Shown here: positions 1 to 64,000 of the stretch, piece by piece
Position numbering within the stretch: position 1 is the first letter of the stretch
How the letters are laid out: the number at the start of each line of letters is the position of its first letter
Origin: Hamadaea flava
GTDB taxonomy: Bacteria; Actinomycetota; Actinomycetes; Mycobacteriales; Micromonosporaceae
Direction: 5' to 3'
Length of the DNA stretch: 64,000 nucleotides
Assembly: GCF_024172085.1 (NCBI RefSeq)
Contig: NZ_JAMZDZ010000001.1
Span: 3,348,001-3,412,000, forward strand
Program-made: the position numbers and the translations under genes
Notes under the pieces: model-generated
Databases searched by the model: none
What the model saw: the letters and a program-made list of their open reading frames with translations, nothing else
Told to the model about the DNA's origin: nothing

Positions 1-1
1 C

Positions 2-1270
2 GTCCACCTCGGCAAGGGCAACTCCTGGAAGGGCGTCAGCCACGCGTTGCGCGGCGGGCTGACCCTGTCCACGACGCCTCGACTGTCGGCCGCGCAGGCC
101 GCGACCGCCGCCCTGGGCGCGTCGCGGGCGGCTTCCCAGCACATCGACGGTACGCAGCTCGTCGTCGACGCCGACGGAGCCGACACCGCGCTGGCGTACG
201 AGGTCGTCGTGAGCGGGGTGGCCGCCGACCGGCTCCCGAGCGAACTGCACGTGCTGGTCGACGCTCAGACCGGCCGCGTACGCGACGCGTGGGACGCCGT
301 GCAGACCGACGGCGTCGGCCACGGCTTCCACAACGGCGACGTCGCGGTGGGCACTGTCCTCAGTGGCGGCACCTACCAGCTCAACGACTCCGCCCGGGGC
401 GGGCACAAGACGTACGACCTGTTCGGGGCGACCACCGGCACGGGCACGCTGGTCACCTCGACCAGCAACGTCTTCGGCAACGGCACGCTGAGCGACCGTA
501 ACTCCACGGCCGTCGACGCCCACTACGGCGCGGCGATGACCTGGGACTTCTACAAGAACACGTTCGGCCGCACCGGCATCCGCAATGACGGTGTGGCGGC
601 GTACAGCCGGGTTCACTACAGCAGCGGGTACACCAACGCCTTCTGGAGCGACTCCTGCTTCTGCATGACCTACGGCGACGGCGGCACCGGCTGGACCCCG
701 CTGACCTCGTTGGACGTGGCCGGGCACGAGATGAGCCACGGCGTCACGAGCAACACCGCGGGCCTGCGGTACAGCGGCGAGTCCGGCGGTCTGAACGAGG
801 CGACCAGCGACATCTTCGGCACCCTCGTGGAGTTCTACGCCGGCAACGCCAACGACCCCGGCGACTACCTCATCGGCGAGGAGCTGCAGACCAGCGGCGC
901 GCCGTTGCGCTACATGGACAAGCCGTCGAAGGACGGCGCGTCGGCCGACTGCTGGTCCAGCTCGGTCAAGCGGCTCGACGTGCACTACTCGTCGGGCGTG
1001 GCGAACCACTTCTTCTACCTGCTGGCGGTCGGTAGCGGCACCTCCTCGTGGGGCACCAGCCCGACCTGCAACGGTGCGACCGTCACCGGTATCGGCAACG
1101 CCAAGGCCGGCGCGATCTGGTACCGCGCGCTGACCGTGTACATGACCTCGCGCACCGCGTACAGCGGCGCGCGTACGGCCACCTTGTCCGCCGCGGCTGA
1201 CCTCTACGGCTCCGGCTCGACCGAGTACGCGACCGTCGCGGCCGCTTGGTCCGCGGTGAGCGTGTCGTAA
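2..1270 (+). CDS. M4 (thermolysin-like) metallopeptidase, 5' end missing
   Basis: Secreted zinc endopeptidase of family M4. The frame is open from base 2, so the start, signal peptide and part of the propeptide lie outside the window. The first ~110 residues look like the propeptide (PepSY/FTP type). The mature enzyme has the zinc motif HEMSH at residues 242-246 of the visible part, the third ligand Glu266 in GLNEATSD, 20 residues after the second His, and the downstream catalytic-His block SSGVANHFFY. No C-terminal binding domain follows; the protein ends shortly after the peptidase domain. A TTG at 47 could serve as a start on paper but sits inside the propeptide and has no ribosome binding site. 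Confidence 0.93.
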   Translation, partial: VHLGKGNSWKGVSHALRGGLTLSTTPRLSAAQAATAALGASRAASQHIDGTQLVVDADGADTALAYEVVVSGVAADRLPSELHVLVDAQTGRVRDAWDAVQTDGVGHGFHNGDVAVGTVLSGGTYQLNDSARGGHKTYDLFGATTGTGTLVTSTSNVFGNGTLSDRNSTAVDAHYGAAMTWDFYKNTFGRTGIRNDGVAAYSRVHYSSGYTNAFWSDSCFCMTYGDGGTGWTPLTSLDVAGHEMSHGVTSNTAGLRYSGESGGLNEATSDIFGTLVEFYAGNANDPGDYLIGEELQTSGAPLRYMDKPSKDGASADCWSSSVKRLDVHYSSGVANHFFYLLAVGSGTSSWGTSPTCNGATVTGIGNAKAGAIWYRALTVYMTSRTAYSGARTATLSAAADLYGSGSTEYATVAAAWSAVSVS

Positions 1271-1281
1271 GGCACTACTCT

Positions 1282-1314
1282 GTGCGGCCCCTGGGACCCA
1301 CCTGGGGGCCGCAC
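1282..1314 (+). terminator. Hairpin terminator after the M4 protease
   Basis: Perfect 10-bp GC stem, GTGCGGCCCC at 1282-1291 with GGGGCCGCAC at 1305-1314, 12 bases after the protease stop. No T-tract follows, which is common for actinobacterial terminators. Confidence 0.7.
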
Positions 1315-1343
1315 GTGTCAGCGGCGTACGCCAGAATGACGCC

Positions 1344-1979
1344 GTGACCGAACGCCCCAAGATTGCTCCCGAGTCCGGCCATGGCCTGGAACGCGTCATC
1401 TTCTTCTCCGACGCGGTCATCGCCATCGCCTTGACGTTGCTGGCCATCGAGCTGCCCGTGCCGAAGGGCGAGGAGTGGGTCCACCAGCTCAAGGACTACC
1501 TGGGCTCGGACTATGTGGCGTTCCTGATCAGCTTCGCCGTGATCGCCACGCTCTGGTTCAACCATCACCGGATGTTCCAGCAGATCGCGCGGCTGACCTA
1601 CGGCATGATCTGGCTCAACATCCTGGGCCTGTTCACGATCGTCCTGATGCCCTTCGCCACCAAGATCCTCACCGGGCTCGGCGACCTCCCGGCCGGGCCG
1701 ATCTTCTACTCCAGCGTCATGGTGCTGTGGGCCGTCGTCTGGATTCTCATGGTGCTGACGGCGACGCGCCAGAAGCTGTGGAGCGAGGACGCGCCCGCCA
1801 CGGCTCCGGGCAACATGATCTTCGGTGCGTCCGCGCTGCTGGTCGCGTTCGGCCTGTCGATTCCGATCGCGTTCGTCAACTCGGACTGGGCGACCTTCTT
1901 CTGGATCAGCGCCTGGCCGATCTCCAGCGTCGGCATGCGGATCCGCCGGAGCCGCCTGGAGCGTGCGTCGGCTCAGTAG
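1344..1979 (+). CDS. TMEM175/DUF1211-family membrane protein (putative K+ channel)
   Basis: A 211-residue integral membrane protein. The first helix carries the TMEM175 hallmark FFSDAVIAIALTLLAIELPV (about residues 20-39), the FSD signature that forms the potassium pore constriction in characterised members. About six hydrophobic segments follow and the tail is basic. One DUF1211 unit is present, as in bacterial homologues that assemble as tetramers. The GTG start lies 6 bases after a CAGAAT -10-like element (1332-1337), so the mRNA may be leaderless. Family assignment is firm; potassium conduction is inferred. Confidence 0.85.
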   Translation: MTERPKIAPESGHGLERVIFFSDAVIAIALTLLAIELPVPKGEEWVHQLKDYLGSDYVAFLISFAVIATLWFNHHRMFQQIARLTYGMIWLNILGLFTIVLMPFATKILTGLGDLPAGPIFYSSVMVLWAVVWILMVLTATRQKLWSEDAPATAPGNMIFGASALLVAFGLSIPIAFVNSDWATFFWISAWPISSVGMRIRRSRLERASAQ

Positions 1980-2042
1980 CATCACTGCGCGCACCTCACC
2001 GCGGAGGTCGTCACCCCGGAAAGTCGTCCCGGAAGGGAAGTC

Positions 2043-3083
2043 ATGGCCGACATCTCCCGCAGGTTCTTCCTGCGGCACCTGCGCAGCACCCCGACCAACT
2101 GGGTCCGGCACCACGCCAAGGGCAAGGTGAAGCGCGAAGGCGTCGGGCTGTCCTTCTGGTATCGCCCGCTGACCGCGGTACTCAGCGAGGTGCCGGTCGA
2201 CGATCGGGAGCTGCCGCTGCTGTTCCATGCGCGTACCAGTGACTTCACGGACGTCACCGTGCAGGCGACGGTCACCTACCGGGTCGCCGAACCGGCGGTG
2301 GCCGCGTCCCGGCTGGACTTCTCCATCCACCCGCAGAGCGGCGTGGCGAGTTCCCGGCCGCTCGACCAGGTGGCGACGCTGCTCGCTGAGCTGGCTCAGC
2401 AGCCCGCGCTGGACCTGCTGGCCCGATTGCCGCTGGCCGAGGCGCTGACCGCCGGCATCTCCCCGGTACGCGAGGCGGTGTCGGCCGCGCTCGCCGACGA
2501 TCCCCGGCTCGCCGACCTCGGGGTGGCCGTCGTGAGCGCCCGCGTCGTCGCCATCCGGCCGGAACCGGAGCTGGAACGGGCGCTGCAGACGCCGACCCGG
2601 GAGACCGTGCAGGCCGAGGCCGATCGCGCCACGTACGCCCGCCGCGCGCAAGCGGTCGAGCAGGAGCGCGCGATCGCCGAGAACGAGCTGCAGAACAAGA
2701 TCGAGTTGGCGCGCCGGGAGCAGCAGCTCGTGGAACAGCACGGCGCGAATTCGCGGCGGCAGGCCGAACTGGACGCGGCCGCGCAGCTCGCCGCCGCCCA
2801 GGGTGCGGCCGAACGGGAGCGGGTCGCCGCGACGGCCCAGGCCGAGCAGGAGAAGCTGCTCGCCGACGCCCGCGCCAACGCCGTACGCGTCGTCGGCCTG
2901 GCCGAGGCCGAGAAGGAAGCCGCCCGGGTCGGGGCGTACCGCGATCTGCCGCCAGGCGTGCTGCAGGCGTTGACGGTGCAGGAGTTCGCCGGGCAGCTGC
3001 CCGACATCCAGTCGCTCACCATCACGCCGGACGTGCTCACCCAGCTGCTCGCGAAGCTGTCGGGCGGCACGGAGTCCCGATGA
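2043..3083 (+). CDS. SPFH/band-7 domain protein
   Basis: A 346-residue protein with an N-terminal SPFH (stomatin/prohibitin/flotillin-like) domain at about residues 30-185. An Ala/Glu/Arg-rich coiled coil (about 190-300) contains several AEAE/AAAQ heptads, as in flotillin-type scaffolds. No clear N-terminal transmembrane helix is visible, so membrane contact may be peripheral. A purine-rich GGAAGGGAAG tract sits just before the ATG. The gene overlaps the next one by 4 bases (ATGA), so the two are translationally coupled and probably act together. The role is unknown; SPFH proteins generally organise membrane complexes. Confidence 0.85.
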   Translation: MADISRRFFLRHLRSTPTNWVRHHAKGKVKREGVGLSFWYRPLTAVLSEVPVDDRELPLLFHARTSDFTDVTVQATVTYRVAEPAVAASRLDFSIHPQSGVASSRPLDQVATLLAELAQQPALDLLARLPLAEALTAGISPVREAVSAALADDPRLADLGVAVVSARVVAIRPEPELERALQTPTRETVQAEADRATYARRAQAVEQERAIAENELQNKIELARREQQLVEQHGANSRRQAELDAAAQLAAAQGAAERERVAATAQAEQEKLLADARANAVRVVGLAEAEKEAARVGAYRDLPPGVLQALTVQEFAGQLPDIQSLTITPDVLTQLLAKLSGGTESR

Positions 3084-3985
3084 GCTACACCACGCTCGCA
3101 CCCCGGGTGGTGGTCGTCTCCCGGCGCAGCGAGCTGGCCGAGCTGCTCGATCGCCACGGTACGCGCGGCGCGGCCGGCTACTTCCTGCGCCAACGCGGCC
3201 GCAGTCTGGACGAGGTGCAGGCCCGCCATGACGCGCTGGACGCGGCGCTGACCGAGGTGAGCGCCGCGATCCCGGCCGACTGGCGGCGCGGCGCGGTCGA
3301 CCGTGCCGACCTGCCCCGGTTCCTGTTCAGCCCGGAGGACGTCGTCGTCGCGGTCGGCCAAGACGGCCTCGTCGCCAACGTCGCCAAGTACCTCTCCGGC
3401 CAGCCCGTCGTCGGCGTCGACCCCGAACCCGGCCGGAATCCCGGCGTCCTGGTGCGGGTCACCGCCGACGCCGCCGCCCAGCTCCTCCCGTCGGTCGTCA
3501 CCGGGACGGCCAGGGTCGAGTCCCGGACCATGGCCGTCGCCGTCCTCGACGACGGGCAGCGCCTGACCGGCCTGAACGAGATCTACTTCGGCCACGGCTC
3601 CCACCAGTCGGCCCGCTACTCGCTGTCCACACCGGAGGGACGCCGCGAACGGCACTCCTCGTCGGGAGTCGTCGTGGGCACCGGCACCGGCGCGACCGGC
3701 TGGTGCGCCTCGATCTCCCGAGAACGTTCCGGCTCGCCGACGCTGCCCACCCCGCAGGACCGCGAACTGACCTGGTTCGTCCGCGAGGCCTGGCCCTCCC
3801 CGGCGACCGGCGTCACCCTCACAGCCGGCTCACTCGGCGCCGGCCAGCAACTCGAATTGGTCAGCGAGGGTGAACAGCTCGTCTGCTTCGCCGATGGCAT
3901 CGAGATCGATCACCTCACCCTGGCCTGGGGCCAGCGCGTGTCGATCGGCCTCGCCGAGCAACACCTCAACCTCGTCGTCACCTGA
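3080..3985 (+). CDS. NAD-kinase-like protein coupled to the SPFH protein
   Basis: A 301-residue member of the ATP-NAD kinase/diacylglycerol-kinase-like fold. The central block LNEIYFGHGSHQSARY followed by SSGVVVGTGTGATGW matches the NE and GTGSTA-type substrate loops of NAD kinases. The usual GGDG nucleotide motif appears as GQDG (VAVGQDGLVAN, about residue 92), so catalysis is uncertain. The start codon overlaps the SPFH stop. The N-terminal 80 residues resemble no kinase part I recognise. It could be a true NAD kinase paralogue or a sensor of NAD or related nucleotides at the membrane. A long hairpin lies 31 bases past the stop, before a convergent gene. Confidence 0.75.
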   Translation: MSYTTLAPRVVVVSRRSELAELLDRHGTRGAAGYFLRQRGRSLDEVQARHDALDAALTEVSAAIPADWRRGAVDRADLPRFLFSPEDVVVAVGQDGLVANVAKYLSGQPVVGVDPEPGRNPGVLVRVTADAAAQLLPSVVTGTARVESRTMAVAVLDDGQRLTGLNEIYFGHGSHQSARYSLSTPEGRRERHSSSGVVVGTGTGATGWCASISRERSGSPTLPTPQDRELTWFVREAWPSPATGVTLTAGSLGAGQQLELVSEGEQLVCFADGIEIDHLTLAWGQRVSIGLAEQHLNLVVT

Positions 3986-4016
3986 CCTCCGCCCTCCGCT
4001 CCGCGCTGCGCACTAA

Positions 4017-4067
4017 ATCAGGGATCTGGGTCGAATCTTGGGCCATGATTCGACCCAGATCCCTGAT
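4017..4067. repeat. 21-bp perfect inverted repeat between convergent genes
   Basis: Arms 4017-4037 and 4047-4067 are exact reverse complements with a 9-base loop. An A6 and G-rich tract (4075-4095) lies between the hairpin and the stop codon of the minus-strand glycosyltransferase, so in that transcript a C-rich tract and U6 precede the hairpin. It resembles the other GATC-containing hairpins in this window in size and place, but its stem sequence is different. Confidence 0.85.
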
Positions 4068-4100
4068 CCAGTGCAAAAAAGGGGGCAGGGCCGGGGGGCG

Positions 4101-5345
4101 TCAGCCGGCGGCGCGGTCGTAGACGTCGCGCATCGCGGCGGCGTACCGGGTGGGGGTGTGCAGCAACGCCCGCTCCCGGGCCGCCAAGCCGAGGCGGCGG
4201 GCCGCTTCGGGGTCGGTGAGCAGCTCGGCCAACGCCCGTCCGTAAGCCTCGGGAGTGGGCTCGGCCAGCCTGGTCGCGCTGCCCAGTGCCCCGGTCCGGT
4301 GCAGCTGCGCGTCGGCGAGCACACTCGGCACCCCGGCCAGGGCGGCTTCCTGCAGCACCAGCCCCTGGGTGTCGGTACGCGACGGGAAGGCGAAGACGTC
4401 GGCCAAGGCGTACGCGGCGGCGACCTCCTCGGGCGGGAGCTGGCCGGTGACCACCACTCGGTCGGCGACCCCGGTCGACTGGAGCAACCCGGCCAGCCAC
4501 CGGCGTTCGTAGACCGCTCCGATGAGGACCAGCTGGGCGGCGGGCAGCGTACGCGTGATCGTCGCGAACGCCTCCAGTAACAGGTCGACGCCTTTCTCCC
4601 GGTTCACCCGACCGACGAAGAGAACGACGAGTCCATCGTGGACACCATGACGGCGGCGGAACTCCGCGATGTCCTCCCCCGACGGCGTACGCGGGGCGAC
4701 CCCGGCGGGGACGAGGAAGATCCGCTCGTCGGGGACGGGCAGCCCGCCGCGGGCGAGCACGGCCGGCGTCGGGACGACCACCGCCGCCGCGTCGTCGAGC
4801 AGCAGCCGGTTCAGCCCGTCGATCGCCGCGTGCCGCCGGGACCGGGCCGGATCCGGGTTCGGCGGTTCGACGCCGATGCGGTTGGCGTACCAGGACAGGC
4901 CCAGTTCGATCGCACGCGCCGGAATCCGGTACGCGTCCGCGTACGCGTACAAGTCGGTGTGATAGCTGTGGACGAGCGGCAGGCCGAGCCGTCGCGCGGC
5001 GATGGTCCCCAGCAGACCCATAGGGCCGGGCGTGTGCACGTGGATGAGGTCGGGCCGCCACGCCGCGAACCGTTCGAGGTGTACGCGGCGCGGCCACCCG
5101 CCGAGCCGGAGGTCGGCGACGCCGCACGGCACCGAGCCGAGCGTGAGCAGCTCCGGGCACGGATTCTGGGACCGGTGCCGGGGCGCGACCGTCACGGTCT
5201 CACAGCCGTCCGCCGTGAGCGCGTCGCACAGGGTTCGCAGCGATGTCACCACCCCGTCGCGGCGCGGGAGGTAGGTGTCGGTGAAATGGGCGACCCGCTG
5301 AACCCTGGCGACCACCGGTACCGGGGCGATGAGCTGCTGCGTCAT
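4101..5345 (-). CDS. GT4-family glycosyltransferase
   Basis: A retaining GT-B fold glycosyltransferase of 414 residues. The N-terminal acceptor domain begins with HFTDTYLPRRDGV and contains HVHTPGPMG. The donor domain has the loop FVGRVNREKG and the nucleotide-sugar block PSRTDTQGLVLQEAALAGVP, where the first Glu of the usual EX7E motif is Asp. Similar proteins act as alpha-mannosyl or glucosyl transferases on lipids or exported polymers; the substrate cannot be read from sequence. I start at the ATG at 5345; an in-frame TTG at 5390 would add 15 unconvincing residues. It is monocistronic, bounded by hairpins on both sides. Confidence 0.85.
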   Translation of the reverse strand: MTQQLIAPVPVVARVQRVAHFTDTYLPRRDGVVTSLRTLCDALTADGCETVTVAPRHRSQNPCPELLTLGSVPCGVADLRLGGWPRRVHLERFAAWRPDLIHVHTPGPMGLLGTIAARRLGLPLVHSYHTDLYAYADAYRIPARAIELGLSWYANRIGVEPPNPDPARSRRHAAIDGLNRLLLDDAAAVVVPTPAVLARGGLPVPDERIFLVPAGVAPRTPSGEDIAEFRRRHGVHDGLVVLFVGRVNREKGVDLLLEAFATITRTLPAAQLVLIGAVYERRWLAGLLQSTGVADRVVVTGQLPPEEVAAAYALADVFAFPSRTDTQGLVLQEAALAGVPSVLADAQLHRTGALGSATRLAEPTPEAYGRALAELLTDPEAARRLGLAARERALLHTPTRYAAAMRDVYDRAAG

Positions 5346-5428
5346 GTCGCTTTTGGTACGGGTTCCCGGCGTTGTGCGGGTAGCGCGCAAGTGTGCGGCG
5401 GCGAAACTTCTCGCATCGTCCTTCCCGT

Positions 5429-5485
5429 CAGATCATGGATGTGCAGGCTTCCGGGACCCGAGGAAGCCTGCACATCCATGATCTG
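5429..5485. repeat. Family A long hairpin, copy 1
   Basis: Perfect 24-bp arms at 5429-5452 and 5462-5485 with a 9-base loop. It lies 3 bases beyond the stop codon of the minus-strand ACT-acetyltransferase gene. The arm (CAGATCATGGATGTGCAGGC...) is related to the hairpins at 39862 and 61283. The two GATC sites are 49 bp apart, as in those copies. Confidence 0.85.
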
Positions 5486-5488
5486 GGC

Positions 5489-6526
5489 CTAACGGGCGGG
5501 GATGCGGCTCTCGGTGAGGGCGAGCGTGACGCTCACGAGCGCGCCATCCCGGTCGTACGTCGGCTCGATGCTGAACGCGTCGGCGATCCGCCGCACCGTA
5601 CGCAGCATCGCGGTGTTCTCGGCCTGCGTGTGCACCAGGATCGCCGCGAACTCGGCCGGGCGGGCCAGCGAGATCAGCCGCCGCAGCAACGCGGTGCCGA
5701 GACCGCGACGCTGCCAGGCGTCCGCCACCAGCAACGCCGCCTCAGCGATCTCTCCCTCGCCCACCAGGTTGGCGAGGGCCACGACCCGACCGTCCGAGTC
5801 GACCGCCACTAGCGCGCAACCACGCTGTGGCTCCAGCAGCCGAAGCAACTGCGCCGCCGTCGGACCCCGCGAACCGCTGAGATAACGGCGGTACAAGCTC
5901 TCCGGCGAGCACCGCTCGTGCAGGGCGACCACCTCGTCCAGGTCGGCCCGGGTCGCCGGGCGCAGCAGCAGTTCGGCGCCATCCGGCAACAGCAACGTGG
6001 CCTGGGCCAACTGCGTACGCGTCACCTGCCCGGCGACGTCGGCCAGCGCCTGCGCCCGCGCGAACTCGGCCGGCGTGAACACCGGAGTGGACCGGGTCAG
6101 CACCAGCGTCCCCCCGTACGGATCGGCCACCGTCAGCTCGCTCGACGAAAACCGCTGCTGCTCCCGGGACGGCCGCCAAGCGACCTCGCAACCGAGGAGC
6201 CCGCCGAGGGTCTCCCCCAGGTTCTCCGGAGCGGCGATCAGCCGAGCCGCCTGGCCGAGCGCCTGCGTCGGCGGATCGACCAGCCCATGTGCGTCCGCCG
6301 GGCTGATCCAGGCATCCCGGCCCCGGCCCTTCTCCACCGCCGCGCGCAGATCAGCCTCCATCAACCGGTCCGGGGCGTCGATCAGAAAGTCGTCGACCGC
6401 GCCCGCCTCGGTCGTGTGCACCTGCACCGCCAGAATGTTCACCGACCGCAACGCCAGACTGGCGGTCAGCACCGCGAGATAGCCCGGCCGATCGTCGATC
6501 GTCGCTCGCACCCGCCACAAGGTCAT
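5489..6526 (-). CDS. ACT-domain GNAT acetyltransferase (amino-acid-gated protein acetyltransferase type)
   Basis: A 345-residue fusion: an N-terminal ACT domain (residues 4-70, WRVRATIDDRPGYLAVL) and a C-terminal GNAT domain (about 185-335) with the acetyl-CoA loop QRRGLGTALLRRL. ACT-GNAT fusions are an actinobacterial class; the Micromonospora aurantiaca enzyme is a protein lysine acetyltransferase controlled by amino acids bound at the ACT domain. That role is inferred here from architecture. I chose the ATG at 6526 because GAGGGGG lies 8 bases upstream; the GTG at 6553 has weaker support. The next gene upstream on the same strand also carries an N-terminal ACT domain. Confidence 0.85.
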   Translation of the reverse strand: MTLWRVRATIDDRPGYLAVLTASLALRSVNILAVQVHTTEAGAVDDFLIDAPDRLMEADLRAAVEKGRGRDAWISPADAHGLVDPPTQALGQAARLIAAPENLGETLGGLLGCEVAWRPSREQQRFSSSELTVADPYGGTLVLTRSTPVFTPAEFARAQALADVAGQVTRTQLAQATLLLPDGAELLLRPATRADLDEVVALHERCSPESLYRRYLSGSRGPTAAQLLRLLEPQRGCALVAVDSDGRVVALANLVGEGEIAEAALLVADAWQRRGLGTALLRRLISLARPAEFAAILVHTQAENTAMLRTVRRIADAFSIEPTYDRDGALVSVTLALTESRIPAR

Positions 6527-6756
6527 CGCCGCCCCCTCGCAGGGATTCGTCACCTCGGAGCCGCGTCGCTCCCCTCCCCTAAACCCTCATGGTCCGCTGT
6601 TACACCCCGGTTACCAGGGGAAATCGCCAAGCTGCTGTGCTTGATCTCACCCAGAGGCCGATTCGTTCCCGGATGGGGCGGTCACGTCGCTCGTCCCCAC
6701 TGCGGCCGCCCGGCCCTGCGCCTTCGATTCGCTGCCCGGCAGCCCGGCGGGGCGGG

Positions 6757-7554
6757 TCACTTCGCGACGGGTGGAGCGGAGACGAGGTCGAGCTGGTCGC
6801 CGAGGACCAGGGCCGCCGCGCGGACGAGCTGCGCGATGCGGTCGACCTCAGTGGCGTGGAACGCGGCCGCGACCGGAGCGGGCAGCGCCTCCGCGTCGAC
6901 CGTCACGATGCCGAACGAGGGCTCCGGCTCGGGCGGCATCTCCACCCCGCCCCGGGCGACCACCAGCACCAGTCCGGCGCGGCCGAACGGGGCTACGGCG
7001 TACCGGGTGCCGTCGGGGCCGGTCAGCGCCCGCGCTCGCAGCGGCGTCACCTCCGGCAGCCGGGGCGCTTGCGGCGCACGCCAGCTGGCATGGGCGACGG
7101 CCGGCTCGGCGCGGCCGATCGACGCGCTCAGCGCGGTCAGGCCCTCGGTGCCGCTGCCGTTGCGGACCGCCCAGTCGGCCGGGACCACCAGCACGGCGGC
7201 CCACTCCGCAGCGAGCAGGGTCGGAACCGCGTCGACCAGCGTGCCCAGTCCGTCGAGCGGGTTCACGACGATCTGCGCGAGCAGCTCGGCGTCGTTGCCG
7301 CCGTGCACGGGCGCTCCGATCGCCTGCCACACCCCGTCCACGCGTACGCCCGGCATTGCGCCTAGGCCGGCCAGCAGACGGCGTACGCTCGCCCCGCTGG
7401 GCCAGACCACGGTGAAATCGTCCACGGCCCGGCCGCCCGCCCGCTCCAGCACGACGACCTGCACGATGTCGGCTCCCGCGACGCCCAGCGTCCGGGCCAC
7501 CTGGCCGAGGGAGCCGGGGCGATCCGGCAACGCCACCCTGATCCGCAGCAACAT
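6757..7554 (-). CDS. ACT-domain protein of unknown function
   Basis: A 265-residue protein opening with an ACT domain (MLLRIRVALPDRPGSLGQVAR) of the amino-acid-binding type. The remainder (about 80-265) is Ala/Val-rich and similar in layout to the middle part of the neighbouring ACT-GNAT protein (a GAF-like or second regulatory fold), but no GNAT domain follows. No catalytic motif is visible. The ATG at 7554 is chosen because the ACT domain starts exactly there; the reading frame upstream to 7692 runs into a repeat element. It may be a sensor partner or a decayed duplicate of the adjacent gene. Confidence 0.7.
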   Translation of the reverse strand: MLLRIRVALPDRPGSLGQVARTLGVAGADIVQVVVLERAGGRAVDDFTVVWPSGASVRRLLAGLGAMPGVRVDGVWQAIGAPVHGGNDAELLAQIVVNPLDGLGTLVDAVPTLLAAEWAAVLVVPADWAVRNGSGTEGLTALSASIGRAEPAVAHASWRAPQAPRLPEVTPLRARALTGPDGTRYAVAPFGRAGLVLVVARGGVEMPPEPEPSFGIVTVDAEALPAPVAAAFHATEVDRIAQLVRAAALVLGDQLDLVSAPPVAK

Positions 7555-7645
7555 GGCGCATATTCTCGCGCCCGCTCGTTTCAGGACAGTTGCGACACTG
7601 TGTCCCAGGCTGGTTGGCACACGCGTGTCTGCGAGCCTGGACACG

Positions 7646-7725
7646 TTGATCATGCCGTTGGGGAGTTGATCAGGGCGGCACGGACACGACACGCCGGTCG
7701 ATCACGACCGATAGTTCATGATCAC
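7646..7725 (-). repeat. Family B 80-bp GATC-box element, copy a
   Basis: GATC occurs at 7648, 7668, 7700 and 7720, a 20-32-20 spacing shared by all five copies. It begins and ends with the inverted TGATCATG/CATGATCA. It lies downstream of the minus-strand LacI gene (stop at 7752), separated from it by a C-rich tract and TTT in the transcript sense. The other copies are at 32225, 45686, 50451 and 56816. Confidence 0.85.
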
Positions 7726-7751
7726 GCACAAAGACCCCGGGGAGGGCGGGG

Positions 7752-8780
7752 TCAGGTGGAGGCGCGGTGGACCAGGTGAGTGTCCAGGAGGACCGTGCGC
7801 GGCGGTTCCTCGCCGCGGATGAGGTCGACGAGCATCCGGGCCATCTGCCGGCCCATCTCCTCGACCGGCTGGAAGACGCTGGTCAGCTGCGGTTCGGTCT
7901 GCCGGGCGATGACGGAGTCTTCGAAGCCGACCACGGCGACGTCGCGGGGGACGACTCGGCCGGCTTCGCGCAGCGCCCGGAGGGCGCCGGCTGCCATCAG
8001 GTCGGAGGCGGCGAAGACCGCGTCCAGCTCCGGTACGCGAGACAGCAGTCCCCGCATGGCGTCGTATCCGCTGGCCTCGGTGAAGTCGCCCCGCGCGATG
8101 AGCTCGTCGCGTACGGGGAGGTTGGCCTGCTTGAGCGCCTGCTCGTAGCCGGTGAGCCGGTCGACACCGGGCGAGATGTCGGCCGTACCGGCGATGGTGG
8201 CGATCTTGGTGCGGCCCGCGTGGATCAGGTGTTCGGTGGCGATCCGGCCGCCGCCGACGTTGTCGACGTCGACGTAGTAGCCGTCGCCGTCGGCCGGGCG
8301 CGGCGCGATGACGGCGGGCAGCCCGCGTTCGGCCAACAGGTCCGGCAGCGGGTCGGCGTAGTGCAGCGAAAGCAGCAGTACGCCGTCCACGTGCTGGTCG
8401 GTGAGGTGGTGTTCGACGCGCTGCCGCTCGGCCGGCGACTGAGCCATCGCCAGCCAGAGCTGCAGCTGCGTCTCGGACAGGGCGGCGCTGATGCCGCGCA
8501 GGATCGCCGCGAAGAACGGTTCGGCGAACAGCCGTTCACCGGACTCCGAGACGACCAGCGCGACCGAATCCGTACGCTGGGTGACCAGCGCGCGGGCCGC
8601 CCGGTTAGGCACGTATCCCAGCTCGGCGATCGCCTTCTCCACCACCGCCCGGGCTTCCGGGCTGACCTGTGGCGAACCGTTGACGACGCGCGACACCGTC
8701 CCGCGGCCGACGCCTGCGTGCGCGGCGACCTGGTCGAGCGTGGGGCGCCCGGCTGACCGGGCGCGCGGGGAACGTGCCAT
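7752..8780 (-). CDS. cebR: LacI-family repressor of the cellobiose operon (CebR-like)
   Basis: A 342-residue LacI/GalR regulator. The N-terminal helix-turn-helix (PTLDQVAAHAGVGRGTVSRV, residues 13-32) and hinge helix (NRAARALV) are followed by a periplasmic-binding-protein-like sensor domain. The start is the ATG at 8780; a TAGAGT -10-like element lies 8 bases upstream, so it may also be made from its own promoter. It is the last gene of the sugar operon, 11 bases after bglC. Two near-perfect CebR boxes upstream of cebE fit autorepression of the whole operon. In Streptomyces CebR the inducer is cellobiose or cellotriose. Confidence 0.88.
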   Translation of the reverse strand: MARSPRARSAGRPTLDQVAAHAGVGRGTVSRVVNGSPQVSPEARAVVEKAIAELGYVPNRAARALVTQRTDSVALVVSESGERLFAEPFFAAILRGISAALSETQLQLWLAMAQSPAERQRVEHHLTDQHVDGVLLLSLHYADPLPDLLAERGLPAVIAPRPADGDGYYVDVDNVGGGRIATEHLIHAGRTKIATIAGTADISPGVDRLTGYEQALKQANLPVRDELIARGDFTEASGYDAMRGLLSRVPELDAVFAASDLMAAGALRALREAGRVVPRDVAVVGFEDSVIARQTEPQLTSVFQPVEEMGRQMARMLVDLIRGEEPPRTVLLDTHLVHRAST

Positions 8781-8791
8781 AACCGTGAACT

Positions 8792-10189
8792 CTACTTCCC
8801 GGTACCGTCGGCGGTGATCAGCGAGTTCGCCTGGATCACGTCGGCGTACCACGAGGCGCTCGCCTTCGGCGTGCGTACCTGCGTGGTGTAGTCGACGTGG
8901 ACCAGGCCGAACCGCTTCTCATAGCCCCATGCCCACTCGAAGTTGTCCAGCAGTGACCAGGCGAAGTACCCCGCGAGCGGGATGCCCTCGCCGATCATGC
9001 CGGCGACCTCGGCGAGGTGCCGGCCGATGTAGTCGATCCGCTCCGGGTCGGCCACCGCGCCGTCGGCCCCGATCTCGTCCGCGTAGGCCGCGCCGTTCTC
9101 GGTGATGTACAGCGGGATCGGCCCGTACTCCTGGTGCACCCGGCGCAGCAACGCGGTGAGCCCCTCGGGGTCGATCTCCCAGCCCATCTGGGTCACCGGC
9201 AGGCCGCGCCGGTGGAACTCCACCTGCTCGCTGCCCGGCCAGGCGCCGCTGTGCGAGTCGGTCTCGCCCGAGCCCGAGGGGCCGGACACGACCTGACGGC
9301 TGTAGTAGTTCACCCCGAGGAAGTCCAGCGGGGCGCTGGTCACCGCGAGGTCGCCCGGCCGCACGAACTCCAGATCCGTCAGATGCGCCACGTCCGCGGC
9401 GACGTCTTCCGGGTACGCGCCCCGCAGCACCGGGTCGAGGAACACCCGGTTGCCGACGCCGTCGATGCGGCGTACCGCGTCGAGGTCGGCCGGCGACTCG
9501 GTGTGCGGCAGGAGTGAGTGCAGGTTGAGCGTGAGCCCGATCCGGGCGTCGGCGTCGGTGCGCAGCGCTCGGACGGCCAGGCCGTGCCCCAGGTTGAGGT
9601 GGTGCGCGGCGGCCAGCGCGTCGACCGGGTCGGTACGCCCAGGGGCGTGGTGCCCGTTGCCGTAGCCCAGGTACGCCGTGCACCACGGCTCGTTGAGCGT
9701 GATCCAGTGCTTGACCCGGTCGCCGAGCGCGGCCTGGGTCAGCGCGGCGTACTCGCCGAACCGCTCGGCGGTGTCGCGGTTGGGCCAGCCGCCCGCGTCC
9801 TCGAGTTCCTGCGGCAGGTCCCAGTGGTAGAGCGTGATCCAGGGCTGGATGCCCTGCTCGAGCAGTTCGTCGACCAGCCGCGAGTAGAAGTCGATGCCGT
9901 CCGGGCTGACCGGACCCCGGCCGTGCGGCTGGATCCGCGACCACGACGTGCTGAACCGGTACGCCTTCAGCCCGAGCTTGGCCATGAGGGCGACGTCCTC
10001 GCCCATTCGGTGGTAGTGGTCGCACGCCACGTCGCCGGTGTCCCCGTTGACCGTCCGGCCGGGCGTGTGGCTGAACGTGTCCCAGATGGAGGGGGTGCGA
10101 CCGCCTTCGGTGACGGCCCCCTCGATCTGGTACGACGCGGTCGCCGCACCCCACAGGAAGTCGGCCGGAAAGTCGGAATTGCTGGTCAC
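8792..10189 (-). CDS. bglC: GH1 beta-glucosidase
   Basis: A 465-residue glycoside hydrolase family 1 enzyme without a signal peptide, so it acts in the cytoplasm on imported cello-oligosaccharides. The acid/base Glu167 is in TLNEP and the nucleophile Glu364 in YITENG. The N-terminus ([20 protein letters not shown]) is typical of the family and the length is standard. The GTG start overlaps the cebG stop (GTGA), giving translational coupling. Together with cebEFG upstream and the repressor downstream this is the classic cellobiose uptake and hydrolysis unit. Confidence 0.93.
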
Positions 10190-11079
10190 GCCTTCAGAGC
10201 ACCTTCCATGATGCCGCCGATGATCTGACGGCCGAACACGATGAACGCCGCCAGGAGCGGCAGGATTGACAGCAGCGTACCCGCGAAGACCTGCGCGTAG
10301 TCGTTGTAGTACCCCGTCGAGAGGTGCTGCAGCGAGATCTGCACGGTCGGGTTGGACGGGTCGCCCATGGCCAGCGAGGCCCAGAAGAACTCGTTCCACT
10401 GTGCCATGAAGGTGAACAACGCCAGGACGGCGATGGCCGGGCGGAGCGCCGGAAGCACCACGCTCCAGTAGATCCGGAAGGTGTTGCAGCCGTCGACCCG
10501 AGCCGCTTCGATCAGCTCGTCCGGCACGGACTGGCTGACGTACTGCCGCATCATGAACACGCCGAACCCGTTGACGAGGAACGGAACGATCACCGACGGC
10601 AGGTGGTTGGCCCACTGGAGCTTGGCCATCATCATGTACAGCGGCACCACACCGAGCTGCGCGGGCACCATCATGGTGACCAGGATCGACAGCATCAGCG
10701 CGTTGCGGCCGCGGAACCGCAGCTTGGCGAAGGCGAACCCGGCGAGCGTCGACAGGAACACGACCGAGACGGTGAGCGTCAGCGAGATGATCGCCGAGTT
10801 CACCATGCCCGTCATGAACGCCGCGTTCTCGTTCGACAGCAGCCGGCCGACGTTGTCGCCCAGGCTGCTGCCCGGGATCAGGGGCGGCGGCACCGAGCTG
10901 GTCGCGCCTTGCTCACGGGTCGCCACGACGATCATGTAGTACAGCGGGAAGATCGACAGGACGACCGTCGCCAACAGCATCACGAAGGTCAGCGGGGTCG
11001 CCTGGAAGACGTCCCGGCCGCGGCGCCGAGGCTTCGCGGCGGGCGGGGCCGGCGGACGGTCGACGGAGACGGCGGTCAT
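10186..11079 (-). CDS. cebG: ABC sugar transporter permease (CebG-like)
   Basis: A 297-residue inner-membrane permease of the MalG/CebG class with six predicted membrane segments and the ATPase-contact loop [20 protein letters not shown] (about residues 195-215). The ATG at 11079 overlaps the cebF stop (ATGA); the longer open frame upstream is only the cebF shadow. No ATP-binding subunit is encoded here, so a shared MsiK-type ATPase elsewhere is expected, as in Streptomyces. Confidence 0.92.
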
Positions 11080-12089
11080 TTCTTGCCTCCACGCTTGCCG
11101 GAGGACTCCAGCCGTGCGGTGATCAGGTAGTTCACGCCGCTGAAGATGAGGATCAGGAAGAAGAGCAGCCACGCGACGGCGGCCATGTCGCCGTACTCGA
11201 ACTTGTTGTAGAACTGCTCCATCAGGTACATCGTCACGGTCTGCGACTGGCGCAGCGTGCCGCCGAGGAAGGCGCTCGCTCCCCCGGTGAACAGCAGCGG
11301 CTCGGCGTACAGCTGGAAGCCGCCGATGGTCGAGATGATGACCGTGAAGATGATCGTCGGCCGCAGCATCGGCACCGTGATCGACCAGAACTGGCGACGC
11401 GACGACGCGCCGTCCAGGGCGGCGGACTCGTAGATGTCCTTGGGGATCGACTGCATCGCGGCCAGGTAGATCAACGCGTTGTAGCCCATCCAGCGCCAGT
11501 CCACCATGGTCGAGATGGCGAGCCAGGCGGTCCATTTGTGCGCCTGCCAGTCGATCGGGCTGACCCCGACGAAGTGCAGCAGCCAGTTGATCAGGCCGAA
11601 GTCGCGGGCGAAGAGCTGGCTGAACAGGATGGCGACCGCGGCGACCGAGGTGATGTTCGGGACCAGTACGCCCATCCGCAGCCACATCCGCCCGCGCATC
11701 CGCTTGTTCAGCGCGTTCGCCAGCATCAGCGCCAGCAGCAGCTGCGGGATCGTCGACACCACGAAGATGCCGATCGTGTTGAAGACGGCGTTCCAGAAGT
11801 AGTTGTCGCTGAGGATCTTGACGAAGTTGTCGAGGCCCACGAAGGTGTGCGTGTCAGCGCCCACCTCCCAGTCGTTCAGCGCCACGTATCCGGTGTAGAT
11901 CAGCGGGAAGAGCCCGAAGATCCCGAAGATGACGAAGAACGGAGCGATGTAGACGTAGGGCGAGGCCTTGGTGTCCAGGCGGCTCCAGCGCGACGCGCGT
12001 ACCAGGAAGGACGACGGCGAGCGGGGGGCCCGGCCCGGCTGCGGGGGCACTTCGGCCGAGTGTGCCGGAGTAGTGGTCGGCAGGCTCAT
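11076..12089 (-). CDS. cebF: ABC sugar transporter permease (CebF-like)
   Basis: A 337-residue permease of the MalF/CebF class: a hydrophilic N-terminal stretch of about 40 residues, six membrane segments, and the EAA loop ESAALDGASSRRQFWSITVP. It lies 69 bases after cebE and is coupled to cebG by a 4-base overlap. It forms the membrane channel of the cello-oligosaccharide importer with CebG. Confidence 0.92.
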   Translation of the reverse strand: MSLPTTTPAHSAEVPPQPGRAPRSPSSFLVRASRWSRLDTKASPYVYIAPFFVIFGIFGLFPLIYTGYVALNDWEVGADTHTFVGLDNFVKILSDNYFWNAVFNTIGIFVVSTIPQLLLALMLANALNKRMRGRMWLRMGVLVPNITSVAAVAILFSQLFARDFGLINWLLHFVGVSPIDWQAHKWTAWLAISTMVDWRWMGYNALIYLAAMQSIPKDIYESAALDGASSRRQFWSITVPMLRPTIIFTVIISTIGGFQLYAEPLLFTGGASAFLGGTLRQSQTVTMYLMEQFYNKFEYGDMAAVAWLLFFLILIFSGVNYLITARLESSGKRGGKK

Positions 12090-12158
12090 GGTGACTCCAG
12101 GAAGCTCGGCGCCGGTGCGCGGCCGAGACCGCGCACCGGCGCTGGCTGGCTAAGCCGC

Positions 12159-13463
12159 TTACGCGGCCTTCTTGCCGTCGGCGACCGCCGTCGTCCAGGC
12201 GGCGTCGGACTTCTTCTGACCCTGCTCGACCGAGCGGAGCGCGTTCTCCACCGCCGTACGCACCGGGACGTTCTTCGCGCCCAGGTAGACCGGCTTGAGA
12301 GCCTTCGCGCTGGCGCCGTAGATGGTGCCGGTCGGCGCGTTGCTGAAGTAGTCGTTCACCGCGGCCTTGACCGCCGGGTCGTCCAGCGCCTGCGGCGAGG
12401 ACGGCAGGTTGCCCTTCGACTTGAAGGCGGCGATCTGGCCGGCCGGGTTGGTCAGGAACTTGGCCAGCTCAGCGGCTTCCTTCTGGTGCTTGCTCTGCTT
12501 CGGCACGGACAGCCAGGAGCCGCCCCAGTTGCCGCCGCTGCCGGGGACCGTGGCGATGTCCCACTTGCCCTTGCCCGCGTCACCGTTCTGCGAGGTGATG
12601 TACCCGGTCATCCAGGCGGGGCAGGCGATGGTCGCGAACTGCGCGTTCTTGAAGCCCGCGTTCCACTGGTCGGTCCAGGCCTGGAGCTTGGCCGACAGGC
12701 CCGCCTCGAGGATCTTGTTCGAGATGTCCCAAGCCTTCCGGACGGCCGGGTTGGTGTCGGTCACGTACGCGTTCTTCGTGTCGAAGTACGTGTAGCCGGT
12801 GGTGTTGCCGGCCTCCTGCATCAGGATGCTGTTGTAGGTGTTCGTGACCGCGTCGATGAAGCCGGCCTTCGGCACCCTGGACTTGAACTGCTTGCCGACG
12901 TTGATGTAGTCGTCCCAGGTCGGCCAGAGCTTGGAGACCTCGTCGCGGTTGGTCGGCAGGCCGGCCTGCTTGAACAGGTCGGTGCGGTAGCACATCGCCA
13001 TGCCGCCGACGTCGGTGCCGAGACCGATGAGCTTGCCGTCGTCGGTCTTGGCCGCCTCGTACTTCCAGGGCAGGAAGTTGCCGGACAGGTCCTTGGCGCC
13101 GTACTCGTTGAGGTCGACGAAGGCGGAGCCCTTCGACTTCATGTCGATGATCATGCCCTCTTCGATGGCGATCACGTCGCCGAGGCCGCTGCCGGCCGCG
13201 AGGCGCTGCGTCACCTGCTGGGTGTAGTCACCGAGCTGGCCGCCGGTGCCACGCTCCACGATCTTGATGTTCGGGTGCGCGGCCTGGTACTGCTTGTAGA
13301 GCTCCTCGTAACCGAAGTTGCCGAAGACGTCGACGTTCAGGGTGATCTGCTCGGTGCTCGAACCGGTGCCGTCCTTGTCGTCGCTACAGGCGGTCAGGCC
13401 GAGCGCTCCAATCGCAAGGACGGCGACCGCCGCGAGGGCGCGGCGGCGCGAGGTGACGCCCAT
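12159..13463 (-). CDS. cebE: Sugar-binding lipoprotein of the ABC importer (CebE-like)
   Basis: A 434-residue extracytoplasmic solute-binding protein. The signal peptide MGVTSRRRALAAVAVLAIGA ends in a lipobox LTAC, with lipidated Cys26. The rest is a family 1 (sugar-type) binding fold with several Trp residues suited to stacking on sugar rings. A GAGAGGGG ribosome binding site precedes the ATG. First gene of cebEFG-bglC-cebR; its upstream region carries two CebR boxes and one DasR-like palindrome. Cellobiose/cellotriose specificity is inferred from operator and gene order. Confidence 0.93.
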   Translation of the reverse strand: MGVTSRRRALAAVAVLAIGALGLTACSDDKDGTGSSTEQITLNVDVFGNFGYEELYKQYQAAHPNIKIVERGTGGQLGDYTQQVTQRLAAGSGLGDVIAIEEGMIIDMKSKGSAFVDLNEYGAKDLSGNFLPWKYEAAKTDDGKLIGLGTDVGGMAMCYRTDLFKQAGLPTNRDEVSKLWPTWDDYINVGKQFKSRVPKAGFIDAVTNTYNSILMQEAGNTTGYTYFDTKNAYVTDTNPAVRKAWDISNKILEAGLSAKLQAWTDQWNAGFKNAQFATIACPAWMTGYITSQNGDAGKGKWDIATVPGSGGNWGGSWLSVPKQSKHQKEAAELAKFLTNPAGQIAAFKSKGNLPSSPQALDDPAVKAAVNDYFSNAPTGTIYGASAKALKPVYLGAKNVPVRTAVENALRSVEQGQKKSDAAWTTAVADGKKAA

Positions 13464-13522
13464 CGATGACCCCTCTCAGGTCGTTTTCAGTGCAGGTGGG
13501 GGGTGGTGCAGACTGCCCGGGT

Positions 13523-13538
13523 TGTGGTCTGGACCACA
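13523..13538. promoter_or_regulatory. Palindrome resembling a DasR (dre) site
   Basis: TGTGGTC-TG-GACCACA, 7-bp perfect arms, 60 bases upstream of cebE. The core TGGTCTGGACCA matches the known DasR-response core TGGTCTAGACCA at 11 of 12 positions. It abuts the proximal CebR box. A GntR-family (GlcNAc-responsive) input to a cellobiose operon is inferred. Confidence 0.55.
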
Positions 13539-13542
13539 CCGC

Positions 13543-13556
13543 CGGGAGCGCTCCCA
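13543..13556. promoter_or_regulatory. CebR operator, proximal
   Basis: CGGGAGCGCTCCCA matches the Streptomyces CebR box TGGGAGCGCTCCCA at 13 of 14 positions. It lies upstream of cebE, and its centre is 53 bp (about five helical turns) from a second box. Confidence 0.85.
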
Positions 13557-13595
13557 TGAGATTGCCGTGACGTTACGGGGAAGTCAAGGGAGGGA

Positions 13596-13609
13596 TGGGA
13601 GCGTTCCCA
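13596..13609. promoter_or_regulatory. CebR operator, distal
   Basis: TGGGAGCGTTCCCA, also 13 of 14 to the CebR box. The pair could allow a repression loop, or separate control of the ceb operon and the divergent sigma-factor gene starting at 13782. The 318-base gap 13464-13781 holds these operators and the sigma promoter. Confidence 0.8.
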
Positions 13610-13752
13610 AGTTGTTATCCGGGTCTATCCCCGGCCGAGCAGCGCTTCCACGCTCAGCCGTGACGACGGCCTCCACCGACCGGGCTACGGCAAACGGGCC
13701 GAACGGCCCATGCCCGGGAGTGCACCGGGCAGTGGGCTCAGCGCGTACCTGC

Positions 13753-13758
13753 TAATGT
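13753..13758 (+). promoter_or_regulatory. -10 element of the tethered sigma factor gene
   Basis: TAATGT in a GC-rich context, 23 bases before the GTG start at 13782, leaving room for the strong GAGAGGA ribosome binding site at 13770-13776. No convincing -35 hexamer is visible. Confidence 0.45.
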
Positions 13759-13781
13759 CCGCCAACCTGAGAGGACAAGCG

Positions 13782-15287
13782 GTGCAGCTGACGACGGCTA
13801 CGGCCGATTCGCGGGCCCACGAATCTCGGCCCAGCACGCCGGCGGGTGACTTCGCGGAGTTCGTGACCGCGCGGTCGGCCCGCCTGCTGCGCGTCGCGTA
13901 CCTGCTCACCCGGGACTGGGCGCTGGCCGAGGATCTCCTGCAGTCCTCGCTGGCCAAAGCCTGGACGGCCTGGCGGCGTATCGAAGGCGATCCCGAGCCC
14001 TACGTCCGGCGGATCCTGGTGAACACGTACACGAGCTGGTGGCGGCGACGCTGGCACCACGAACGTCCCATCGGCGAGCTGCCCGAACAGGCCGCTCCGG
14101 ACGAGCACCGCGGCTACGACGACCGCGACCAGCTCGCCCGCGCGCTCGGCCGGCTGCCCCGGCAGCAGCGCGCGGTCCTCGTCCTGCGCTACTACGAAGA
14201 CCTCTCGGAGGCCCAGATCGCCGACGTGCTCGGCATCTCGCCGGGCACCGTCAAGAGCCACGCGGCCAAGGCCATCGCCAAACTCCGCGTCGACCCCGGG
14301 CTCACCGGTCTCCAACCGGACTCCGAGCCGCCCGCCGGCGCCGCCCGCCTCGCCGCCGTCCAGGACCGGATCCAGCACGCCCGCCAGCGTCGCATCGTCT
14401 CGATCGCCTCGGTGTGCGCGGTGGTCCTGGCGCTCGTCCTCGGGTACGCCATCAATCCGGCCCACAACGTGGTCCCCGCGCCGATCGCGTCCGCGACGTC
14501 GCGCCTGATCAACGGATTCCCCGAGTACGCCCTGGGCAACCGAGTCGTGGCGACCGGCACCGCGACGGACGAGACGACGCCGACGAAGCTGTCGTGGGTG
14601 GCCTCCACGAGCGACTTCTCCGTCTACATGCGCTGCCGGGCCTCGGCCGCGACGTACATCCGGGTCACCTTCGAGACCACCAGCGGCCAACTGGGCCAGA
14701 TGGGGTGCGACGCCACTCCGGACGGTCCGCGTACGGGGATCGGCACGGCGATCGCCTGGCCGACCGAGAACGTGATGAACGCCGGGGTCACCGCCGGGGC
14801 GTACGTGGTCATGACCGTCAGCCTGGCGATCACCAAGCGCCCGGCCCCCGCCGATGTCGTCGTGGACGTCGCCGTCGGCGAACGGATGGCCTGGTCGGAC
14901 TACCCGTTCCCGGCGAAGCCGAAGGTCCTGCAGGAGCTGGACTCCAACCGGCTCGACCAATCGCCCAAGGCGCTCGAACTCCGGCCGCCCGCCGCCGATG
15001 CGAGTCAGACCGTGAAGACAGTCGGCCTCACGTGGGGGACCCAATACAAGATCCACATAAGTCAGCGAGCGCCCGGCATACTCCGGCTGATGGTGGCCGG
15101 GGTGGAGGTGATGAGCTGCGGCAACTGGAGCTGGGAGACCGGCGGCTGCGGGTACACCCTCGATCCGAAGGACCCCGACCTGCTCGCCAAGCTTCCAGCC
15201 CTGAGGCCGGGCGAAGAGTTCGAGATCGCGATCGTGCCCGAACACGTCTCGGCGGACTGGGCGGCGTGGATCGCCCCGGAGGAATAA
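13782..15287 (+). CDS. SigE-type sigma factor fused to a membrane helix and ectodomain
   Basis: A 501-residue protein. Residues 25-90 form sigma region 2 and 115-170 region 4 (SEAQIADVLGISPGTVKSH). After a linker, one transmembrane helix (205-224) is followed by a ~275-residue extracytoplasmic domain. That domain is paralogous to the one in the protein at 17209: both share GFPEYA-G-RVVA, a YP-PA-P block, W-G plus PG-L, and Cys pairs near the end. The GTG at 13782 is the start because GAGAGGA lies 6 bases upstream. A sigma factor physically anchored to the membrane would need proteolysis or local promoter contact. No anti-sigma gene is adjacent. Confidence 0.85.
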   Translation: MQLTTATADSRAHESRPSTPAGDFAEFVTARSARLLRVAYLLTRDWALAEDLLQSSLAKAWTAWRRIEGDPEPYVRRILVNTYTSWWRRRWHHERPIGELPEQAAPDEHRGYDDRDQLARALGRLPRQQRAVLVLRYYEDLSEAQIADVLGISPGTVKSHAAKAIAKLRVDPGLTGLQPDSEPPAGAARLAAVQDRIQHARQRRIVSIASVCAVVLALVLGYAINPAHNVVPAPIASATSRLINGFPEYALGNRVVATGTATDETTPTKLSWVASTSDFSVYMRCRASAATYIRVTFETTSGQLGQMGCDATPDGPRTGIGTAIAWPTENVMNAGVTAGAYVVMTVSLAITKRPAPADVVVDVAVGERMAWSDYPFPAKPKVLQELDSNRLDQSPKALELRPPAADASQTVKTVGLTWGTQYKIHISQRAPGILRLMVAGVEVMSCGNWSWETGGCGYTLDPKDPDLLAKLPALRPGEEFEIAIVPEHVSADWAAWIAPEE

Positions 15288-15323
15288 CCCGGCAAACGGC
15301 CCGGAACTCCCTACAGTGGAGCC

Positions 15324-16343
15324 ATGGACCAGGGCGCGTTCGGCGAGGCCGACCAGGGCGGCGTACGCCTGCCGGGGCGCCACCCGGGCGATCCGCTGCG
15401 CCAGATCTGGCGGCGCATCGCGTACGCCGTCCTGATCCTGGCCGCCGTCGTCGTCATCGTGATGCTCGACCGGGACGGCTACAAGGACGCGAACCGGCCC
15501 GAGCTGACCTGGCTGGGCGCGTTCTACTACGCCACCGTGACCCTGTCCACGACCGGCTACGGCGACATCGTTCCGGTCAGCGACGCCGCCCGCGTGGTGA
15601 ACATCTTCCTGATCACGCCGCTGCGGGTGGCCTTCCTGGCGATCCTGGTCGGCACCACGTTCGAGGTGCTCACCCGGCGTACGCGAGAACAGCTGCGCCG
15701 TAGCCGCTGGAGGTCCACCTTGATCGAGCACACCATCGTCGTCGGGTACGGCACGAAGGGGCATACGGCGATCCAGACGCTGCTGGCCGACGGGTCGCCG
15801 AAGACGGCGTTCGTCGTCATCGAGCGTTCGACCAACCTGGCCGAGGAGGCCAACCGGGACGGCTTCGCGGTCGTCGTCGGTGACGCCACCCGCAGCAGCG
15901 TGCTGCGCAAGGCGGCGGTGGAGACGGCCGAGCGCGTCGTCGTCGCGACCGACCGGGACGACACCGCTGTGCTGGTCGCGTTGACCGTCCGCCAGATCAA
16001 CCAGGGGTGCACCATCGTCGCCTCGGTCCGCCAGGCCGAGAACGAGCCGCTGCTGTTGCAGTCCGGGGTGGACGCCGTCATCACCACGTCCGAGGCGGCC
16101 GGCCGGCTGCTCGGGGTGGCCGCCCGCTCCCCCGCGATCAGCGAGGTCTTCAACGACCTGCTGATCCACGGCGCCGGTCTCGACCTGGTCGAACGCCCGG
16201 TCAAGCCGGAGGAGATCGGGCGTACCCTCCGCGAATGCGCGGAGCCGGTGATCGCCGTGCTCCGAGGCGGGCACGCACTGCCGTACGGCCAGGTCACCAC
16301 GTTGCAGACCGCCGACCGGCTGGTCCTGGTCACCTCCCCCTGA
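15324..16343 (+). CDS. Two-helix potassium channel with RCK domains
   Basis: A 339-residue MthK-like channel: membrane helix 1 (33-48), pore loop with selectivity filter TTGYGD (76-81), helix 2 (91-113), then an RCK/TrkA-N Rossmann domain (GYGTKGHTA, 141-149) and TrkA-C at the end. RCK domains gate such channels in response to ions or nucleotides. The ATG lies 6 bases after the -10 element TACAGT (15312-15317), consistent with a leaderless transcript. It lies 36 bases downstream of the tethered sigma factor. Confidence 0.92.
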   Translation: MDQGAFGEADQGGVRLPGRHPGDPLRQIWRRIAYAVLILAAVVVIVMLDRDGYKDANRPELTWLGAFYYATVTLSTTGYGDIVPVSDAARVVNIFLITPLRVAFLAILVGTTFEVLTRRTREQLRRSRWRSTLIEHTIVVGYGTKGHTAIQTLLADGSPKTAFVVIERSTNLAEEANRDGFAVVVGDATRSSVLRKAAVETAERVVVATDRDDTAVLVALTVRQINQGCTIVASVRQAENEPLLLQSGVDAVITTSEAAGRLLGVAARSPAISEVFNDLLIHGAGLDLVERPVKPEEIGRTLRECAEPVIAVLRGGHALPYGQVTTLQTADRLVLVTSP

Positions 16344-16367
16344 GGGACGCCTGCCCGCCGCTTCCGC

Positions 16368-16512
16368 AAGATCGTCGGCCGCCGACGATCATCGCGCTCC
16401 AGCGTCCAAGATCGGCGGCCACCGACGATCAACGCGCTGTGAGCCCCACGAACGGCGGCAGCCGACGATCATGGCCGCGCCAACCCGCAAAATCGGCGGC
16501 CACCGACGATCA
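16368..16512. repeat. Family C palindrome array, 4 units
   Basis: Four 24-bp cores of type AAGATCGKCGGCCNCCGACGATCA begin at 16368, 16408, 16448 and 16489, a 40/40/41-bp period. Each core is a palindrome or near-palindrome. The 16-17-bp segments between cores are partly conserved (CGCGCT) and related to those in the second array at 25645, so the real unit is about 40 bp. The array lies between the channel stop and the next promoter. Confidence 0.9.
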
Positions 16513-16529
16513 CGACCGTGCGACCTGCG

Positions 16530-16535
16530 GATAAT
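16530..16535 (+). promoter_or_regulatory. -10 element of a leaderless promoter
   Basis: GATAAT, 6 bases before the GTG at 16542. The spacing places the transcription start at the initiation codon. Confidence 0.6.
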
Positions 16536-16541
16536 GCGAGC

Positions 16542-17216
16542 GTGACGATCGACGAGGAGTTGCTGCGCCGGTATCCGCGTACGGCGGGGCTCCGGGTCAA
16601 TTTCGTGACCAGCCTGGACGGGGCGGCCGCCGTCGACGGGCTGTCGACCGGCCTGTCCAGCGTCGCCGACAAACAGGTCTTCCGGCTGCTCCGGATGACC
16701 TGCGACGCGCTGCTCGTCGGGGCCGGCACGCTGCGCGACGAGGATTACCGGCCGCTCACGCTCGACCCCGAACGACGGTCCTGGCGTCTGGCGTCCGGGC
16801 TTTCGGCGTATCCCCGCTTGGTGATCTTCAGCCGCATGCTGGCGCTGGACCCCGGGCATCGCGCCCTCCGCGAGGCTCCGGCCCGGCCCCTGGTGGTGAC
16901 GCCCGCCGATCCGGGCGACCACCCGCTGCGCGAGGTCGCGGACGTGCTGGTCGCGGACCTGAGCGAGGCGCTGGCCCGGCTGCGCGCCGACGGGCTCACC
17001 CACCTGCTCTGCGAGGGCGGCCCGACCCTGCTCGGCGCGTTGACCAGCGCGGACCTGGTCGACGAGCTCTGCCTGACACTGTCGCCGGTGCTCACCGGGC
17101 CCGGCGCGACCCGGATGACCGTCGGCCCCGAGCATCCATCGAGACCAATGCGCCTGATCCACGCCATACCCGCTGACCAGGCACTTCTGCTCCGGTACCG
17201 TCGCGCGCATGATTGA
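16542..17216 (+). CDS. RibD C-terminal-type pyrimidine/dihydrofolate reductase-fold protein
   Basis: A 224-residue stand-alone RibD_C domain of the dihydrofolate-reductase fold. It shows the substrate strand VNFVTSLDGAAAVDGLS, the NADPH-side loop LLVGAGTLRDEDYRPL, and LLCEGGPTLLGAL. The family reduces 5-amino-6-ribosylaminouracil phosphate in riboflavin synthesis or related substrates; no deaminase domain is attached, so the substrate is open. The start is GTG 16542 because of the leaderless -10 at 16530; GTG 16518 would overlap the repeat array edge. The stop overlaps the next start by 8 bases. Confidence 0.82.
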   Translation: MTIDEELLRRYPRTAGLRVNFVTSLDGAAAVDGLSTGLSSVADKQVFRLLRMTCDALLVGAGTLRDEDYRPLTLDPERRSWRLASGLSAYPRLVIFSRMLALDPGHRALREAPARPLVVTPADPGDHPLREVADVLVADLSEALARLRADGLTHLLCEGGPTLLGALTSADLVDELCLTLSPVLTGPGATRMTVGPEHPSRPMRLIHAIPADQALLLRYRRAHD

Positions 17217-18213
17217 CCTGGGGGAGATCGGTCCCGAGGAGCCGCCCGCGCCCCGGCCACGCGTGGTCCGCGCCTGGCTCGCGCGGCACAAGCGGTGGGT
17301 CGCCGCCGGATCCGCGCTGTTCCTTCTCGCCATCAGCTTGTACGCCGTCCTCCCCGGCCTGCTCCGGAGAGAGCCGACGCCGCAACCGTCGCCCACGCCG
17401 ATGAAACGGATCGAGGGCTTTCCCGAGTACGCCAACGGCGCCCGCGTGGTGGCCGCCGCCAGCGCTCCCCTCGCCGCGACCGAAGCAGCGCTGACCTGGA
17501 CCGTGACCGAGTTGGGAGTCACTATTTTCGATCGCTGCGAGTTCCTCGCCGCGGACGGCACCCAGCTGAAGGCGCAGTTCATGGTCAGCGGCGACGTCTG
17601 GTGGGAGTCCAGCTGCGGACCGGACGGCGGGACCGGCGCGAGCCGCTACGGAGCCGAGGCGTGGACGACGCACGGGATCGAGATCGGCGACACGGTCCGG
17701 ATCACGATGCGAATCGGCGGGGCCACCCGGTTCGACGCGGCGACGCAGAAGACGATCGACGCCGAGACGCCCCACGTCGGCACCATCGGCGTGGCGATCG
17801 GCGTACCGGTGCCGTTCGAGGAGTATCCGCTGCCGGCGCGGCCCAGCACGCTGCCCGTGTTACAGCTCCCGGTCAACGGCGACGGCGGCGACGGCTCCTC
17901 GCGGTCCTACCTGCGCAGCGACGCGGACGCGCTGGAACCGATCACGGTCGACCTCGTGTGGGGGTCGTACGACCTGTCGATGTCGTCCGCCACGCCCGGC
18001 GCCCTGCACGTGACCATCGACGGCGTCACCGTCACCGACTGCGAAATCTGGTCCTACGAGGGCGACAGCTGCGGGCTCGGCTGGACGATCGGCGACCCGC
18101 ACGGCTTCGACTGGCAGTCCCAGATAACCGCGCGACCAGGGGAAACAGTGCGCCTGACCATCACGCCCACCCATGTCACCGGGCCGTGGGGCGTACGCAT
18201 CACACGATCCTGA
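17209..18213 (+). CDS. Membrane-anchored protein paralogous to the sigma-factor ectodomain
   Basis: A 334-residue protein: a cytoplasmic N-terminus of about 28 residues, a transmembrane helix (29-50), a Pro/Thr linker and an extracytoplasmic domain (66-334). The domain aligns in order with residues 242-501 of the protein at 13782: EGFPEYANGARVVA, a Cys after the first strand set, FEEYPLPARPSTLP, LVWGSYDLSMSSATPGALHV and CEIWSYEGDSCG. It lacks the sigma domains. Its start overlaps the reductase stop. Function unknown; it may compete for, or pair with, the ligand sensed by the tethered sigma factor. Confidence 0.8.
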   Translation: MIDLGEIGPEEPPAPRPRVVRAWLARHKRWVAAGSALFLLAISLYAVLPGLLRREPTPQPSPTPMKRIEGFPEYANGARVVAAASAPLAATEAALTWTVTELGVTIFDRCEFLAADGTQLKAQFMVSGDVWWESSCGPDGGTGASRYGAEAWTTHGIEIGDTVRITMRIGGATRFDAATQKTIDAETPHVGTIGVAIGVPVPFEEYPLPARPSTLPVLQLPVNGDGGDGSSRSYLRSDADALEPITVDLVWGSYDLSMSSATPGALHVTIDGVTVTDCEIWSYEGDSCGLGWTIGDPHGFDWQSQITARPGETVRLTITPTHVTGPWGVRITRS

Positions 18214-18308
18214 CCTCCCCTGAACGGGGTCCCTCTCCTGTCGCGCACACGACTCGGCACCCTTGCGTACCGGGGTCTTGTCGCAGGATGCCGTTAGGGT
18301 CTGAGGGC

Positions 18309-20090
18309 GTGAGCTTCCCCGCGCACTCCCCCGGCGACCAGACCGGCCCCGGCAGTCCCGTCGGCCGCGTCCTCGGTACGCAGGACGCCAGCCCGCTGAC
18401 CTTCTGGGTGGCCGTCGGCTCCGACGCCTACCTGCAGCTCGACGACGTCGTGGTGACCCAGCGCGACCTGCCCGATCGCGGCACCGTCACGATCTCCGGC
18501 GTCGTCACCGCCGTCCGCGCCCGGCACGAGGGCGCCGCGTTCGAGTCCGACGTCTTCGCCATCGCCGACGGCATGCTGCCCGCGATGGTGCAGGAGGCGG
18601 CCGAGATCACGGTGACCCGGGTCGAGCCCGAGATCTACGTGCCGCCCGCGCCGGGCGCGGTGGCGTACCGGGCGCACGGCGAGACCCGTGACGCCGCGCT
18701 GAGCTTCGACCGGATGCAGCGGCGGCTGCCGATCGGCATCGGCCGCGACGGCGCGCCGCTGTACCTCAACACCGACTTTCTCGACGGCAGCCGGGGCGCG
18801 CACGTCAGCATCTCCGGCATCTCCGGGGTCGCGACGAAGACGAGCTTCGCCACGTTCCTGCTCTACTCCATCTTCACCTCGGGCGTGCTGGGCTCGAAGG
18901 CGGAGTCGGCCAACACCAAGGCGCTCATCTTCAACGTCAAGGGCGAGGACCTGCTCTTCCTCGATCACGAGAACAACAGGCTCGACGAGCCGACCCGGGA
19001 GGCGTACCACAAGCTGGGCCTGGACGCGGGGGCGTTCAAGCAGGTCACGGTGTTCGCGCCGGCGCGGGCCGGGGACCCGTCCGGCAGCCCCGACGTGGCG
19101 AGCCGGCTGACCGGGGTCGACCCGTTCTACTGGACGCTGAGCGAGTTCACCGAGCAGCGCCTGCTGCCTTATGTCTTCGCCGACGCCGACGACGAGCGCC
19201 AGCAGTACACGATGGTCGTCCACGCGGTCGCCGCCCACCTCGCCCGCGAGGCGCAGCCGGCCGGGGGCGGGATCAGCCTGGACGGCACCCGGCTCGGCAG
19301 CTACGACGATTTCGTGGATTACATCGTCGAGCAGCTCAACGACGACGAGACCCGATCCACCTGGGCGGGCAGCTCGGTCGGGCTCGGCACGGTCAACGCC
19401 TTCGCCCGCCGCCTGATCTCCAGCAAGCGGGACCTGTCCCGGCTGATCCGCGGCGACCTGCCCGGCGGCCGGGCGCACCAGATCAGCACCGCCGACGCCG
19501 GTCAGGTGACCGTGGTCGACCTGCACAACCTGCCCGACCGGGCGCAGCGCTTCGTCGTCGGTGTGACGCTGAAGACGGAGTTCGAGCGCAAGGAGAAGGC
19601 GGGCACGGCCAAGCCGCTGCTGTTCGTGGTGCTGGACGAGCTGAACAAGTACGCACCCCGCGACGGCACGAGCCCGATCAAGGAGGTGCTGCTCGACATC
19701 GCCGAGCGCGGCCGGTCGCTGGGCGTGATCCTGATCGGCGCCCAGCAGACGGCGTCGGAGGTCGAGCGCCGGATCGTGTCCAACTCCGCGATCCGGGTGG
19801 TCGGCCGGCTCGACCCGGCCGAGGCCTCGCGACCCGAATACGGCTTCCTGCCGCCCACCCAGCGGCAGCGGGCGCTGCTCGCCAAACCGGGCACGATGTT
19901 CGTGGCGCAGCCGGAGATCCCGGTCCCGCTGGCCGTCGAGTTCCCGTTCCCAGCCTGGGCCACCCGGCCGTCCGAGGCGGGCGCGGCCCCCCGCGCCACG
20001 CTGGCCAGCATGGTCAGTGCGACCGACCCGTTCGCGGTGGTCGGCTCGACACGCGACGGTGGCATCGACGACGACGAGATCCCGTTCTAG
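18309..20090 (+). CDS. herA: HerA-type DNA translocase ATPase
   Basis: A 593-residue AAA+/FtsK-like ATPase of the HerA (DUF87) family. The N-terminus is a HAS-barrel (GRVLGTQDASPLTFWV..., residues 19-75). Walker A is GISGVATKTS (170-179) and Walker B LFVVLDELNKYAP with D443/E444. The block QQTASEVERRIVSNSAIRVVGR matches the sensor/arginine-finger region. HerA forms hexamers that drive NurA nuclease in archaeal end resection; SbcD, SbcC and a NurA-like gene follow directly. The GTG start lies 8 bases after TAGGGT (18295-18300), so it is probably leaderless; the longer upstream frame overlaps the previous gene. Confidence 0.85.
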   Translation: MSFPAHSPGDQTGPGSPVGRVLGTQDASPLTFWVAVGSDAYLQLDDVVVTQRDLPDRGTVTISGVVTAVRARHEGAAFESDVFAIADGMLPAMVQEAAEITVTRVEPEIYVPPAPGAVAYRAHGETRDAALSFDRMQRRLPIGIGRDGAPLYLNTDFLDGSRGAHVSISGISGVATKTSFATFLLYSIFTSGVLGSKAESANTKALIFNVKGEDLLFLDHENNRLDEPTREAYHKLGLDAGAFKQVTVFAPARAGDPSGSPDVASRLTGVDPFYWTLSEFTEQRLLPYVFADADDERQQYTMVVHAVAAHLAREAQPAGGGISLDGTRLGSYDDFVDYIVEQLNDDETRSTWAGSSVGLGTVNAFARRLISSKRDLSRLIRGDLPGGRAHQISTADAGQVTVVDLHNLPDRAQRFVVGVTLKTEFERKEKAGTAKPLLFVVLDELNKYAPRDGTSPIKEVLLDIAERGRSLGVILIGAQQTASEVERRIVSNSAIRVVGRLDPAEASRPEYGFLPPTQRQRALLAKPGTMFVAQPEIPVPLAVEFPFPAWATRPSEAGAAPRATLASMVSATDPFAVVGSTRDGGIDDDEIPF

Positions 20091-20110
20091 CAGCCGGAGA
20101 GGGCTCTGCC

Positions 20111-21250
20111 GTGAAGATCCTGCACACCTCCGACTGGCACGTCGGGAAAGTCCTGAAAGGACAGCCGCGGGCCGAGGAACAGCTCACCGCGTTGGCCTCG
20201 GTCATCGAGGTCGCCCGCGGGGAGCGACCCGACCTGATCATCGTCGCGGGCGACCTGTTCGACACCGCCGCTCCGACGCCCGAGGCCCAGAAGATCGTCT
20301 ACCGGGCGCTGGCAGCGCTCCGGCGACTCGCCGAGATCGTGGTGATCGCCGGCAACCACGACAACGGGCCGGCGCTGGACGCCCTGCGGGTGTTCGCCGA
20401 GTCGGAGAACCTGCACCTGCGCGGCCGGGTCTCCGACAAACCGGCGGACCACCTGATCACCGGGGTGACCCCGGGCGGCGAGCCGTGGCGCTGCATCGCG
20501 CTGCCCTTCCTCTCCCAGCGGTACGCCGTCCGCGCGCTCGACATGTTCGAGCTGACCCAGGCCGAGGCGCACAGCACGTACGCCGACCACCTGTCGCGCC
20601 TGCTCGAGGCGATCGCGGCGGAGAGCTTCACCGACCCGAGCGCGGTCAACCTGGTCACCGCGCACCTGACCGTCGTCGGCGCGGCGATGGGCGGCGGCGA
20701 GCGGGAGGCGCACACGATCCTCGGCTACGCCGTCCCCTCGACGGTGTTCCCGCCGAACACGCACTACGTGGCGTTGGGCCATCTGCACCGGGCGCAGACG
20801 CTCCCCGGGCACTGCCCGGTCCGCTACAGCGGCAGCCCGTTGCCGGTCGACTTCGGCGAGGAGGAGAACCCGCCGTCGGTGACGATCGTCGAGGCCACCG
20901 CCGACACCACGGCGCTCGTCCGGGAGGTTCCGCTGCCGTCCGGGCGGCGGCTGCGTACGCTGCGGGGCACCCTGGAGCAACTGTCCGAGATGGACCCGGG
21001 CGACGACTGGCTGCGCGTCGTGGTGAGCGAGAAGCCGCGCGCCGGGCTGCGCGAGCAGGTGCAGGAGATGCTGCCGCGCGCCCTGGATATCCGGATCGAT
21101 CCGGCGATGCTGGAGACGAAGCACCCCGACCGGCCGGCTCGGGCCGAACGGTCACCGGTCGCGTTGTTCGCCGACTACCTGGCCGACCGTGGTCATGACG
21201 ACCCCGCCACTCAGAAGCTCTTCGAGGAGCTTTACCAGGAGGTGAGCTGA
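20111..21250 (+). CDS. sbcD: Exonuclease subunit SbcD (Mre11 homologue)
   Basis: A 379-residue metallophosphoesterase. The metal motifs SDWHVGK (residues 7-13), GDLFD and GNHD are intact, and a later GHLHRAQ supplies the C-terminal His pair. The length is typical for SbcD. It starts with GTG 20 bases after herA and ends directly against sbcC (TGA then GTG). With SbcC it cleaves hairpins and blocked DNA ends; here it is embedded between HerA and a NurA-like nuclease. Confidence 0.95.
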   Translation: MKILHTSDWHVGKVLKGQPRAEEQLTALASVIEVARGERPDLIIVAGDLFDTAAPTPEAQKIVYRALAALRRLAEIVVIAGNHDNGPALDALRVFAESENLHLRGRVSDKPADHLITGVTPGGEPWRCIALPFLSQRYAVRALDMFELTQAEAHSTYADHLSRLLEAIAAESFTDPSAVNLVTAHLTVVGAAMGGGEREAHTILGYAVPSTVFPPNTHYVALGHLHRAQTLPGHCPVRYSGSPLPVDFGEEENPPSVTIVEATADTTALVREVPLPSGRRLRTLRGTLEQLSEMDPGDDWLRVVVSEKPRAGLREQVQEMLPRALDIRIDPAMLETKHPDRPARAERSPVALFADYLADRGHDDPATQKLFEELYQEVS

Positions 21251-23749
21251 GTGCGCCCGCTCCGGCTGGACCTGCGCGGTTTCGCGATCTTCCGCGAGCA
21301 CACCGTCATCGACCTGACCGACGCCGACTTCTTCGCGCTGGTCGGCCCGACCGGCTCGGGGAAGTCCACCATCCTCGACGCGATCTGCTTCTCGCTCTAC
21401 GGCCAGGTGCCGCGCTGGAGCGGCAAGACCGTCGTGAACGCCCTCGCGCCGTCCGGAATCGAGGCGGCGGTTCGGATGATCTTCGAGTCCGGCGGCCGCC
21501 GCTACGCCGTGACCCGGGTCGTCCGGCGGGACGGCAAGGGCCGGGTCGCCACGAAGCAGGCGGGGCTGCAACTGCTGCCGCCGACGTTCAACGTGGCCGT
21601 GCTCGACGGGGACGAACCCGTCGAAGAGCTGGGCCAGACCCTCGCCGGTACGCCCGTCGAACTGGACGCGGCCGTGGCCGACGTCGTCGGGCTGCCCTAC
21701 GACCAGTTCATCAAGTGCGTCCTGCTGCCGCAGGGCGAGTTCGCGGCGTTCCTGCACGCCAAGCCGGCCGAGCGCCAGGAGATCCTGGTGAAGCTGCTCG
21801 GGCTGGAGGTCTACGAGCAGATCCGCGAGAAGGCCGCCGAGCGGGACAAGGCCGCCGCCCATCAGCTCTCGGCGACCGAACGGCTGCTCGCCGACCTCGC
21901 CGCCGAGTCCGACGACGGACTGCTGGCCGCCGCGCAGGAGCGGGTGGACGCCGTCGAAGCGCTCGCCGCCCGGGTGGTGGCCGAGGCGCCGGGGTTGTCC
22001 GCCCTCGACGCCCAACGCCGGGCGGCGGTCGAAGCGCTGGCCGTGGTGGACGGGCGGCTCACCGCGCTCGGCCGCATCGCCGCACCCGCCGACGCCGGGG
22101 CGTTGGCGACGGCTGGGCAACAGGCCAAGGCCCGGCTCGCCGGTGTCGCGGACGAGCTGACCGCGGCCGAGGAGCACGAGGAGAAGGCGCGCGCTCGCCT
22201 CGACGCGACCGTCGATCCGGCCGACGTAAAGCGCACGCTGGACGGGCTCGCCCGGCTCGCCGCGCTGCGCGCCCGGCAGGGCGACGGGGCGACCGCCTTG
22301 ACGCAGGCCGACAAGGCGCACACGGCCTCGATGCGTACGGTGGAGCAGGCGACGAAGCTGGCGAAGGGCAAGGCCGACGAGGTCGTCCACGCCCAGCACG
22401 CACTGGAGGAGGCGCGCAACACCGACCGGGTGGCGGTGCTGCGGCCGTTGCTCCAGGTCGGGCACGCCTGCCCGGTCTGCGAGCAGTCGGTAGCCACGTT
22501 GCCCGCACAGCGCGAGGTCGGGGCGACCGTCGCCGCCCAGGATCGGCTGAAGCGCGTACGCGCCGAGGCGGAGAAGGCCGACCGTGATCGGCAGACCGCG
22601 GACGACGCCGCGCGGGAGACCGATCGCCGGCTGGCCTCCATCCGCGCCCGCAAGGAACAGCTCGACCAGGAGATCGCTCAGCTGGCCGAGGTGCTCGCCG
22701 GGGCTCCCGAGGAGGCGGAGCTGCACGCCCAACTCGCCGCGCACGCGCAGGCGAAGCAGGCGCTGGACCGGGCCGGGGCGGCGCGGCGCCGTGCGATGGA
22801 ACAGCAGCGCGCCGCCTTGGCCGAGGTGCAGCGGGTCGACGACCGGCTGCGGGCCGCCTGGCGGATCTTCGACACCGCCCGCGACTCGGTCGCCTCCGTG
22901 GTGCCGGGCGGACCGGTCGTCGCCCCGCCGCCGGTCGACCGTGAGGACCTGCAGGCGGCCTGGGCCGGGCTCGCCGAGTGGGCGAAACAGGCCGGTCAAC
23001 AGCTCACCGCGCTGCGGACGGAGGCCGATCAGGCCGCCCGGGAGGCCACCGCCAGCGAGGAGACGGTGCTCGACCGGATCCGGGACTGGTTCGACGAGGC
23101 CGAGGTCGCGATGCCGCGCGAGATCGCCGGGCTCGACCGCGCGGTCACCGTCGCCGTCGAGCGCGCCGCCGCCGCCCGCGACAAGATCCTGGACGCTCGC
23201 AAGCGGGCCGACGATCTGCGGAAGCAGCGCAAGCAGATCGAGACCGAGCGAGCCGTCGCGGCGACGCTGGCCCAGCACCTGAAGGCCAACAACTTCGAGG
23301 CGTGGCTGCTCGAAGAGGCACTGGACGCCCTGGTCGCGGGCGCCTCGGAGATCCTCCGGGAGCTGTCGGCCGGGCAGTACGACCTGATGCACCGCAATCG
23401 TGAGTTCTTCGTGGTCGATCATCACGACGCCGGGCTCACCCGCCCGGTGCGTACGCTGTCCGGCGGGGAGACCTTCCAGGCTTCGCTGGCCCTGGCGCTC
23501 AGTCTGGCCGATCAACTGGCCGGGATGGCGCACGCGGCCAGCCTGGATTCCATCCTGCTGGACGAGGGGTTCGGCACGCTCGACTCGTCCACACTGGACG
23601 TAGTCGCGGCGACGCTGGAGAATCTCGCCGCCCGGGGCGATCGGATGGTGGGTGTGGTGACGCATGTGGCCGCGCTCGCCGAACGCATTCCGGTCCGTTT
23701 CGAGGTACGCAAAGACGCCCGCACCGCCCGAGTGGACAGGATAGGGTAG
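21251..23749 (+). CDS. sbcC: Exonuclease subunit SbcC (Rad50 homologue)
   Basis: An 832-residue SMC-type ATPase: Walker A GPTGSGKST (32-40), long Ala/Glu/Arg coiled coils, zinc hook C407-P-V-C410 in HACPVCEQSV, ABC signature LSGGE (736-740) and Walker B ILLDEGFG with D771/E772. It is shorter than the Escherichia coli protein (about 1050) because the coiled coils are shorter, as is usual in actinobacteria. It binds SbcD and supplies ATP-driven DNA tethering. Confidence 0.95.
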   Translation: MRPLRLDLRGFAIFREHTVIDLTDADFFALVGPTGSGKSTILDAICFSLYGQVPRWSGKTVVNALAPSGIEAAVRMIFESGGRRYAVTRVVRRDGKGRVATKQAGLQLLPPTFNVAVLDGDEPVEELGQTLAGTPVELDAAVADVVGLPYDQFIKCVLLPQGEFAAFLHAKPAERQEILVKLLGLEVYEQIREKAAERDKAAAHQLSATERLLADLAAESDDGLLAAAQERVDAVEALAARVVAEAPGLSALDAQRRAAVEALAVVDGRLTALGRIAAPADAGALATAGQQAKARLAGVADELTAAEEHEEKARARLDATVDPADVKRTLDGLARLAALRARQGDGATALTQADKAHTASMRTVEQATKLAKGKADEVVHAQHALEEARNTDRVAVLRPLLQVGHACPVCEQSVATLPAQREVGATVAAQDRLKRVRAEAEKADRDRQTADDAARETDRRLASIRARKEQLDQEIAQLAEVLAGAPEEAELHAQLAAHAQAKQALDRAGAARRRAMEQQRAALAEVQRVDDRLRAAWRIFDTARDSVASVVPGGPVVAPPPVDREDLQAAWAGLAEWAKQAGQQLTALRTEADQAAREATASEETVLDRIRDWFDEAEVAMPREIAGLDRAVTVAVERAAAARDKILDARKRADDLRKQRKQIETERAVAATLAQHLKANNFEAWLLEEALDALVAGASEILRELSAGQYDLMHRNREFFVVDHHDAGLTRPVRTLSGGETFQASLALALSLADQLAGMAHAASLDSILLDEGFGTLDSSTLDVVAATLENLAARGDRMVGVVTHVAALAERIPVRFEVRKDARTARVDRIG

Positions 23750-23759
23750 AAATCTGGCT

Positions 23760-24704
23760 ATGAGCTTCCACGTCGATGCATGGGACCCGTCCTACGGCGC
23801 CAGCCTCGACGCGTCCGCCCCTGGTCCGGCCGACGGACTCGACGTCGAGGTCGAGCTGCCCGCTGAGCAGTGGCGACCGCTCGACGCCCCGGCCGGGCTG
23901 AAGCCGCCGGCGACCGTGCTGATGGTCGACGGCGTACGCCGGATCGACGCCCGGATCTGGACGGCCGGGATCGGCGGCACCCCGCCGTCCCCCGGGCTGG
24001 CCTGTTCGTACGCCGCCGGGGTCGTCCGCTGCGCCACCGGGACCGCGACCGTCGCCGCCGCCACCGTCGAACGCTCGATCTTCACCTCCGCCGCCGATCA
24101 ATCCGATGTAGACGCCGGGACCACGGTGCGCTACAAGACCGTCCGCATCGAGGGCGCGCAGGACGCCGACCTGATGGCGGCGATGCAGACCGCCTTGATG
24201 CAGCTGGAGCAGCGGACGACCACGGACGTGCTCGCCACCCTCAGCGGGGGCGACGAACTGGTCGTGGTCGACGGCCCACTACGTGGACCGGGCGCGCCGC
24301 CTCGCGTCATCGGGTACGCCAAGACCCAGCAGAAGCAGTACCTGCCCGACCATCTGCTCCCGGTAGTCGGAGCGCTGTCTCCCGGGCAGCGCACGCCGGT
24401 CTTCCGCATCGGCGGGCGCTGGAGCCGATACACCTGGTACCTGCGTCAGCCGGGCGGCATCCCGATCCCGTGGTCGGGCGTCGTCCGCCTGGAATGCTCG
24501 GCCGAACTGGCCCCGGCGCAGGCGATCGAGCTGGCCGAGTTGTCCTGCGTCACCCTCCCCCGGTACGCCTCCAGTGCCGTCAAGGATCCGCGCGCACCCC
24601 AGCAGCTCGTCCCGATCGGAGGGCTCGAACAGCGGCTGCGCCGGATGCTCGGCGACACCAAGCTCCTCCAGCGGGCCCTGGCGGCTGCGTCCGCGCGGAC
24701 GTGA
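23760..24704 (+). CDS. nurA: NurA-like nuclease
   Basis: A 314-residue protein with the landmarks of the NurA 5'-3' nuclease domain: a first acidic site VLMVDGVRRIDARIW (D57), a second VVVDGPLRG (D171), the basic strand VIGYAKTQQKQYL (183-195), FRIGGRWSRYTWYLR and a final acidic strand VVRLECSAEL. The match is by motif order, since NurA proteins diverge strongly. It starts 10 bases after sbcC in a row with herA and sbcD. In archaea NurA works inside the HerA ring with Mre11/Rad50; gene order here predicts the same machine. Confidence 0.7.
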   Translation: MSFHVDAWDPSYGASLDASAPGPADGLDVEVELPAEQWRPLDAPAGLKPPATVLMVDGVRRIDARIWTAGIGGTPPSPGLACSYAAGVVRCATGTATVAAATVERSIFTSAADQSDVDAGTTVRYKTVRIEGAQDADLMAAMQTALMQLEQRTTTDVLATLSGGDELVVVDGPLRGPGAPPRVIGYAKTQQKQYLPDHLLPVVGALSPGQRTPVFRIGGRWSRYTWYLRQPGGIPIPWSGVVRLECSAELAPAQAIELAELSCVTLPRYASSAVKDPRAPQQLVPIGGLEQRLRRMLGDTKLLQRALAAASART

Positions 24705-25606
24705 CCAGGCACAATACAAAGGTGCTAGAGAGACGGCTGGACCTGCCCGCGAGGTACGACTTCGCGGGCACCCTGGGTCAGCTGTCCATGGGCACCCATG
24801 ATCCGTGCCGCCGGTTCATCGACGGCGTGTTCTGGCACGCCGCGCGTACGCCGGACGGCCCGGGTTCACTGGGGCTGCATCGGGACGGCCGGGCCGAGGC
24901 GTACGGGCCGGGCGCGGAGTGGCTGCTCGACCGGGCTGACGCCGTCTTCGGCCTACGGGACGATCTGGGCGAGTTCCGGGCACTGGCTCAAACCCATCCG
25001 GTCGTCGCCGACTTGGCGCACCGGCATGGGGGTCTCCGGCTGCCGGCGACCGGGCAGGTCTTCCCCCACCTCCTCCGCGCGGTATGCGAACAGAAGGTCA
25101 CCGGCAAGGAGGCGTACCAGGCGTACTCCGCGATCGTGCGGCGCTTCCGGGAGCCCGCGCCAGGCCCGCATCCGACCTTGCTGCTGCCGCCGTCGGCGGA
25201 GCAGGTCGGCTCACTGCGCTACTACGACCTCCACCCGCTCGGGCTGGAGCAACGGCGGGCGGACACGTTGCTGCGCGCCGCGCGTACGCCGTGGCCCGAC
25301 CGCGAGCCGGAGGCGACCGCTCGCCGGATGCTGGCCCTGGTGGGGATCGGGCCGTGGACGGTCGCGGAGGTCATGCGCAACGCGCACGGAGATCCGGACG
25401 CCGTCAGCGTCGGCGACTACCACATCAAGAACCAGGTGGCCTGGGCGCTGGCCGGGGAACCCCGCGCGACCGACGAACGGATGCTGGAGCTGCTCGAACC
25501 GTTCCGCGGCCATCGCGGGCGCGTCTGCCAGCTGCTGACCCGGGCCGGGATCGGCGCGCCGAGGTACGGTCCCCGCGCGCCGATCCGCTCCTTCCGCAGC
25601 TACTGA
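24701..25606 (+). CDS. HhH-GPD DNA glycosylase (AlkA-like)
   Basis: About 301 residues. The helix-hairpin-helix is LVGIGPWTVAEVM, followed by the catalytic-Asp region AVSVGDYHIKN, as in 3-methyladenine glycosylases of the AlkA group. No iron-sulfur cluster cysteines are present. Start choice is open: GTG 24701 overlaps the nurA stop (GTGA) and implies coupling; GTG 24722 would give a product 7 residues shorter. Its place at the end of the HerA-SbcCD-NurA row ties base-excision repair to that cluster. Confidence 0.85.
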   Translation: MTRHNTKVLERRLDLPARYDFAGTLGQLSMGTHDPCRRFIDGVFWHAARTPDGPGSLGLHRDGRAEAYGPGAEWLLDRADAVFGLRDDLGEFRALAQTHPVVADLAHRHGGLRLPATGQVFPHLLRAVCEQKVTGKEAYQAYSAIVRRFREPAPGPHPTLLLPPSAEQVGSLRYYDLHPLGLEQRRADTLLRAARTPWPDREPEATARRMLALVGIGPWTVAEVMRNAHGDPDAVSVGDYHIKNQVAWALAGEPRATDERMLELLEPFRGHRGRVCQLLTRAGIGAPRYGPRAPIRSFRSY

Positions 25607-25644
25607 CCGCCTCGCTCGCTGTTCGCCAGCTCGCTCTCCAGACG

Positions 25645-25870
25645 GTGATCGTCGGCAGCCGACGATCACCGCCCTAATGCCGCGATGAACGGCGGCAGCC
25701 GACGATCAACGCGGCGCGCACCTTCAACAACGGCGGCAGCCGACGATCAACGCGCCATTGGCCCCACGATCGTCGGCCGCCGACGATCACGAGCGCACGG
25801 ATCCCCAAGATCGTCGGCAGCCGACGATCACCGCCCTAGAACCGCGAAGAACGGCGGCAGCCGACGATCA
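25645..25870. repeat. Family C palindrome array, 6 units
   Basis: Cores of 24 bp begin at 25645, 25685, 25726, 25766, 25807 and 25847 (period 40-41). The consensus is NNGAWCGKCGGCMGCCGACGATCA, a palindrome ending in GATC. The spacers after the first and fifth cores are nearly the same (CCGCCCTAnnnCCGCG), showing that units were duplicated. The last core contains the TGA stop codon of the minus-strand MFS gene (25868-25870). Confidence 0.92.
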
Positions 25871-27067
25871 TGACCGAATAGCCGCCCGTACGGGAACCGC
25901 CGCCAGGTCGGTCCGGCGACGCAGCAGCCACCCCCGCAACCCCAGGCAGGCGACGCCCGCGATCACCCCGAAGACGGCGCCGCCGAGCCAGATGAGCAGC
26001 GACCCGGCGAGGAGCGAAGCGACGAGCGGGGCCGCGACGGCGGCCAAGCCCTGCGTACCGCCCCACACTCCGAAGTAGACACCGCGGAGGTGTTCCGGCG
26101 CGATCATCGCGACCACCCCGGGGGCGGCGGTGAGGAAGGCGACCTCGCCGGCGACCCACAGCGGGATCGTGAGCGCGGCCTCGCCGAGCGAGCCGGACAG
26201 GCCGGTCAGGGCCAGCCCGATGCCGACCATCCCCGCGCCGAGCGCACACACCACCAACGCCGGCGTACGCAGCAGCCACTGCTGGAACAGCAGCTGGACG
26301 ACGACCACCACGAGCGGGTCGAGCGCCAGGAGCAGGCCGTAGTCCAGGGGTGTCGCGCCGACCGAGCTGAACACGATCGGCAGGCTCACCATGCTCTGCA
26401 TGTGGACCGAGTAGAACACCGCCGTGATCGCCGTGAAGCCGATCAGCGCGGGGTCTCGCAGCGCCGCCCCGAAGCCGACGTTGCGTGCGGACGTGCTGGA
26501 CGACGCGGGCAGCCGGAGGGCCAGAAGTCCGAAGAGGACGTTGACGGCCGCGTTCACCAGGAACAGCACGAAGAAAGCACGTGAGGCGAGCAGCCCGCCC
26601 AGGACGCAGGCGACCATGCGACTGACGTTCATCACGAGGTAGAGCAGGCCGAGCGCCCGTTTCCGGTGGTCGCCCGGGACCACGTCGGTCAGGAACGCCT
26701 GTACCGCCGGGCGGTAGAGGTCGAAGGTGAGCCCGGTCGCGAAGGCCAGCCCGGCTGTCCACAGCAGACCCTGTGCCCCACCGATCGCCACGTACGCCGC
26801 CGCCGCCCCGAAAGCGCTGGAGACGATCACGAGGCGGCGGCCGAGCCGGTCGGCGAGCCAGCCGCCGAGCGGCATCGACAGCGTCCAGCCCAACCCGAAC
26901 GCGGTCATCACGACGGCCGCCTGAGCCGCGGTGAAGTGCCGGTCGGCGACCAGCCAGAAGGTCAGGAACGGCACGGCGAAGAAGCCGAGCCGGGCCAGCC
27001 CGACGCCGCTCATCAAGCCCCAGAACGCGCGCGGAAGGCCGCCGAACCGGCGCTGCCACCATCCCAT
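25868..27067 (-). CDS. MFS transporter, coupled to an ATP-grasp ligase
   Basis: A 399-residue major facilitator with 12 predicted helices. The loop-2/3 motif GGWLADRLGRRLVI is the canonical MFS A motif, typical of drug or small-molecule exporters. The ATG at 27067 shares one base with the upstream ligase stop (TGATG), so translation is coupled. The likely job is export of the product of the ligase, or self-protection. The stop codon lies inside the last unit of a palindrome array. Confidence 0.88.
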   Translation of the reverse strand: MGWWQRRFGGLPRAFWGLMSGVGLARLGFFAVPFLTFWLVADRHFTAAQAAVVMTAFGLGWTLSMPLGGWLADRLGRRLVIVSSAFGAAAAYVAIGGAQGLLWTAGLAFATGLTFDLYRPAVQAFLTDVVPGDHRKRALGLLYLVMNVSRMVACVLGGLLASRAFFVLFLVNAAVNVLFGLLALRLPASSSTSARNVGFGAALRDPALIGFTAITAVFYSVHMQSMVSLPIVFSSVGATPLDYGLLLALDPLVVVVVQLLFQQWLLRTPALVVCALGAGMVGIGLALTGLSGSLGEAALTIPLWVAGEVAFLTAAPGVVAMIAPEHLRGVYFGVWGGTQGLAAVAAPLVASLLAGSLLIWLGGAVFGVIAGVACLGLRGWLLRRRTDLAAVPVRAAIRS

Positions 27068-28323
27068 CAGACCTCGACCTCGATCTCGTACCGCTCGGTG
27101 ACGAGGTCCATCAGCGCCAGCACTTCCTGCGGCGTGTCGCCGTGCAGCCAGGCGTACCCGGCCAGGCCGCCCCACTGTCCCGAGCCGGTCAGCCCGCCCT
27201 CGCCGCCGACCTGCGTCACGACGCTCGCGTCGACCACGCCCGGCTGCCGCAGCACCTCGTCCCGGCTCGCGATGTGCACGACCCGGCCCGGCGGGACATA
27301 CGGCCCGGCCCAGCCCCAGACTCCGGGTTCCGGGCGAGGCTCGACCCGCACCGGCTCACCGGCCCCGAACTGTCCGAGCATCTCCGGCACGTTCACGTGG
27401 TACGCGTGGAGCAGCGCGTGTTGAATGCCGCCCCCGCCCGGCCGCGCGGCGATCTCCCCGAGCAGCCAGCGGCCTTCGGTGTCGAGGTAGATCTCGGCGT
27501 GTGTGAAGCCGTCGTGGATGCCGAGCGCGCGAGCGGCCTGTTCGGCCAGTTCGGCGACCGCCATGCCCTCCGGCGACGTCGGGTCGAGCAGGACCGAGCC
27601 GAGCGTGCCGCCCATGCCGCGAAGGGGCGGGACGTTGTAGCGGCCCGGGATCTGGTAGACGGAGTCGCCACCGGCCCAGAACGCGTCGCAGTGGTACTCG
27701 TTGCGGATTCGCACGAACTGTTCCACGACGAAGCCACCCTGGTCGTCGAGCGGCCGGAAGGCCGGCTCGGCCCGGAAGAACGCCGAGGCGTCCAGCCGCC
27801 GGGTGAAGATCTCCGCCCGCATCCGCTCCAGATCGCGACGGTCGCGGATGACGTGGGTGTTGGTCGAGCCGAAACCGGTGAGCGGCTTGACGACGACCGG
27901 AAAGCCGCCGAGTTCAGCGGCTGCCGCCGGGATCTCCGCGGCCTCGTGGACGACGCGGTGCGCCGCGACGGGTACGCCTGCCGCGTGCAGGACGGACTTC
28001 ATGACGGCCTTGTCGGTGAACCGGACCGCCTCGGCGGTCGGCTGACCGGGCAGGCTCATCAGGTCGCGAAGGAAGCCGGCGGCGACCATCGCCCCCTCCC
28101 ACAGCGTGGCGACGGCGTCGACCCGGCCGCGCAGGTCCCGGGCCAGCCCTGCCAGCTCGGTGAAGTCGGTCCAGTGGGTCACCGACCGGATCGGATAAGG
28201 CGGGTTCTGCGCGGCGCGCAGCGCGACGTTCGGCTTGGACAGGCAGACGATCACCTCGTGACCGGCGGCCAGCAGAGCCTGCTCCATCACCGCGGTGTGG
28301 TTGGACAGGACGAGCACCCTCAT
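27067..28323 (-). CDS. ATP-grasp carboxylate-amine ligase
   Basis: A 418-residue ATP-grasp protein. The N-terminal Rossmann-like part (MRVLVLSNHTAVMEQALLAAG) is followed by the ATP-binding lobe (FPVVVKPLTGFGSTNTHVI, GGFVVEQFV) and the metal-binding end (GEIAARPGGGGIQHALL, with the catalytic E and R of the family). Relatives join an amino acid to another amine or acid, as in BacD-type dipeptide ligases, or act in nucleotide and siderophore pathways. The substrate is unknown. It has a GAGGGAG ribosome binding site and is followed by a coupled exporter, which suggests a small secreted peptide-like product. The promoter contains an AT-rich palindrome. Confidence 0.85.
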   Translation of the reverse strand: MRVLVLSNHTAVMEQALLAAGHEVIVCLSKPNVALRAAQNPPYPIRSVTHWTDFTELAGLARDLRGRVDAVATLWEGAMVAAGFLRDLMSLPGQPTAEAVRFTDKAVMKSVLHAAGVPVAAHRVVHEAAEIPAAAAELGGFPVVVKPLTGFGSTNTHVIRDRRDLERMRAEIFTRRLDASAFFRAEPAFRPLDDQGGFVVEQFVRIRNEYHCDAFWAGGDSVYQIPGRYNVPPLRGMGGTLGSVLLDPTSPEGMAVAELAEQAARALGIHDGFTHAEIYLDTEGRWLLGEIAARPGGGGIQHALLHAYHVNVPEMLGQFGAGEPVRVEPRPEPGVWGWAGPYVPPGRVVHIASRDEVLRQPGVVDASVVTQVGGEGGLTGSGQWGGLAGYAWLHGDTPQEVLALMDLVTERYEIEVEV

Positions 28324-28362
28324 CGGTTCTCCCTCGCAGTTGGCACGTTCAGGGCAACCGCT

Positions 28363-28379
28363 AAAACATAATATGTTTT
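28363..28379. promoter_or_regulatory. AT-rich palindromic operator over the ATP-grasp promoter
   Basis: AAAACATA-A-TATGTTTT, 8-bp perfect arms, 40 bases upstream of the ligase start. On the minus strand it contains TATTAT, a good -10 hexamer. Such an AT-only palindrome stands out in this genome and suggests a repressor that competes with RNA polymerase. Confidence 0.65.
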
Positions 28380-28459
28380 TGAGGATGAATGCCTCCCCCG
28401 TTCGTACACATGTTCGGGTAAGCTGAACGCTTCCGTTGCGGGACTTGGGGGGATACGCC

Positions 28460-28897
28460 TTGCTCTATGTGACGAGCGCCGTCCGGACACATGTCGTGCC
28501 GAAGGGAGCGATGCGGCGGCTGGCGTTGCGGTTCCCCGGAACGCTCACCGCGACCTGGTGGCCGGAGTCGGAGCGGCCGCTGCTGGTCGCCGAGGTCGAG
28601 GACCCGATCCTGGCCCGGCTGCGCCCGTGGTTCGCCCGGCAGCTCGACGACCACCTGGAGATCCCCCGCCACCCCGACGCCCACGTACGCTCGGGGCTGC
28701 GGCAGGCGTACCTCCATATCGGACACACGAGGGTCGGCCGGGCGGTGCTGGCCGAACGCCGCTGGCTGGCCGAGCCGTCGTGCACGGTGGGACTGCTGTC
28801 CAGCGGACTGACCAGCGACCGCTGGACGGTCGGGGCGCAGTTCGCGGTGCTGCTCGACCTCGGGCACGCGCTCGCCGCCGACGTGCCGATCTGCTGA
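28460..28897 (+). CDS. Hypothetical protein
   Basis: A 145-residue protein with no recognised domain. It has a hydrophilic, Arg-rich N-terminus (RTHVVPKGAMRRLALRFPGT), a central PRHPDAHVRSGLRQAYLHIGHT and no signal peptide. The TTG start is chosen because GGGGGG lies 7 bases before it; an in-frame TTG at 28436 is less likely. It is divergent from the ATP-grasp/MFS operon and shares its control region, so it could be regulated by, or regulate, that unit. Confidence 0.65.
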   Translation: MLYVTSAVRTHVVPKGAMRRLALRFPGTLTATWWPESERPLLVAEVEDPILARLRPWFARQLDDHLEIPRHPDAHVRSGLRQAYLHIGHTRVGRAVLAERRWLAEPSCTVGLLSSGLTSDRWTVGAQFAVLLDLGHALAADVPIC

Positions 28898-28904
28898 CCG
28901 GGCT

Positions 28905-28922
28905 GCCGGCTACGCAGCCGGC
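28905..28922. terminator. Bidirectional terminator
   Basis: GCCGGCT-ACGC-AGCCGGC, a 7-bp stem with a 4-base loop, between two convergent stop codons. Confidence 0.6.
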
Positions 28923-29453
28923 TCAGTCGGCGGCTTGGCGGTTCTTGAGGTCGTCCATCATCTCGACGTACTCCCGGCGTACCTCGTCGGGGTCGAGCGG
29001 GGCCTCGCGGTCCAGCCGCCACAACATCATCTCGATGAGAGCGTTGAGGTTGCGTCCCTCAAGCTCGGCCCGGGCCACCAACCGGGCCATGAGCCGGGGC
29101 GGCAGGCTGATCGAGGTGACTTCCTTCGCCTTGTCGCGGGCGGGCAGTTCGCCGGGCAGGTGGCGGGCCAACGCCTCGTCCAATGTGGGCGGCAGGCCGC
29201 GCTGTTCCAGCGCCTGCGGCGCGGATTCCGCGTACATGCGGGCCAGCTGTGCGCCCTTGCGACGGCGGAGGACGCCGAGCGCCTCGTCGTCGGTCACCGG
29301 GCCCCGCCCCGACTCGTACGCCAGCGCGCCGGTCTCGCCGGGCAGCGCCGACCCGTCCGGCACGGCCACGATGTACCGGGGATCGAGCGAGGTCGGATCG
29401 CCCGGCTTCAGCTGAACCTTGCGATACCCCTTGGCACGTTCCCCGTCCGCCAT
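28923..29453 (-). CDS. Ribbon-helix-helix-like small protein
   Basis: A 176-residue protein with a CopG/Arc-like segment near residues 111-148 (VTSISLPPRLMARLVARA followed by NLNALIEMMLWRL), the order beta strand, helix, helix expected for a ribbon-helix-helix dimer. The N-terminal half is polar and unassigned. The ATG at 29453 lies 7 bases after TAGGAT (29466-29461 on the minus strand), so the mRNA is likely leaderless. A 23-bp inverted repeat lies just upstream and could be its own operator. DNA binding is inferred. Confidence 0.65.
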   Translation of the reverse strand: MADGERAKGYRKVQLKPGDPTSLDPRYIVAVPDGSALPGETGALAYESGRGPVTDDEALGVLRRRKGAQLARMYAESAPQALEQRGLPPTLDEALARHLPGELPARDKAKEVTSISLPPRLMARLVARAELEGRNLNALIEMMLWRLDREAPLDPDEVRREYVEMMDDLKNRQAAD

Positions 29454-29472
29454 GCGGTCCATCCTATTCCCG

Positions 29473-29545
29473 TGATCATTGCGCCAGCCATGCTGCTTCA
29501 CTCAGCGAGATGTCCGCCGAAACAGCATGGCTGGCGCAATGATCA
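29473..29545. repeat. 23-bp inverted repeat between divergent genes
   Basis: Arms 29473-29495 and 29523-29545 (TGATCATTGCGCCAGCCATG...) are exact complements, with a 27-base middle. Unlike the other long hairpins here it lies between divergent starts (ribbon-helix-helix gene and ligase), so it may be an operator rather than a 3' element. Confidence 0.8.
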
Positions 29546-29589
29546 GGCATTCCCGCGCTCTGTCGGACCTGGGTGGTTGACTGGGGCCT

Positions 29590-30657
29590 ATGAGACTGCC
29601 GCTCACGCCGCCGCTGGAGCCCATGCTCGCCACCGCCGTCCCGGACATCCCGCTGGCCGAGGGGATGAGCTACGAACCCAAGTGGGACGGCTTCCGTTGC
29701 ATCGTGTTCCGCGACGGCGACGAAGTCGCCCTGGCGAGCCGGGGCGGCAAGGATTTCACGCGCTACTTCCCCGAGGTCATCGAGCAGGTCAAGGCTCAGC
29801 TGCCGGAACGCGTAGTGATCGACTGCGAGCTGGTCGTCATCCGGCGCGAGGAGGGCAGGCTCCCCCGGCTGGACTTCGAGCTGCTCGCCCAGCGCATCCA
29901 CCCCGCCGCCAGCCGCGTCCGCAAGCTCGCCGAACAGACGCCGGCCGAGATGGTCGCCTTCGACCTGCTCGCCATCGACGACGAAGACCTCACCCAGACG
30001 CCCTTCCCGCAGCGCCGGGCCCGGCTGGCAGCCGCGCTTTCGGGCGTACGCCCACCGGTGCACGTCACGCCGCTGACGACCGACGCCGAGACGGCCCGCC
30101 GCTGGTTCGTCGACTTCGAGGGAGCCGGGCTCGACGGCCTGATCGCCAAGTCGGCCGATCTGCTCTACGTGCCGAACAAGCGGCTCATGCGCAAGATCAA
30201 GCACGCCCGGACGCTGGACGCGGTCGTCGCCGGGTTCCGCTGGCACAAGTCCGGCCCGATCGTGGGATCGCTGCTGCTCGGGCTCTACGACGACGACGGC
30301 CTGCTGCATTCGATCGGGGTGACCTCGGCGTTCTCCGCCGCACGCCGCAAGGAGTTGCTCGACGAGATCGCCGAGCTGCGCGACCCGGCCGAGCACCCGT
30401 GGCTCGACCCGAAGGAGGGTCAGCGTCTGCCGTCCGCGCCGAACCGGTGGAACTCGACCAAGGACACCTCGTGGGAACCGCTCGCCCCCACCTGGGTGGT
30501 CGAGGTCGGCTTCGACGCGATGGAGGGCGACCGGTTGCGGCACACCGGGCAGTTCGTGCGCTGGCGGCCCGAGCGTGACCCGCGTTCCTGCACCTACGAG
30601 CAGCTCGACCGGCCGATCAGGCTGGACGTCGAAGAGGTGCTCGCGGGCGGCAAGTAG
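29590..30657 (+). CDS. ligC: ATP-dependent DNA ligase (LigC type)
   Basis: A 355-residue ATP-dependent ligase. Nucleotidyl-transfer motif I is EPKWDGFR with the AMP-accepting Lys31; DCELVV is motif III, DGLIAKS motif IV and KIKH motif V, followed by an OB-fold. No extra polymerase or phosphoesterase domain is attached, as in mycobacterial LigC, which acts in back-up end-joining or short-patch repair. A separate LigD-type polymerase gene lies 2.7 kb further on; Ku is not in the window. Confidence 0.92.
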   Translation: MRLPLTPPLEPMLATAVPDIPLAEGMSYEPKWDGFRCIVFRDGDEVALASRGGKDFTRYFPEVIEQVKAQLPERVVIDCELVVIRREEGRLPRLDFELLAQRIHPAASRVRKLAEQTPAEMVAFDLLAIDDEDLTQTPFPQRRARLAAALSGVRPPVHVTPLTTDAETARRWFVDFEGAGLDGLIAKSADLLYVPNKRLMRKIKHARTLDAVVAGFRWHKSGPIVGSLLLGLYDDDGLLHSIGVTSAFSAARRKELLDEIAELRDPAEHPWLDPKEGQRLPSAPNRWNSTKDTSWEPLAPTWVVEVGFDAMEGDRLRHTGQFVRWRPERDPRSCTYEQLDRPIRLDVEEVLAGGK

Positions 30658-30696
30658 GCTCACGGGGTCGACGTCGATCACGCGGGAGGACTTCAC

Positions 30697-32199
30697 GTGC
30701 GCCGGATCGTGCTGTTGGTGGTGGCCGCGCTGTTCTCAGCCGCCTGCTTCCTGCCTGGCGGGCTGGGCGGCTCTGACGAGGGCGCCGCGCCGTCGCCGAC
30801 GAAGGACGGCATCTGGACGCCGTGCACCGACGAGGCGCGCAAGATCTATCCGCAGGCCTCGCGGAGCTTCCAATACCACTGCGCCAAGGTCGACGTCCCG
30901 AAGGACTGGGCGAAGCCGGACGGCCCGAAGATCCAGATCTCGCTGATCCGGGCCCGCATCGGCAGCCAGTCCGACCGCATCGGGTCGCTGCTGGTCAACC
31001 CGGGCGGCCCGGGTGGGTCCGGAGTGGACACTGCGGTCTACCTGACCAACGCGCTGCCGGTGTCGGTGCTGCGACGGTTCGACCTGGTCGGCTTCGACCC
31101 GCGCGGGGTCGGCCGTTCCGCCCCGGTCAAGTGCATGTCCGACGAGGACCTCGACGCGTCGTTCGGCTCCGAGCCCGACCCCGTCGAGCAGGCGCAGTTC
31201 GACCAGATCGTGACGCTGACCAAACAGATGGACGCCGGCTGCAAGGCGAAGTACGGCGACGATCTGAAGCTCTACGGCACGGTGCAGGCGGCCAAGGACA
31301 TCGACGCCATTCGGCAGGCCGTCGGCGACGACAAGCTGACCTACCTGGGCTACTCCTACGGCACCCTGCTCGGCGCGACGTACGCCCAGCTCTTCCCGAA
31401 GAACATCCGGGCGATGGTGCTCGACGGCGCGGTCGATCCGACGATGAGTTCGGTCGAGGCGAGCGAGTCCCAGGCCAAGGGGTTCGAGCGCGCTTTCAGC
31501 AACTTCGACGCGTGGTGCAAGGACCACACCTCCCGCTGCCCGATCGCACCGGACGCACGGGGCGCCATCACCAAGGCGCTGGACCAGGCGCGGGCCAACC
31601 CCGTGACCTACGAGGGCCGCAAGGCGACCTCGGGCTGGGTGTTCTACGCCGTCATCTCGGCCCTCTACACCCAGGACCGCTGGACCGATCTGGCCGACGC
31701 CATCGACTCGCTGCACGACGGGGACGCCGAAGCGGTGTTCGAGCTGGCCGACGCGTACGCCGAGCGCACACCCGGCGGCAGCTACAGCAACCTCTTCGAC
31801 GCCAACGCGGCGGTGAACTGCACCGACGACGACTCGCCGCCGAGCGTGAGCCAGATCCGGACCCTCCAGTCGCAGTGGCGCGAGAAGTACCCGCTGTTCG
31901 GGGCGCCGCTGGCGATCGGCTCGCTGACCTGCTCGGTGTGGTCGGGCGGGCGTGACCCGGTCCCGACCGGCAAGGCGAACGGCGCGCCGCCCATCGTCGT
32001 GGTGGGCACGAAGGGCGACCCGGCCACCCCCTACGAGCAGACTCCGGCGCTGGCGAACATGCTGGGTGTCGGGCACGTGCTGACCTGGGAGGGCGAGGGG
32101 CACACGGCGTACCCGGAGACCTCGTGCATCTCGTCGGCGGTCAACGCGTACCTGATCGACCTGACCGTCCCCGCCGAAGGCAAAACCTGCCCCGCCTGA
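30697..32199 (+). CDS. S33-family secreted lipoprotein peptidase (tripeptidyl aminopeptidase type)
   Basis: A 500-residue alpha/beta hydrolase of the Streptomyces Tap/SlpD group. The signal peptide ends in the lipobox FSAAC (Cys17), so it is anchored outside the membrane. The oxyanion region is VNPGGPGGSG, the nucleophile Ser220 is in GYSYGT, the C-terminal acid is likely in TKGDPATPY and the His in GEGHTAY; the C-terminal TAP-like domain is present. GGGAGGA precedes the GTG start. It removes short N-terminal peptides from extracellular proteins (family knowledge). Confidence 0.9.
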   Translation: MRRIVLLVVAALFSAACFLPGGLGGSDEGAAPSPTKDGIWTPCTDEARKIYPQASRSFQYHCAKVDVPKDWAKPDGPKIQISLIRARIGSQSDRIGSLLVNPGGPGGSGVDTAVYLTNALPVSVLRRFDLVGFDPRGVGRSAPVKCMSDEDLDASFGSEPDPVEQAQFDQIVTLTKQMDAGCKAKYGDDLKLYGTVQAAKDIDAIRQAVGDDKLTYLGYSYGTLLGATYAQLFPKNIRAMVLDGAVDPTMSSVEASESQAKGFERAFSNFDAWCKDHTSRCPIAPDARGAITKALDQARANPVTYEGRKATSGWVFYAVISALYTQDRWTDLADAIDSLHDGDAEAVFELADAYAERTPGGSYSNLFDANAAVNCTDDDSPPSVSQIRTLQSQWREKYPLFGAPLAIGSLTCSVWSGGRDPVPTGKANGAPPIVVVGTKGDPATPYEQTPALANMLGVGHVLTWEGEGHTAYPETSCISSAVNAYLIDLTVPAEGKTCPA

Positions 32200-32224
32200 C
32201 CCGCCCCTCCCCTGTCCGTTCTGG

Positions 32225-32304
32225 TTGATCATGAACTTACGGTCGTGCTCGACGGCGTGTCGGCGAACCTAGGCCCGTGATCAACTCCCCAAGTCAATGA
32301 TCAA
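32225..32304 (+). repeat. Family B 80-bp GATC-box element, copy b
   Basis: Boxes at 32227 (GATC), 32247 (GCTC, one change), 32279 and 32299 (GATC) keep the 20-32-20 spacing. Orientation is opposite to copies a, c and e. It begins 26 bases after the peptidase stop, and its right end contains the TGA stop of the minus-strand sulfotransferase (32301-32303), so one element serves two convergent genes. Confidence 0.85.
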
Positions 32305-33269
32305 CGAGGCGTGAGCCGGCTCGTCAGGTCCCGTACGCGTTGACGGGCCAGTCGCGCCCGTCGTTCGGAGTCGACGACGGCGTAGCGCAGACGCTGGCCC
32401 ACGCGCGGCGAAGGGCACTCGGACGGTTCGTAGCCCAGGGCGGTCAACCGGCTCCGGAGGACCGCCTCGCACAGGGCGATCTCGTCGGCCGTGAGCCGGG
32501 TCCGCCAGGACCCGGCGCGGGCCTGGCCCACCGGCTGGTGCGTACGCGAATGCCACGGTTTCTCCGCAGGCACGGCGTCGGCGGCGATCTCCGACGGCCG
32601 GGTCATCGCGGGGTCGAACTCCTCCCCGAGGAAGGCGCACAGGTCTCGCAGCGCTCGGTCGGGGTCGGCGACGAGGTCTTCGTACCGCAGCTCGTAATAC
32701 GCGTCAGCTGGCAGGGTTCGGGCCGCCCGCTGGGCACAGTCGACGGCGTACGCCCACTGGGCGGCCAGCGAGGCGATGTCCTTGCGGGTCTGCCACGGCA
32801 TCTCCTTGAGCGAGGCGCAGCAGTCCCGGCCGTCGCGGACGATCGTGATCAGCTGCGCCGTCGGGAAGAGCCGCCGGATCATGTCCACGTTGTTCAGGTA
32901 CGCCGGCCGCTTGTCGCCCCAACGCGGCTTGCCGAACCGTTCCGCGTACGCCCGCAGCACGATCGCGAAGAGGCCGCCGAGGTCGCCGGGACCGTCGGCG
33001 AGCCGAGCGCGGATGTCGTCGGCGTCGAGTCCCAGGTCCCCGAACTTGGACTGCGGCCGGTCGACGATCCAGCCGGCGAGCTTCTCCCGGGACGAGCGCA
33101 GGCGAAGGTCGCCGAACGTACGCCGGGCCAGGTAGCCGGGCAGCACGAAGCGGTTCTCCGGCGGGATCGCGATCCGGGGATGCCGGTGCAGCATGAGCTG
33201 CACCATCGTGGTGCCCGAACGAGGACAGCCCATGACGAAAATCGGACGTTCCGCATCTTTGTCGGCCAT
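32301..33269 (-). CDS. Sulfotransferase family protein
   Basis: A 322-residue PAPS-dependent sulfotransferase. The 5'-phosphosulfate loop is MGCPRSGTTMV (13-23) and the 3'-phosphate site VRDGRDCCASLKEMPW; both are intact. Bacterial members sulfate lipids, glycans or glycopeptide-type metabolites; no adjacent gene reveals the acceptor. A short dyad GCCCAC-GAATT-GTGGGC sits just upstream of the ATG. It is monocistronic. Confidence 0.88.
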   Translation of the reverse strand: MADKDAERPIFVMGCPRSGTTMVQLMLHRHPRIAIPPENRFVLPGYLARRTFGDLRLRSSREKLAGWIVDRPQSKFGDLGLDADDIRARLADGPGDLGGLFAIVLRAYAERFGKPRWGDKRPAYLNNVDMIRRLFPTAQLITIVRDGRDCCASLKEMPWQTRKDIASLAAQWAYAVDCAQRAARTLPADAYYELRYEDLVADPDRALRDLCAFLGEEFDPAMTRPSEIAADAVPAEKPWHSRTHQPVGQARAGSWRTRLTADEIALCEAVLRSRLTALGYEPSECPSPRVGQRLRYAVVDSERRARLARQRVRDLTSRLTPR

Positions 33270-33346
33270 TGCCCACGAATTGTGGGCGATGGCCGTCAGC
33301 AGTCACTGGAAGCGCGCCCGATCCTCGTTCACAAAATGTTCAAGAC

Positions 33347-34354
33347 TCACTCGGACGGGGTGCGCGCACGACTAGGTTGCACGCGCATCGGCTCCCCCGG
33401 CATCTTCGGGTAATCCGGCGGATACGGCTGTTCGACCGGGTCGGCCGCCCACCACTCCATGAGGGTCTCCAGCCCGAAAACCTCACCCTCGCGGTCGGCC
33501 CACGGATCGCCCGTCGCCGCCAGCCGCTTCGGCACGGTACGCAGATCGAAGTCGTTCGGGTCGACGTCGCGCAGCTCGTCCCAGCCGACCGGGGCGCTCG
33601 CGGTCGCCCTTTCGTTGGCCCGCAACGAGTACGCAGCCGCGATGGTCCGGTCGCGGGACATCTGGTTGAAGTCGATGAAGATGCGTTCGCCGCGCTCTTC
33701 CTTCCACCACGCCATCGTCACGCGCTCGGGATGCCGCCGCTCCAGCTCCCGGCCGAAGGCGATGGCGGCGTGCCGGGCCTCGATGAAGTCCCACTCCGGG
33801 CGTACGCGGACGAACAGGTGGATGCCCCGCCCGCCGGAAGTCTTCGGGTACGCCGTCAACCCCGCCTCGGCGAACAGCTCGCGAGCCAGGAAGGCCACCT
33901 CGACGGCGTCGGAGAAGTCCGTCCCCGGCTGGGGATCGAGGTCGATCCGCAGCTCGTCCGGATGGTCCGGGCGCTGTCCGCGTACCGGCCAGGGGTGGAA
34001 CACGATCGTGCCCATCTGCGCCGCCCACGCCAGGTGCGCCGGCTCGGTCGGGCACAGCTCGATGGCCTTGCGCCCGCTCGGGAAGGTGATCTGGGCGGTC
34101 GTCAGCCAGTCGGGCACACCCCGCTCGGGTACGCGCTTCTGATAGAACGCCTCACCGGTGATCCCGTCGGGGAACCGCTGCAACGTCGTCGGCCGGTCGC
34201 CGACCGCGCGCAGCATCGCCTCCCCGACGGCCAGGTAATACTCGAAGACGTCCCGCTTGGTGTAGCCCCGCGAGGGAAAGATGATCTTGTCGGGACTGCT
34301 GAGTCTTACGGATCGCTTACCGACCTCATACGTCTGCGCCTCGGCCTTGGGCAT
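33347..34354 (-). CDS. LigD-type polymerase (PolDom) of end-joining
   Basis: A 335-residue archaeo-eukaryotic primase-type polymerase. It has the RFPDGI and FYQK substrate-site blocks, the catalytic Asp pair in [11 protein letters not shown], and the [10 protein letters not shown] loop. It is stand-alone, without ligase or phosphoesterase domains. With the nearby LigC it could form a split NHEJ or gap-repair system, as in mycobacteria and streptomycetes with separate genes. The ATG lies 6 bases after TAGCGT, back to back with the msrB promoter. Confidence 0.9.
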
Positions 34355-34360
34355 ACGGCG

Positions 34361-34377
34361 ACGCTACCCCGTACCGT
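34361..34377. promoter_or_regulatory. Back-to-back leaderless -10 elements
   Basis: Minus-strand TAGCGT (34366-34361) is 6 bases from the polymerase ATG, and plus-strand TACCGT (34372-34377) is 6 bases from the msrB ATG. The whole gap is 29 bases, so each promoter must take its -35 region from inside the other gene. Confidence 0.7.
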
Positions 34378-34383
34378 GAAGGC

Positions 34384-34782
34384 ATGGAGAAGATCTCGGA
34401 GGACGAGTGGCGTGTCCGGCTGAGCCCGGCGGAGTATCGCGTGCTCCGTGAGGCCGGCACCGAACCCGCCTTCACCGGCGAATACGTCGACACCAAGACC
34501 AAGGGCGTCTACCGCTGCCGCGCCTGCGGAGCGGAACTGTTCAGCAGCGACACGAAGTTCGACAGCCACTGTGGCTGGCCGTCCTTCTACGACCCGAAGG
34601 ACGCCGCGGTCACCCTGCTGGAGGACCGCTCGCTCGGCATGGTGCGGATCGAGGTGCGCTGCGCGAACTGCGACTCCCACCTCGGGCACGTCTTCGAGGG
34701 CGAGGGCTACCCGACGCCGACCGACCAGCGGTACTGCATCAACTCGATCAGCCTGACGCTGGAACCGGAACAGCGGGCCTAG
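34384..34782 (+). CDS. msrB: Peptide-methionine (R)-S-oxide reductase
   Basis: A 132-residue MsrB. Structural zinc is bound by C45/C48 and C93/C96; the catalytic Cys118 is in RYCINS, and Cys63 in SHCGWPSF is the likely resolving residue. The His/Asn active-site strand is complete. It repairs oxidised methionine in the cytoplasm using thioredoxin. It is expressed from a leaderless promoter that faces the end-joining polymerase gene. Confidence 0.96.
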
Positions 34783-34803
34783 CGCGTCTCGTCGCCGATC
34801 CGC

Positions 34804-35349
34804 TCATCCGGCGACCGCCCACGCCCGGTCGCGGGCCGAGGTGATCAGCGCCAGGATCTCGTCGACCGGCCCGACATAGCGCAGCACGATCATCGAAGTC
34901 ACGGGGCGGCGGCCGACCGCGGCGGCGACGGTGTCCCACGGTCGCGGAAACTCGCCGAACGCGACCGAGCCGACGTCGTCACCGTGGCGCCGGACCACCG
35001 GCGGCAGCAGCAGGTCGAAGGTCATCGCACACACCTGGGGGCGACGCCCGCCGATCGCGACGATCACCTGGCGCTCCGTGATCGTGTACCTGGTGCTGAG
35101 TAGGGACACACCACGGACAAGCGGGTGGCCCAGTGTCACCCCGATGCCGATGACCAGGGACACGACCCGCCACTCGAAGCGCACCGCGGAGAGGAAGGTC
35201 CGCTCGTTGAGGTAGTCCACGATGAACCAGACGTTCACCGCGATCCACACCACCCCGATCAGCGCGATCAGCCAGTCGGACCGTTCGATGAAGAAGTACC
35301 GGTCGGGCTCTCCCCGCCACAGCACGCGATCCCCGTTCTGTTCCGTCAC
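34804..35349 (-). CDS. Membrane protein with PH-like domain
   Basis: A 181-residue protein with two transmembrane helices (about 25-45 and 58-80), then a bacterial PH-like segment: RYTITERQVIVAIGGRRPQVCAM is the usual RYxIT strand of that family. The start is GTG 35349, 6 bases after CATACT; GTG 35367 would add six residues. Function unknown. It is convergent with msrB. Confidence 0.75.
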   Translation of the reverse strand: MTEQNGDRVLWRGEPDRYFFIERSDWLIALIGVVWIAVNVWFIVDYLNERTFLSAVRFEWRVVSLVIGIGVTLGHPLVRGVSLLSTRYTITERQVIVAIGGRRPQVCAMTFDLLLPPVVRRHGDDVGSVAFGEFPRPWDTVAAAVGRRPVTSMIVLRYVGPVDEILALITSARDRAWAVAG

Positions 35350-35407
35350 AGGCGAAGTATGGTGCACCTCCGCCGATCGCGCTGTACGCGCCGACGCCGC
35401 GGCGTGA

Positions 35408-36412
35408 TCACGCCATCCAAGGGGACAGCGGCGGCGGTGGAGCCGGCGGAGCGACGGGAGCGGGCGGAGCCGAAGGCCGTCCGACGCGGTCCAGGACAGC
35501 GCCGACGACGACGCCGATCAGGATCGCGATCGAAGCGACCAGGTAGTACGACACCCACGACTTGACGCCTTCGAGGGCCAGCGCGGTGTTGCCGAACACG
35601 ACGACCAAGGTCGCGAGCACGGTGCCGAGGACGCCGCCGCGCCCAGTGGCAGCGCTGATCCCGGCGAGCAGGACGACCGCGGCCGCGCTGAGGAGGCGGC
35701 CACCGTCACCGGCGGGCGAGGCGAACCCGACGTAGCTGATGAACATCACGCCGGCGAGGCCGGCGACCAGGCTCGACAGGGCGAAGCTGCCGATCGCCCG
35801 CAGGACCCGCGAGCCGAACGTGGCGGAGTCGCGGGGCAGCCCGGTGGCGAGGAAGACGACGGCGCCGATCACCGAGCCGAGGACGAAGACGGCGGCCCAG
35901 ATCGCGACCACCCACACCTCGGCCCGCCCCGTGCCGGGAACGACCAACCCTTGGGCGTCGGACAGCCCAAAGGACACCGCTTCGGCGATCCCGAGCCCGC
36001 CGATCGAGACGGCCCACCCGGGTGCGCCGGTGACACCGGTGATCGCGCCGAGGATCAGGCCCAGGATCAGCACCGCGACGACGGCAGCCGCCCCCGCGGC
36101 CAGGTCCGGCCAGTCCTCCTGGACGAGCTTGGCGTAGATGATCCCGGCCAGCATCGCCTGGGCGGCGACCGCCAGGTTCACCGAACGAAGGCGTACCGAG
36201 ACGGCCAGGGCGCTCGCCAGCAGGCCGGTCGCGGCGAAGTTCAGCCACACGTTCCGGCCGATGACGTCGATGCCCTCTTGCACCACGAGATAGGCGAAGC
36301 CCACGATGGCGAGCAGGACCAGAATCCCTTCCCAGCCAAGGTGTGCGACCAGGCTCGCACCACGGCGGGGACGAAGCGGTTCCGGGGTGATCGGAGGGGC
36401 GAGGACCGTCAT
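35408..36412 (-). CDS. RbsC-type (BPD_transp_2) membrane permease, orphan
   Basis: A 334-residue protein with about nine hydrophobic helices and the segment GLLASALAVSVRLRSVNLAVAAQAMLAG, typical of sugar and nucleoside ABC permeases of the RbsC/YufQ class. The C-terminus is Pro/Ala-rich. No ATPase or binding protein is adjacent, so either partners are elsewhere or the protein has another role. The ATG lies 7 bases after TATAGT (36425-36420), a leaderless promoter that overlaps the stop codon of the upstream kinase gene. Confidence 0.75.
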   Translation of the reverse strand: MTVLAPPITPEPLRPRRGASLVAHLGWEGILVLLAIVGFAYLVVQEGIDVIGRNVWLNFAATGLLASALAVSVRLRSVNLAVAAQAMLAGIIYAKLVQEDWPDLAAGAAAVVAVLILGLILGAITGVTGAPGWAVSIGGLGIAEAVSFGLSDAQGLVVPGTGRAEVWVVAIWAAVFVLGSVIGAVVFLATGLPRDSATFGSRVLRAIGSFALSSLVAGLAGVMFISYVGFASPAGDGGRLLSAAAVVLLAGISAATGRGGVLGTVLATLVVVFGNTALALEGVKSWVSYYLVASIAILIGVVVGAVLDRVGRPSAPPAPVAPPAPPPPLSPWMA

Positions 36413-36420
36413 GCGGTCCA

Positions 36421-37332
36421 CTATAGAGGTCGATGCACAATCGCCTCGGCCACGAGAATCTGCGTCGCTTCCAGGGCGTTCTCGCCGTCCTCGATCGTCC
36501 ATAGTGAATTCTGAAGCGTCCGGCCCAGGGTCCAGAGCACGGCGCGCTGCCGATCCAGTCCCATGACCTCCACCATCGCGTCGAACCGACGGCGTACCGC
36601 CCGGTGCGGATCGTAGGCGGCGAGCACCTCGTGCCAGCGGTTGTGCAACGCCGGCAACAGCTCGAAGGCAGGATCGCCGGACAACGGCTTGGGGTCGATC
36701 GCGAGCCATTCCTCGCGCTCCGCGGCCAGCACGTTCTCGAAATGCAGATCCCAGTGCAACAGCTGATCGCCGCACTCACCCGCCACCTCGCGAACGGCCG
36801 CCGCCCACTCCAGGACCAGCTTGCGGTCATCGGGATTGGCCAGCCGCTGGGCAGCCGCAGGCGCGGACTCCAGCATGCCCGCGGCTATCTCACGCAAGCT
36901 GCGGACACCTTCCGGCGACTTGTACGCGTTGAGGCGTACAAGTAGTTGAGCGACGATCTGCGCGGCCTGGACGTCGTCGCGGACGCTGAGCAGATCGCGC
37001 CGGGAGTCGAGGCGCTCCAGCAGCATCGTGCCCGCGACCGGATCCTCGCGGAGCAGGCGCACCGCCCCGTTGCCGTCCCAGGTACGCAGAGCCGCCGCCT
37101 CGCCGGGGTGTTCCGGGTCGTCGATCTGCAGCTTGAGCACGGCCGGCCCGTCGGCGGTCCGCACCGGGACGACCAGGGCGACCACCCCGTTCATCACCGG
37201 GCCGTCCACGGTGAGCCCCCACTTGTCCAGGTGCTCGGCGGCCAGGCGGGGCGCGTCGGCGACCCAGGCCCGGCCGCGATCCCCGTAGTACTTGGGCAGA
37301 TTGGCGACGAGCTGCTCCGGAACGGTGATCAT
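36421..37332 (-). CDS. Aminoglycoside/hydroxyurea-type antibiotic kinase
   Basis: A 303-residue kinase of the APH(6)/hydroxyurea phosphotransferase family (streptomycin 6-kinase group). The catalytic loop is HWDLHFENVL and the metal site AIDPKPLSGDPAFEL, both intact. Such genes phosphorylate streptomycin-like substrates or serve metabolic roles; resistance is not proven. Its -10 TACATT lies 6 bases from the ATG inside the U-tract of the hsp20 terminator. Confidence 0.85.
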   Translation of the reverse strand: MITVPEQLVANLPKYYGDRGRAWVADAPRLAAEHLDKWGLTVDGPVMNGVVALVVPVRTADGPAVLKLQIDDPEHPGEAAALRTWDGNGAVRLLREDPVAGTMLLERLDSRRDLLSVRDDVQAAQIVAQLLVRLNAYKSPEGVRSLREIAAGMLESAPAAAQRLANPDDRKLVLEWAAAVREVAGECGDQLLHWDLHFENVLAAEREEWLAIDPKPLSGDPAFELLPALHNRWHEVLAAYDPHRAVRRRFDAMVEVMGLDRQRAVLWTLGRTLQNSLWTIEDGENALEATQILVAEAIVHRPL

Positions 37333-37344
37333 GCAGCAAATGTA

Positions 37345-37374
37345 AATGGGCTCCCGCCGAAGCGGGAGCCCATT
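37345..37374 (-). terminator. Intrinsic terminator of hsp20
   Basis: AATGGGCTCCCGC-CGAA-GCGGGAGCCCATT, a 13-bp stem with a CGAA loop, followed on the minus strand by TTTACATTT. It starts 11 bases after the hsp20 stop and is the most canonical terminator in the window. The T-rich tail doubles as the promoter of the next gene. Confidence 0.85.
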
Positions 37375-37384
37375 GGGAGCCGGA

Positions 37385-37837
37385 TCAGGCTTCGAGCGCC
37401 GGGGTGTCGGGGGTCGAAGCGATCTCGATGCGCTTCGCGGCGGCGCCCGCGTACGCGCCCGCTACCTTGATGGTCAGAATGCCGGCGTCGTACTCGGCGG
37501 TGATCGCCTCCGACGTGACGTGCGCGGGAAGTGCGAACGACCGGCGGAAGCCGCCGTAGCGGACCTCGCGCAGGGTACGGCCGTCCTTCGCCTCGGCCCG
37601 CTCGTCGCGACGCTCGCCGCGGACGATCAGGTGAGCGCGCTCGATCTCGACGACGACGTCCTTGGCGACGTCGAGACCGGGCAGCTCCAGGCGGACGACC
37701 GCGTCGTCACCGTCGCGGTCGATCTCGGCGGCGGGGGTGAACCCACTGGTCCGCACGGTCGGGCCGAAGGCACGGCGGACGATCTGGTCGAACTCGGCGA
37801 ACGGGTCCCGGCGGGTCCACGGCGAAAGCGTGCTCAT
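37385..37837 (-). CDS. hsp20: Hsp20/alpha-crystallin small heat-shock protein
   Basis: A 150-residue chaperone with an alpha-crystallin domain (about 35-125). It has the strands VVRLELPGLDVAKDVVVEIE and YGGFRRSFALP, the conserved GILTIKV motif and a short C-terminal tail; the usual I-x-I is IEI. It holds unfolded proteins in the cytoplasm. A strong GAGGAG site precedes the ATG, and an HspR-type HAIR operator lies 38 bases upstream. Confidence 0.95.
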   Translation of the reverse strand: MSTLSPWTRRDPFAEFDQIVRRAFGPTVRTSGFTPAAEIDRDGDDAVVRLELPGLDVAKDVVVEIERAHLIVRGERRDERAEAKDGRTLREVRYGGFRRSFALPAHVTSEAITAEYDAGILTIKVAGAYAGAAAKRIEIASTPDTPALEA

Positions 37838-37874
37838 CGTTGTCTCCTCAAGTCTCTGTGGCTATCCGGCACAA

Positions 37875-37895
37875 CTTGAGTCGCCTCGACTCAAT
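37875..37895. promoter_or_regulatory. HAIR element (HspR operator)
   Basis: CTTGAGT-N7-ACTCAAT matches the HspR-associated inverted repeat CTTGAGT-N7-ACTCAAG at 13 of 14 bases. It controls hsp20 and overlaps the last codons of the FAD monooxygenase upstream. Confidence 0.9.
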
Positions 37896-39075
37896 TCCGC
37901 GCTGTGACCGGGGCCACATAGGTCGGCAGCTCGATCTTGCTGCTGACCTCCTGGCCCATCTTCAGCATCGCGTTGAGCAGGAACTTCCGGCTGAGCAGGC
38001 CGTCCCGAGCCATCCGCCCGAAGGTGGTCGCCGGGGCGAGGAACTTGCCGGTGCGGTCGCCGCCCACCTGGGTGCCTTGAGCGTACGGGCGGACCAGTTT
38101 CTCGTAGCGCTCGAAGGCGGCCCGGTAATCGCCGCCGGCCCGGGCCAACTCCCCCGCCAGCACGTACGCCGCCACTGTCCCGGTGCCGGTGCCCATCCCG
38201 CCGATCGTGGCGCCGCAGGCGGCGTCCCCGACCAACGCGACGCGTCCGGTCGACCAGGGTTCGATGTCGACTCGGCTGATCGAGTCGAAGTACAGCTCCT
38301 TGGCCTCGGCCAGGGAGGCCAACAGCCGGGGCGTCTCCCAGCCGAGATCGCCGAACGCCCGGCGGACGATGTCCTTCTGCTGCTCGACGTCGTGCCGGTC
38401 GTACGCGATCGGGTCCGACTTGAACATCACGAACGCGCCCGCCCGCGTCTCGTCCCGGTACGCCCGCCCGATCGAGACGAGGCGCCCCGGCACGTTGTAG
38501 TTGAGCGAACCCGGCGGCAGCTCGAGGTAGTTCTGCAGTTCCCACGTCGCGACGTAGTAGCCGAGATGGGTCTCGTACTTGCCGGCCGGGAACGCCAGCC
38601 GCCGCACGTTGGAGTGAACGCCGTCGGCCCCGACGACCAGGTCGTACTCCTCCGTCCGGCCGGAGGCGAAGGTGACCTCCACCTTGTCGCTCCGCTGGCT
38701 CAGCCTGGTGATCGAGTCGCCGAAGACATACCGGGCGCCCGCCCGGACGCCGTGCTCGTAGTAGACCTGGGCGATGTCCTCACGTAGGACTTCCAGCTCT
38801 CCGGCGGCGAAGTCGCTCGGCAGGTACAGCCGTTGCCGGCCGCGCTCGTCGACGAAGGTCATCGGGCTGCCGTGCGTACGCCGATCGCGGAGATCGTCGA
38901 GCACGCCCATCCGCTCCAGCACGGTGAAGTGCGCCTCCCCCCGGAAGTCGACCGCCTGACCCCCGCCGCGCAGGCTCGGGGCGATCTCGACGACGGTCGG
39001 CTCGAACCCGTACTTCGCCAGCCACAACGCGAGCGCCGGACCGGCGATGCTCGCACCCGAGATCAAGATCCTCAT
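37891..39075 (-). CDS. FAD-dependent aromatic monooxygenase (TetX/PHBH-like)
   Basis: A 394-residue class A flavin monooxygenase. The dinucleotide motif is GASIAGPALALWLAKYG near the N-terminus, the mid-protein motif VVGADGVHSNVR, and the second FAD motif VALVGDAACGATIGGMGTGTG. A strong GGAGGAA site precedes the ATG. It is divergent from a TetR-family gene across an 88-base region with paired operators. Likely role: hydroxylation and inactivation of an aromatic compound or antibiotic sensed by that regulator. Confidence 0.87.
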   Translation of the reverse strand: MRILISGASIAGPALALWLAKYGFEPTVVEIAPSLRGGGQAVDFRGEAHFTVLERMGVLDDLRDRRTHGSPMTFVDERGRQRLYLPSDFAAGELEVLREDIAQVYYEHGVRAGARYVFGDSITRLSQRSDKVEVTFASGRTEEYDLVVGADGVHSNVRRLAFPAGKYETHLGYYVATWELQNYLELPPGSLNYNVPGRLVSIGRAYRDETRAGAFVMFKSDPIAYDRHDVEQQKDIVRRAFGDLGWETPRLLASLAEAKELYFDSISRVDIEPWSTGRVALVGDAACGATIGGMGTGTGTVAAYVLAGELARAGGDYRAAFERYEKLVRPYAQGTQVGGDRTGKFLAPATTFGRMARDGLLSRKFLLNAMLKMGQEVSSKIELPTYVAPVTARN

Positions 39076-39084
39076 GATTCCTCC

Positions 39085-39136
39085 AAAACAGTGTCTGCTG
39101 GAAACAGTTATTAGTGTGTACGCTAGACACAGTTTT
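39085..39136. promoter_or_regulatory. Inverted operator pair between FAD monooxygenase and TetR genes
   Basis: AAAACAGTGTCT (39085-39096) and AGACACAGTTTT (39125-39136) are inverted copies with one mismatch. The second lies next to TACGCT, a possible plus-strand -10. They are probably the binding sites of the TetR-family regulator at 39164. Confidence 0.6.
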
Positions 39137-39163
39137 CGCAAGCCTGATCTTCGAGAGGTGTCC

Positions 39164-39850
39164 GTGGACGGTCTTGAACTGCTCTGGAGCGCTCGGCCCC
39201 AGCCGAAGCGAGGTCCCAAGCCGGCGCTGTCGACAGAGCAGATCGCGCGCAAGGGCATCGAGATCGCCGACGCGGAGGGCCTGGCCGCGGTGTCGATGCA
39301 GCGCGTGGCGGCCGACCTCGGCTACACGAAGATGTCGCTCTACCGGTACGTGCCAGGCAAGGCCGAACTCGTCGCCCTCATGGCCGACCTGGCGATCGGC
39401 AGCCCGCCACCGTTGACCGGCGACGGCTGGCGCGACCGGCTCAACGCGTGGGCACAGGCTTTACTGCCAGGCTTCGCGGAGCATCCGTGGACGATCGAGG
39501 CGACGACCGGCCCGAGGATTCTCGGCCCGAACGAGGTGGCCTGGATGGAGGCCGCACTGTCCGCATTGGACGAAACCGGCCTGAAGGGCTGGGAGCGCAT
39601 GGACGCCGTCGTGGTCCTCGCCGGCCACGTACGCACCATCGCCACCCAGCTGTCCGCCACCCCCACCGGCGACCCCGAACGCCAGCTCGGCACGGTGCTG
39701 TTCGAGATCATGCGCGACCACGGCGACCGCTTCCCGGCTGTCAACGCGGCGTTGACGTCGACGCTGACCGAAGGTGGTCAGGATCATGCGCTGGACTTCG
39801 GGCTCGCCCGCATCCTCGACGGGATCGGCGTCCTCATCGCCTCCCGCTGA
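39164..39850 (+). CDS. TetR-family regulator
   Basis: A 228-residue TetR/AcrR-like regulator. The N-terminal helix-turn-helix is LAAVSMQRVAADLGYTKMSLYRYVPGKAEL (about 46-75), and the C-terminal ligand domain resembles the TetR_C class. The GTG at 39164 is chosen because AGAGG lies 7 bases before it; GTG 39158 is possible. The divergent flavin monooxygenase is the likely target. Confidence 0.85.
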   Translation: MDGLELLWSARPQPKRGPKPALSTEQIARKGIEIADAEGLAAVSMQRVAADLGYTKMSLYRYVPGKAELVALMADLAIGSPPPLTGDGWRDRLNAWAQALLPGFAEHPWTIEATTGPRILGPNEVAWMEAALSALDETGLKGWERMDAVVVLAGHVRTIATQLSATPTGDPERQLGTVLFEIMRDHGDRFPAVNAALTSTLTEGGQDHALDFGLARILDGIGVLIASR

Positions 39851-39861
39851 CCCCGCACGCA

Positions 39862-39922
39862 TGCAGATCACGGTTGTGCATGCCTCTGCGGCCTGCGGAG
39901 GCATGCACAACCGTGATCTGCA
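39862..39922. repeat. Family A long hairpin, copy 2
   Basis: Perfect 25-bp arms at 39862-39886 and 39898-39922 around an 11-base loop. Arm consensus with the copy at 61283 is TGCAGATCRCGGTTRTSCAT followed by GCYTC. GATC sites are 49 bp apart. It lies between the convergent TetR and thioesterase stops. Confidence 0.88.
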
Positions 39923-39931
39923 CCTTTAAGG

Positions 39932-40390
39932 TCAGCGGTTGGGGCGCAGGGTCCAGGTCACCGTCATCTCGGCCGCCACCGCGCCGTCGCCGCGCGTGAT
40001 CTCGATGGCCACGTCGAACTCCGGGCGGGTGCCGGCGGCCAGTTCGGCTACGACGTCGGCGACCGGGCGGGCCAGCCGGGCCGTCGCGCGTACGTCGCCG
40101 ACGGCGAGCTTGCGGTAGGCGATCCGGGCGTTGACCGCCAGCGGTACCGCGTCGGCGAGCTGTGCGCCGAAGGCGGCCAGGACGACGCCTCCCGAGGCGG
40201 TCTCCCCCAACGAGAACATCGCTCCGGCGTGCGGGCCGCCGACGTGGTTGTGCAGGTCCGGCCGGTCCGGCAGGTCGGCGACGACCTCGGTGCCGTCCGG
40301 CGACACGGAGGCGAACGTGATGCCGAGCGTCTTCACGAGCGGCACCGACTGGGTCATGCCGTCGGCGAGGGCGGCCACGTCAAGGGTCAT
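39932..40390 (-). CDS. Hotdog-fold thioesterase (PaaI/DUF4442-like)
   Basis: A 152-residue hotdog protein with the active-site region LHNHVGGPHAGAMFSLGETASG; the Asn/His and the later Glu fit an acyl-CoA thioesterase of the PaaI class. No partner enzymes are nearby. The ATG lies 6 bases after TAACTT on the minus strand, suggesting a leaderless message. The substrate is unknown. Confidence 0.8.
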   Translation of the reverse strand: MTLDVAALADGMTQSVPLVKTLGITFASVSPDGTEVVADLPDRPDLHNHVGGPHAGAMFSLGETASGGVVLAAFGAQLADAVPLAVNARIAYRKLAVGDVRATARLARPVADVVAELAAGTRPEFDVAIEITRGDGAVAAEMTVTWTLRPNR

Positions 40391-40444
40391 GCCGCCAAGT
40401 TACTCGCCGGTAACAGGTGTGCGCTACCCGGTCGGCGGCCGAGA

Positions 40445-41545
40445 TCAGTCGGCTGTCGTGAACCGGACGTCGTGCTCGGCCCCTGGCACGAGGAACTCCA
40501 GCAACCGCAAGCCTTCCGCCTCGATCGCCGACCGCTGCCGGGCCGGGAAGGGCTGGAACGAGGTGACGGTCACGTGCGCCTTTCCCTTGCTCTTCTCAGG
40601 CCGCCAGCTCGCCCGCACGAACCCGTCGAGCAGGACGCTGCCCAGCGCCATGTTGCTCAACGGCCACAACAACTTCCGGTACGCCGGATCGAGCACGCGG
40701 GTGCGGTCGGCGTACGACAGCAGGATGTTGTCGAAGTCGTAGAGGAACCGGACGGGCACGGCCACCTCCGCCTCCGGCCGGGGCGCCTCCGGCACGTCGA
40801 ACAGCTCCCGGCCCTGCTCATCCGCGTACGCGTGGAGCCGCGGCCGGAGCCGCTCGAACACCTCGCCGAGCCGCGTGAGCCCGGACCACGTCTGGGCGTC
40901 CTGGACGGAGGCCGGGCCGAACGCGGTCAGATAGCGCACGATGAGCTCGTCGATCGACGGGTCGGTGGCCAGCGGCCGCCCGAGGTAATGCTGCGCGGGG
41001 ACGTGCACGGCCAGGCCGCTACGCCCCCACAGCCCGCGCGGCGGCGGCTGGACGAGCGCCGCGTAGGTGCGGACCGCCTGCGCCATCGACTGTCCGTCGC
41101 GGTCGGGCCACTTCTCCGCCAGGCGTTTGCCGAGATCGTTGAAGGTCAGCGGCTTCTCCTCCAGCAGGCTCACCCCCGCCGCGACGACCTCGGCCAGGTC
41201 GACGCCCGGCAGCTGCTTGCCCCAGTTGGAGGCGAAACTGCGCTCGCCGACCGTCTGCACCAGCGGCCGCAGCGCCAGGGCGTCATCGGCGGTCACGAGA
41301 TGGATAGTGGAGCGCTGCAAGGCGATCCGGACCAGCGAACGATCCTCCATCATGGTGACGACCTGCTGCGGATCGAAGTCCGCCAAGCGGCCCCAGAGCC
41401 CGGCGTACCAGCTGTGCGTGGTCTGGGCCTGCAGGCCGCACAGATGCCGGACGGCCTCGGCCACCGGCAGAGGCGAGCGTCGCAGCAGGAGTTGGCGGTC
41501 AAGGGTCGCGCGGTTGAGATCGCGCAGGGAAAGCACAGCAGGCAC
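40445..41545 (-). CDS. AlkZ/YcaQ-like winged-helix DNA glycosylase
   Basis: A 366-residue HTH_42 family protein built of tandem winged helices. The catalytic Q-phi-Q motif of AlkZ-type glycosylases is present as Q39-A-Q41 in LCGLQAQTTHSWY. This family unhooks interstrand crosslinks and excises bulky alkylated bases, and members protect producers of alkylating natural products. The GTG start lies 6 bases after TAGATC. It adds to the DNA-repair content of the window; the lesion is unknown. Confidence 0.83.
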   Translation of the reverse strand: MPAVLSLRDLNRATLDRQLLLRRSPLPVAEAVRHLCGLQAQTTHSWYAGLWGRLADFDPQQVVTMMEDRSLVRIALQRSTIHLVTADDALALRPLVQTVGERSFASNWGKQLPGVDLAEVVAAGVSLLEEKPLTFNDLGKRLAEKWPDRDGQSMAQAVRTYAALVQPPPRGLWGRSGLAVHVPAQHYLGRPLATDPSIDELIVRYLTAFGPASVQDAQTWSGLTRLGEVFERLRPRLHAYADEQGRELFDVPEAPRPEAEVAVPVRFLYDFDNILLSYADRTRVLDPAYRKLLWPLSNMALGSVLLDGFVRASWRPEKSKGKAHVTVTSFQPFPARQRSAIEAEGLRLLEFLVPGAEHDVRFTTAD

Positions 41546-41597
41546 AGACCAGATCTACCAGCACCCTCCGACATTCGGCGAGCTATCGTTGCGTGCC

Positions 41598-42032
41598 ATG
41601 ACGGCGCGGGAGGACGACGACTGGCGGCGCCGGCGCGATGACGCCGTGGCCAAGCACGCCGCCGCGGTGGCGCGCGCCCGGGAGATCGAGACGACGCAGG
41701 CGCGCAAGCTCGTCACCGAGTTCGTCGAGGAGGCCCGCCGCAAGATGATCCCGCCGGAGCGGCTCGTGGCCTTCGCCTTCAACGGGCGGTCGCACTATCG
41801 GACCGGGCTGCACGGCTGGTACATCCATCCGAATCACTCCCTCGCCGTCGGCGTCGACGGCGAGTTCTATGTCCTCGGCGTGCCGGCCTCGCTGCGCTCG
41901 CGGCTGTTCGGCGCGCGACCGGCACCGAGCGATCCCATGCTGGTCATCGGCCGCGGCGCTAAGGACGGCGAATCGATCTCCTTGCGTGAGCTGCTGCACA
42001 GAAGGCTCGCGCCGAAGACGGGCGACGCCTAG
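41598..42032 (+). CDS. Hypothetical protein
   Basis: A 144-residue protein. The N-terminal 45 residues form a charged helix (DDDWRRRRDDAVAKHAAAVA); the rest is a compact alpha/beta part with GLHGWYIHPNHSLAVGVDGEFYVL. No known domain and no membrane segment. TATCGT (41584-41589) 8 bases before the ATG suggests leaderless expression, divergent from the AlkZ-like gene. It stops 22 bases before the mscL start. Confidence 0.7.
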   Translation: MTAREDDDWRRRRDDAVAKHAAAVARAREIETTQARKLVTEFVEEARRKMIPPERLVAFAFNGRSHYRTGLHGWYIHPNHSLAVGVDGEFYVLGVPASLRSRLFGARPAPSDPMLVIGRGAKDGESISLRELLHRRLAPKTGDA

Positions 42033-42054
42033 TCCGACCCGTTAGGGTGGCGGA

Positions 42055-42528
42055 ATGCTCAAGGGCTTCCGAGACTTCATCATGCGCGGCAACGTCGTCG
42101 ACCTCGCGGTCGGCGTGGTCATCGGGGCGGCGTTCGCCACGCTCGTCACCTCGTTCACCGACACGTTCCTCACCCCATTGATCAACATGGTCGGCGCGGG
42201 TGACGACTCCAAGCTGAGCGGCATGATCCCGCTGCCGGGCAACGACCCGAAGACGGGCCTGGACAACGGCATCCCGGTCGGGAGCTTCGTGAGCGCGATC
42301 GTCGCCTTCCTGCTGACCGCGGCGGTCGTCTACTTCCTCGTCGTCCTGCCGATGAACAAGTTCGCGGACCGCTTCAAGAAGAACGGCAAGGAAGCCGCCC
42401 CGGCGCTGCCGTCCGAGGAGATCCAGCTGCTGCGCGACATCCGGGACGCCCTGGTCGCCGCGAACCGTACGCCGTCGCCCCGTCGCCCCGACACGGTGAC
42501 GGAGACCACCGCGGCAACTGATCGATAG
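42055..42528 (+). CDS. mscL: Large-conductance mechanosensitive channel
   Basis: A 157-residue MscL. It has the amphipathic N-terminal helix MLKGFRDFIMRGN, pore helix VVDLAVGVVIGAAFATLVTS, a periplasmic loop, a second helix (about 80-102) and a charged C-terminal bundle. It opens under membrane tension to release solutes during osmotic down-shock. TAGGGT (42043-42048) 6 bases before the ATG indicates a leaderless promoter. The aromatic leader of aroG begins 20 bases or fewer after its stop. Confidence 0.95.
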   Translation: MLKGFRDFIMRGNVVDLAVGVVIGAAFATLVTSFTDTFLTPLINMVGAGDDSKLSGMIPLPGNDPKTGLDNGIPVGSFVSAIVAFLLTAAVVYFLVVLPMNKFADRFKKNGKEAAPALPSEEIQLLRDIRDALVAANRTPSPRRPDTVTETTAATDR

Positions 42529-42534
42529 GTCGGG

Positions 42535-42540
42535 TATGCT
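42535..42540 (+). promoter_or_regulatory. -10 element of the aroG leader
   Basis: TATGCT lies 7 bases before the GTG of the leader peptide, the spacing seen at other leaderless starts here. No good -35 is visible. Confidence 0.55.
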
Positions 42541-42547
42541 TCCGGAC

Positions 42548-42610
42548 GTGGCACGTCGGTATTGGCGCTTTACGCTGGCTCTGGGTGGAGCCGGCGGTCT
42601 TATGCGCTGA
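42548..42610 (+). CDS. Aromatic leader peptide of aroG
   Basis: A 20-codon reading frame beginning VARRYWRFTLALGG and ending LMR-stop. Tyr, Trp and Phe codons stand within four codons (Tyr 42560, Trp 42563, Phe 42569), followed immediately by the first arm of a strong hairpin. This is the hallmark of attenuation by charged-tRNA level, sensing all three aromatic amino acids. Start is GTG 42548 if leaderless; an in-frame ATG at 42536 preceded by AGG would add four residues. Confidence 0.82.
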   Translation: MARRYWRFTLALGGAGGLMR

Positions 42611-42721
42611 CCGACGACCACCCAGAGCCAGTAAGGCGGAGACCTCCCGGTCTTCGCCTTTCGTCATTCCAGGACGGGCTCTGGCACCGGTAGACCGGGT
42701 CCCGTCCCCATCAGACGGGAG
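42575..42721 (+). promoter_or_regulatory. Attenuator RNA of aroG with mutually exclusive helices
   Basis: Helix 1:2 is a perfect 14-bp stem, 42575-42588 with 42618-42631. The next hairpin, 42633-42644 with 42649-42660 (12 bp, one wobble, TCCC loop, then TTTC), is terminator-like. The 8-base sequence GGCTCTGG recurs at 42677-42684 and can replace arm 1 in pairing with arm 2. GGACGGG 42672-42678 pairs with CCCGTCC 42701-42707, and TCCCGTC 42700-42706 can instead pair with GACGGGA 42714-42720, covering the GGGAG ribosome binding site of aroG. Which state is ON cannot be settled from sequence alone. Confidence 0.75.
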
Positions 42722-42729
42722 TCTTCGAG

Positions 42730-43788
42730 ATGACCATCACCAACGACCTGCACGTCGCCGCGTTCGAGCCGCTGGAGCCGCCGTCGGCGCTGCTCGCCGA
42801 GTTCCCGCTGGGGGGCGTACGCGCGAACGTCGTCGAACGCACTAGACAAGCCGTCCGCGACGTCCTGACCGGCGAGGACGATCGGCTCGTGGTCGTCGTC
42901 GGCCCGTGTTCCGTGCACGACACCAAGGCCGCGCTGGACTACGCCCGCCGGTTGGCCGCCGCCGCCGAGAAGCACGCGCGCGACCTGGTCATCGTGATGC
43001 GGGTCTACTTCGAGAAGCCGCGGACGACGCTCGGCTGGAAGGGCCTCATCAACGACCCCGGCCTGGACGGCACCTACGACGTACGCCGTGGTCTGCGGAT
43101 GGCCCGGGAGCTGCTGCTGGACATCCTCGATCTCGGGGTGCCCGTCGGCTGCGAGTTCCTCGACCCGATCAGTCCGCAGTACATCGCCGACGCGGTCACC
43201 TGGGGCGCCATCGGCGCGCGTACGACCGAGAGCCAGGTTCATCGGCAGCTCGCCTCGGGCCTGTCGATGCCGGTCGGTTTCAAGAACGCCACCGACGGCA
43301 GCGTCTCGGTCTCGATCGACGCCTGCCATGTCGGGCGGAGCAGCCACGTGTTCTTCGGTGTGGACGCCGACGGCCGGGCCAGCGTGGTGACCACGACCGG
43401 CAACGAGGACTGCCACGTCATCCTGCGCGGGGGCAAGGGCGGCCCGAACCACCTGCCGGGCCCGGTGGCGGCGACGCTGATCGCGCTGGAGAAGGCGGGC
43501 CTGAAGCACCGTCTGGTGATCGACGCCAGCCACGGCAACAGCGGCAAGGACCACGTACGCCAGTCGGGCGTGGCAGCCGAGATCGCCGACCAGATCGCCG
43601 CCGGGCAGAACGGCATCGGCGGCGTGATGCTGGAGAGCTTCCTGGTCGGCGGCCGTCAGGATCTGGAGTCCGGGCGGCCGCTGACCTACGGCCAGAGCGT
43701 CACCGACGCCTGCATGAGCTGGGCCGCGACCGAGGAGGCGCTGGCCTCGCTGGCCCGCGCCGTGGTGGCGCGACGGGCAGCCGCCTGA
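42730..43788 (+). CDS. aroG: 3-deoxy-7-phosphoheptulonate synthase, class I (AroG-like)
   Basis: A 352-residue class I-alpha DAHP synthase, the first step of the shikimate pathway (phosphoenolpyruvate plus erythrose 4-phosphate). It has VGPCSVHD for PEP binding, MRVYFEKPRTTLGWKGLI, the GARTTESQVHR loop, the metal Cys in GPCS and DASHGNSGKDH. The N-terminal strand that forms the feedback site in E. coli AroG is present. Many actinobacteria rely on class II enzymes, so this may be a second isoenzyme. It sits behind a Tyr-Trp-Phe leader peptide. GGGAG precedes the ATG by 8 bases. Confidence 0.93.
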   Translation: MTITNDLHVAAFEPLEPPSALLAEFPLGGVRANVVERTRQAVRDVLTGEDDRLVVVVGPCSVHDTKAALDYARRLAAAAEKHARDLVIVMRVYFEKPRTTLGWKGLINDPGLDGTYDVRRGLRMARELLLDILDLGVPVGCEFLDPISPQYIADAVTWGAIGARTTESQVHRQLASGLSMPVGFKNATDGSVSVSIDACHVGRSSHVFFGVDADGRASVVTTTGNEDCHVILRGGKGGPNHLPGPVAATLIALEKAGLKHRLVIDASHGNSGKDHVRQSGVAAEIADQIAAGQNGIGGVMLESFLVGGRQDLESGRPLTYGQSVTDACMSWAATEEALASLARAVVARRAAA

Positions 43789-43798
43789 TCGTCAGGCG
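43782..43798. terminator. Palindrome holding two convergent stop codons
   Basis: CGCCTGA-TCG-TCAGGCG. The TGA of aroG (43786-43788) and the TGA of the minus-strand gene (43794-43792) are the symmetric halves of one 7-bp stem. Confidence 0.65.
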
Positions 43799-43980
43799 TT
43801 GCCGTGGTAGTAGGGGGATCCGGGATCGGTGTACGGGACCGGGTCCTCCTGCGGCGCGGAGGTCTCCACGGACTCCACCATTCGGCTCGGCGGGACGCGG
43901 TCGGGCAGCTGCCCGTAGCGGATGAACCGGAACAGCTCGGCCTCGTCGTCCGTCATGGGGGTGATCGACTCGGGCTCCAT
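43792..43980 (-). CDS. Small acidic hypothetical protein
   Basis: A 62-residue protein (MEPESITPMTDDEAELFRFI...), rich in Asp/Glu and Pro, with no membrane segment or known motif. The ATG at 43980 is preferred over the longer frame to 44055, which is Arg/Asp-rich and unlike a protein. It is convergent with aroG, three bases apart. It could be a small regulator or adaptor; no function is recognised. Confidence 0.6.
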   Translation of the reverse strand: MEPESITPMTDDEAELFRFIRYGQLPDRVPPSRMVESVETSAPQEDPVPYTDPGSPYYHGNA

Positions 43981-44182
43981 GTGTCCATCGTCACCCTTGC
44001 GGGCTACGAGAGCCATCCGGCACACGGTCTGATCTCGATCAAAGCCTGCTGACACCGATATCGGCGGGAGTCGACCGGACCGGCCGCCGGTCGGCCGCCG
44101 CGGCCGGGGTCGGGCGTATCCGACATGTTATGCACCGTCGGCCGGTCGGAGGATGTCCGGAGGGTGACAGGCTCCGCACACT

Positions 44183-45685
44183 GTGCCCGTGACTGGGGGG
44201 CTCTCAAGAACCATGACCGCGCTGGTGGCCGCACTGTGCCTGATCTCCGCGGCGGCCTGCAACAAGCCGGAAGACGTACGCGTACTGCCGGGGACGAGCG
44301 CGTCACCCGAGGCGAGCGGGTCACCGTCGCCCGCGGCGTACGCCGGATTCTCCGATCCCGCCGGGGTGGGCAAGCCCTACGGCACCAAGGTCAACGGGCT
44401 GCTGACCTTCCGCGGCAACCCGACCCGGTCGTACTTCGGCACCGGGCCGGCACTGCGTACCAAGCCGTCGCAGTTGTGGCGCTTCCCCAAGTCGGGCAGC
44501 CTCTGCCATCCGTCGACGGACGAGAAGGGCACCCGGATCTGGTGCGGTTCCGGGTGGACCGGCCAGCCCGCGGTCTTCGAACGTGACGGCCGGACCTGGG
44601 TCGTCTTCGGGGCGTACGACGCGAAGGTCCACTTCCTCGACGCGGACACCGGTGAGCGGATCATCCCGGACTTCCCCACCGGCGACATCATCAAGGGTTC
44701 GGTGACCATCGACCCGGACGGGTATCCGCTGGTCTACTCCGGTTCGCGCGACAACTACTACCACATCATCGCGATCGACCGCGGCAAGCCGGTCGAGCTG
44801 TGGAAGCTCTCGGCGCACGCGGTGTCGCCGACCAAGTGGAACGACGACTGGGACGGCGCCGGCCTGATCATCGACGACTACCTCTTCGAGGGTGGCGAGA
44901 ACAGCCAGTTCCACATCGTGAAGCTCAACCGGGGATACGACAAGAACGGCAAGGTGACGGTCAAGCCGAAGCTGGTGTTCAACGCCCCCGGCTGGGACTC
45001 CGAGCTGCTCAAGGCGATCGGCGACGGCATGGTGTCGATCGAGAACTCCGTCGCGATCTACCAGGACACGGTGTACTTCGCCAACTCCGGCGGCCTCGTC
45101 CAGGGCTGGGACATCAGTGGCCTGAAGACCGGCAAGAAGCCGACCCGGGTCTTCCGGTTCTGGACCGGCGACGACACCGACGCGTCGATCACCGTGGACG
45201 CGGACGGCTTCCTCTACGTCGGCTCGGAGTTCGAGCGGAACAACGCCCGCGCCCGGCAGGTCGGCCAGATGATGAAGCTCGACCCGCGGAAGAAGGACAA
45301 TCCGCTGGTCTGGAGCCAGAAGGACCAGCGCCCGCCGAAGTCCGGCATCTGGGGTTCGCCCGCGCTCTACAAAGACATCGTCATCTTCGACACCCATCCC
45401 GGCGACGTGCTCGGCATCGACCGGGCCACCGGCGCGGTCCGCTGGAAGTTCCGCGTACCGGGCGGGGAGACGTGGCAGTCGCCGGTGGTCGTCGACGACG
45501 TGCTCTACCTCGGGGACTGCACCGGCGTGATGCGTGCGTACGACGTGGCGGACACGCACGCCCAGCCGAAGCCGCTCTGGTCGATGAAGATCGGCGGCTG
45601 CATCGAGTCCACCCCCGCCGCCTGGAACGGCCGCATCTACTTCGGCACCCGAGCCGGCGGCATCGTCGCCCTCGGCACGAAGTAG
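44183..45685 (+). CDS. PQQ-like beta-propeller lipoprotein
   Basis: A 500-residue secreted protein. The signal peptide ends in the lipobox ISAAAC (Cys26), then a Ser/Pro linker and a beta-propeller of PQQ-repeat type (WVVFGAYDAKVHFLDADTG, VLGIDRATGAVRWKFRVPG, IYFGTRAGGIVALGTK). There are several paired Cys (SLCHPS, RIWCGSG, GDCTG, GGCIES). No PQQ-enzyme catalytic residues are evident, so a binding or assembly role is more likely than dehydrogenase activity. GTG 44183 is used; ATG 44213 would shorten the signal n-region. Confidence 0.8.
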   Translation: MPVTGGLSRTMTALVAALCLISAAACNKPEDVRVLPGTSASPEASGSPSPAAYAGFSDPAGVGKPYGTKVNGLLTFRGNPTRSYFGTGPALRTKPSQLWRFPKSGSLCHPSTDEKGTRIWCGSGWTGQPAVFERDGRTWVVFGAYDAKVHFLDADTGERIIPDFPTGDIIKGSVTIDPDGYPLVYSGSRDNYYHIIAIDRGKPVELWKLSAHAVSPTKWNDDWDGAGLIIDDYLFEGGENSQFHIVKLNRGYDKNGKVTVKPKLVFNAPGWDSELLKAIGDGMVSIENSVAIYQDTVYFANSGGLVQGWDISGLKTGKKPTRVFRFWTGDDTDASITVDADGFLYVGSEFERNNARARQVGQMMKLDPRKKDNPLVWSQKDQRPPKSGIWGSPALYKDIVIFDTHPGDVLGIDRATGAVRWKFRVPGGETWQSPVVVDDVLYLGDCTGVMRAYDVADTHAQPKPLWSMKIGGCIESTPAAWNGRIYFGTRAGGIVALGTK

Positions 45686-45766
45686 TCGATCACCTACTTA
45701 CGGAGTCGATCAGTCCGTTCGGGACACGACACGCCGGTCGATCACGACCGTTAGTTCATGATCGTG
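45686..45766 (-). repeat. Family B 80-bp GATC-box element, copy c
   Basis: GATC at 45688, 45708, 45740 and 45760, all four intact with 20-32-20 spacing. It begins at the stop of the PQQ-propeller gene. Its right flank, read on the minus strand, shows the C-rich/TTT module even though no gene ends on that side. The rest of the 204-base gap to 45890 holds no other feature I recognise. Confidence 0.88.
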
Positions 45767-45889
45767 CGGAAAGGGCGGGGGGAAGATGGCGGGGAGAGAA
45801 CTGGCTCGATTTACGAGGAAACGTCGGTTTTGACGGGGTAGAAAGACCTCGGCGGCCCATTCCGGGACGCGGAGGGAGCAACAGCTTTC

Positions 45890-46435
45890 ATGGCCAACGA
45901 CCTGCAGATCGAAAAGCTCGACCGGGCTTTCGACCACATCGACGCCAACCACTCCGGCGAGATCGAGCGCGACGACCTGCTCGGCCTCGGTTCCCGGGTG
46001 CTGCTCGGCTTCGGCGAGTCGCCGACGTCGACCAAGGGCAAGCAACTCATCGACCGGTTCGACGAGCTGTGGTCGGAGATCGTCGAGCACGCCGACACCG
46101 ACGAGTCGGGGTCGATCTCCCCGGCCGAGTTCCGCACCGCGATGATCACGGCGTACATCGACGGGCAGAAGTTCGACAAGACGTTCCGCCCGGCCGCGGT
46201 GGCGATCGCCGCGCTCTGCGACCAGAACTCCGACGGCGCGATCACGCTGGAGGAGTTCCAGGTTCTCCAGACCGCCTTCGGCACCGGCGACGGTGACGCG
46301 ATCGCGTCCTTCGAGCGGCTCGACTCCGACGCCAACGGCAGCCTGTCCATCGACGAACTGGTGCAGGCGGCGTACGAGTACTACACCGGCGGCGATCCCA
46401 AGCTGCCGGGCAACCACCTGTTCGGTCCGCTGTGA
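45890..46435 (+). CDS. Four-EF-hand calcium-binding protein (calerythrin type)
   Basis: A 181-residue protein with four EF loops: 18-29 (DANHSGEIERDD), 69-80 (DTDESGSISPAE), 111-122 (DQNSDGAITLEE) and 145-156 (DSDANGSLSIDE). The first loop ends in Asp rather than Glu and is the least canonical. Length and layout match calerythrin and sarcoplasmic calcium-binding proteins. Its TGA overlaps the GTG of the terpene synthase (GTGA), so the two are made together. It is cytoplasmic and may buffer or sense Ca2+ for the cyclase. Confidence 0.93.
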   Translation: MANDLQIEKLDRAFDHIDANHSGEIERDDLLGLGSRVLLGFGESPTSTKGKQLIDRFDELWSEIVEHADTDESGSISPAEFRTAMITAYIDGQKFDKTFRPAAVAIAALCDQNSDGAITLEEFQVLQTAFGTGDGDAIASFERLDSDANGSLSIDELVQAAYEYYTGGDPKLPGNHLFGPL

Positions 46436-47442
46436 CCGCCGGTGTGACTACCGTCCCGGCCGCGCCCGCGCGCGCGGCCGGGATGCCGAGCGCGGCCGAT
46501 CTACTGCCGCTCGTCGAGCGCGTGCCGGCCTTGGCCGCGCCGTGCCGGCACCATCGCGAGGAGGCCGCGATCGAGCTGGCCGTCGAGGAATGGGCGCTGC
46601 GCAGCTTTCCGGAGCTGTACCCGGCTCGGCTCCAGGCGGCCCGCTTCGGGGAGATGGCCTCCCGCGCCTTCCCCGAGACCAAGGCGCCCGAGGTGATCCT
46701 CTTCGGACAGTGGCTGGTCTGGCTGTTCGTCTTCGACGACCTGCGCGACGACGGCCCGCTCGGCTGGGACGAGGCCGCCGTCGACCGGCTCTACGACGCC
46801 GTCCTCAGCTCGTGCGACACCGTGCCGCCGCTCGACGCCCATCCGGTCGTCCGCGCCTTCCGGGACCTGTGGTCACGCACCGCGCCCCGGGCCGGCGCGA
46901 GCTGGCGGGCCATGTTCCGGGTCCATCTCGCCGAGCATCGCGCGGCGTGCCGCTACGAGGCGCGCTTCCGGTCCACGCGGCGGCTACCCTCACCCAACGA
47001 GTACGCGCACCTGCGCCGCCAGGCCAACGGGTCGTTCCTCTTCGACCTCCCGGAACCCGTGCTGGGTTCGGAGCTGCCGGGCGAACTGCGTACGTCGGGC
47101 CCGTGGCGCGACCTCTTGTCGGCGTGCAACGACGTCACGGCGTGGTGCAACGACGTCGCCTCGGCGGCCAAGGAGAGCGCTCGCGGCGACGTGCACAACT
47201 ACGTGCTCGTCCTGGCGCACGACCAGGGCGTCTCGTTGGCGGCGGCCGCCGCCGAGGTGCTGGACCGGATCGCCGCCCGGATCGACGACCTGACCGCCGC
47301 CGCCCGTGCGCTGCCCGCCGAGTTCGCCCGGCTCGACCTGAGCAAGGCCGCCGCGCGGGACGCCAGCAAGGTCGCGATGGTGCTGCTGGGCGCGCCGCGC
47401 GGCCACCTGGAATGGCTGCTCGAATCCAGCCGGTACGCCTGA
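46432..47442 (+). CDS. Class I terpene synthase
   Basis: A 336-residue bacterial terpene cyclase. The aspartate-rich motif is FDDLRDD (101-107), the NSE/DTE metal triad N240-D-x2-S244-x2-K247-E248 in CNDVASAAKE, and the C-terminal RY pair is at 334-335. All Mg2+ ligands for ionising a prenyl diphosphate are present. The product cannot be predicted. No P450 or methyltransferase is adjacent; the only partner is the translationally coupled EF-hand protein. Confidence 0.9.
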   Translation: MTAGVTTVPAAPARAAGMPSAADLLPLVERVPALAAPCRHHREEAAIELAVEEWALRSFPELYPARLQAARFGEMASRAFPETKAPEVILFGQWLVWLFVFDDLRDDGPLGWDEAAVDRLYDAVLSSCDTVPPLDAHPVVRAFRDLWSRTAPRAGASWRAMFRVHLAEHRAACRYEARFRSTRRLPSPNEYAHLRRQANGSFLFDLPEPVLGSELPGELRTSGPWRDLLSACNDVTAWCNDVASAAKESARGDVHNYVLVLAHDQGVSLAAAAAEVLDRIAARIDDLTAAARALPAEFARLDLSKAAARDASKVAMVLLGAPRGHLEWLLESSRYA

Positions 47443-47457
47443 GCCGGCCAGCTCGGC

Positions 47458-48573
47458 TCAGCGGACCGAGCGGGCGATCCGCTGCGCCTCCTCCTTCGAG
47501 GTGACGCCTTCGAGCCGGTAGGTGACCGATCCGGCCTGCCACACCAGACACGGGCCGGACAGCCGGGCGGTCTCCTCGCGCCGGGTGCCCCAGCGGTCCA
47601 CGTAGACCAGTGGATGCGGCTTGGCCAGCCAGATCATGTCGCCGCCGACCCATTCGACGCCGTCGGCCATCTTCGTGAAGGCCAAGTCGAGTTCGCCGTC
47701 CACTTCGTCGAGGCGTACGCCGGGATATAGGAGCGTCACGACGCGGGGATGCCCGTCGGGGCCGGGATCGGCCAGTTCCACTCGCTGCGGATCGCCGAGC
47801 ACCGCCGGGACGCCGATCGGGAACGCCGCCCGGGCCCGCGCCTGCGCCAGATCCCCGCTGGTCAGCGTCGGCAGCGGGCTCGGCGTCGGGGCGATGGACG
47901 GCGCCGGTTCGCCTTGGCGTATTTCGACGCCGCCGAGCCGCAGGATCGTGGTCACCACGTCGGCGACGGCGGTCCGGACGGGCGGGACGAAGACGACCGT
48001 CAACACGGTGGCGATCACGAGCACCGCGACGATCAACTGCGTACGCAGTTTGGCGAGGGCACGACTGGCCCGGGACTTCACCGTGCCCTTGGGCCGGTCG
48101 AGCAGCTCGGCCGTCTCCGCCTCGGACATGTCGAGCAGATACCGGTACACCAGCACATCCCGGTCGGCCGGGCTGAGCTGCTGGAGCGCCGCGACCAGCT
48201 CCTCCCGCCGCTCGGTCGACAGCGCGCCGTCGACGGCGTGATCGAGTTCCGGCGGCGGGCCTTCGGCGACCGCCGCCCGTTCGAGCAGGCCGGCCCGGCG
48301 CTGGCGGGTGCGGTGCAGATTCCGGGTCTCGTTCGCGACGATCGTCAGCAGCCACGACCGGAACGACGAGTCGCCGCGGAACGTCTCCAGCCGCCGGTAC
48401 GCCTTGACGTAGGCCTCCTGCACGACGTCCTCGGCGTCGTCGCCCGCGCCCAACAAGGTGGCCGTCCGGCGCGCGAGCGCGCTCGTCCGGGCGACCAGCT
48501 CCGCGTACGCGTGCTGATCGCCGGCCGCGGCCCGCTCGACGAGCGCGGCCTCGGTGACGGCTTCGGATTCCAT
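47458..48573 (-). CDS. ECF sigma factor fused to a membrane helix and DUF4367-like ectodomain
   Basis: A 371-residue protein: sigma region 2 (14-85), region 4 (120-177, SEAETAELLDRPKGTVKSR), a transmembrane helix (180-198), a Pro-rich linker and an extracytoplasmic domain ending VWQAGSVTYRLEGVTSKEEAQRIA, which resembles the DUF4367 domain usual in anti-sigma factors. The ATG at 48573 has GGAG 5 bases upstream. The sigma domain and its sensor are thus one chain. A propeller lipoprotein is divergent, behind an ECF-type promoter. Confidence 0.85.
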   Translation of the reverse strand: MESEAVTEAALVERAAAGDQHAYAELVARTSALARRTATLLGAGDDAEDVVQEAYVKAYRRLETFRGDSSFRSWLLTIVANETRNLHRTRQRRAGLLERAAVAEGPPPELDHAVDGALSTERREELVAALQQLSPADRDVLVYRYLLDMSEAETAELLDRPKGTVKSRASRALAKLRTQLIVAVLVIATVLTVVFVPPVRTAVADVVTTILRLGGVEIRQGEPAPSIAPTPSPLPTLTSGDLAQARARAAFPIGVPAVLGDPQRVELADPGPDGHPRVVTLLYPGVRLDEVDGELDLAFTKMADGVEWVGGDMIWLAKPHPLVYVDRWGTRREETARLSGPCLVWQAGSVTYRLEGVTSKEEAQRIARSVR

Positions 48574-48616
48574 GCTCTCCAGGATGACGCCTCTCGACAC
48601 ATCACATGACACCGTG

Positions 48617-48642
48617 GGAACCCGGATGGTTCCATCGGTGTC
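48617..48642 (+). promoter_or_regulatory. Candidate ECF promoter of the propeller lipoprotein
   Basis: GGAAC (48617-48621), 16 bases, GTGTC (48638-48642), 8 bases before the ATG at 48651. GGAAC is the common -35 core of ECF sigma factors. GGAACC-CGGAT-GGTTCC also forms a dyad. Confidence 0.55.
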
Positions 48643-48650
48643 GGCAGGGC

Positions 48651-49859
48651 ATGACGACACGACGGAACCTGCTCATGCTCGCCGGGGCGGCGGTGGCGGC
48701 GTCGGCCACGGCCGCCTGCCAGGCTGCTGACGACGCCGAACCAGCTGCGGTACGCGTACCAGATGTGCTTGTGGTGAAGACCCGCGACGGACTGGCAGTG
48801 GCCCGCGACGGCGGACTGACCCCGGGCCGGACCGGGGCCCTGTCGGCGACCGGGTCGACGCTGTGCCTGGCCACGGCGGCCGACAAGACGACGCAGCTGG
48901 ACTTCACGACCACTTTGGCCGGTACGCGGCTGGGCGGCTACCCGATCGACGGCCGCTGGACGCCGCGCGTGGTGCACGCGGACGGGTCGCTGGTCGCGCT
49001 GGCCGCGCCCGAGGGTGATCCGCTGAAGCCGCAGGCGCGCGCGAAGACGACGATCGTGATCGCGGACTCGAAGCAGATCCGCCAGCGGATCACCGTGCCG
49101 GGGGTGATCGAGCCGGACGCCTTCACCGCCGACCGGCAGGGGCTGTTCGTCCTGGAGTGGCTGCCCGCCACCGCGCCGGACCACTACCGAGTACGCCGTC
49201 TCGACCTGGCCACGCGGAAGCTCGAGCCGCTGTGGACCAGGGACAAGGTGCCGGTGCCGGCGGGCGCGGAAGAGGAGATGCGCGGCGAGGGCCGGACCGC
49301 CGTCGCGTCGCCGACCGGACGCGTCCTCTACACCCTCTACACCCACCAACCCGGACACCAGCACACGCGCGACCTGTTGTCCGGGCGGCCCGGCAACGTG
49401 CACGCGTTCGTCCACACCCTGGAGACCGAACAGAACTGGGCGTACTGCGTCGACCTGCCCGATCCGTTCGGGCACTCGGCGAGCACCGCGTACTCGATCG
49501 CGTTGAGCGCCGACGGCTCGCTGCTGTTCGTCGTCGACCTCGCCGCCGGCGCGCTCGCCCGGATCTCCACCGAGACCTTGAAAGTGCTCGACGTCGTCAA
49601 AGTCGGCTCCGACACCGGATCGGCGTACGCCGCCGCCTCCGACAAGCTCCTCTACCTGGGCGGCGACCACGGAGTCCAGGTGCTCGACCAAGCCGGCCAG
49701 CCCGTCGAGAAGTGGACCACACCAGCCGTACGCGGCCTGGCCGTATCCCGCGACCACCAGCGCGTGTACCTCGCCCGCGACGGCGCCGTGACCTGGCGAG
49801 GCTCCACTTCGGGAGAAGCCGCCCTCCCCGGGCTCACCGGGCTGATCCGTGTGGCGTGA
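48651..49859 (+). CDS. Beta-propeller lipoprotein, probable target of the divergent sigma factor
   Basis: A 402-residue protein. The Tat-like N-terminus MTTRRNLLMLAGAAVAASAT ends in a lipobox TAAC, then a YVTN/WD-like propeller (SLLFVVDLAAGALARISTET, KLLYLGGDHGVQVLDQAGQP, QRVYLARDGAVTWRG). It has no enzymatic motif. The ATG lies directly after the ECF-type promoter, so the message may be leaderless. It may be a ligand or surface partner for the tethered sigma factor. Confidence 0.78.
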   Translation: MTTRRNLLMLAGAAVAASATAACQAADDAEPAAVRVPDVLVVKTRDGLAVARDGGLTPGRTGALSATGSTLCLATAADKTTQLDFTTTLAGTRLGGYPIDGRWTPRVVHADGSLVALAAPEGDPLKPQARAKTTIVIADSKQIRQRITVPGVIEPDAFTADRQGLFVLEWLPATAPDHYRVRRLDLATRKLEPLWTRDKVPVPAGAEEEMRGEGRTAVASPTGRVLYTLYTHQPGHQHTRDLLSGRPGNVHAFVHTLETEQNWAYCVDLPDPFGHSASTAYSIALSADGSLLFVVDLAAGALARISTETLKVLDVVKVGSDTGSAYAAASDKLLYLGGDHGVQVLDQAGQPVEKWTTPAVRGLAVSRDHQRVYLARDGAVTWRGSTSGEAALPGLTGLIRVA

Positions 49860-49904
49860 CGGTTCCCGCTTACTTCCCCGGCGACCCGCAGTAGGGTCGT
49901 GACT

Positions 49905-50333
49905 ATGCCTATCCGCTCATCATCGGCCCGCTGGCAGGGCACGCTCACCGAAGGTTCCGGCACGATCCGCACCGGCAAGGGCGGCTTCGAGGGGAACTAC
50001 TCGTTCAAGTCGCGCTTCGAGGAGGGCGAGGGGACCAACCCCGAAGAACTCATCGCCGCCGCGCACGCCGGCTGCTTCTCGATGGCGTTCAGCAAGGCGC
50101 TGTCGGACGCGGGCTTCCCGCCCAGCTCCGTCGAGACCACAGCCAACGTGCACCTCGACAAGACCGACGCGGGGATGACCGTGACCCGGATCGACCTCGA
50201 CACCGTCGGAGTCGTCCCCGGCATCGACGACGCCCAGTTCCAGTCGCTGGCCATCGGCGCCAAGGAGAACTGCCCGATCTCGCGGCTGCTGTCGCCGGGC
50301 GCGGCGATCTCCCTCAACGCCAAGCTCAGCTAG
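49905..50333 (+). CDS. osmC: OsmC-family peroxidase
   Basis: A 142-residue OsmC/Ohr fold protein with the two redox cysteines C57 (HAGCFSMAF) and C123 (ENCPISRLL), and the Arg/Glu that activate the peroxidatic Cys. It reduces organic hydroperoxides using a small dithiol donor. The ATG at 49905 lies 7 bases after TAGGGT (49892-49897), a leaderless promoter. A terminator follows 13 bases past the stop. Confidence 0.93.
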   Translation: MPIRSSSARWQGTLTEGSGTIRTGKGGFEGNYSFKSRFEEGEGTNPEELIAAAHAGCFSMAFSKALSDAGFPPSSVETTANVHLDKTDAGMTVTRIDLDTVGVVPGIDDAQFQSLAIGAKENCPISRLLSPGAAISLNAKLS

Positions 50334-50346
50334 CTCTTTCTCGCTC

Positions 50347-50371
50347 GGGGGCGGCCCTTTCGGCCGCCCCC
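50347..50371 (+). terminator. Terminator of osmC
   Basis: GGGGGCGGCC-CTTTC-GGCCGCCCCC, a perfect 10-bp GC stem with a 5-base loop. Confidence 0.75.
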
Positions 50372-50440
50372 TCGCTTCTCGCTCGCTCGCCCCCTCGCTT
50401 CTCGCTCGCTACGCGCTCGCTCGCCCCGCTCGCCCCCGCG
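50372..50440. repeat. CGCTCGCT low-complexity tract
   Basis: Repeated TCGCTTCTCGCTCGCTCGCC words, including an imperfect direct duplication. Short CGCTCGCT or similar runs also follow the stop codons near 25610 and 51230. It has no coding appearance. Confidence 0.7.
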
Positions 50441-50450
50441 GGCTTTCCGC

Positions 50451-50529
50451 GTGATCATGAACTTATGGTCGTTGTCGGCCGGTGTGTCGTGTCCGTAGCA
50501 CCCTGATCAACTCCCTAAGCGCATGATCC
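50451..50529 (+). repeat. Family B 80-bp GATC-box element, copy d
   Basis: Boxes at 50453, 50473 (degenerate, TGTC), 50505 and 50525 keep the 20-32-20 spacing. Same orientation as the copy at 32225. It lies between the osmC terminator and the TetR promoter, with a C-rich/TTT tract on its left. Confidence 0.82.
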
Positions 50530-50535
50530 ATCCGC

Positions 50536-50548
50536 CTTACCTTGTAAG
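50536..50548. promoter_or_regulatory. TetR operator over its own promoter
   Basis: CTTAC-CTT-GTAAG, overlapping the -10 hexamer TAAGAT (50545-50550), which lies 6 bases from the GTG start at 50557. The same 13-bp palindrome occurs three more times after the gene. Confidence 0.8.
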
Positions 50549-50556
50549 ATGGCCGC

Positions 50557-51222
50557 GTGTCGAGACCTGCCCTGAGCCGGGACCGGGTCCTGCGGGCCGC
50601 GGTCGAGCTCGCCGACTCCGGCGGAATCTCCGCCGTGACCATGCGCCGCCTCGCCGAGGAATTGGGCGCCGAGGCGATGTCGCTCTACCACCATGTGGCC
50701 AACAAGGAGCAGGTCCTCGACGGGATCGTCGACGTGATCGGCGCGGAGATCAACGAAGCCGCTGCCCGCGTGACGCTCCCCAGCCACGGCGACGGCTGGA
50801 GGAAGGCGGCGCGCGTACGCATTCTCGCGGCGCGTGAGGTGCTGTTGCGCCACCCGTGGGCGCCGGCGCTGATCGAGTCGCGGACGAACGCCAGCCCGGA
50901 GATCCTGCTGCACATGGACGCGTTGGTCGGGATCATGCGGGACGGCGGGTTCTCGCACGACCAGACCCATCACGCCTTGCACGCCTTGGGCAGCCGGGCG
51001 GTGGGCTTCACCCAGGAGTTGTTCACGCCGGGGAACGGGCCGGCTACGGGCGAGCCCGATCCGGTCATGGCCGCCATGGCGAAACGACTGCCCAATCTGG
51101 TGGGCATGCTGTCCGAGATCGCCCACGACGACCCCGACTCCACCCTCGGCTGGTGCGACGACCAGGCCGAATTCGAGTTCGGGCTCGACATCGTCCTCGA
51201 CGGCCTCGACCGGCTTCGCTGA
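50557..51222 (+). CDS. TetR-family autorepressor
   Basis: A 221-residue regulator. The helix-turn-helix is ISAVTMRRLAEELGAEAMSLYHHVANKEQV (about 24-53) with a TetR_C-type ligand domain. A leaderless GTG start lies under its own operator. Four copies of CTTAC-N3-GTAAG flank the gene, one upstream and three before the oxidoreductase, which makes self-control and control of that enzyme very likely. The inducer is probably an electrophile or quinone (inference from the target). Confidence 0.87.
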   Translation: MSRPALSRDRVLRAAVELADSGGISAVTMRRLAEELGAEAMSLYHHVANKEQVLDGIVDVIGAEINEAAARVTLPSHGDGWRKAARVRILAAREVLLRHPWAPALIESRTNASPEILLHMDALVGIMRDGGFSHDQTHHALHALGSRAVGFTQELFTPGNGPATGEPDPVMAAMAKRLPNLVGMLSEIAHDDPDSTLGWCDDQAEFEFGLDIVLDGLDRLR

Positions 51223-51249
51223 TTTCCGCTCGCTGACCCCTTGACCGCC

Positions 51250-51294
51250 CTTACGGCGTAAGGCTACCTTACAACGTAAGACTTACAACGTAAG
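51250..51294. promoter_or_regulatory. Triple TetR operator before the oxidoreductase
   Basis: CTTAC-GGC-GTAAG (51250-51262), CTTAC-AAC-GTAAG (51268-51280) and CTTAC-AAC-GTAAG (51282-51294), with centres 18 and 14 bp apart, directly upstream of the ribosome binding site of the gene at 51309. Confidence 0.85.
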
Positions 51295-51308
51295 GTCAGG
51301 AGTTCTCG

Positions 51309-52298
51309 ATGAAGGCGTATCTGCTCCACGCGTACGGACCGCCGGAGAATCTGCTGCTCAGCGAGGTTCCCAAGCCCGAGCCCGGGCCGGGTGAGGTCCT
51401 CGTCCAGATCCGCGCGACGTCCGTCAACCCGTACGACTGGCACCACATGCGGGGCGAGCCCCGCGCGGCCCGTCTCGTCCCCGGCGGGTTCGGCAAGCGC
51501 CGGCCCCAGCACTCGATCCTCGGCTGCGATCTCGCCGGGGTCGTCGAGGGCGTCGGCTCCGGTGTCACCGCCTTCCAGCCCGGCGACAACGTGTACGCAC
51601 TGGTCACCCACGGGTCATACGCGGAGTACGCGTGCGTACCGGAGGAGTTGCTGGCGCCGAAGCCGAGCAGCCTTTCCTTCGAGGAGGCCGCCGCGGTGCC
51701 CATGGCCGGCGCGACCGCCATCCAAGCCGTACGCGACGACGCGCAGGTCCGCAGCGGCCAGCGGGTGCTGGTGAACGGCGCCTCCAGCGGCGTGGGCACG
51801 TTTGCCGTCCAACTGGCCCGGACGGCGGGCGCGGAGGTGACCGCCGTCTGCGGTGGACGCAACGCCGACCTGGTCAAGGGGCTCGGCGCGGTCGCCGTGA
51901 TCGACTACGCCGCCGAGGATTTCACCAAGGTGGCCCGGGACTTCGACGTGCTGGTGGACATCGCGGGCAGCCCTCGGATCACGGCAGCCAAACGGATCCT
52001 CCGCCCGCAGGGGTCCTATGTGATCATCGGCGGAAAGGCCGGCCGCTGGTTCCGGCCGATGGACCACCGGATCGCCGGCGAGCTGATCGGCAAGTTCAGT
52101 TCGCAGCGCATCCTGGGAACCGACGTCGTGATCGGCCCGGTCAGCGCCCGGAACCTCGAAGAGTTGGGCCGTCACGCGGACAACGGCGACGTCAAGCCGG
52201 TGATCGACCGGCAGTTCACGTTCGCCGAGCTGCCGGCGGCGATGCGCTACGTCGAGGCCGGGCACGCCTCCGGCAAGGTCGTCGTCAGCCTCCCCTGA
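51309..52298 (+). CDS. NADP-dependent zinc-type alcohol dehydrogenase/quinone reductase
   Basis: A 329-residue medium-chain reductase: GroES-like N-terminus (GEVLVQIRATSVNPYDWHH), NADPH motif VLVNGASSGVGTFAVQLAR and the family end SGKVVVSLP. It lacks the Cys/His set for catalytic zinc, placing it with quinone oxidoreductases. AGGAG precedes the ATG. It is transcribed with or after the TetR gene and guarded by three operators. Likely role: reduction of quinones or reactive enones. Confidence 0.9.
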   Translation: MKAYLLHAYGPPENLLLSEVPKPEPGPGEVLVQIRATSVNPYDWHHMRGEPRAARLVPGGFGKRRPQHSILGCDLAGVVEGVGSGVTAFQPGDNVYALVTHGSYAEYACVPEELLAPKPSSLSFEEAAAVPMAGATAIQAVRDDAQVRSGQRVLVNGASSGVGTFAVQLARTAGAEVTAVCGGRNADLVKGLGAVAVIDYAAEDFTKVARDFDVLVDIAGSPRITAAKRILRPQGSYVIIGGKAGRWFRPMDHRIAGELIGKFSSQRILGTDVVIGPVSARNLEELGRHADNGDVKPVIDRQFTFAELPAAMRYVEAGHASGKVVVSLP

Positions 52299-52323
52299 GC
52301 CGACAGCTGACAGCCGCCGGCGG

Positions 52324-52782
52324 TCAGCTGTCGGTGGCGGGGCGCGGCCAGGGGCGCCCGTCGAGCCGCTCGATGTCGGTGTTGAACCGCTTGAGCATCT
52401 CGACGAAGTCCGCGACCTCCTCCGCCGTCCAGTTCTCCAGCACCCGATTCAGGCCGGCCACGCCGAACGCGCGGTCGGCCTCCATCTTGCGTACGCCTTC
52501 CGCCGTGACCTGGAATTTGCGCGCGATGCCGCCGTCGGGGTCGGGGATGCGCTCGATCAGACCTTCCCGCATCATCGCCGCGGTCTGCCGGTTGAGGGTG
52601 GACGCGTCGAGGCTGAACGCCTCGCTCAGCTGCCCGATCGACATCGGCCCTTCCAGGTGGATGCGGCTGAGCAACACGTAGGCGCTCCGGTCCAGCTGAG
52701 TCCCACTGCTCCGGCTCCGCAGATGCATGTGCCGGGCCATCAGCATGGTCTCCATCTCGACGAGGTCTGTCGGCTTCCGCAT
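52324..52782 (-). CDS. MarR-family regulator
   Basis: A 152-residue winged-helix regulator: SIGQLSEAFSLDASTLNRQTAAMMREGLIERI is the recognition region and the wing follows at DPDGGIARKF. GGAGGAG lies upstream of the ATG. It is divergent from an MFS exporter across 106 bases that contain a TACACA-TCG-TGTGTA dyad. It probably represses that exporter/flavoprotein operon until a small aromatic ligand binds. Confidence 0.87.
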   Translation of the reverse strand: MRKPTDLVEMETMLMARHMHLRSRSSGTQLDRSAYVLLSRIHLEGPMSIGQLSEAFSLDASTLNRQTAAMMREGLIERIPDPDGGIARKFQVTAEGVRKMEADRAFGVAGLNRVLENWTAEEVADFVEMLKRFNTDIERLDGRPWPRPATDS

Positions 52783-52862
52783 GCGCCCCCACTCTCCTCC
52801 GCCGGCTCAGCCGTGGCTGGCCTCAGCTTAAGTGATGTGCCTCATACACTCCTTATGCATAG

Positions 52863-52877
52863 TACACATCGTGTGTA
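52863..52877. promoter_or_regulatory. MarR operator
   Basis: TACACA-TCG-TGTGTA, perfect 6-bp arms. It overlaps the MFS -10 (TAGCGT, 52876-52881) on one side and touches TACTAT (52864-52859, minus strand), a -10 for the marR gene, on the other. Confidence 0.7.
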
Positions 52878-52888
52878 GCGTACACGTA

Positions 52889-54340
52889 ATGAAATCCCGT
52901 TCCGGACCTGTAGTCGCCGTCCTCGCGGCCGCCGGCATCGTCGCCGCCCTGATGCAGACGCTGGTGGTGCCGCTGATCGGCGAGCTGCCGACCCTGCTGC
53001 ACACCAGTTCGTCCAACGCGTCGTGGGTGATCACGGCCACCCTGCTCTCGGCGGCGGTCGCCACCCCGGTCGCGGGCAAGCTCGGCGACATGTACGGCAA
53101 GCGCCGCATGCTCCTGATCTCGGTGCTGCCCCTGGTCCTCGGATCGGTCATCGCCGCACTGTCCTCGTCGGTCGTCCCGATGATCGTCGGCCGAGGTCTG
53201 CAGGGCCTCGGCATGGGCATCGTTCCGCTCGGCATCAGCCTGCTCCGCGACGTCGTCGCGCCGGAGAAGCTCGGCGGCTCGATCGCCCTGATGAGCGCCT
53301 CGATGGGCGTCGGCGGCGCGCTCGGCCTGCCACTGGCCGCGGCGATCGCCGAAAACAGCAGCTGGCGCGTCCTGTTCTGGACCGCGGCGACGCTGAGTTT
53401 GGTAGTCGGTGTCCTCATCACCCTGTTCGTCCCGGGCGGATCGAGGGAGAAGAACCCGGCTCGGTTCGACCTCCCCGGCGCGATCGGCCTCGGCGTAGCG
53501 CTCGTCAGCCTGCTGCTCGCCGTCTCCAAGGGCTCCGACTGGGGCTGGACGAGCGGCACCACGCTCGGGCTCTTCGCAGCCGCCGTCGTGGTTCTCCTGG
53601 CCTGGGGCTGGTGGGAGCTGCGTACGCGTGAGCCGCTGGTCGACCTCCGCGTCACCGCCCGGCCGCAGGTCCTGGTCACCAACGCCGCGTCGATCCTGGT
53701 GGGCTTCGCCATGTACGCCCAGTCGCTGATCATGCCGCAGCTGCTCCAGCTGCCGAAGGAGACCGGGTACGGCCTCGGCCAGTCGATGCTGGCGATGGGT
53801 CTGTGGATGGCTCCGGCCGGACTCATGATGATGCTGCTGTCTCCGCTGGGCGCGAAGCTGACCGCCGCGCGCGGCCCGAAGGTGACCCTCGCCGTGGGCA
53901 GCCTGGTCATCGCGATCGGCTACGCCTCCTCCATGGTGCTGCTCGGTTCGACCTGGGGTCTGCTGGTCGTCACGATCATCACCAGCACCGGCGTCGGGCT
54001 GGCGTACGGCGCGATGCCGGCGCTGATCATGGGCGCCGTGCCGCACAGCGAGACGGCCGCCGCGACCAGCTTCAACACGCTGATGCGCTCGATCGGCTCG
54101 TCGGTCTCCGCCGCGATCATCGGCGTCGTGCTGGCCAACATGACCACCGCGTTCGGCCCCTACGTGCTGCCGTCCGAATCCGGCTTCCGGACCGGGCTGC
54201 TCATCGGTGCGGGTGTCGCGCTGGCCGCGGCCGCAGTCGCTGCCCTCATCCCCGTCCGGTCCAACCGGCTGGCGGTCGAGCCGGTGCTGGAGACCGAGGT
54301 TTCCGAAGGACCGGCGGTAGCTGAGGCAACCGCGCGATGA
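52889..54340 (+). CDS. DHA2-type MFS drug exporter
   Basis: A 483-residue major facilitator with 14 predicted helices, the DHA2 drug:H+ antiporter class. The loop motif GKLGDMYGKRRMLLI (motif A) and GRGLQGLGMGIVPLGISLL (motif C region) are clear. The ATG at 52889 lies 7 bases after TAGCGT; the longer frame upstream is not used. Its stop overlaps the flavoprotein start (ATGA). It exports toxic compounds under control of the divergent MarR. Confidence 0.92.
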   Translation: MKSRSGPVVAVLAAAGIVAALMQTLVVPLIGELPTLLHTSSSNASWVITATLLSAAVATPVAGKLGDMYGKRRMLLISVLPLVLGSVIAALSSSVVPMIVGRGLQGLGMGIVPLGISLLRDVVAPEKLGGSIALMSASMGVGGALGLPLAAAIAENSSWRVLFWTAATLSLVVGVLITLFVPGGSREKNPARFDLPGAIGLGVALVSLLLAVSKGSDWGWTSGTTLGLFAAAVVVLLAWGWWELRTREPLVDLRVTARPQVLVTNAASILVGFAMYAQSLIMPQLLQLPKETGYGLGQSMLAMGLWMAPAGLMMMLLSPLGAKLTAARGPKVTLAVGSLVIAIGYASSMVLLGSTWGLLVVTIITSTGVGLAYGAMPALIMGAVPHSETAAATSFNTLMRSIGSSVSAAIIGVVLANMTTAFGPYVLPSESGFRTGLLIGAGVALAAAAVAALIPVRSNRLAVEPVLETEVSEGPAVAEATAR

Positions 54341-55965
54341 CCACTTGGGACGACACCGTGGACCTGCTGGTCGCCGGATCGGGCGCGGCCGGGCTGACCG
54401 CCGCGATCGCCGCGGCCAACCGCGGGCTCGACGTCCTGGTCGTGGAGAGCACCGCGAAGTGGGGCGGCACGGCCGCCGTCTCCGGCGGCGGGCTCTGGGT
54501 CCCGGCCAACCCGCTCATGCTGCGGGCCGGGGTCCAGGACTCGCCCACGGAGGCGCTGACCTACCTCGCTGAGGTCATCGAGTACGCCGGACCGGCGTCG
54601 TCGCCCGAACGCCGTCGCGCGTTCGTCGAGACCGGCCCGGAGATGGTGGCCTTCCTCGGGCGGCTCGGGGTGAAGTGGAAGCGGGCCAAGGACTACCCGG
54701 ACTACTACCCCGACCGCCCCGGCGGCAGGATCGGCCGATCCATCGAGGTCAAGGCGTTCAACACCAAGCTGCTCGGGGAGGCGTACGCCGATTCGCGGGT
54801 CAAGGACGGGGTTCCCGCCCCGCTCGCGACGGACGACGTCTGGCTCCTGGCCCGGGCCTGGTCCACCGTCAGCGGCTTCGTTCGCGGCGCCCGGTTCGTC
54901 TTCCGGACGCTCGGCCAATACCTGGCGGGCAAGCGCCCGGTCGGCATCGGCGGCGCCCTCTCGGGCTCCCTCATGCACATCGTGCGTACGCAGGGCACAC
55001 CGGTCTGGACGTCGACACCGTTGGTGGATCTCGTCGTCGAAGACGGCACCGTCACCGGCGCGATCGTCGAGAAGGACGGCAAGCCGCTGCGTATCCGAGC
55101 GCAGAAGGGTGTCGTCCTGGCCGCCGGCGGGTTCGCGAACAACCAGGCCTGGCGCGTGAAGTACCACGGGGTCGAGGGCCACTCCTCGGCCCCCGAGGGC
55201 GACCAGGGCACGGCGATCGAGATCGGCGCCCGCGCCGGCGGTGCGCTCGAACTGATGGACGATGCCTGGTGGGGCGGCTCGTTCGTCGGCCCGGACGGCA
55301 AGGCGGCGTTCCTCGTCGCCGAGCGGTCGCTGCCGTTCAGCATCGTGGTCGACGCCCACGGCGAGCGCTTCACGAACGAGTCCGCCTCGTACATCGACTT
55401 CGGGCACGACATGCTGAACCATCCGGTTCCCGGACCGATGTGGATGATCAGCGACGCGCGGCACGCCCGGCGGTACCTGAACTCGGCGTACCTGGGCAAG
55501 AAGAAGGAGTGGGCGGCGGCGGGCATCCTCGTCGAGGCGGACACCCCGGCCGAGTTGGCCGTCCGGATCGGCCTGGATCCGACCCGGCTCGCCCAGGCCA
55601 TCGGCCGGTTCAACGGCTTCGCGCGTACCGGGGTGGACGCCGACTTCGGTCGCGGCCGGACGGCGTACGACAACTATTATGGCGACCCGCGGGTCGCACC
55701 GAACCCGAATCTCGGCCCGCTCGAGAAGGGGCCGTTCCGCGCGGTCCGCATCTACCCGGGCGATCTCGGCACCAAGGGCGGCTTGCTCACCGACGCCGAC
55801 GCGCGCGTGCTCCGCGCGGACGGTTCGGTCATCTCCGGCTTGTACGCCGCGGGCAACACCACCGCGTCCGTCATGGGCCGGACCTACCCGGGACCGGGGT
55901 CCACGATCGCCCCCGCCATGGTCTTCGGCTACCGGGCCGCCCAGCACGCGGCGGCCGCCCGTTGA
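54337..55965 (+). CDS. FAD-binding dehydrogenase (3-ketosteroid delta1-dehydrogenase-like)
   Basis: A 542-residue FAD_binding_2 flavoprotein. The N-terminal dinucleotide motif is [32 protein letters not shown] and the C-terminal SGLYAAGNTTASVMGRTYPGPGSTIAPAM are typical of KstD and fumarate-reductase relatives. Coupled to the MFS exporter by ATGA. No steroid genes are nearby, so the substrate is probably another ring compound handled by the same MarR unit. Confidence 0.85.
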   Translation: MTTWDDTVDLLVAGSGAAGLTAAIAAANRGLDVLVVESTAKWGGTAAVSGGGLWVPANPLMLRAGVQDSPTEALTYLAEVIEYAGPASSPERRRAFVETGPEMVAFLGRLGVKWKRAKDYPDYYPDRPGGRIGRSIEVKAFNTKLLGEAYADSRVKDGVPAPLATDDVWLLARAWSTVSGFVRGARFVFRTLGQYLAGKRPVGIGGALSGSLMHIVRTQGTPVWTSTPLVDLVVEDGTVTGAIVEKDGKPLRIRAQKGVVLAAGGFANNQAWRVKYHGVEGHSSAPEGDQGTAIEIGARAGGALELMDDAWWGGSFVGPDGKAAFLVAERSLPFSIVVDAHGERFTNESASYIDFGHDMLNHPVPGPMWMISDARHARRYLNSAYLGKKKEWAAAGILVEADTPAELAVRIGLDPTRLAQAIGRFNGFARTGVDADFGRGRTAYDNYYGDPRVAPNPNLGPLEKGPFRAVRIYPGDLGTKGGLLTDADARVLRADGSVISGLYAAGNTTASVMGRTYPGPGSTIAPAMVFGYRAAQHAAAAR

Positions 55966-56054
55966 ACCGGCGGCCGAGCCGCACAGCGCCCGGCGGCCAC
56001 TCGTTGAACCGGTGGCGGTGGGCCACTCAGCACCCAGCCGCCATCCACTGAGCC

Positions 56055-56084
56055 GGTGGCGCCGGCCCGCCTGCCGGCGCCACC
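56055..56084. terminator. Bidirectional terminator
   Basis: GGTGGCGCCGG-N8-CCGGCGCCACC, an 11-bp perfect stem followed by CTCTTCTTC. The bases 55966-56054 before it hold three imperfect copies of a TGAACCGGYGGC word. Confidence 0.75.
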
Positions 56085-56101
56085 CTCTTCTTCGCCGAGA
56101 C

Positions 56102-56311
56102 CTACTTGCGGCGGTTGCGGGTGATCAGGAAGATCGCGGCGACGATGCCGCCGACCACGACGATGCAGCAGACAGCGCTGCAGCCCCAGAAGCCCATGCC
56201 CCGGCCGCGACGCAGGTACTCGTCCTCGGCGGCATAGGCGACCCCGGGGAGGGCCAGCACGGTGAACAGGCCGACGACCAGCGCGGCCCACAGGCGGGTG
56301 ATGCGATTCAT
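56102..56311 (-). CDS. Small exported membrane protein
   Basis: A 69-residue protein. The N-terminal signal-like helix MNRITRLWAALVVGLFTVLALPGVAYA ends at a probable AYA cleavage site. A short charged stretch (EDEYLRRGRG) and a second helix with CSAVCC follow, then the basic tail RNRRK. The ATG lies 6 bases after TACGCT on the minus strand. The mature product would be a ~42-residue single-span peptide with three Cys. Function unknown. Confidence 0.68.
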   Translation of the reverse strand: MNRITRLWAALVVGLFTVLALPGVAYAAEDEYLRRGRGMGFWGCSAVCCIVVVGGIVAAIFLITRNRRK

Positions 56312-56363
56312 GTGCCCAGCGTAGAAAACTCGATCAAGTCGGCAGACCGATATCGTCGAAGCT

Positions 56364-56819
56364 GTGACTGATCTTGCGGTACGCCGTGCCACCGCCGCCG
56401 ACCTGCCCGCCATCGTCGCCATGCTGGCCGACGACCACTTGGGAGCGACCCGGGAGGGCGCGCCCGACGACCCGGCGTATGCCGCCGCCTTCGCCGAGAT
56501 CGACGCCGACCCGCGTCAGCGCCTCGTCGTCGGGGAGGTGGCCGGCGAAGTGATCGCCACCATGCAGCTCACCATCATTCCGGGCATCGGCCGCAAAGGA
56601 GCCCGCCGCGCGCTGATCGAAGCGGTACGCGTCCGCTCCGACCTGCGCGGCGGCGGGCTCGGCAAGCAGCTCATCCGATGGGCGATCGAGACCGCCCGGG
56701 CGGAGGGCTGCGTGATGGTGCAGTTGACCAGCGACAAGTCGCGTACCGAGGCGCACCGGTTCTACGACCGGCTCGGCTTCACCCAAAGCCACCTCGGCTA
56801 CAAACTGGCCCTTAGTTGA
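56364..56819 (+). CDS. GNAT-family acetyltransferase
   Basis: A 151-residue stand-alone GNAT: LAVRRATAADLPAIVAML opening, acetyl-CoA loop VRSDLRGGGLGKQL, and HRFYDRLGFTQSHLGYKL at the end. The substrate cannot be assigned. The GTG start lies 7 bases after TATCGT, again a leaderless promoter, divergent from the small membrane protein. The stop codon is inside the first box of a family B element. Confidence 0.87.
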   Translation: MTDLAVRRATAADLPAIVAMLADDHLGATREGAPDDPAYAAAFAEIDADPRQRLVVGEVAGEVIATMQLTIIPGIGRKGARRALIEAVRVRSDLRGGGLGKQLIRWAIETARAEGCVMVQLTSDKSRTEAHRFYDRLGFTQSHLGYKLALS

Positions 56820-56895
56820 TCAGTCCCTCGCGGGGTTGATCATGAACCTTGGCACACCGACACGCCGTCGAGCACGACCATTAGTTCATGATCAA
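56816..56895 (-). repeat. Family B 80-bp GATC-box element, copy e
   Basis: Boxes at 56818, 56838, 56870 (GAGC, one change) and 56890, spacing 20-32-20. It contains the stop codon of the GNAT gene at its left end, and its right end lies 17 bases from the minus-strand esterase stop. Confidence 0.87.
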
Positions 56896-56912
56896 CCTCT
56901 CCAAAAGGCTGG

Positions 56913-58964
56913 TTAGGGGGAGAGGGAGGCGAAGAGGTCGCCGGACGGGGACGAGGCGTAGGTGAGGCCGCTGACGAGCAGCCGATCGCCGGCGGCGGCC
57001 GCGAAGAGGTTGGGCTCCGCGAAGGCGTCGACGACCTCGTCCCGGGGTGAGCCGAACTGGCTCTTGGCCAGCACCGCCCCCTTGGCCGAGAGGCGTACGC
57101 GCAGCACGTCGGCGCCACCGGCCGCGACGGTCACCCGGCCCCGGGTGTATCCGACGACGTCGACGCCGCCGTCCGAGCGGGCGACGACGGCCACGCCACC
57201 GTCGGCCGCCCCACTGTCCACAGTAGTTGTCCAACGTTCGGAACCGTTGCTGCTGAACGATACTGCGATCAGGTCGCCGTTGGCGGTGCCGGTCGCTACG
57301 GCGTACCCGCCGCTGACCGTGATCCCGTCGAGCCGGTCGTCGGCGCTGCCGCCGACGGCCTTCACCCAGCTGAGCGTGCCCGAGTCGGTGTACCGCGCGA
57401 CGAAGCCGTCGTAGCCGCCCAGCCCGGTGGTTCCGGGGAGCGGCGAACCGGCGGTTCCCGCGACGTAGACGTCCGAGGTACCAGCGGTCACTGCGAACGC
57501 CTTGTCCTCACCGGTCCCGCCCAATTGGCGTACCCATTGAAGTCGACCGGTAGGACCGACGCGGGCCAGGAACGTGTCCTTGTCGCCCGCGTTCGTGCTG
57601 TCGAGCGCGCCCTTGGTGTAGCCCGTGACGTAGGCGCCGCCGTCGGCGCTCGCGGCCAGACCGTAAGCGCGGTCGGCGACCCCTGCGGCCCCGAACTGGG
57701 TGATCCAGCGGATCGTTCCCGAAGCGTCGAGGCTGGCCACGAACGCATCGTCCGCGGCGTTGCCGGCATGCTGCCCGTCCAGGTCGCCCTTGGTGTACCC
57801 GGCGACCAGGACGCCGCCGTCGGCCTGCGCGACCACGCCGTAGAGGCGCTCGTCCCCGGCCGTGCCGAACTGAGTGGTCCACGAGCCGGGCCGCGTCACG
57901 ACCGCGTCGAGCTTCCCGTGGTACGCCTGACCGTCCACACTGGCGCTCGCCGCGAAGCCGACGGTGTACGCGTCGCCACCCGCGCTCGCGATGCCACCGG
58001 CCCAGTCGATGCCGGCCGTGCCGAGCAGCGAACCGGACAGCGGTTGCGGCGGAACCGTGCTCAGTGTCGGGCCGAGATACTGGATGGCCTGCGCGAACGC
58101 GGGCGCCCACACGGACCAGTCGTGACCGCCGTCGAGGATGCGCATCTGCGCGCTGACGCCCGGAGCGCGGCGAGCCGCGTTGTAGAGCGCCTCCGACTCG
58201 AAGTCGAGGTCGTGCCGCGCGTCGGCCGGGTCGGGGTTGGCCCACTCGTCGTCGCCGACCGCGATGAACAGCTGGACGGGCAGGTCCGGGTCCGACTCGG
58301 CGAGCAGCGCCGGGTAGTTCAGGTCCTGGTAGCGCTGGTCGTCGAAGAGCTTGTCCCCGACCCCGTACGCACCGTAGTCCCTCGCCGACGAGTCGGCCGG
58401 CGGCAAGGGGGTGTAGACCGCCGGGCTGAGCACGATCGCGGCGCTGAACAGGTCGGGATGCGCGAGAGCGAAGCGGAGCGCACCCGCTCCCCCCATCGAG
58501 TACCCCCCGACCAGTCGGGCCTGCCGGATCGGGGCGGTCCGGTAGGTCGCGTCGACGGCTTTCACGAGGTCGCCGGTGAGGGCGGTCTCGACGCGCTTGC
58601 CGCTCTGGTACTGCGAGTCGACGTACCAGCTGCCCCGGTCGCTCCACGGCGCGTCGGGCAGGATCGCGATCAGCGGCGGGATCTTCTTCGCCTGAATCAG
58701 ATCGTCCAAGGTGGACTTGATGGTGGTCCATGCCGTCATCGAGTCGCCGCGCCCGTGCAGCAGGTAGAGCACCGGATAGCGGTCGGCTCCGGACTCGTAG
58801 CCGTCCGGGAGATAGGCGGTGTACTGGAGGTCCTCGCCCAACGCCGCGCTCGCGGCGCTGCCGGTCACCAACGTGCCGGGACGCGTACGCCCCGCCTCGG
58901 CGGTGCCGACGCCACCTATCAGCAGCACGAGGACGGACAGTACGGGGATGAGGAAACGCTTCAC
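56913..58964 (-). CDS. Secreted esterase with C-terminal beta-propeller repeats
   Basis: A 683-residue exported protein. The signal peptide is the first 24 residues (cleavage near AEA). An esterase-D/feruloyl-esterase-like domain (about 30-300) has the nucleophile in GGYSMGG and the likely catalytic His in GGHDWSVW. The C-terminal 370 residues are at least six SBBP-type repeats of the form W-x-Q-F-G-G-x-G-D-E/D. Carbohydrate esterase or polymer-surface activity is plausible. GAGGAG precedes the GTG start, and two LacI-like half-operators lie upstream. Confidence 0.82.
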   Translation of the reverse strand: MKRFLIPVLSVLVLLIGGVGTAEAGRTRPGTLVTGSAASAALGEDLQYTAYLPDGYESGADRYPVLYLLHGRGDSMTAWTTIKSTLDDLIQAKKIPPLIAILPDAPWSDRGSWYVDSQYQSGKRVETALTGDLVKAVDATYRTAPIRQARLVGGYSMGGAGALRFALAHPDLFSAAIVLSPAVYTPLPPADSSARDYGAYGVGDKLFDDQRYQDLNYPALLAESDPDLPVQLFIAVGDDEWANPDPADARHDLDFESEALYNAARRAPGVSAQMRILDGGHDWSVWAPAFAQAIQYLGPTLSTVPPQPLSGSLLGTAGIDWAGGIASAGGDAYTVGFAASASVDGQAYHGKLDAVVTRPGSWTTQFGTAGDERLYGVVAQADGGVLVAGYTKGDLDGQHAGNAADDAFVASLDASGTIRWITQFGAAGVADRAYGLAASADGGAYVTGYTKGALDSTNAGDKDTFLARVGPTGRLQWVRQLGGTGEDKAFAVTAGTSDVYVAGTAGSPLPGTTGLGGYDGFVARYTDSGTLSWVKAVGGSADDRLDGITVSGGYAVATGTANGDLIAVSFSSNGSERWTTTVDSGAADGGVAVVARSDGGVDVVGYTRGRVTVAAGGADVLRVRLSAKGAVLAKSQFGSPRDEVVDAFAEPNLFAAAAGDRLLVSGLTYASSPSGDLFASLSP

Positions 58965-58982
58965 TCTGGCTCCTCAGGGATT

Positions 58983-59026
58983 GGAAACGTTTACAACGCA
59001 TGGGGATGGGTTGCGTAATCGTTTCC
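58983..59026. promoter_or_regulatory. Paired LacI-type operator words
   Basis: GGAAACGTTTAC (58983-58994) and its inverted relative GTAATCGTTTCC (59015-59026), one change apart, in the promoter region of the esterase. CGTTTCC-type words are common LacI-family half sites. Confidence 0.5.
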
Positions 59027-59103
59027 GGCGAGTGTCGTCTTCGCGATCATCGCTGTCAAGGTCGTCTCAACGGACACTCCCGGGTGAGCGCTACGGTTGG
59101 TTC

Positions 59104-59442
59104 GTGAAGATCGGCGAGGTCGCCCAGCAGACCGGAGTCAGCGTTCGTTCCCTGCGCCACTACGAAGCCGAAGGGCTGATCGAACCCGGCCGCTGCCAGA
59201 ACGGCTACCGCGACTACTGCACGCCCACCGTCGACCGCGTACGCCAGGTGCACGAACTGATCGAAGCGGGGCTGCCGACGCGCATCATCCGCGACGTCCT
59301 CCCTCACCTCGGCCCCGGAACGTCGCTGCCGGCCGCCGTCGTCGACCAGCTCGCCCGGCAGAAGGCCCAGCTCGACCACCGCATCGCCGTGCTCTCCCAG
59401 AACCGGGACGCGCTGGCGGCGTACTTGGCGGCCGTCGCTTGA
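59104..59442 (+). CDS. MerR-family regulator
   Basis: A 112-residue regulator: MerR winged helix at the N-terminus (VKIGEVAQQTGVSVRSLRHY), then the dimer coil. No Cys metal site is present, so it is not a metal sensor; it has no C-terminal effector domain. The leaderless GTG lies 6 bases after TACGGT. The quinone reductase starts 36 bases after its stop behind a MerR-type long-spacer promoter. Confidence 0.9.
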   Translation: MKIGEVAQQTGVSVRSLRHYEAEGLIEPGRCQNGYRDYCTPTVDRVRQVHELIEAGLPTRIIRDVLPHLGPGTSLPAAVVDQLARQKAQLDHRIAVLSQNRDALAAYLAAVA

Positions 59443-59471
59443 CCCTGCCGTAAGTGTCAGGGTTTTACGGT
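59439..59471 (+). promoter_or_regulatory. Long-spacer MerR-type promoter with interleaved dyads
   Basis: TTGACC (59439-59444) and TACGGT (59466-59471) are 21 bp apart (20 if read from TGACCC), longer than the usual 17. The spacer carries CCGTAA-N11-TTACGG and ACCCT-N12-AGGGT dyads. The -10 is 6 bases from the ATG at 59478. Confidence 0.65.
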
Positions 59472-59477
59472 CGGCCC

Positions 59478-60407
59478 ATGCGAGCCCTTCAGCAGACTTC
59501 CCTGGCCGGTCCGACCGGCCTCCGCCTCATCGACACGCCGCGACCAGTGGCCGGCCCCGGTGAGATCCTCGTGCGCGTCACCGCCGCCGGGGTCAACTTC
59601 GCCGACCTCATGCAGACCTACGGCACCTATGTGGACGGTCCGACCGCGCCCTACGTCGCGGGTTTCGAGGCCACCGGCGAGGTCGTCGCGCTCGGCCCCG
59701 GCGTCTCGACCTTCGCCGTCGGCGACCAGATCCTCGGCATGGGTCCTGGCGCGTTCGCGGAGTACCTCGTCCTGCCCGCGGCGGCCGCCATGCCGCTCCC
59801 CCGCGGCTGGTCGGGAGAACAGTCACTCGGGCTGATGCTCAACTGGGCCACCGCGCTCGCCGCGCTCCGCCTCGGCCGCGTCGCGCCCGGTGAGACCGTC
59901 CTCGTCCAGGCCGCGGCGGGCGGGGTGGGCCAGGCCGCGGTCCGGCTCGCCCGCCACCTCGGCGCCACCGTGCTCGCGACCGCCTCGCCCGCCAAACATC
60001 AACTTGTACGCACAGCGGGCGCGCACGAAGTCTTCGCCACGGTTCCGGACCGGCCGATCGACGTGATCCTCGAATCCGTCGGCGGACCCGACTTCGCCCG
60101 CAGCCTCGCCGCCGCCCGCCCGATCACCGGCCGAATCGTCGTCTACGGCGTGGCGGGCGGCGACGCGACAGTCACCAACCGGCAGCTGAACTTCCATCCC
60201 GTTCAGCTCATCGGGCTGCACTTGGGCGTACTGATGGCGCAGGCGCCCGAACTGTTCGCCGAAGTGCTGGACGAGCTGACCGCACTCATCGCCGCGGGCG
60301 TCATCCCACCCGGCACCCCGACCACGTACGCCCTCGCCGACGGCGCAGCGGCGCTCGCCGCCCTGGAATCCCGGTCCACTGTGGGCAAACTGGCCCTCCG
60401 CCCCTAG
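59478..60407 (+). CDS. NADPH:quinone oxidoreductase
   Basis: A 309-residue medium-chain reductase of the zeta-crystallin/QOR group: GEILVRVTAAGVNFADLMQ, VLVQAAAGGVGQAAVRLARH for NADPH, no zinc ligands. It is the likely target of the MerR regulator upstream. The last four bases CTAG give its TAG stop and, on the other strand, the TAG stop of the RNA ligase. Confidence 0.9.
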   Translation: MRALQQTSLAGPTGLRLIDTPRPVAGPGEILVRVTAAGVNFADLMQTYGTYVDGPTAPYVAGFEATGEVVALGPGVSTFAVGDQILGMGPGAFAEYLVLPAAAAMPLPRGWSGEQSLGLMLNWATALAALRLGRVAPGETVLVQAAAGGVGQAAVRLARHLGATVLATASPAKHQLVRTAGAHEVFATVPDRPIDVILESVGGPDFARSLAAARPITGRIVVYGVAGGDATVTNRQLNFHPVQLIGLHLGVLMAQAPELFAEVLDELTALIAAGVIPPGTPTTYALADGAAALAALESRSTVGKLALRP

Positions 60408-61213
60408 CGAACCGGAAAGTCCTTACGCTTGATCTTGGCCCGCCGCCCGTCGGGGTGATGGAAGACGATGCCCTCCGCGAGGTGACCCGGTGCGTACCGG
60501 CTCTCCAGGCGGGCCAGGAAATCCTGCAGCTCGGCGTAGCTGCGGGGGGCCGCGACATAATCCGGCGCCGCCAAGTCGAACGGTACGCACACGTGCTCGT
60601 CGAGGCCGAGCGGATTGCCCTGGATGCTGGGGCCGAGCGCCTCACACGAGTGCTCGCCGTCCGGCCAGGCCGAGACGTCGGTCGACCGGGCGGCCGCCCA
60701 GATCCACTTGTCCTCCGCCCCGAACTCGTCGGCGTCGGCGTACCACCCGTCGACGATGCCCTGCTGCTTGTGGACCTTGCTCGGATTACGCCGCTTCTCC
60801 AGCCGGACGAGCTGCCCCGAGCGGACGGTCAGCCGGACATTGGTGCCGTCGAGCTTCTCGGTGCCGACACCCTCGCCGTCGAACACCCAGGCGCACTCCG
60901 TCCTCGGCCGGTTCACCACCTTGAAGCTGTCGTCGCGCTCGAACAGCGTCGGGATCTTCTCCATGACCTGCTTGCCCCTCCTCACCTGCCCGATCAGTTC
61001 CGCATGGGTGATGACGCCGCCCGCCAGCCCGCCCGCCAACGACCGCACCAGGTCGGCGACCGATACCTCCGCCTCGACCGCGATCCGCTTGAGCGCCTTC
61101 TTCTCCTCCGGGGAGACCCAGGCGACCAGGCGGGACCAGCCTTCGGGCGGAGTCCACCGGGCCAACTTCTCGGGATCCTTGCGCGGGCGGCCGCGACCTC
61201 GGCTCTCCTCCAT
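60404..61213 (-). CDS. RNA ligase with N-terminal ribbon-helix-helix-like segment
   Basis: A 269-residue nucleotidyltransferase. AMP would attach to Lys120 in TEKLDGTNVRL (motif I). A Glu motif SCEALGPSIQGN, EGIVFHH (motif IV) and AKIKRKDF (motif V) follow, as in Rnl-type RNA ligases. The first ~65 residues hold a GRGRPRK hook and a ribbon-helix-helix-like block (VSPEEKKALKRIAVEAEVSV). It lies 149 bases after pnkp on the same strand, so it may supply the sealing step to that RNA-repair operon. Substrate inferred. Confidence 0.8.
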   Translation of the reverse strand: MEESRGRGRPRKDPEKLARWTPPEGWSRLVAWVSPEEKKALKRIAVEAEVSVADLVRSLAGGLAGGVITHAELIGQVRRGKQVMEKIPTLFERDDSFKVVNRPRTECAWVFDGEGVGTEKLDGTNVRLTVRSGQLVRLEKRRNPSKVHKQQGIVDGWYADADEFGAEDKWIWAAARSTDVSAWPDGEHSCEALGPSIQGNPLGLDEHVCVPFDLAAPDYVAAPRSYAELQDFLARLESRYAPGHLAEGIVFHHPDGRRAKIKRKDFPVR

Positions 61214-61282
61214 GACTCGAAACGGTAGAGCCGACTTTCCACTGTGTCAATTGGCATAACAGAAATTCGCCAGACGTCTCCC

Positions 61283-61343
61283 TGCAGATCGCGGTTATCC
61301 ATGCTTCCGCTGCCGCGTGAAGCATGGATAACCGCGATCTGCA
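61283..61343. repeat. Family A long hairpin, copy 3
   Basis: Perfect 25-bp arms at 61283-61307 and 61319-61343 with an 11-base loop, closely related to 39862-39922. The differences between copies are matched in both arms. An A8-G4 tract (61346-61357) separates it from the minus-strand pnkp stop. GATC sites are 49 bp apart. It fills most of the 149-base gap between pnkp and the RNA ligase. Confidence 0.9.
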
Positions 61344-61362
61344 CCAAAAAAAAGGGGTGGGG

Positions 61363-63864
61363 TCAGAGGCGGGGGTCGACGGGTTCGGACTCGCTCGCCA
61401 GGATGGCGAAGACGAGTTCGTGCACCCGCCACAGCGGCCCGTCGGACCCGACGGCGGCGAGCGCGGCGAGCCCGAGGGCGTGCTCCCGCAGGGCGAGGCC
61501 GCGCTTGCGGCCGAGGCTGCGGTGGCGGAGCCGGTCCAGCTGCGCCGGCGCGGTGTATCCGGGACCGTAGATGATCCGCAGGTACTCCCGCCCCCGGCAC
61601 TTGAGGCCGGGTTGCAGCAGACCCCGTTCGCCCGTCACCGTGAGTCCGGCGTACGGCTTGACGACCATGCCTTCGCCACCCGATTCGGTCAGCGACAGCC
61701 ACCACTCCGTCACGGCGGCGACGTCGGCCGGGGACGACGGGTCGGCCACGATGCGTCGGGTCGGCGTGAACGTCGCCGGGTCCGCTTCGACGAGGCGATC
61801 GGCGATCGACAGGTGCCAGCCGTGGTCGCGGTCGTAGTAGCCCGGTCCCAGGACGGCGAACGGCGCCAGGGTCACTCCGTCGAGGCCGGACGTCGGGCGT
61901 ACGTATGCCCGGTAGGCCGAGGTAAATGCCTCCACATCGGACAATCCCGCCGCCAGACGCGTCTGCAACGGAAACACGTCGAGGCCACGATCGGCCGCGG
62001 CGGACAAGACCGACAGCGCGGCGGGCAGCGCGGAACGCCCGGCCGCGCCGACTGCGGCGTACTGCTGGATCAGCGTGTCGGCCTTGGCCGACCAGGGCAG
62101 CAGCTCGCAGTCGAGCAGCAGCCAGTCCGTGCCCAGCTCGTCCCACAACCCGGCCTTCGTCACCGCGGTGCGTACCGAGGCGAGCAACTGCTCGGTCAGC
62201 TCCTGACCGAAGAACGACCGCCCGGTACGCGTGTAGATCGCACCGGAAGCACCGTCATCGGCGAAGCTCGACTCGAGCGATCGGCAGACGAGGACGACCG
62301 CGCGGGAGCCCATGTGCTTCTCCTCGCAGACGACCTGGCCGACCCCGGCTGCGGCGTAGTCGGCCAGGGCCGCGCCCGGGTGCTCCAGGTATCCGTCGAC
62401 TGTGGATGTCGAAGCGGGCGCCATCGTCGGCGGCAGCCAGACCAGCCAGCGGGGATCGAGGGCGAACCGGCTCATCACCTCCAGCGCGGCGGCCGAGTGC
62501 TCGGCGCGTACGGTCACCGTGCCGTGCCCGGTCTCGACGTGCCGCCGGCCCGTCACGGACTTCAGATCCAGCGCACGGTTGACCACCGGCGCGGCGGGTG
62601 CGAGCGGCCGTGCCGGCGTGTAATGCTCGCGTACCGCCGGCACGGTGACGAGCTGCCGCTCCGGGTAACGCAGCGCGGTCAGCTTGCCGCCGAACACACA
62701 GCCGGTGTCGAGGCAGATGGTGTTGTTGACCCACTCCGGTTCGACGGTCGGAGTGTGTCCATACACGACCATCGCCCTGCCCCGGTACTCCTCCGCCCAC
62801 GGGTACCGCACGGGCAGGCCGTACTCGTCGGTCTCACCGGTCGTGTCGCCGAACATCGCGAAGCTGCGCACGCGGCCCGACGCCCGGCCGTGGTACTCCT
62901 CCTTCAACCCGGCGTGCGCGATCACGAGCCGTCCCTCGTCCAGGACGTAGTGGCTGATCAGCCCGTTCAGGAAGGGCTCCAGACCGTCGACCGGGTCCCG
63001 CTCCAGCTGCTCCAGCGTCTCCGCCAGGCCGTGACGTACCTGCACGTTGCGGCCCTGCAGCTTCTTCAGGAGCTTCGCCTCGTGGTTGCCCGCGACACAC
63101 AGGGCGGTCCCGGCCGCGACCATGCCCATCACCAGGCGCAGGACCGCGGGCGAGTCCGGACCGCGGTCCACCAGGTCACCCACGAACAGGGCGATACGCC
63201 CAGCGGGGTGGACGGCGTTCACCACCCGCCCGCGCTCGTCCCGTTCAGCGGTGTAGCCGAGTTCGGTCAGCAGCGAGAGCAGCTCGTCGAAACAGCCGTG
63301 CACGTCACCGATGACATCGAAGGGGCCGGTCATCTCCCGGCGATCGTTGAACAGCTTCTCGTAGCGCAGTTCGATGCTGTCGACCTGCTCTGGGCGTACC
63401 ACATGGATCTTGCGGAACCCCTCGCGGCCGAGCGAGCCCAGCGAACGCCGCAGGTCGCGATGCTGGCGGCGGACCACCTCGCGGCCGAAGGCACGGTCGG
63501 ACCGGACCTGCGTGCGTTCCCAGCAGGTGGGTTCGGGGGTGTCGAGGACGATCGCGACGGGGAGCACGTCGTGCTCGCGGGCGAGTCTGACCAGCCCGGC
63601 GCGAGCGTGGCTCTGGACGTTCGTCGCGTCGACCACGGTGAGACGGCCGCCAGCCAGCCGCTTGCCCGCGATGTAGTGCAGCGCCTCGAAGGCCTCGGCG
63701 GTGACGGTCTGGTCGTTCTCGTCGTCGGCGAGCAGGCCGCGGAACGCGTCGCTGGAGAGCACCTGCGTCGAGCGGAAGTGGCGACGGGCGAAGGTGGACT
63801 TGCCGGAGCCGGTCACGCCGACCAGGACCACGAGCGCCAGCTCGGGAATATCCAATGTAGTCAT
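61363..63864 (-). CDS. pnkp: Polynucleotide kinase-phosphatase of bacterial RNA repair
   Basis: An 833-residue three-module enzyme. Kinase: Walker A GVTGSGKST (16-24). Metallophosphatase: GDVHG (186-190), GDLVDRG, GNHEAK. Adenylyltransferase: Lys516 in EEKHMGSR with YGPGY/KCRGREYL motif elements. This is the layout of Clostridium thermocellum Pnkp, which heals both ends of a broken RNA and, together with Hen1, seals it. The ATG follows the Hen1 stop with no gap (TAAATG). Confidence 0.95.
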   Translation of the reverse strand: MTTLDIPELALVVLVGVTGSGKSTFARRHFRSTQVLSSDAFRGLLADDENDQTVTAEAFEALHYIAGKRLAGGRLTVVDATNVQSHARAGLVRLAREHDVLPVAIVLDTPEPTCWERTQVRSDRAFGREVVRRQHRDLRRSLGSLGREGFRKIHVVRPEQVDSIELRYEKLFNDRREMTGPFDVIGDVHGCFDELLSLLTELGYTAERDERGRVVNAVHPAGRIALFVGDLVDRGPDSPAVLRLVMGMVAAGTALCVAGNHEAKLLKKLQGRNVQVRHGLAETLEQLERDPVDGLEPFLNGLISHYVLDEGRLVIAHAGLKEEYHGRASGRVRSFAMFGDTTGETDEYGLPVRYPWAEEYRGRAMVVYGHTPTVEPEWVNNTICLDTGCVFGGKLTALRYPERQLVTVPAVREHYTPARPLAPAAPVVNRALDLKSVTGRRHVETGHGTVTVRAEHSAAALEVMSRFALDPRWLVWLPPTMAPASTSTVDGYLEHPGAALADYAAAGVGQVVCEEKHMGSRAVVLVCRSLESSFADDGASGAIYTRTGRSFFGQELTEQLLASVRTAVTKAGLWDELGTDWLLLDCELLPWSAKADTLIQQYAAVGAAGRSALPAALSVLSAAADRGLDVFPLQTRLAAGLSDVEAFTSAYRAYVRPTSGLDGVTLAPFAVLGPGYYDRDHGWHLSIADRLVEADPATFTPTRRIVADPSSPADVAAVTEWWLSLTESGGEGMVVKPYAGLTVTGERGLLQPGLKCRGREYLRIIYGPGYTAPAQLDRLRHRSLGRKRGLALREHALGLAALAAVGSDGPLWRVHELVFAILASESEPVDPRL

Positions 63865-64000
63865 TTATGCTGCCTCCTTCCGGAACAGGGCCAGTTGCGT
63901 GGGGGTGCCGACCTCGGGGTCCTCGTCGCCGACACCACGGAACTCGACTTGGTAGCCATGGCGCTCGGAGACGCCCCCGGCCCAGGCCGTGAACTGCTCC
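63865..64000 (-). CDS. hen1: Hen1 RNA 3'-end methyltransferase, C-terminal end only
   Basis: The last 44 codons of a gene that enters from the right edge. The visible peptide FTAWAGGVSERHGYQVEFRG and its ending PTQLALFRKEAA match the C-terminus of bacterial Hen1 methyltransferases (WA-GV-x-x-HGY and PTQ-x-A-x-F). Hen1 adds a 2'-O-methyl at the break so the repaired RNA resists recutting. Its TAA directly precedes the pnkp ATG, the usual Hen1-Pnkp operon order. Confidence 0.88.
   Translation of the reverse strand, partial: EQFTAWAGGVSERHGYQVEFRGVGDEDPEVGTPTQLALFRKEAA

Follow-up and report, generated by a model that had tools for sequence, protein, structure and literature searches.

Among characterised HerA and NurA proteins, those nearest to the proteins of Hamadaea flava are bacterial. 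In Deinococcus radiodurans, HerA and NurA have been published as a 6:2 complex that resects the 5′ strand (PDB entry 7f6d; PMC9960219), and nurA/herA deletion made cells more tolerant of mitomycin C and UV (PMC9960219). The pair is studied there without SbcCD, and its host is said to lack RecBCD and AddAB. The HerA and NurA of T. kodakarensis cut both strands, and a role in resection is doubted by the authors (PMC12977600). The four-gene set is known chiefly from archaea. An archaeal operon of herA, mre11, rad50 and nurA, co-transcribed in Sulfolobus acidocaldarius, clusters the same four functions as the locus described here (PMC2288612). The same four genes are clustered in the bacterium Oceanithermus profundus (nurA-hepA-sbcD-sbcC), in print since 2017; this cluster has nurA first, is reported from one Thermales genus, and was interpreted as SbcCD having been recruited there (PMC5448004). 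No description of an actinobacterial HerA/NurA system was found in the literature searched, which lay outside subscription journals; none of this kind was evident for Streptomyces from titles and abstract openings, and PMC10853773 makes no mention of NurA, SbcC or Mre11.

In the soil actinobacterium H. flava, herA, sbcD, sbcC and nurA occupy positions 18309–24704 of the window (the whole 64-kb stretch of DNA that was analysed) on one strand, with intergenic gaps of 20, 0, and 10 bases. The open reading frames and coordinates are exactly those of the preliminary description, whose four protein identities are all supported by the comparisons below. The H. flava cluster is a common, newly recognised member of an already published kind of cluster. 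The features referred to in the text are:

16518–17216, + strand: RibD-C reductase gene, upstream neighbour on the same strand, conserved in Micromonosporaceae
18278–18300, + strand: RecA-NDp/PafBC-like promoter site, TTGTCGCAG-N8-TAGGGT, two mismatches to the working consensus
18309–20090, + strand: herA, 593 residues, GTG start, bacterial-type HerA translocase
18816–18845, + strand: HerA Walker A, within herA
19635–19661, + strand: HerA Walker B and pore arginine R451, in DELNKYAPR
20111–21250, + strand: sbcD, 379 residues, Mre11-type nuclease with motifs DWHVG, GDLFD, GNHD, and GHLH
21251–23749, + strand: sbcC, 832 residues, Rad50-type ATPase with Walker A GPTGSGKST, signature LSGGE, and Walker B LLDEGFG
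22469–22480, + strand: SbcC CPVC hook motif
23760–24704, + strand: nurA, 314 residues, bacterial-type NurA nuclease
23925–23936, + strand: NurA D57, in VDGV
24267–24278, + strand: NurA D171, in VDGP
24312–24326, + strand: NurA K188, in GYAKT
24582–24599, + strand: NurA R278, in KDPRAP
24701–25606, + strand: AlkA-like HhH-GPD DNA glycosylase gene, GTG at 24701

Bacterial types of the four proteins

NurA had been called by eye from the motifs D57, D171, and GYAKTQQKQYL, all of which are present, and the call is upheld by both sequence and predicted fold. The sole PDB sequence match at E ≤ 0.001 is D. radiodurans NurA (phmmer, E 7.4e-22), and an AlphaFold2 model of the single chain (pLDDT 87.5, pTM 0.86) has 7f6d as its top Foldseek match (E 2.8e-20). 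Structural alignment places the product of 23760–24704 in the NurA/RNase H-like fold, with a Z score of 22.7 against D. radiodurans 7f6d_G (rmsd 3.2, 292 aligned) and 23.6 against Thermotoga NurA 1zup (rmsd 3.4, 268 aligned). A mere illusion of motifs is ruled out by these phmmer, Foldseek, and structural matches to known NurA. The endonuclease V and Argonaute rows of the VIA-align alignment have the general RNase H-like fold in common with NurA, and nothing more. Catalytic residues D53, K201, and R309 of D. radiodurans NurA, which mutation shows to be required in that protein, align with D57, K188, and R278; these three and D171 do not vary across 24 diverse NurA proteins, and the three are also invariant in a second alignment of 36 sequences.

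The Pfam NurA model PF09376 has no match to the nurA product at E ≤ 10, and none genome-wide. Since a Gemmatimonadota NurA from the same kind of cluster passes PF09376 (33.1 bits, cut-off 21), the miss looks like the limited reach of the model. No model in Pfam, NCBIfam, or PADLOC recognises H. flava NurA, and the annotation of a nurA on a Streptomyces plasmid reads “hypothetical protein”; the system is therefore easily overlooked. Standard annotation misses one of the four genes of the cluster.

HerA, a HAS-barrel RecA-like translocase, matches D. radiodurans HerA (7f6d) with a phmmer E value of 2.3e-141. Residues K175, T176, D220, D487, E488, R495, and R552 of the latter correspond to K177, T178, D214, D443, E444, R451, and R508, so that the Walker A Lys/Thr, the Walker B Asp-Glu, the catalytic D220, and the pore residues R495 and R552 (D. 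radiodurans numbering) are all kept. The acidic NurA-binding patch is retained in part (D78, but not E80 or D81). SbcD passes the bacterial model TIGR00619 (174.1 bits, cut-off 77.65) and carries the phosphodiesterase motifs. SbcC scores 262.7 bits against TIGR00618, below the cut-off of 478.5; the Walker A and B, signature, and CPVC motifs are nonetheless present. The locus thus shares with the D. radiodurans pair its protein types, mapped catalytic and translocation residues, and NurA fold, and differs from it in a likely operon with SbcCD, in the AdnAB-type pair of the host, and in the partly kept interface patch.

The preliminary description termed the cluster archaeal-style. The gene set fits this label, but the protein types are bacterial: the archaeal operon has archaeal types, and the archaeal HerA equivalog models NF040819 and NF040937 give 15.8 and 10.9 bits with H. 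flava HerA against cut-offs of 970 and 800. The label is accordingly limited to gene content, given that the archaeal HerA models and PF09376 fail and SbcD fits a bacterial model. PADLOC HerA models match H. flava HerA weakly.

Distribution, gene order, and chromosomal setting

The set had been presented as surprising in an actinobacterium; the set is real, but it is core in Micromonosporaceae and far from rare beyond. NurA was found in 35 of 37 Micromonosporaceae genomes, and in the remaining two herA-sbcD-sbcC reaches the contig end. Among 396 sampled Actinomycetota, 76 (about a fifth) have NurA, and HerA, taken as strong matches at E ≤ 1e-81, co-occurs with NurA in 74; two have HerA only, and two a weak NurA only. 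Related clusters are widespread among actinobacteria and reach several further bacterial phyla.

The four genes adjoin in related genomes, as the earlier description had required of a genuine cluster. At 30 of 31 retrieved Micromonosporaceae loci they share a strand and keep this order (a count that leaves out L065–L067, with sequences too short to judge), and they also lie together, in two gene orders, in other bacterial classes and phyla. This conservation and wider linkage argue that the neighbourhood is not due to chance. Of 63 named loci having both herA and nurA, 57 carry sbcD on the same stretch and six do not, L133–L135 among the latter having kilobases of sequence left. Of 61 relatives, 40 carry the SbcD lineage of the cluster (at least 50% identity), and these are exactly the genomes that have NurA or whose cluster is truncated by a contig end; in the remaining 21, SbcD is at no more than 37% identity (13) or absent (8). 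Pairwise distances among the four proteins correlate with r of 0.90–0.96 (91 loci, no control gene), which shared ancestry alone could give.

Trees were built from thinned alignments (for SbcD, 58 of 98 rows; for HerA, 62 of 91) that contain no archaeal sequences. In each tree, order A falls on one side of a branch; its SH-aLRT support is 98 for SbcD and 91 for HerA, the latter short of the 95 mark and with long branches flagged. Order B, with nurA first, does not form a single group in the SbcD tree, where four changes are counted, at least two of them forced. It occurs in several phyla, in contrast to the lineage-specific reading of the Oceanithermus cluster.

The AlkA-type gene overlaps the end of nurA by four bases, and its coupling to the cluster, as first described, is true of H. 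flava. It does not belong to the conserved unit: 10 of 37 retrieved loci of relatives have it in the same orientation no more than 110 bases from nurA, with an eleventh at G005 in a longer stretch; AlkA as a fixed part of the machine is ruled out on these counts. The RibD gene precedes the cluster in the same orientation at 21 of 31 Micromonosporaceae loci, and at 17 of 19 named Micromonosporaceae loci. It marks a fixed chromosomal site and has no known role in the machine. In a few relatives it nearly abuts herA. The initial contrast with AdnAB is not a matter of either/or, as the H. flava genome holds an AdnAB-type pair in addition to the HerA-NurA cluster. Proteins with PDDEXK_1, a nuclease domain that AdnAB shares with other proteins, are present in 61 of 61 relatives, and RecC in one of 37 Micromonosporaceae genomes.

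A promoter-like site ahead of herA

The candidate RecA-NDp/PafBC-like site starts 31 bases ahead of the herA start codon. Mismatches were counted against a working RecA-NDp consensus. Sites with at most two mismatches precede herA in 12 of 74 loci, compared with 12 of 4325 other windows in the same loci, the relatives sampled not being independent; enrichment peaks at a spacer of 8. At 51 of the 74 loci there are at least four mismatches. A relaxed pattern, TGTCR-N11-YANNNT, is found in 37 of 67 cases against 20 of 3923, an enrichment inflated because the pattern was shaped after inspection of herA upstream data, the figure of 12 of 74 being the stricter test. Three further sites with at most two mismatches occur within the 64 kb. 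In H. flava, recA (located by the position of its family match) has a site with two mismatches, the same number as herA, and the best site of the adn genes has three. Four exact matches occur genome-wide, ahead of genes without an evident tie to repair; the reversed pattern has no exact match in the genome. PafC is present. Given the site ahead of herA and its enrichment in relatives, the cluster is probably damage-inducible, with PafBC as the candidate regulator.

Probable end processing and its alternatives

The likely operon probably encodes a chromosomal, DNA damage-inducible machine that processes double-strand DNA ends. SbcCD, of Mre11-Rad50 type, would bind ends that are blocked or folded into hairpins and open them. 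A hexamer of HerA, with a NurA dimer as its cap, would then use ATP hydrolysis to translocate along the duplex, and NurA would meanwhile cut the 5′ strand to leave a 3′ tail for RecA. The machine would work alongside AdnAB. End resection by the cluster is plausible, though disputed for the relatives that have been studied. The partly kept acidic patch of HerA and the six loci lacking sbcD speak against this picture.

HerA-nuclease pairs are known in defence, where HerA-based systems include TdpAB, MADS, and HerA-Sir2, and the cluster could likewise be a destroyer of phage and plasmid DNA, in which HerA-NurA and SbcCD together would break down both strands of linear DNA of foreign origin. One chain of TdpAB, an anti-phage pair, has a NurA-like fold close to the H. 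flava NurA model (Z 14.4). Accessory copies adjoin IrrE/ImmA peptidase genes, as at L222, whose genome also carries an ordinary cluster, and the Streptomyces plasmid copy lies near genes for IrrE, DUF2397, and a restriction endonuclease. A role against foreign DNA was proposed for T. kodakarensis HerA-NurA in mBio in 2026 (PMC12977600). However, in H. flava a core-type copy occupies a fixed chromosomal site, and unlike TdpAB and other such pairs it is partnered by SbcCD and has no mobility or defence neighbours: nine of ten flanking proteins have no PADLOC match, and the tenth matches a model for a TAP-like protein. Of 72,556 plasmid records NurA matches four, and among phage records it has no match. 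A mobile or defence island at this locus is ruled out by the fixed site, the flanks, and these searches, and a defensive function for the cluster is considered unlikely.

SbcCD is known for hairpin cleavage, and the complex may instead clear abnormal ends and structures such as hairpins, reversed forks, or ends blocked by protein, with SbcCD opening them, NurA-HerA trimming the opened DNA, and resection proper falling to AdnAB. The AdnAB-type pair, the PDDEXK_1 proteins of all relatives, and the mild or inverse phenotypes of D. radiodurans herA and nurA mutants (PMC9960219, PMC4663267) are in keeping with such a role, but D. radiodurans NurA-HerA digests a 5′ tail with ATP (PMC9960219). The present data do not separate end clearing from resection, and the former is given a low probability. 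A recent import of archaeal genes is suggested by a gene set equal to that of hyperthermophilic archaea (PMC2288612). It is contradicted by the bacterial protein types, by presence across Micromonosporaceae and beyond, and by a G+C content at 18–26 kb (71–73.5%) that lies inside the range of the whole window (65–73.5%), and is highly improbable.

The inducible end-processing machine favoured here is, in Micromonosporaceae, a candidate for part of the place of RecBCD, given the single RecC among 37 family genomes. It is tempting, if rather doubtful, to speculate further: the cluster may be a third end-processing machine of Actinomycetota, under PafBC control and running beside AdnAB, that fills the RecBCD place in Micromonosporaceae, and the four-gene system may predate the split of several bacterial phyla and occur both in a housekeeping form and, together with IrrE-type regulators, in a defensive one. 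Published work on HerA-NurA relatives conflicts over resection (PMC9960219, PMC12977600). The family in which the system is core includes Micromonospora and Actinoplanes, and in H. flava the system coexists with an AdnAB-type pair; these mesophilic, culturable genera would permit a direct test of whether HerA-NurA with Mre11-Rad50 resects DNA for recombination or destroys it.

The four-gene cluster and its nuclease

The window spans positions 3,348,001-3,412,000 of a genome that forms a single contig of 8.86 Mb. The four consecutive genes read from it in the preliminary description, and the gaps between them, are borne out by the coordinates:

18309-24704, plus strand: herA, sbcD, sbcC and nurA, with gaps of 20, 0 and 10 bases

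HerA (593 aa) matches D. radiodurans HerA of PDB entry 7f6d (E 2.3e-141) and retains all seven D. radiodurans residues K175, T176, D220, D487, E488, R495, and R552; of the acidic NurA-binding patch D78/E80/D81, it retains D78 only. SbcD exceeds the cut-off of the bacterial SbcD model (174.1 bits vs 77.65). SbcC falls under that of the SbcC model (262.7 bits vs 478.5); Walker A, a CPVC hook motif, an LSGGE signature, and Walker B were found. Genes for an ATP-dependent DNA ligase and a LigD-type primase-polymerase (window 29590-30657, 33347-34354) lie 5-10 kb from the cluster, and among the fetched stretches from relatives only three (L031, L056, L059) have the ligase.

The last gene (314 aa), previously called NurA from motifs read by eye, has no matches in Pfam, NCBIfam, or PADLOC, and the Pfam NurA model found nothing across the whole window genome. 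As the NurA of a Gemmatimonadota locus (L137) passes the Pfam cut-off (33.1 bits vs 21), the miss reflects the reach of the model. The call is upheld by sequence, predicted fold, and catalytic residues. D. radiodurans NurA is the sole significant phmmer match among all PDB sequences (E 7.4e-22). Structure prediction of 23760-24704, proposed earlier as a check, gave an AlphaFold2 model (alignment of 36 relatives; pLDDT 87.5, pTM 0.86) whose best PDB matches are the NurA proteins of D. radiodurans, Thermotoga, and Sulfolobus (Foldseek E 2.8e-20, 2.5e-13, and 5.5e-6; structural Z 22.7, 23.6, and 15.1). Mutation of D53, K201, or R309 in D. radiodurans NurA is described as abolishing nuclease activity (PMC9960219). 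These residues align with D57, K188, and R278 of the window NurA, which, together with D171, are invariant in 24 NurAs with identities to it down to 30%.

Distribution and gene order

NurA is present in 38 of 61 surveyed relatives, comprising 35 of 37 Micromonosporaceae and 3 of 24 genomes from other families of the order. Membership of this family follows from the SbcD tree, where Planosporangium, Micromonospora, and Actinoplanes join the window in a group of 12 with full support, and from the HerA tree, where Planosporangium is the nearest named row. Where NurA is missing from a family genome (G028, G036), herA-sbcD-sbcC reaches the contig end; in one other family genome (G004, locus L034) the NurA and SbcD matches are each in two pieces, perhaps through frameshifts or assembly errors. 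The four genes are neighbors in related genomes, sharing order and strand in 30 of 31 fetched family loci (L031-L061), with herA 3-4 kb 5′ of sbcD in two (L038, L055); the exception (L043) has no herA on its stretch. Three more loci (L065-L067) have stretches too short to judge gene order.

Across 396 Actinomycetota genomes, NurA occurs in 76 and HerA in 143 (E <= 0.001), with strong HerA matches (E <= 1e-81) in 76; strong HerA accompanies NurA in 74 and lacks it in two. In two genomes (G123, G357) the NurA match is weak and HerA is of a divergent type. At L221 (G123), L225 (G071), and L226 (G332), a third HerA type (565-735 aa) adjoins a very divergent NurA, with sbcD-sbcC on the same stretch in two of the three. 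The gene-order survey advised earlier divides 19 loci of other actinobacterial families between the window's order, herA-sbcD-sbcC-nurA (order A, 10 loci, including L114 and L122, where match positions place herA just past the fetched stretch), and nurA-herA-sbcD-sbcC (order B, 9 loci).

A scan with one genome per species confirmed at least 584 HerA relatives, of which the best 80 were analyzed. HerA and NurA share a stretch in 63 of these 80 (order B 39, order A 24), with sbcD also seen in 57. Among the six without sbcD, the stretches of L129, L136, and L140 extend to, or nearly to, the end of their contig. At L133-L135, from Eremiobacterota and a similar genome, the sequence continues for kilobases and sbcCD seems to be absent; these nurA-herA pairs resemble those of Deinococcus and Thermus, the SbcCD link having been lost or never formed. 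The 17 loci without NurA, many of them interrupted by contig ends, comprise 13 herA-sbcD-sbcC, one herA-sbcD, and three herA alone. At one (L189), 2.3 kb past sbcC contain no NurA. In Pseudonocardia thermophila and P. spinosispora (L190, L206) herA stands alone, with neither sbcCD nor nurA in the 9 kb flanking it on each side, and the operon seems to be split in some Pseudonocardia. Record titles among the best 80 include Gemmatimonadetes, Acidobacteria, Eremiobacterota, Dehalococcoidia, Spirochaetaceae, Thermaceae, Pseudonocardia, Kineosporia, and many Acidimicrobiia. Many of the records are MAGs, some possibly misbinned, and the sole Bacteroidota record falls among actinobacteria.

In both trees, for SbcD (SH-aLRT 98, with 58 of the 98 rows used) and for HerA (support 91, with 62 of the 91 rows), order A occupies one side of a branch. 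Order B holds together as one group in the HerA tree; in the SbcD tree it does not, with stand-alone SbcDs interspersed. Mean HerA identity is 0.70 inside order A, 0.57 inside order B, and 0.46 between them. Cluster-type SbcD (>=50% identity) is found in 40 of 61 relatives, namely the 37 family members and the three other NurA carriers; the remaining 21 have distant SbcD only (at most 37%; 13 genomes) or none (8). Of ten stand-alone SbcDs encoded in other families of the order, nine form a separate group of their own beside E. coli, and L212 falls outside it. The window genome (G000) encodes a second SbcCD (contig C1, ~2,058,000-2,062,300; 3019-7316 of L209, which covers C1 2055000-2070000). 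Its SbcD is 37% identical to that of the cluster and pairs in the tree with SbcD from a Dehalococcoidia cluster (SH-aLRT 91); this second SbcCD may be left over from another HerA-NurA-SbcCD cluster.

Chromosomal setting and a promoter-like site

In 21 of 31 family loci, and in 17 of 19 loci from named Micromonosporaceae, herA is preceded on its own strand by a RibD-type gene (window 16518-17216), mostly <350 bases away; several misses had short upstream sequence. This conservation indicates a fixed chromosomal site. In L040, L042, L044, and L045 the gene ends <=8 bases from herA and may be a fifth operon member.

The RecA-NDp promoter consensus is reportedly TTGTCRGTG-N8-TAnnnT (Gamulin 2004). 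A candidate site, TTGTCGCAG-N8-TAGGGT, starts 31 bases 5′ of the herA start, with two mismatches to this consensus. From 150 bases upstream to 30 downstream of order-A herA starts, sites with <=2 mismatches occur at 12 of 74 loci versus 12 of 4325 random windows from the same loci, the effective number being smaller since the loci are akin (four of the 12 are from one genus). Spacers of 4 to 12 other than 8 gave 0-4 sites and the reversed consensus one; two of the 12, both Kineosporia, match exactly. No good site was found upstream of herA in L040, L042, L044, and L045, as expected if herA there uses the promoter of the upstream gene. A single PafC of the window genome exceeds the model cut-off, and recA of this genome has TTGTCAGAC-N8-TAACGT ~100 bases before the RecA domain match; no comparable site was found at the adn pair. 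The mycobacterial regulon of PafBC is reviewed as taking in RecBCD, AdnAB, and RecA (PMC8223512). The cluster is likely to be damage-induced.

Resection or defense

The cluster probably serves resection-type repair, by analogy with characterized systems. The D. radiodurans HerA hexamer and NurA dimer are reported to degrade the 5′ tail as ATP drives their translocation (PMC9960219), and archaeal Mre11 to bind HerA (PMC2288612). Transferred to the window, SbcCD would prepare the DNA end, which HerA-NurA would then resect. Three points count against resection: D. radiodurans mutants are described as tolerating mitomycin C and UV better (PMC9960219), T. kodakarensis HerA-NurA is described as cutting both strands (PMC12977600), and the NurA-binding interface on HerA is partly changed.

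That the cluster acts instead in defense appears unlikely. Among 72,556 plasmid records NurA matched four, including an 11.85 Mb record that is probably a chromosome, and it matched no phage; HerA matched six plasmid records and three of 50,697 phage records (the latter at 26-29% identity). One of ten flanking proteins matched PADLOC, with a model for a TAP-like protein. Defense-like versions probably do exist, since two accessory copies adjoin IrrE/ImmA genes:

L222 2286-10594 (genome G204, contig C15): second, divergent nurA-herA-sbcD-sbcC in a genome that also has an ordinary set
L238 1702-11008 (Streptomyces sp. BB1-1-1 plasmid NZ_CP134205.1; 452 kb, linear): herA-sbcD-sbcC-nurA

The L222 set directly follows an HTH and IrrE/M78 peptidase gene (PADLOC PD-Lambda-2_B 108 bits, capP 55 bits), has a DUF3800 gene nearby, and looks like a damage-sensing or defense version. 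The plasmid set adjoins an ImmA/IrrE peptidase gene, DUF2397 and restriction endonuclease genes are close by, and the nurA of this set is annotated 'hypothetical protein'.

The window genome also encodes a tandem pair of UvrD-like helicases, both ending in a PD-(D/E)XK domain as in AdnAB, and PDDEXK_1 proteins occur in all 61 relatives. RecC is found in eight of the 61, including 1/37 family members and 0/3 other NurA carriers. HerA-NurA therefore coexists here with an AdnAB-type pair, mostly without RecBCD, a pattern that is only a hint, being confounded by descent.

The kind of cluster is already known from the archaeal operon, the Deinococcus pair, and the published four-gene cluster of Oceanithermus (PMC5448004). 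The statement that HerA/NurA are present 'only in a few bacteria' (made in PMC9960219 and PMC4663267) is contradicted by the present survey. As far as literature searches show, what is new is the spread of the cluster, its core status in Micromonosporaceae, and its two orders, together with the dedicated SbcCD lineage, the promoter-like site, and the occurrence alongside an AdnAB-type pair.
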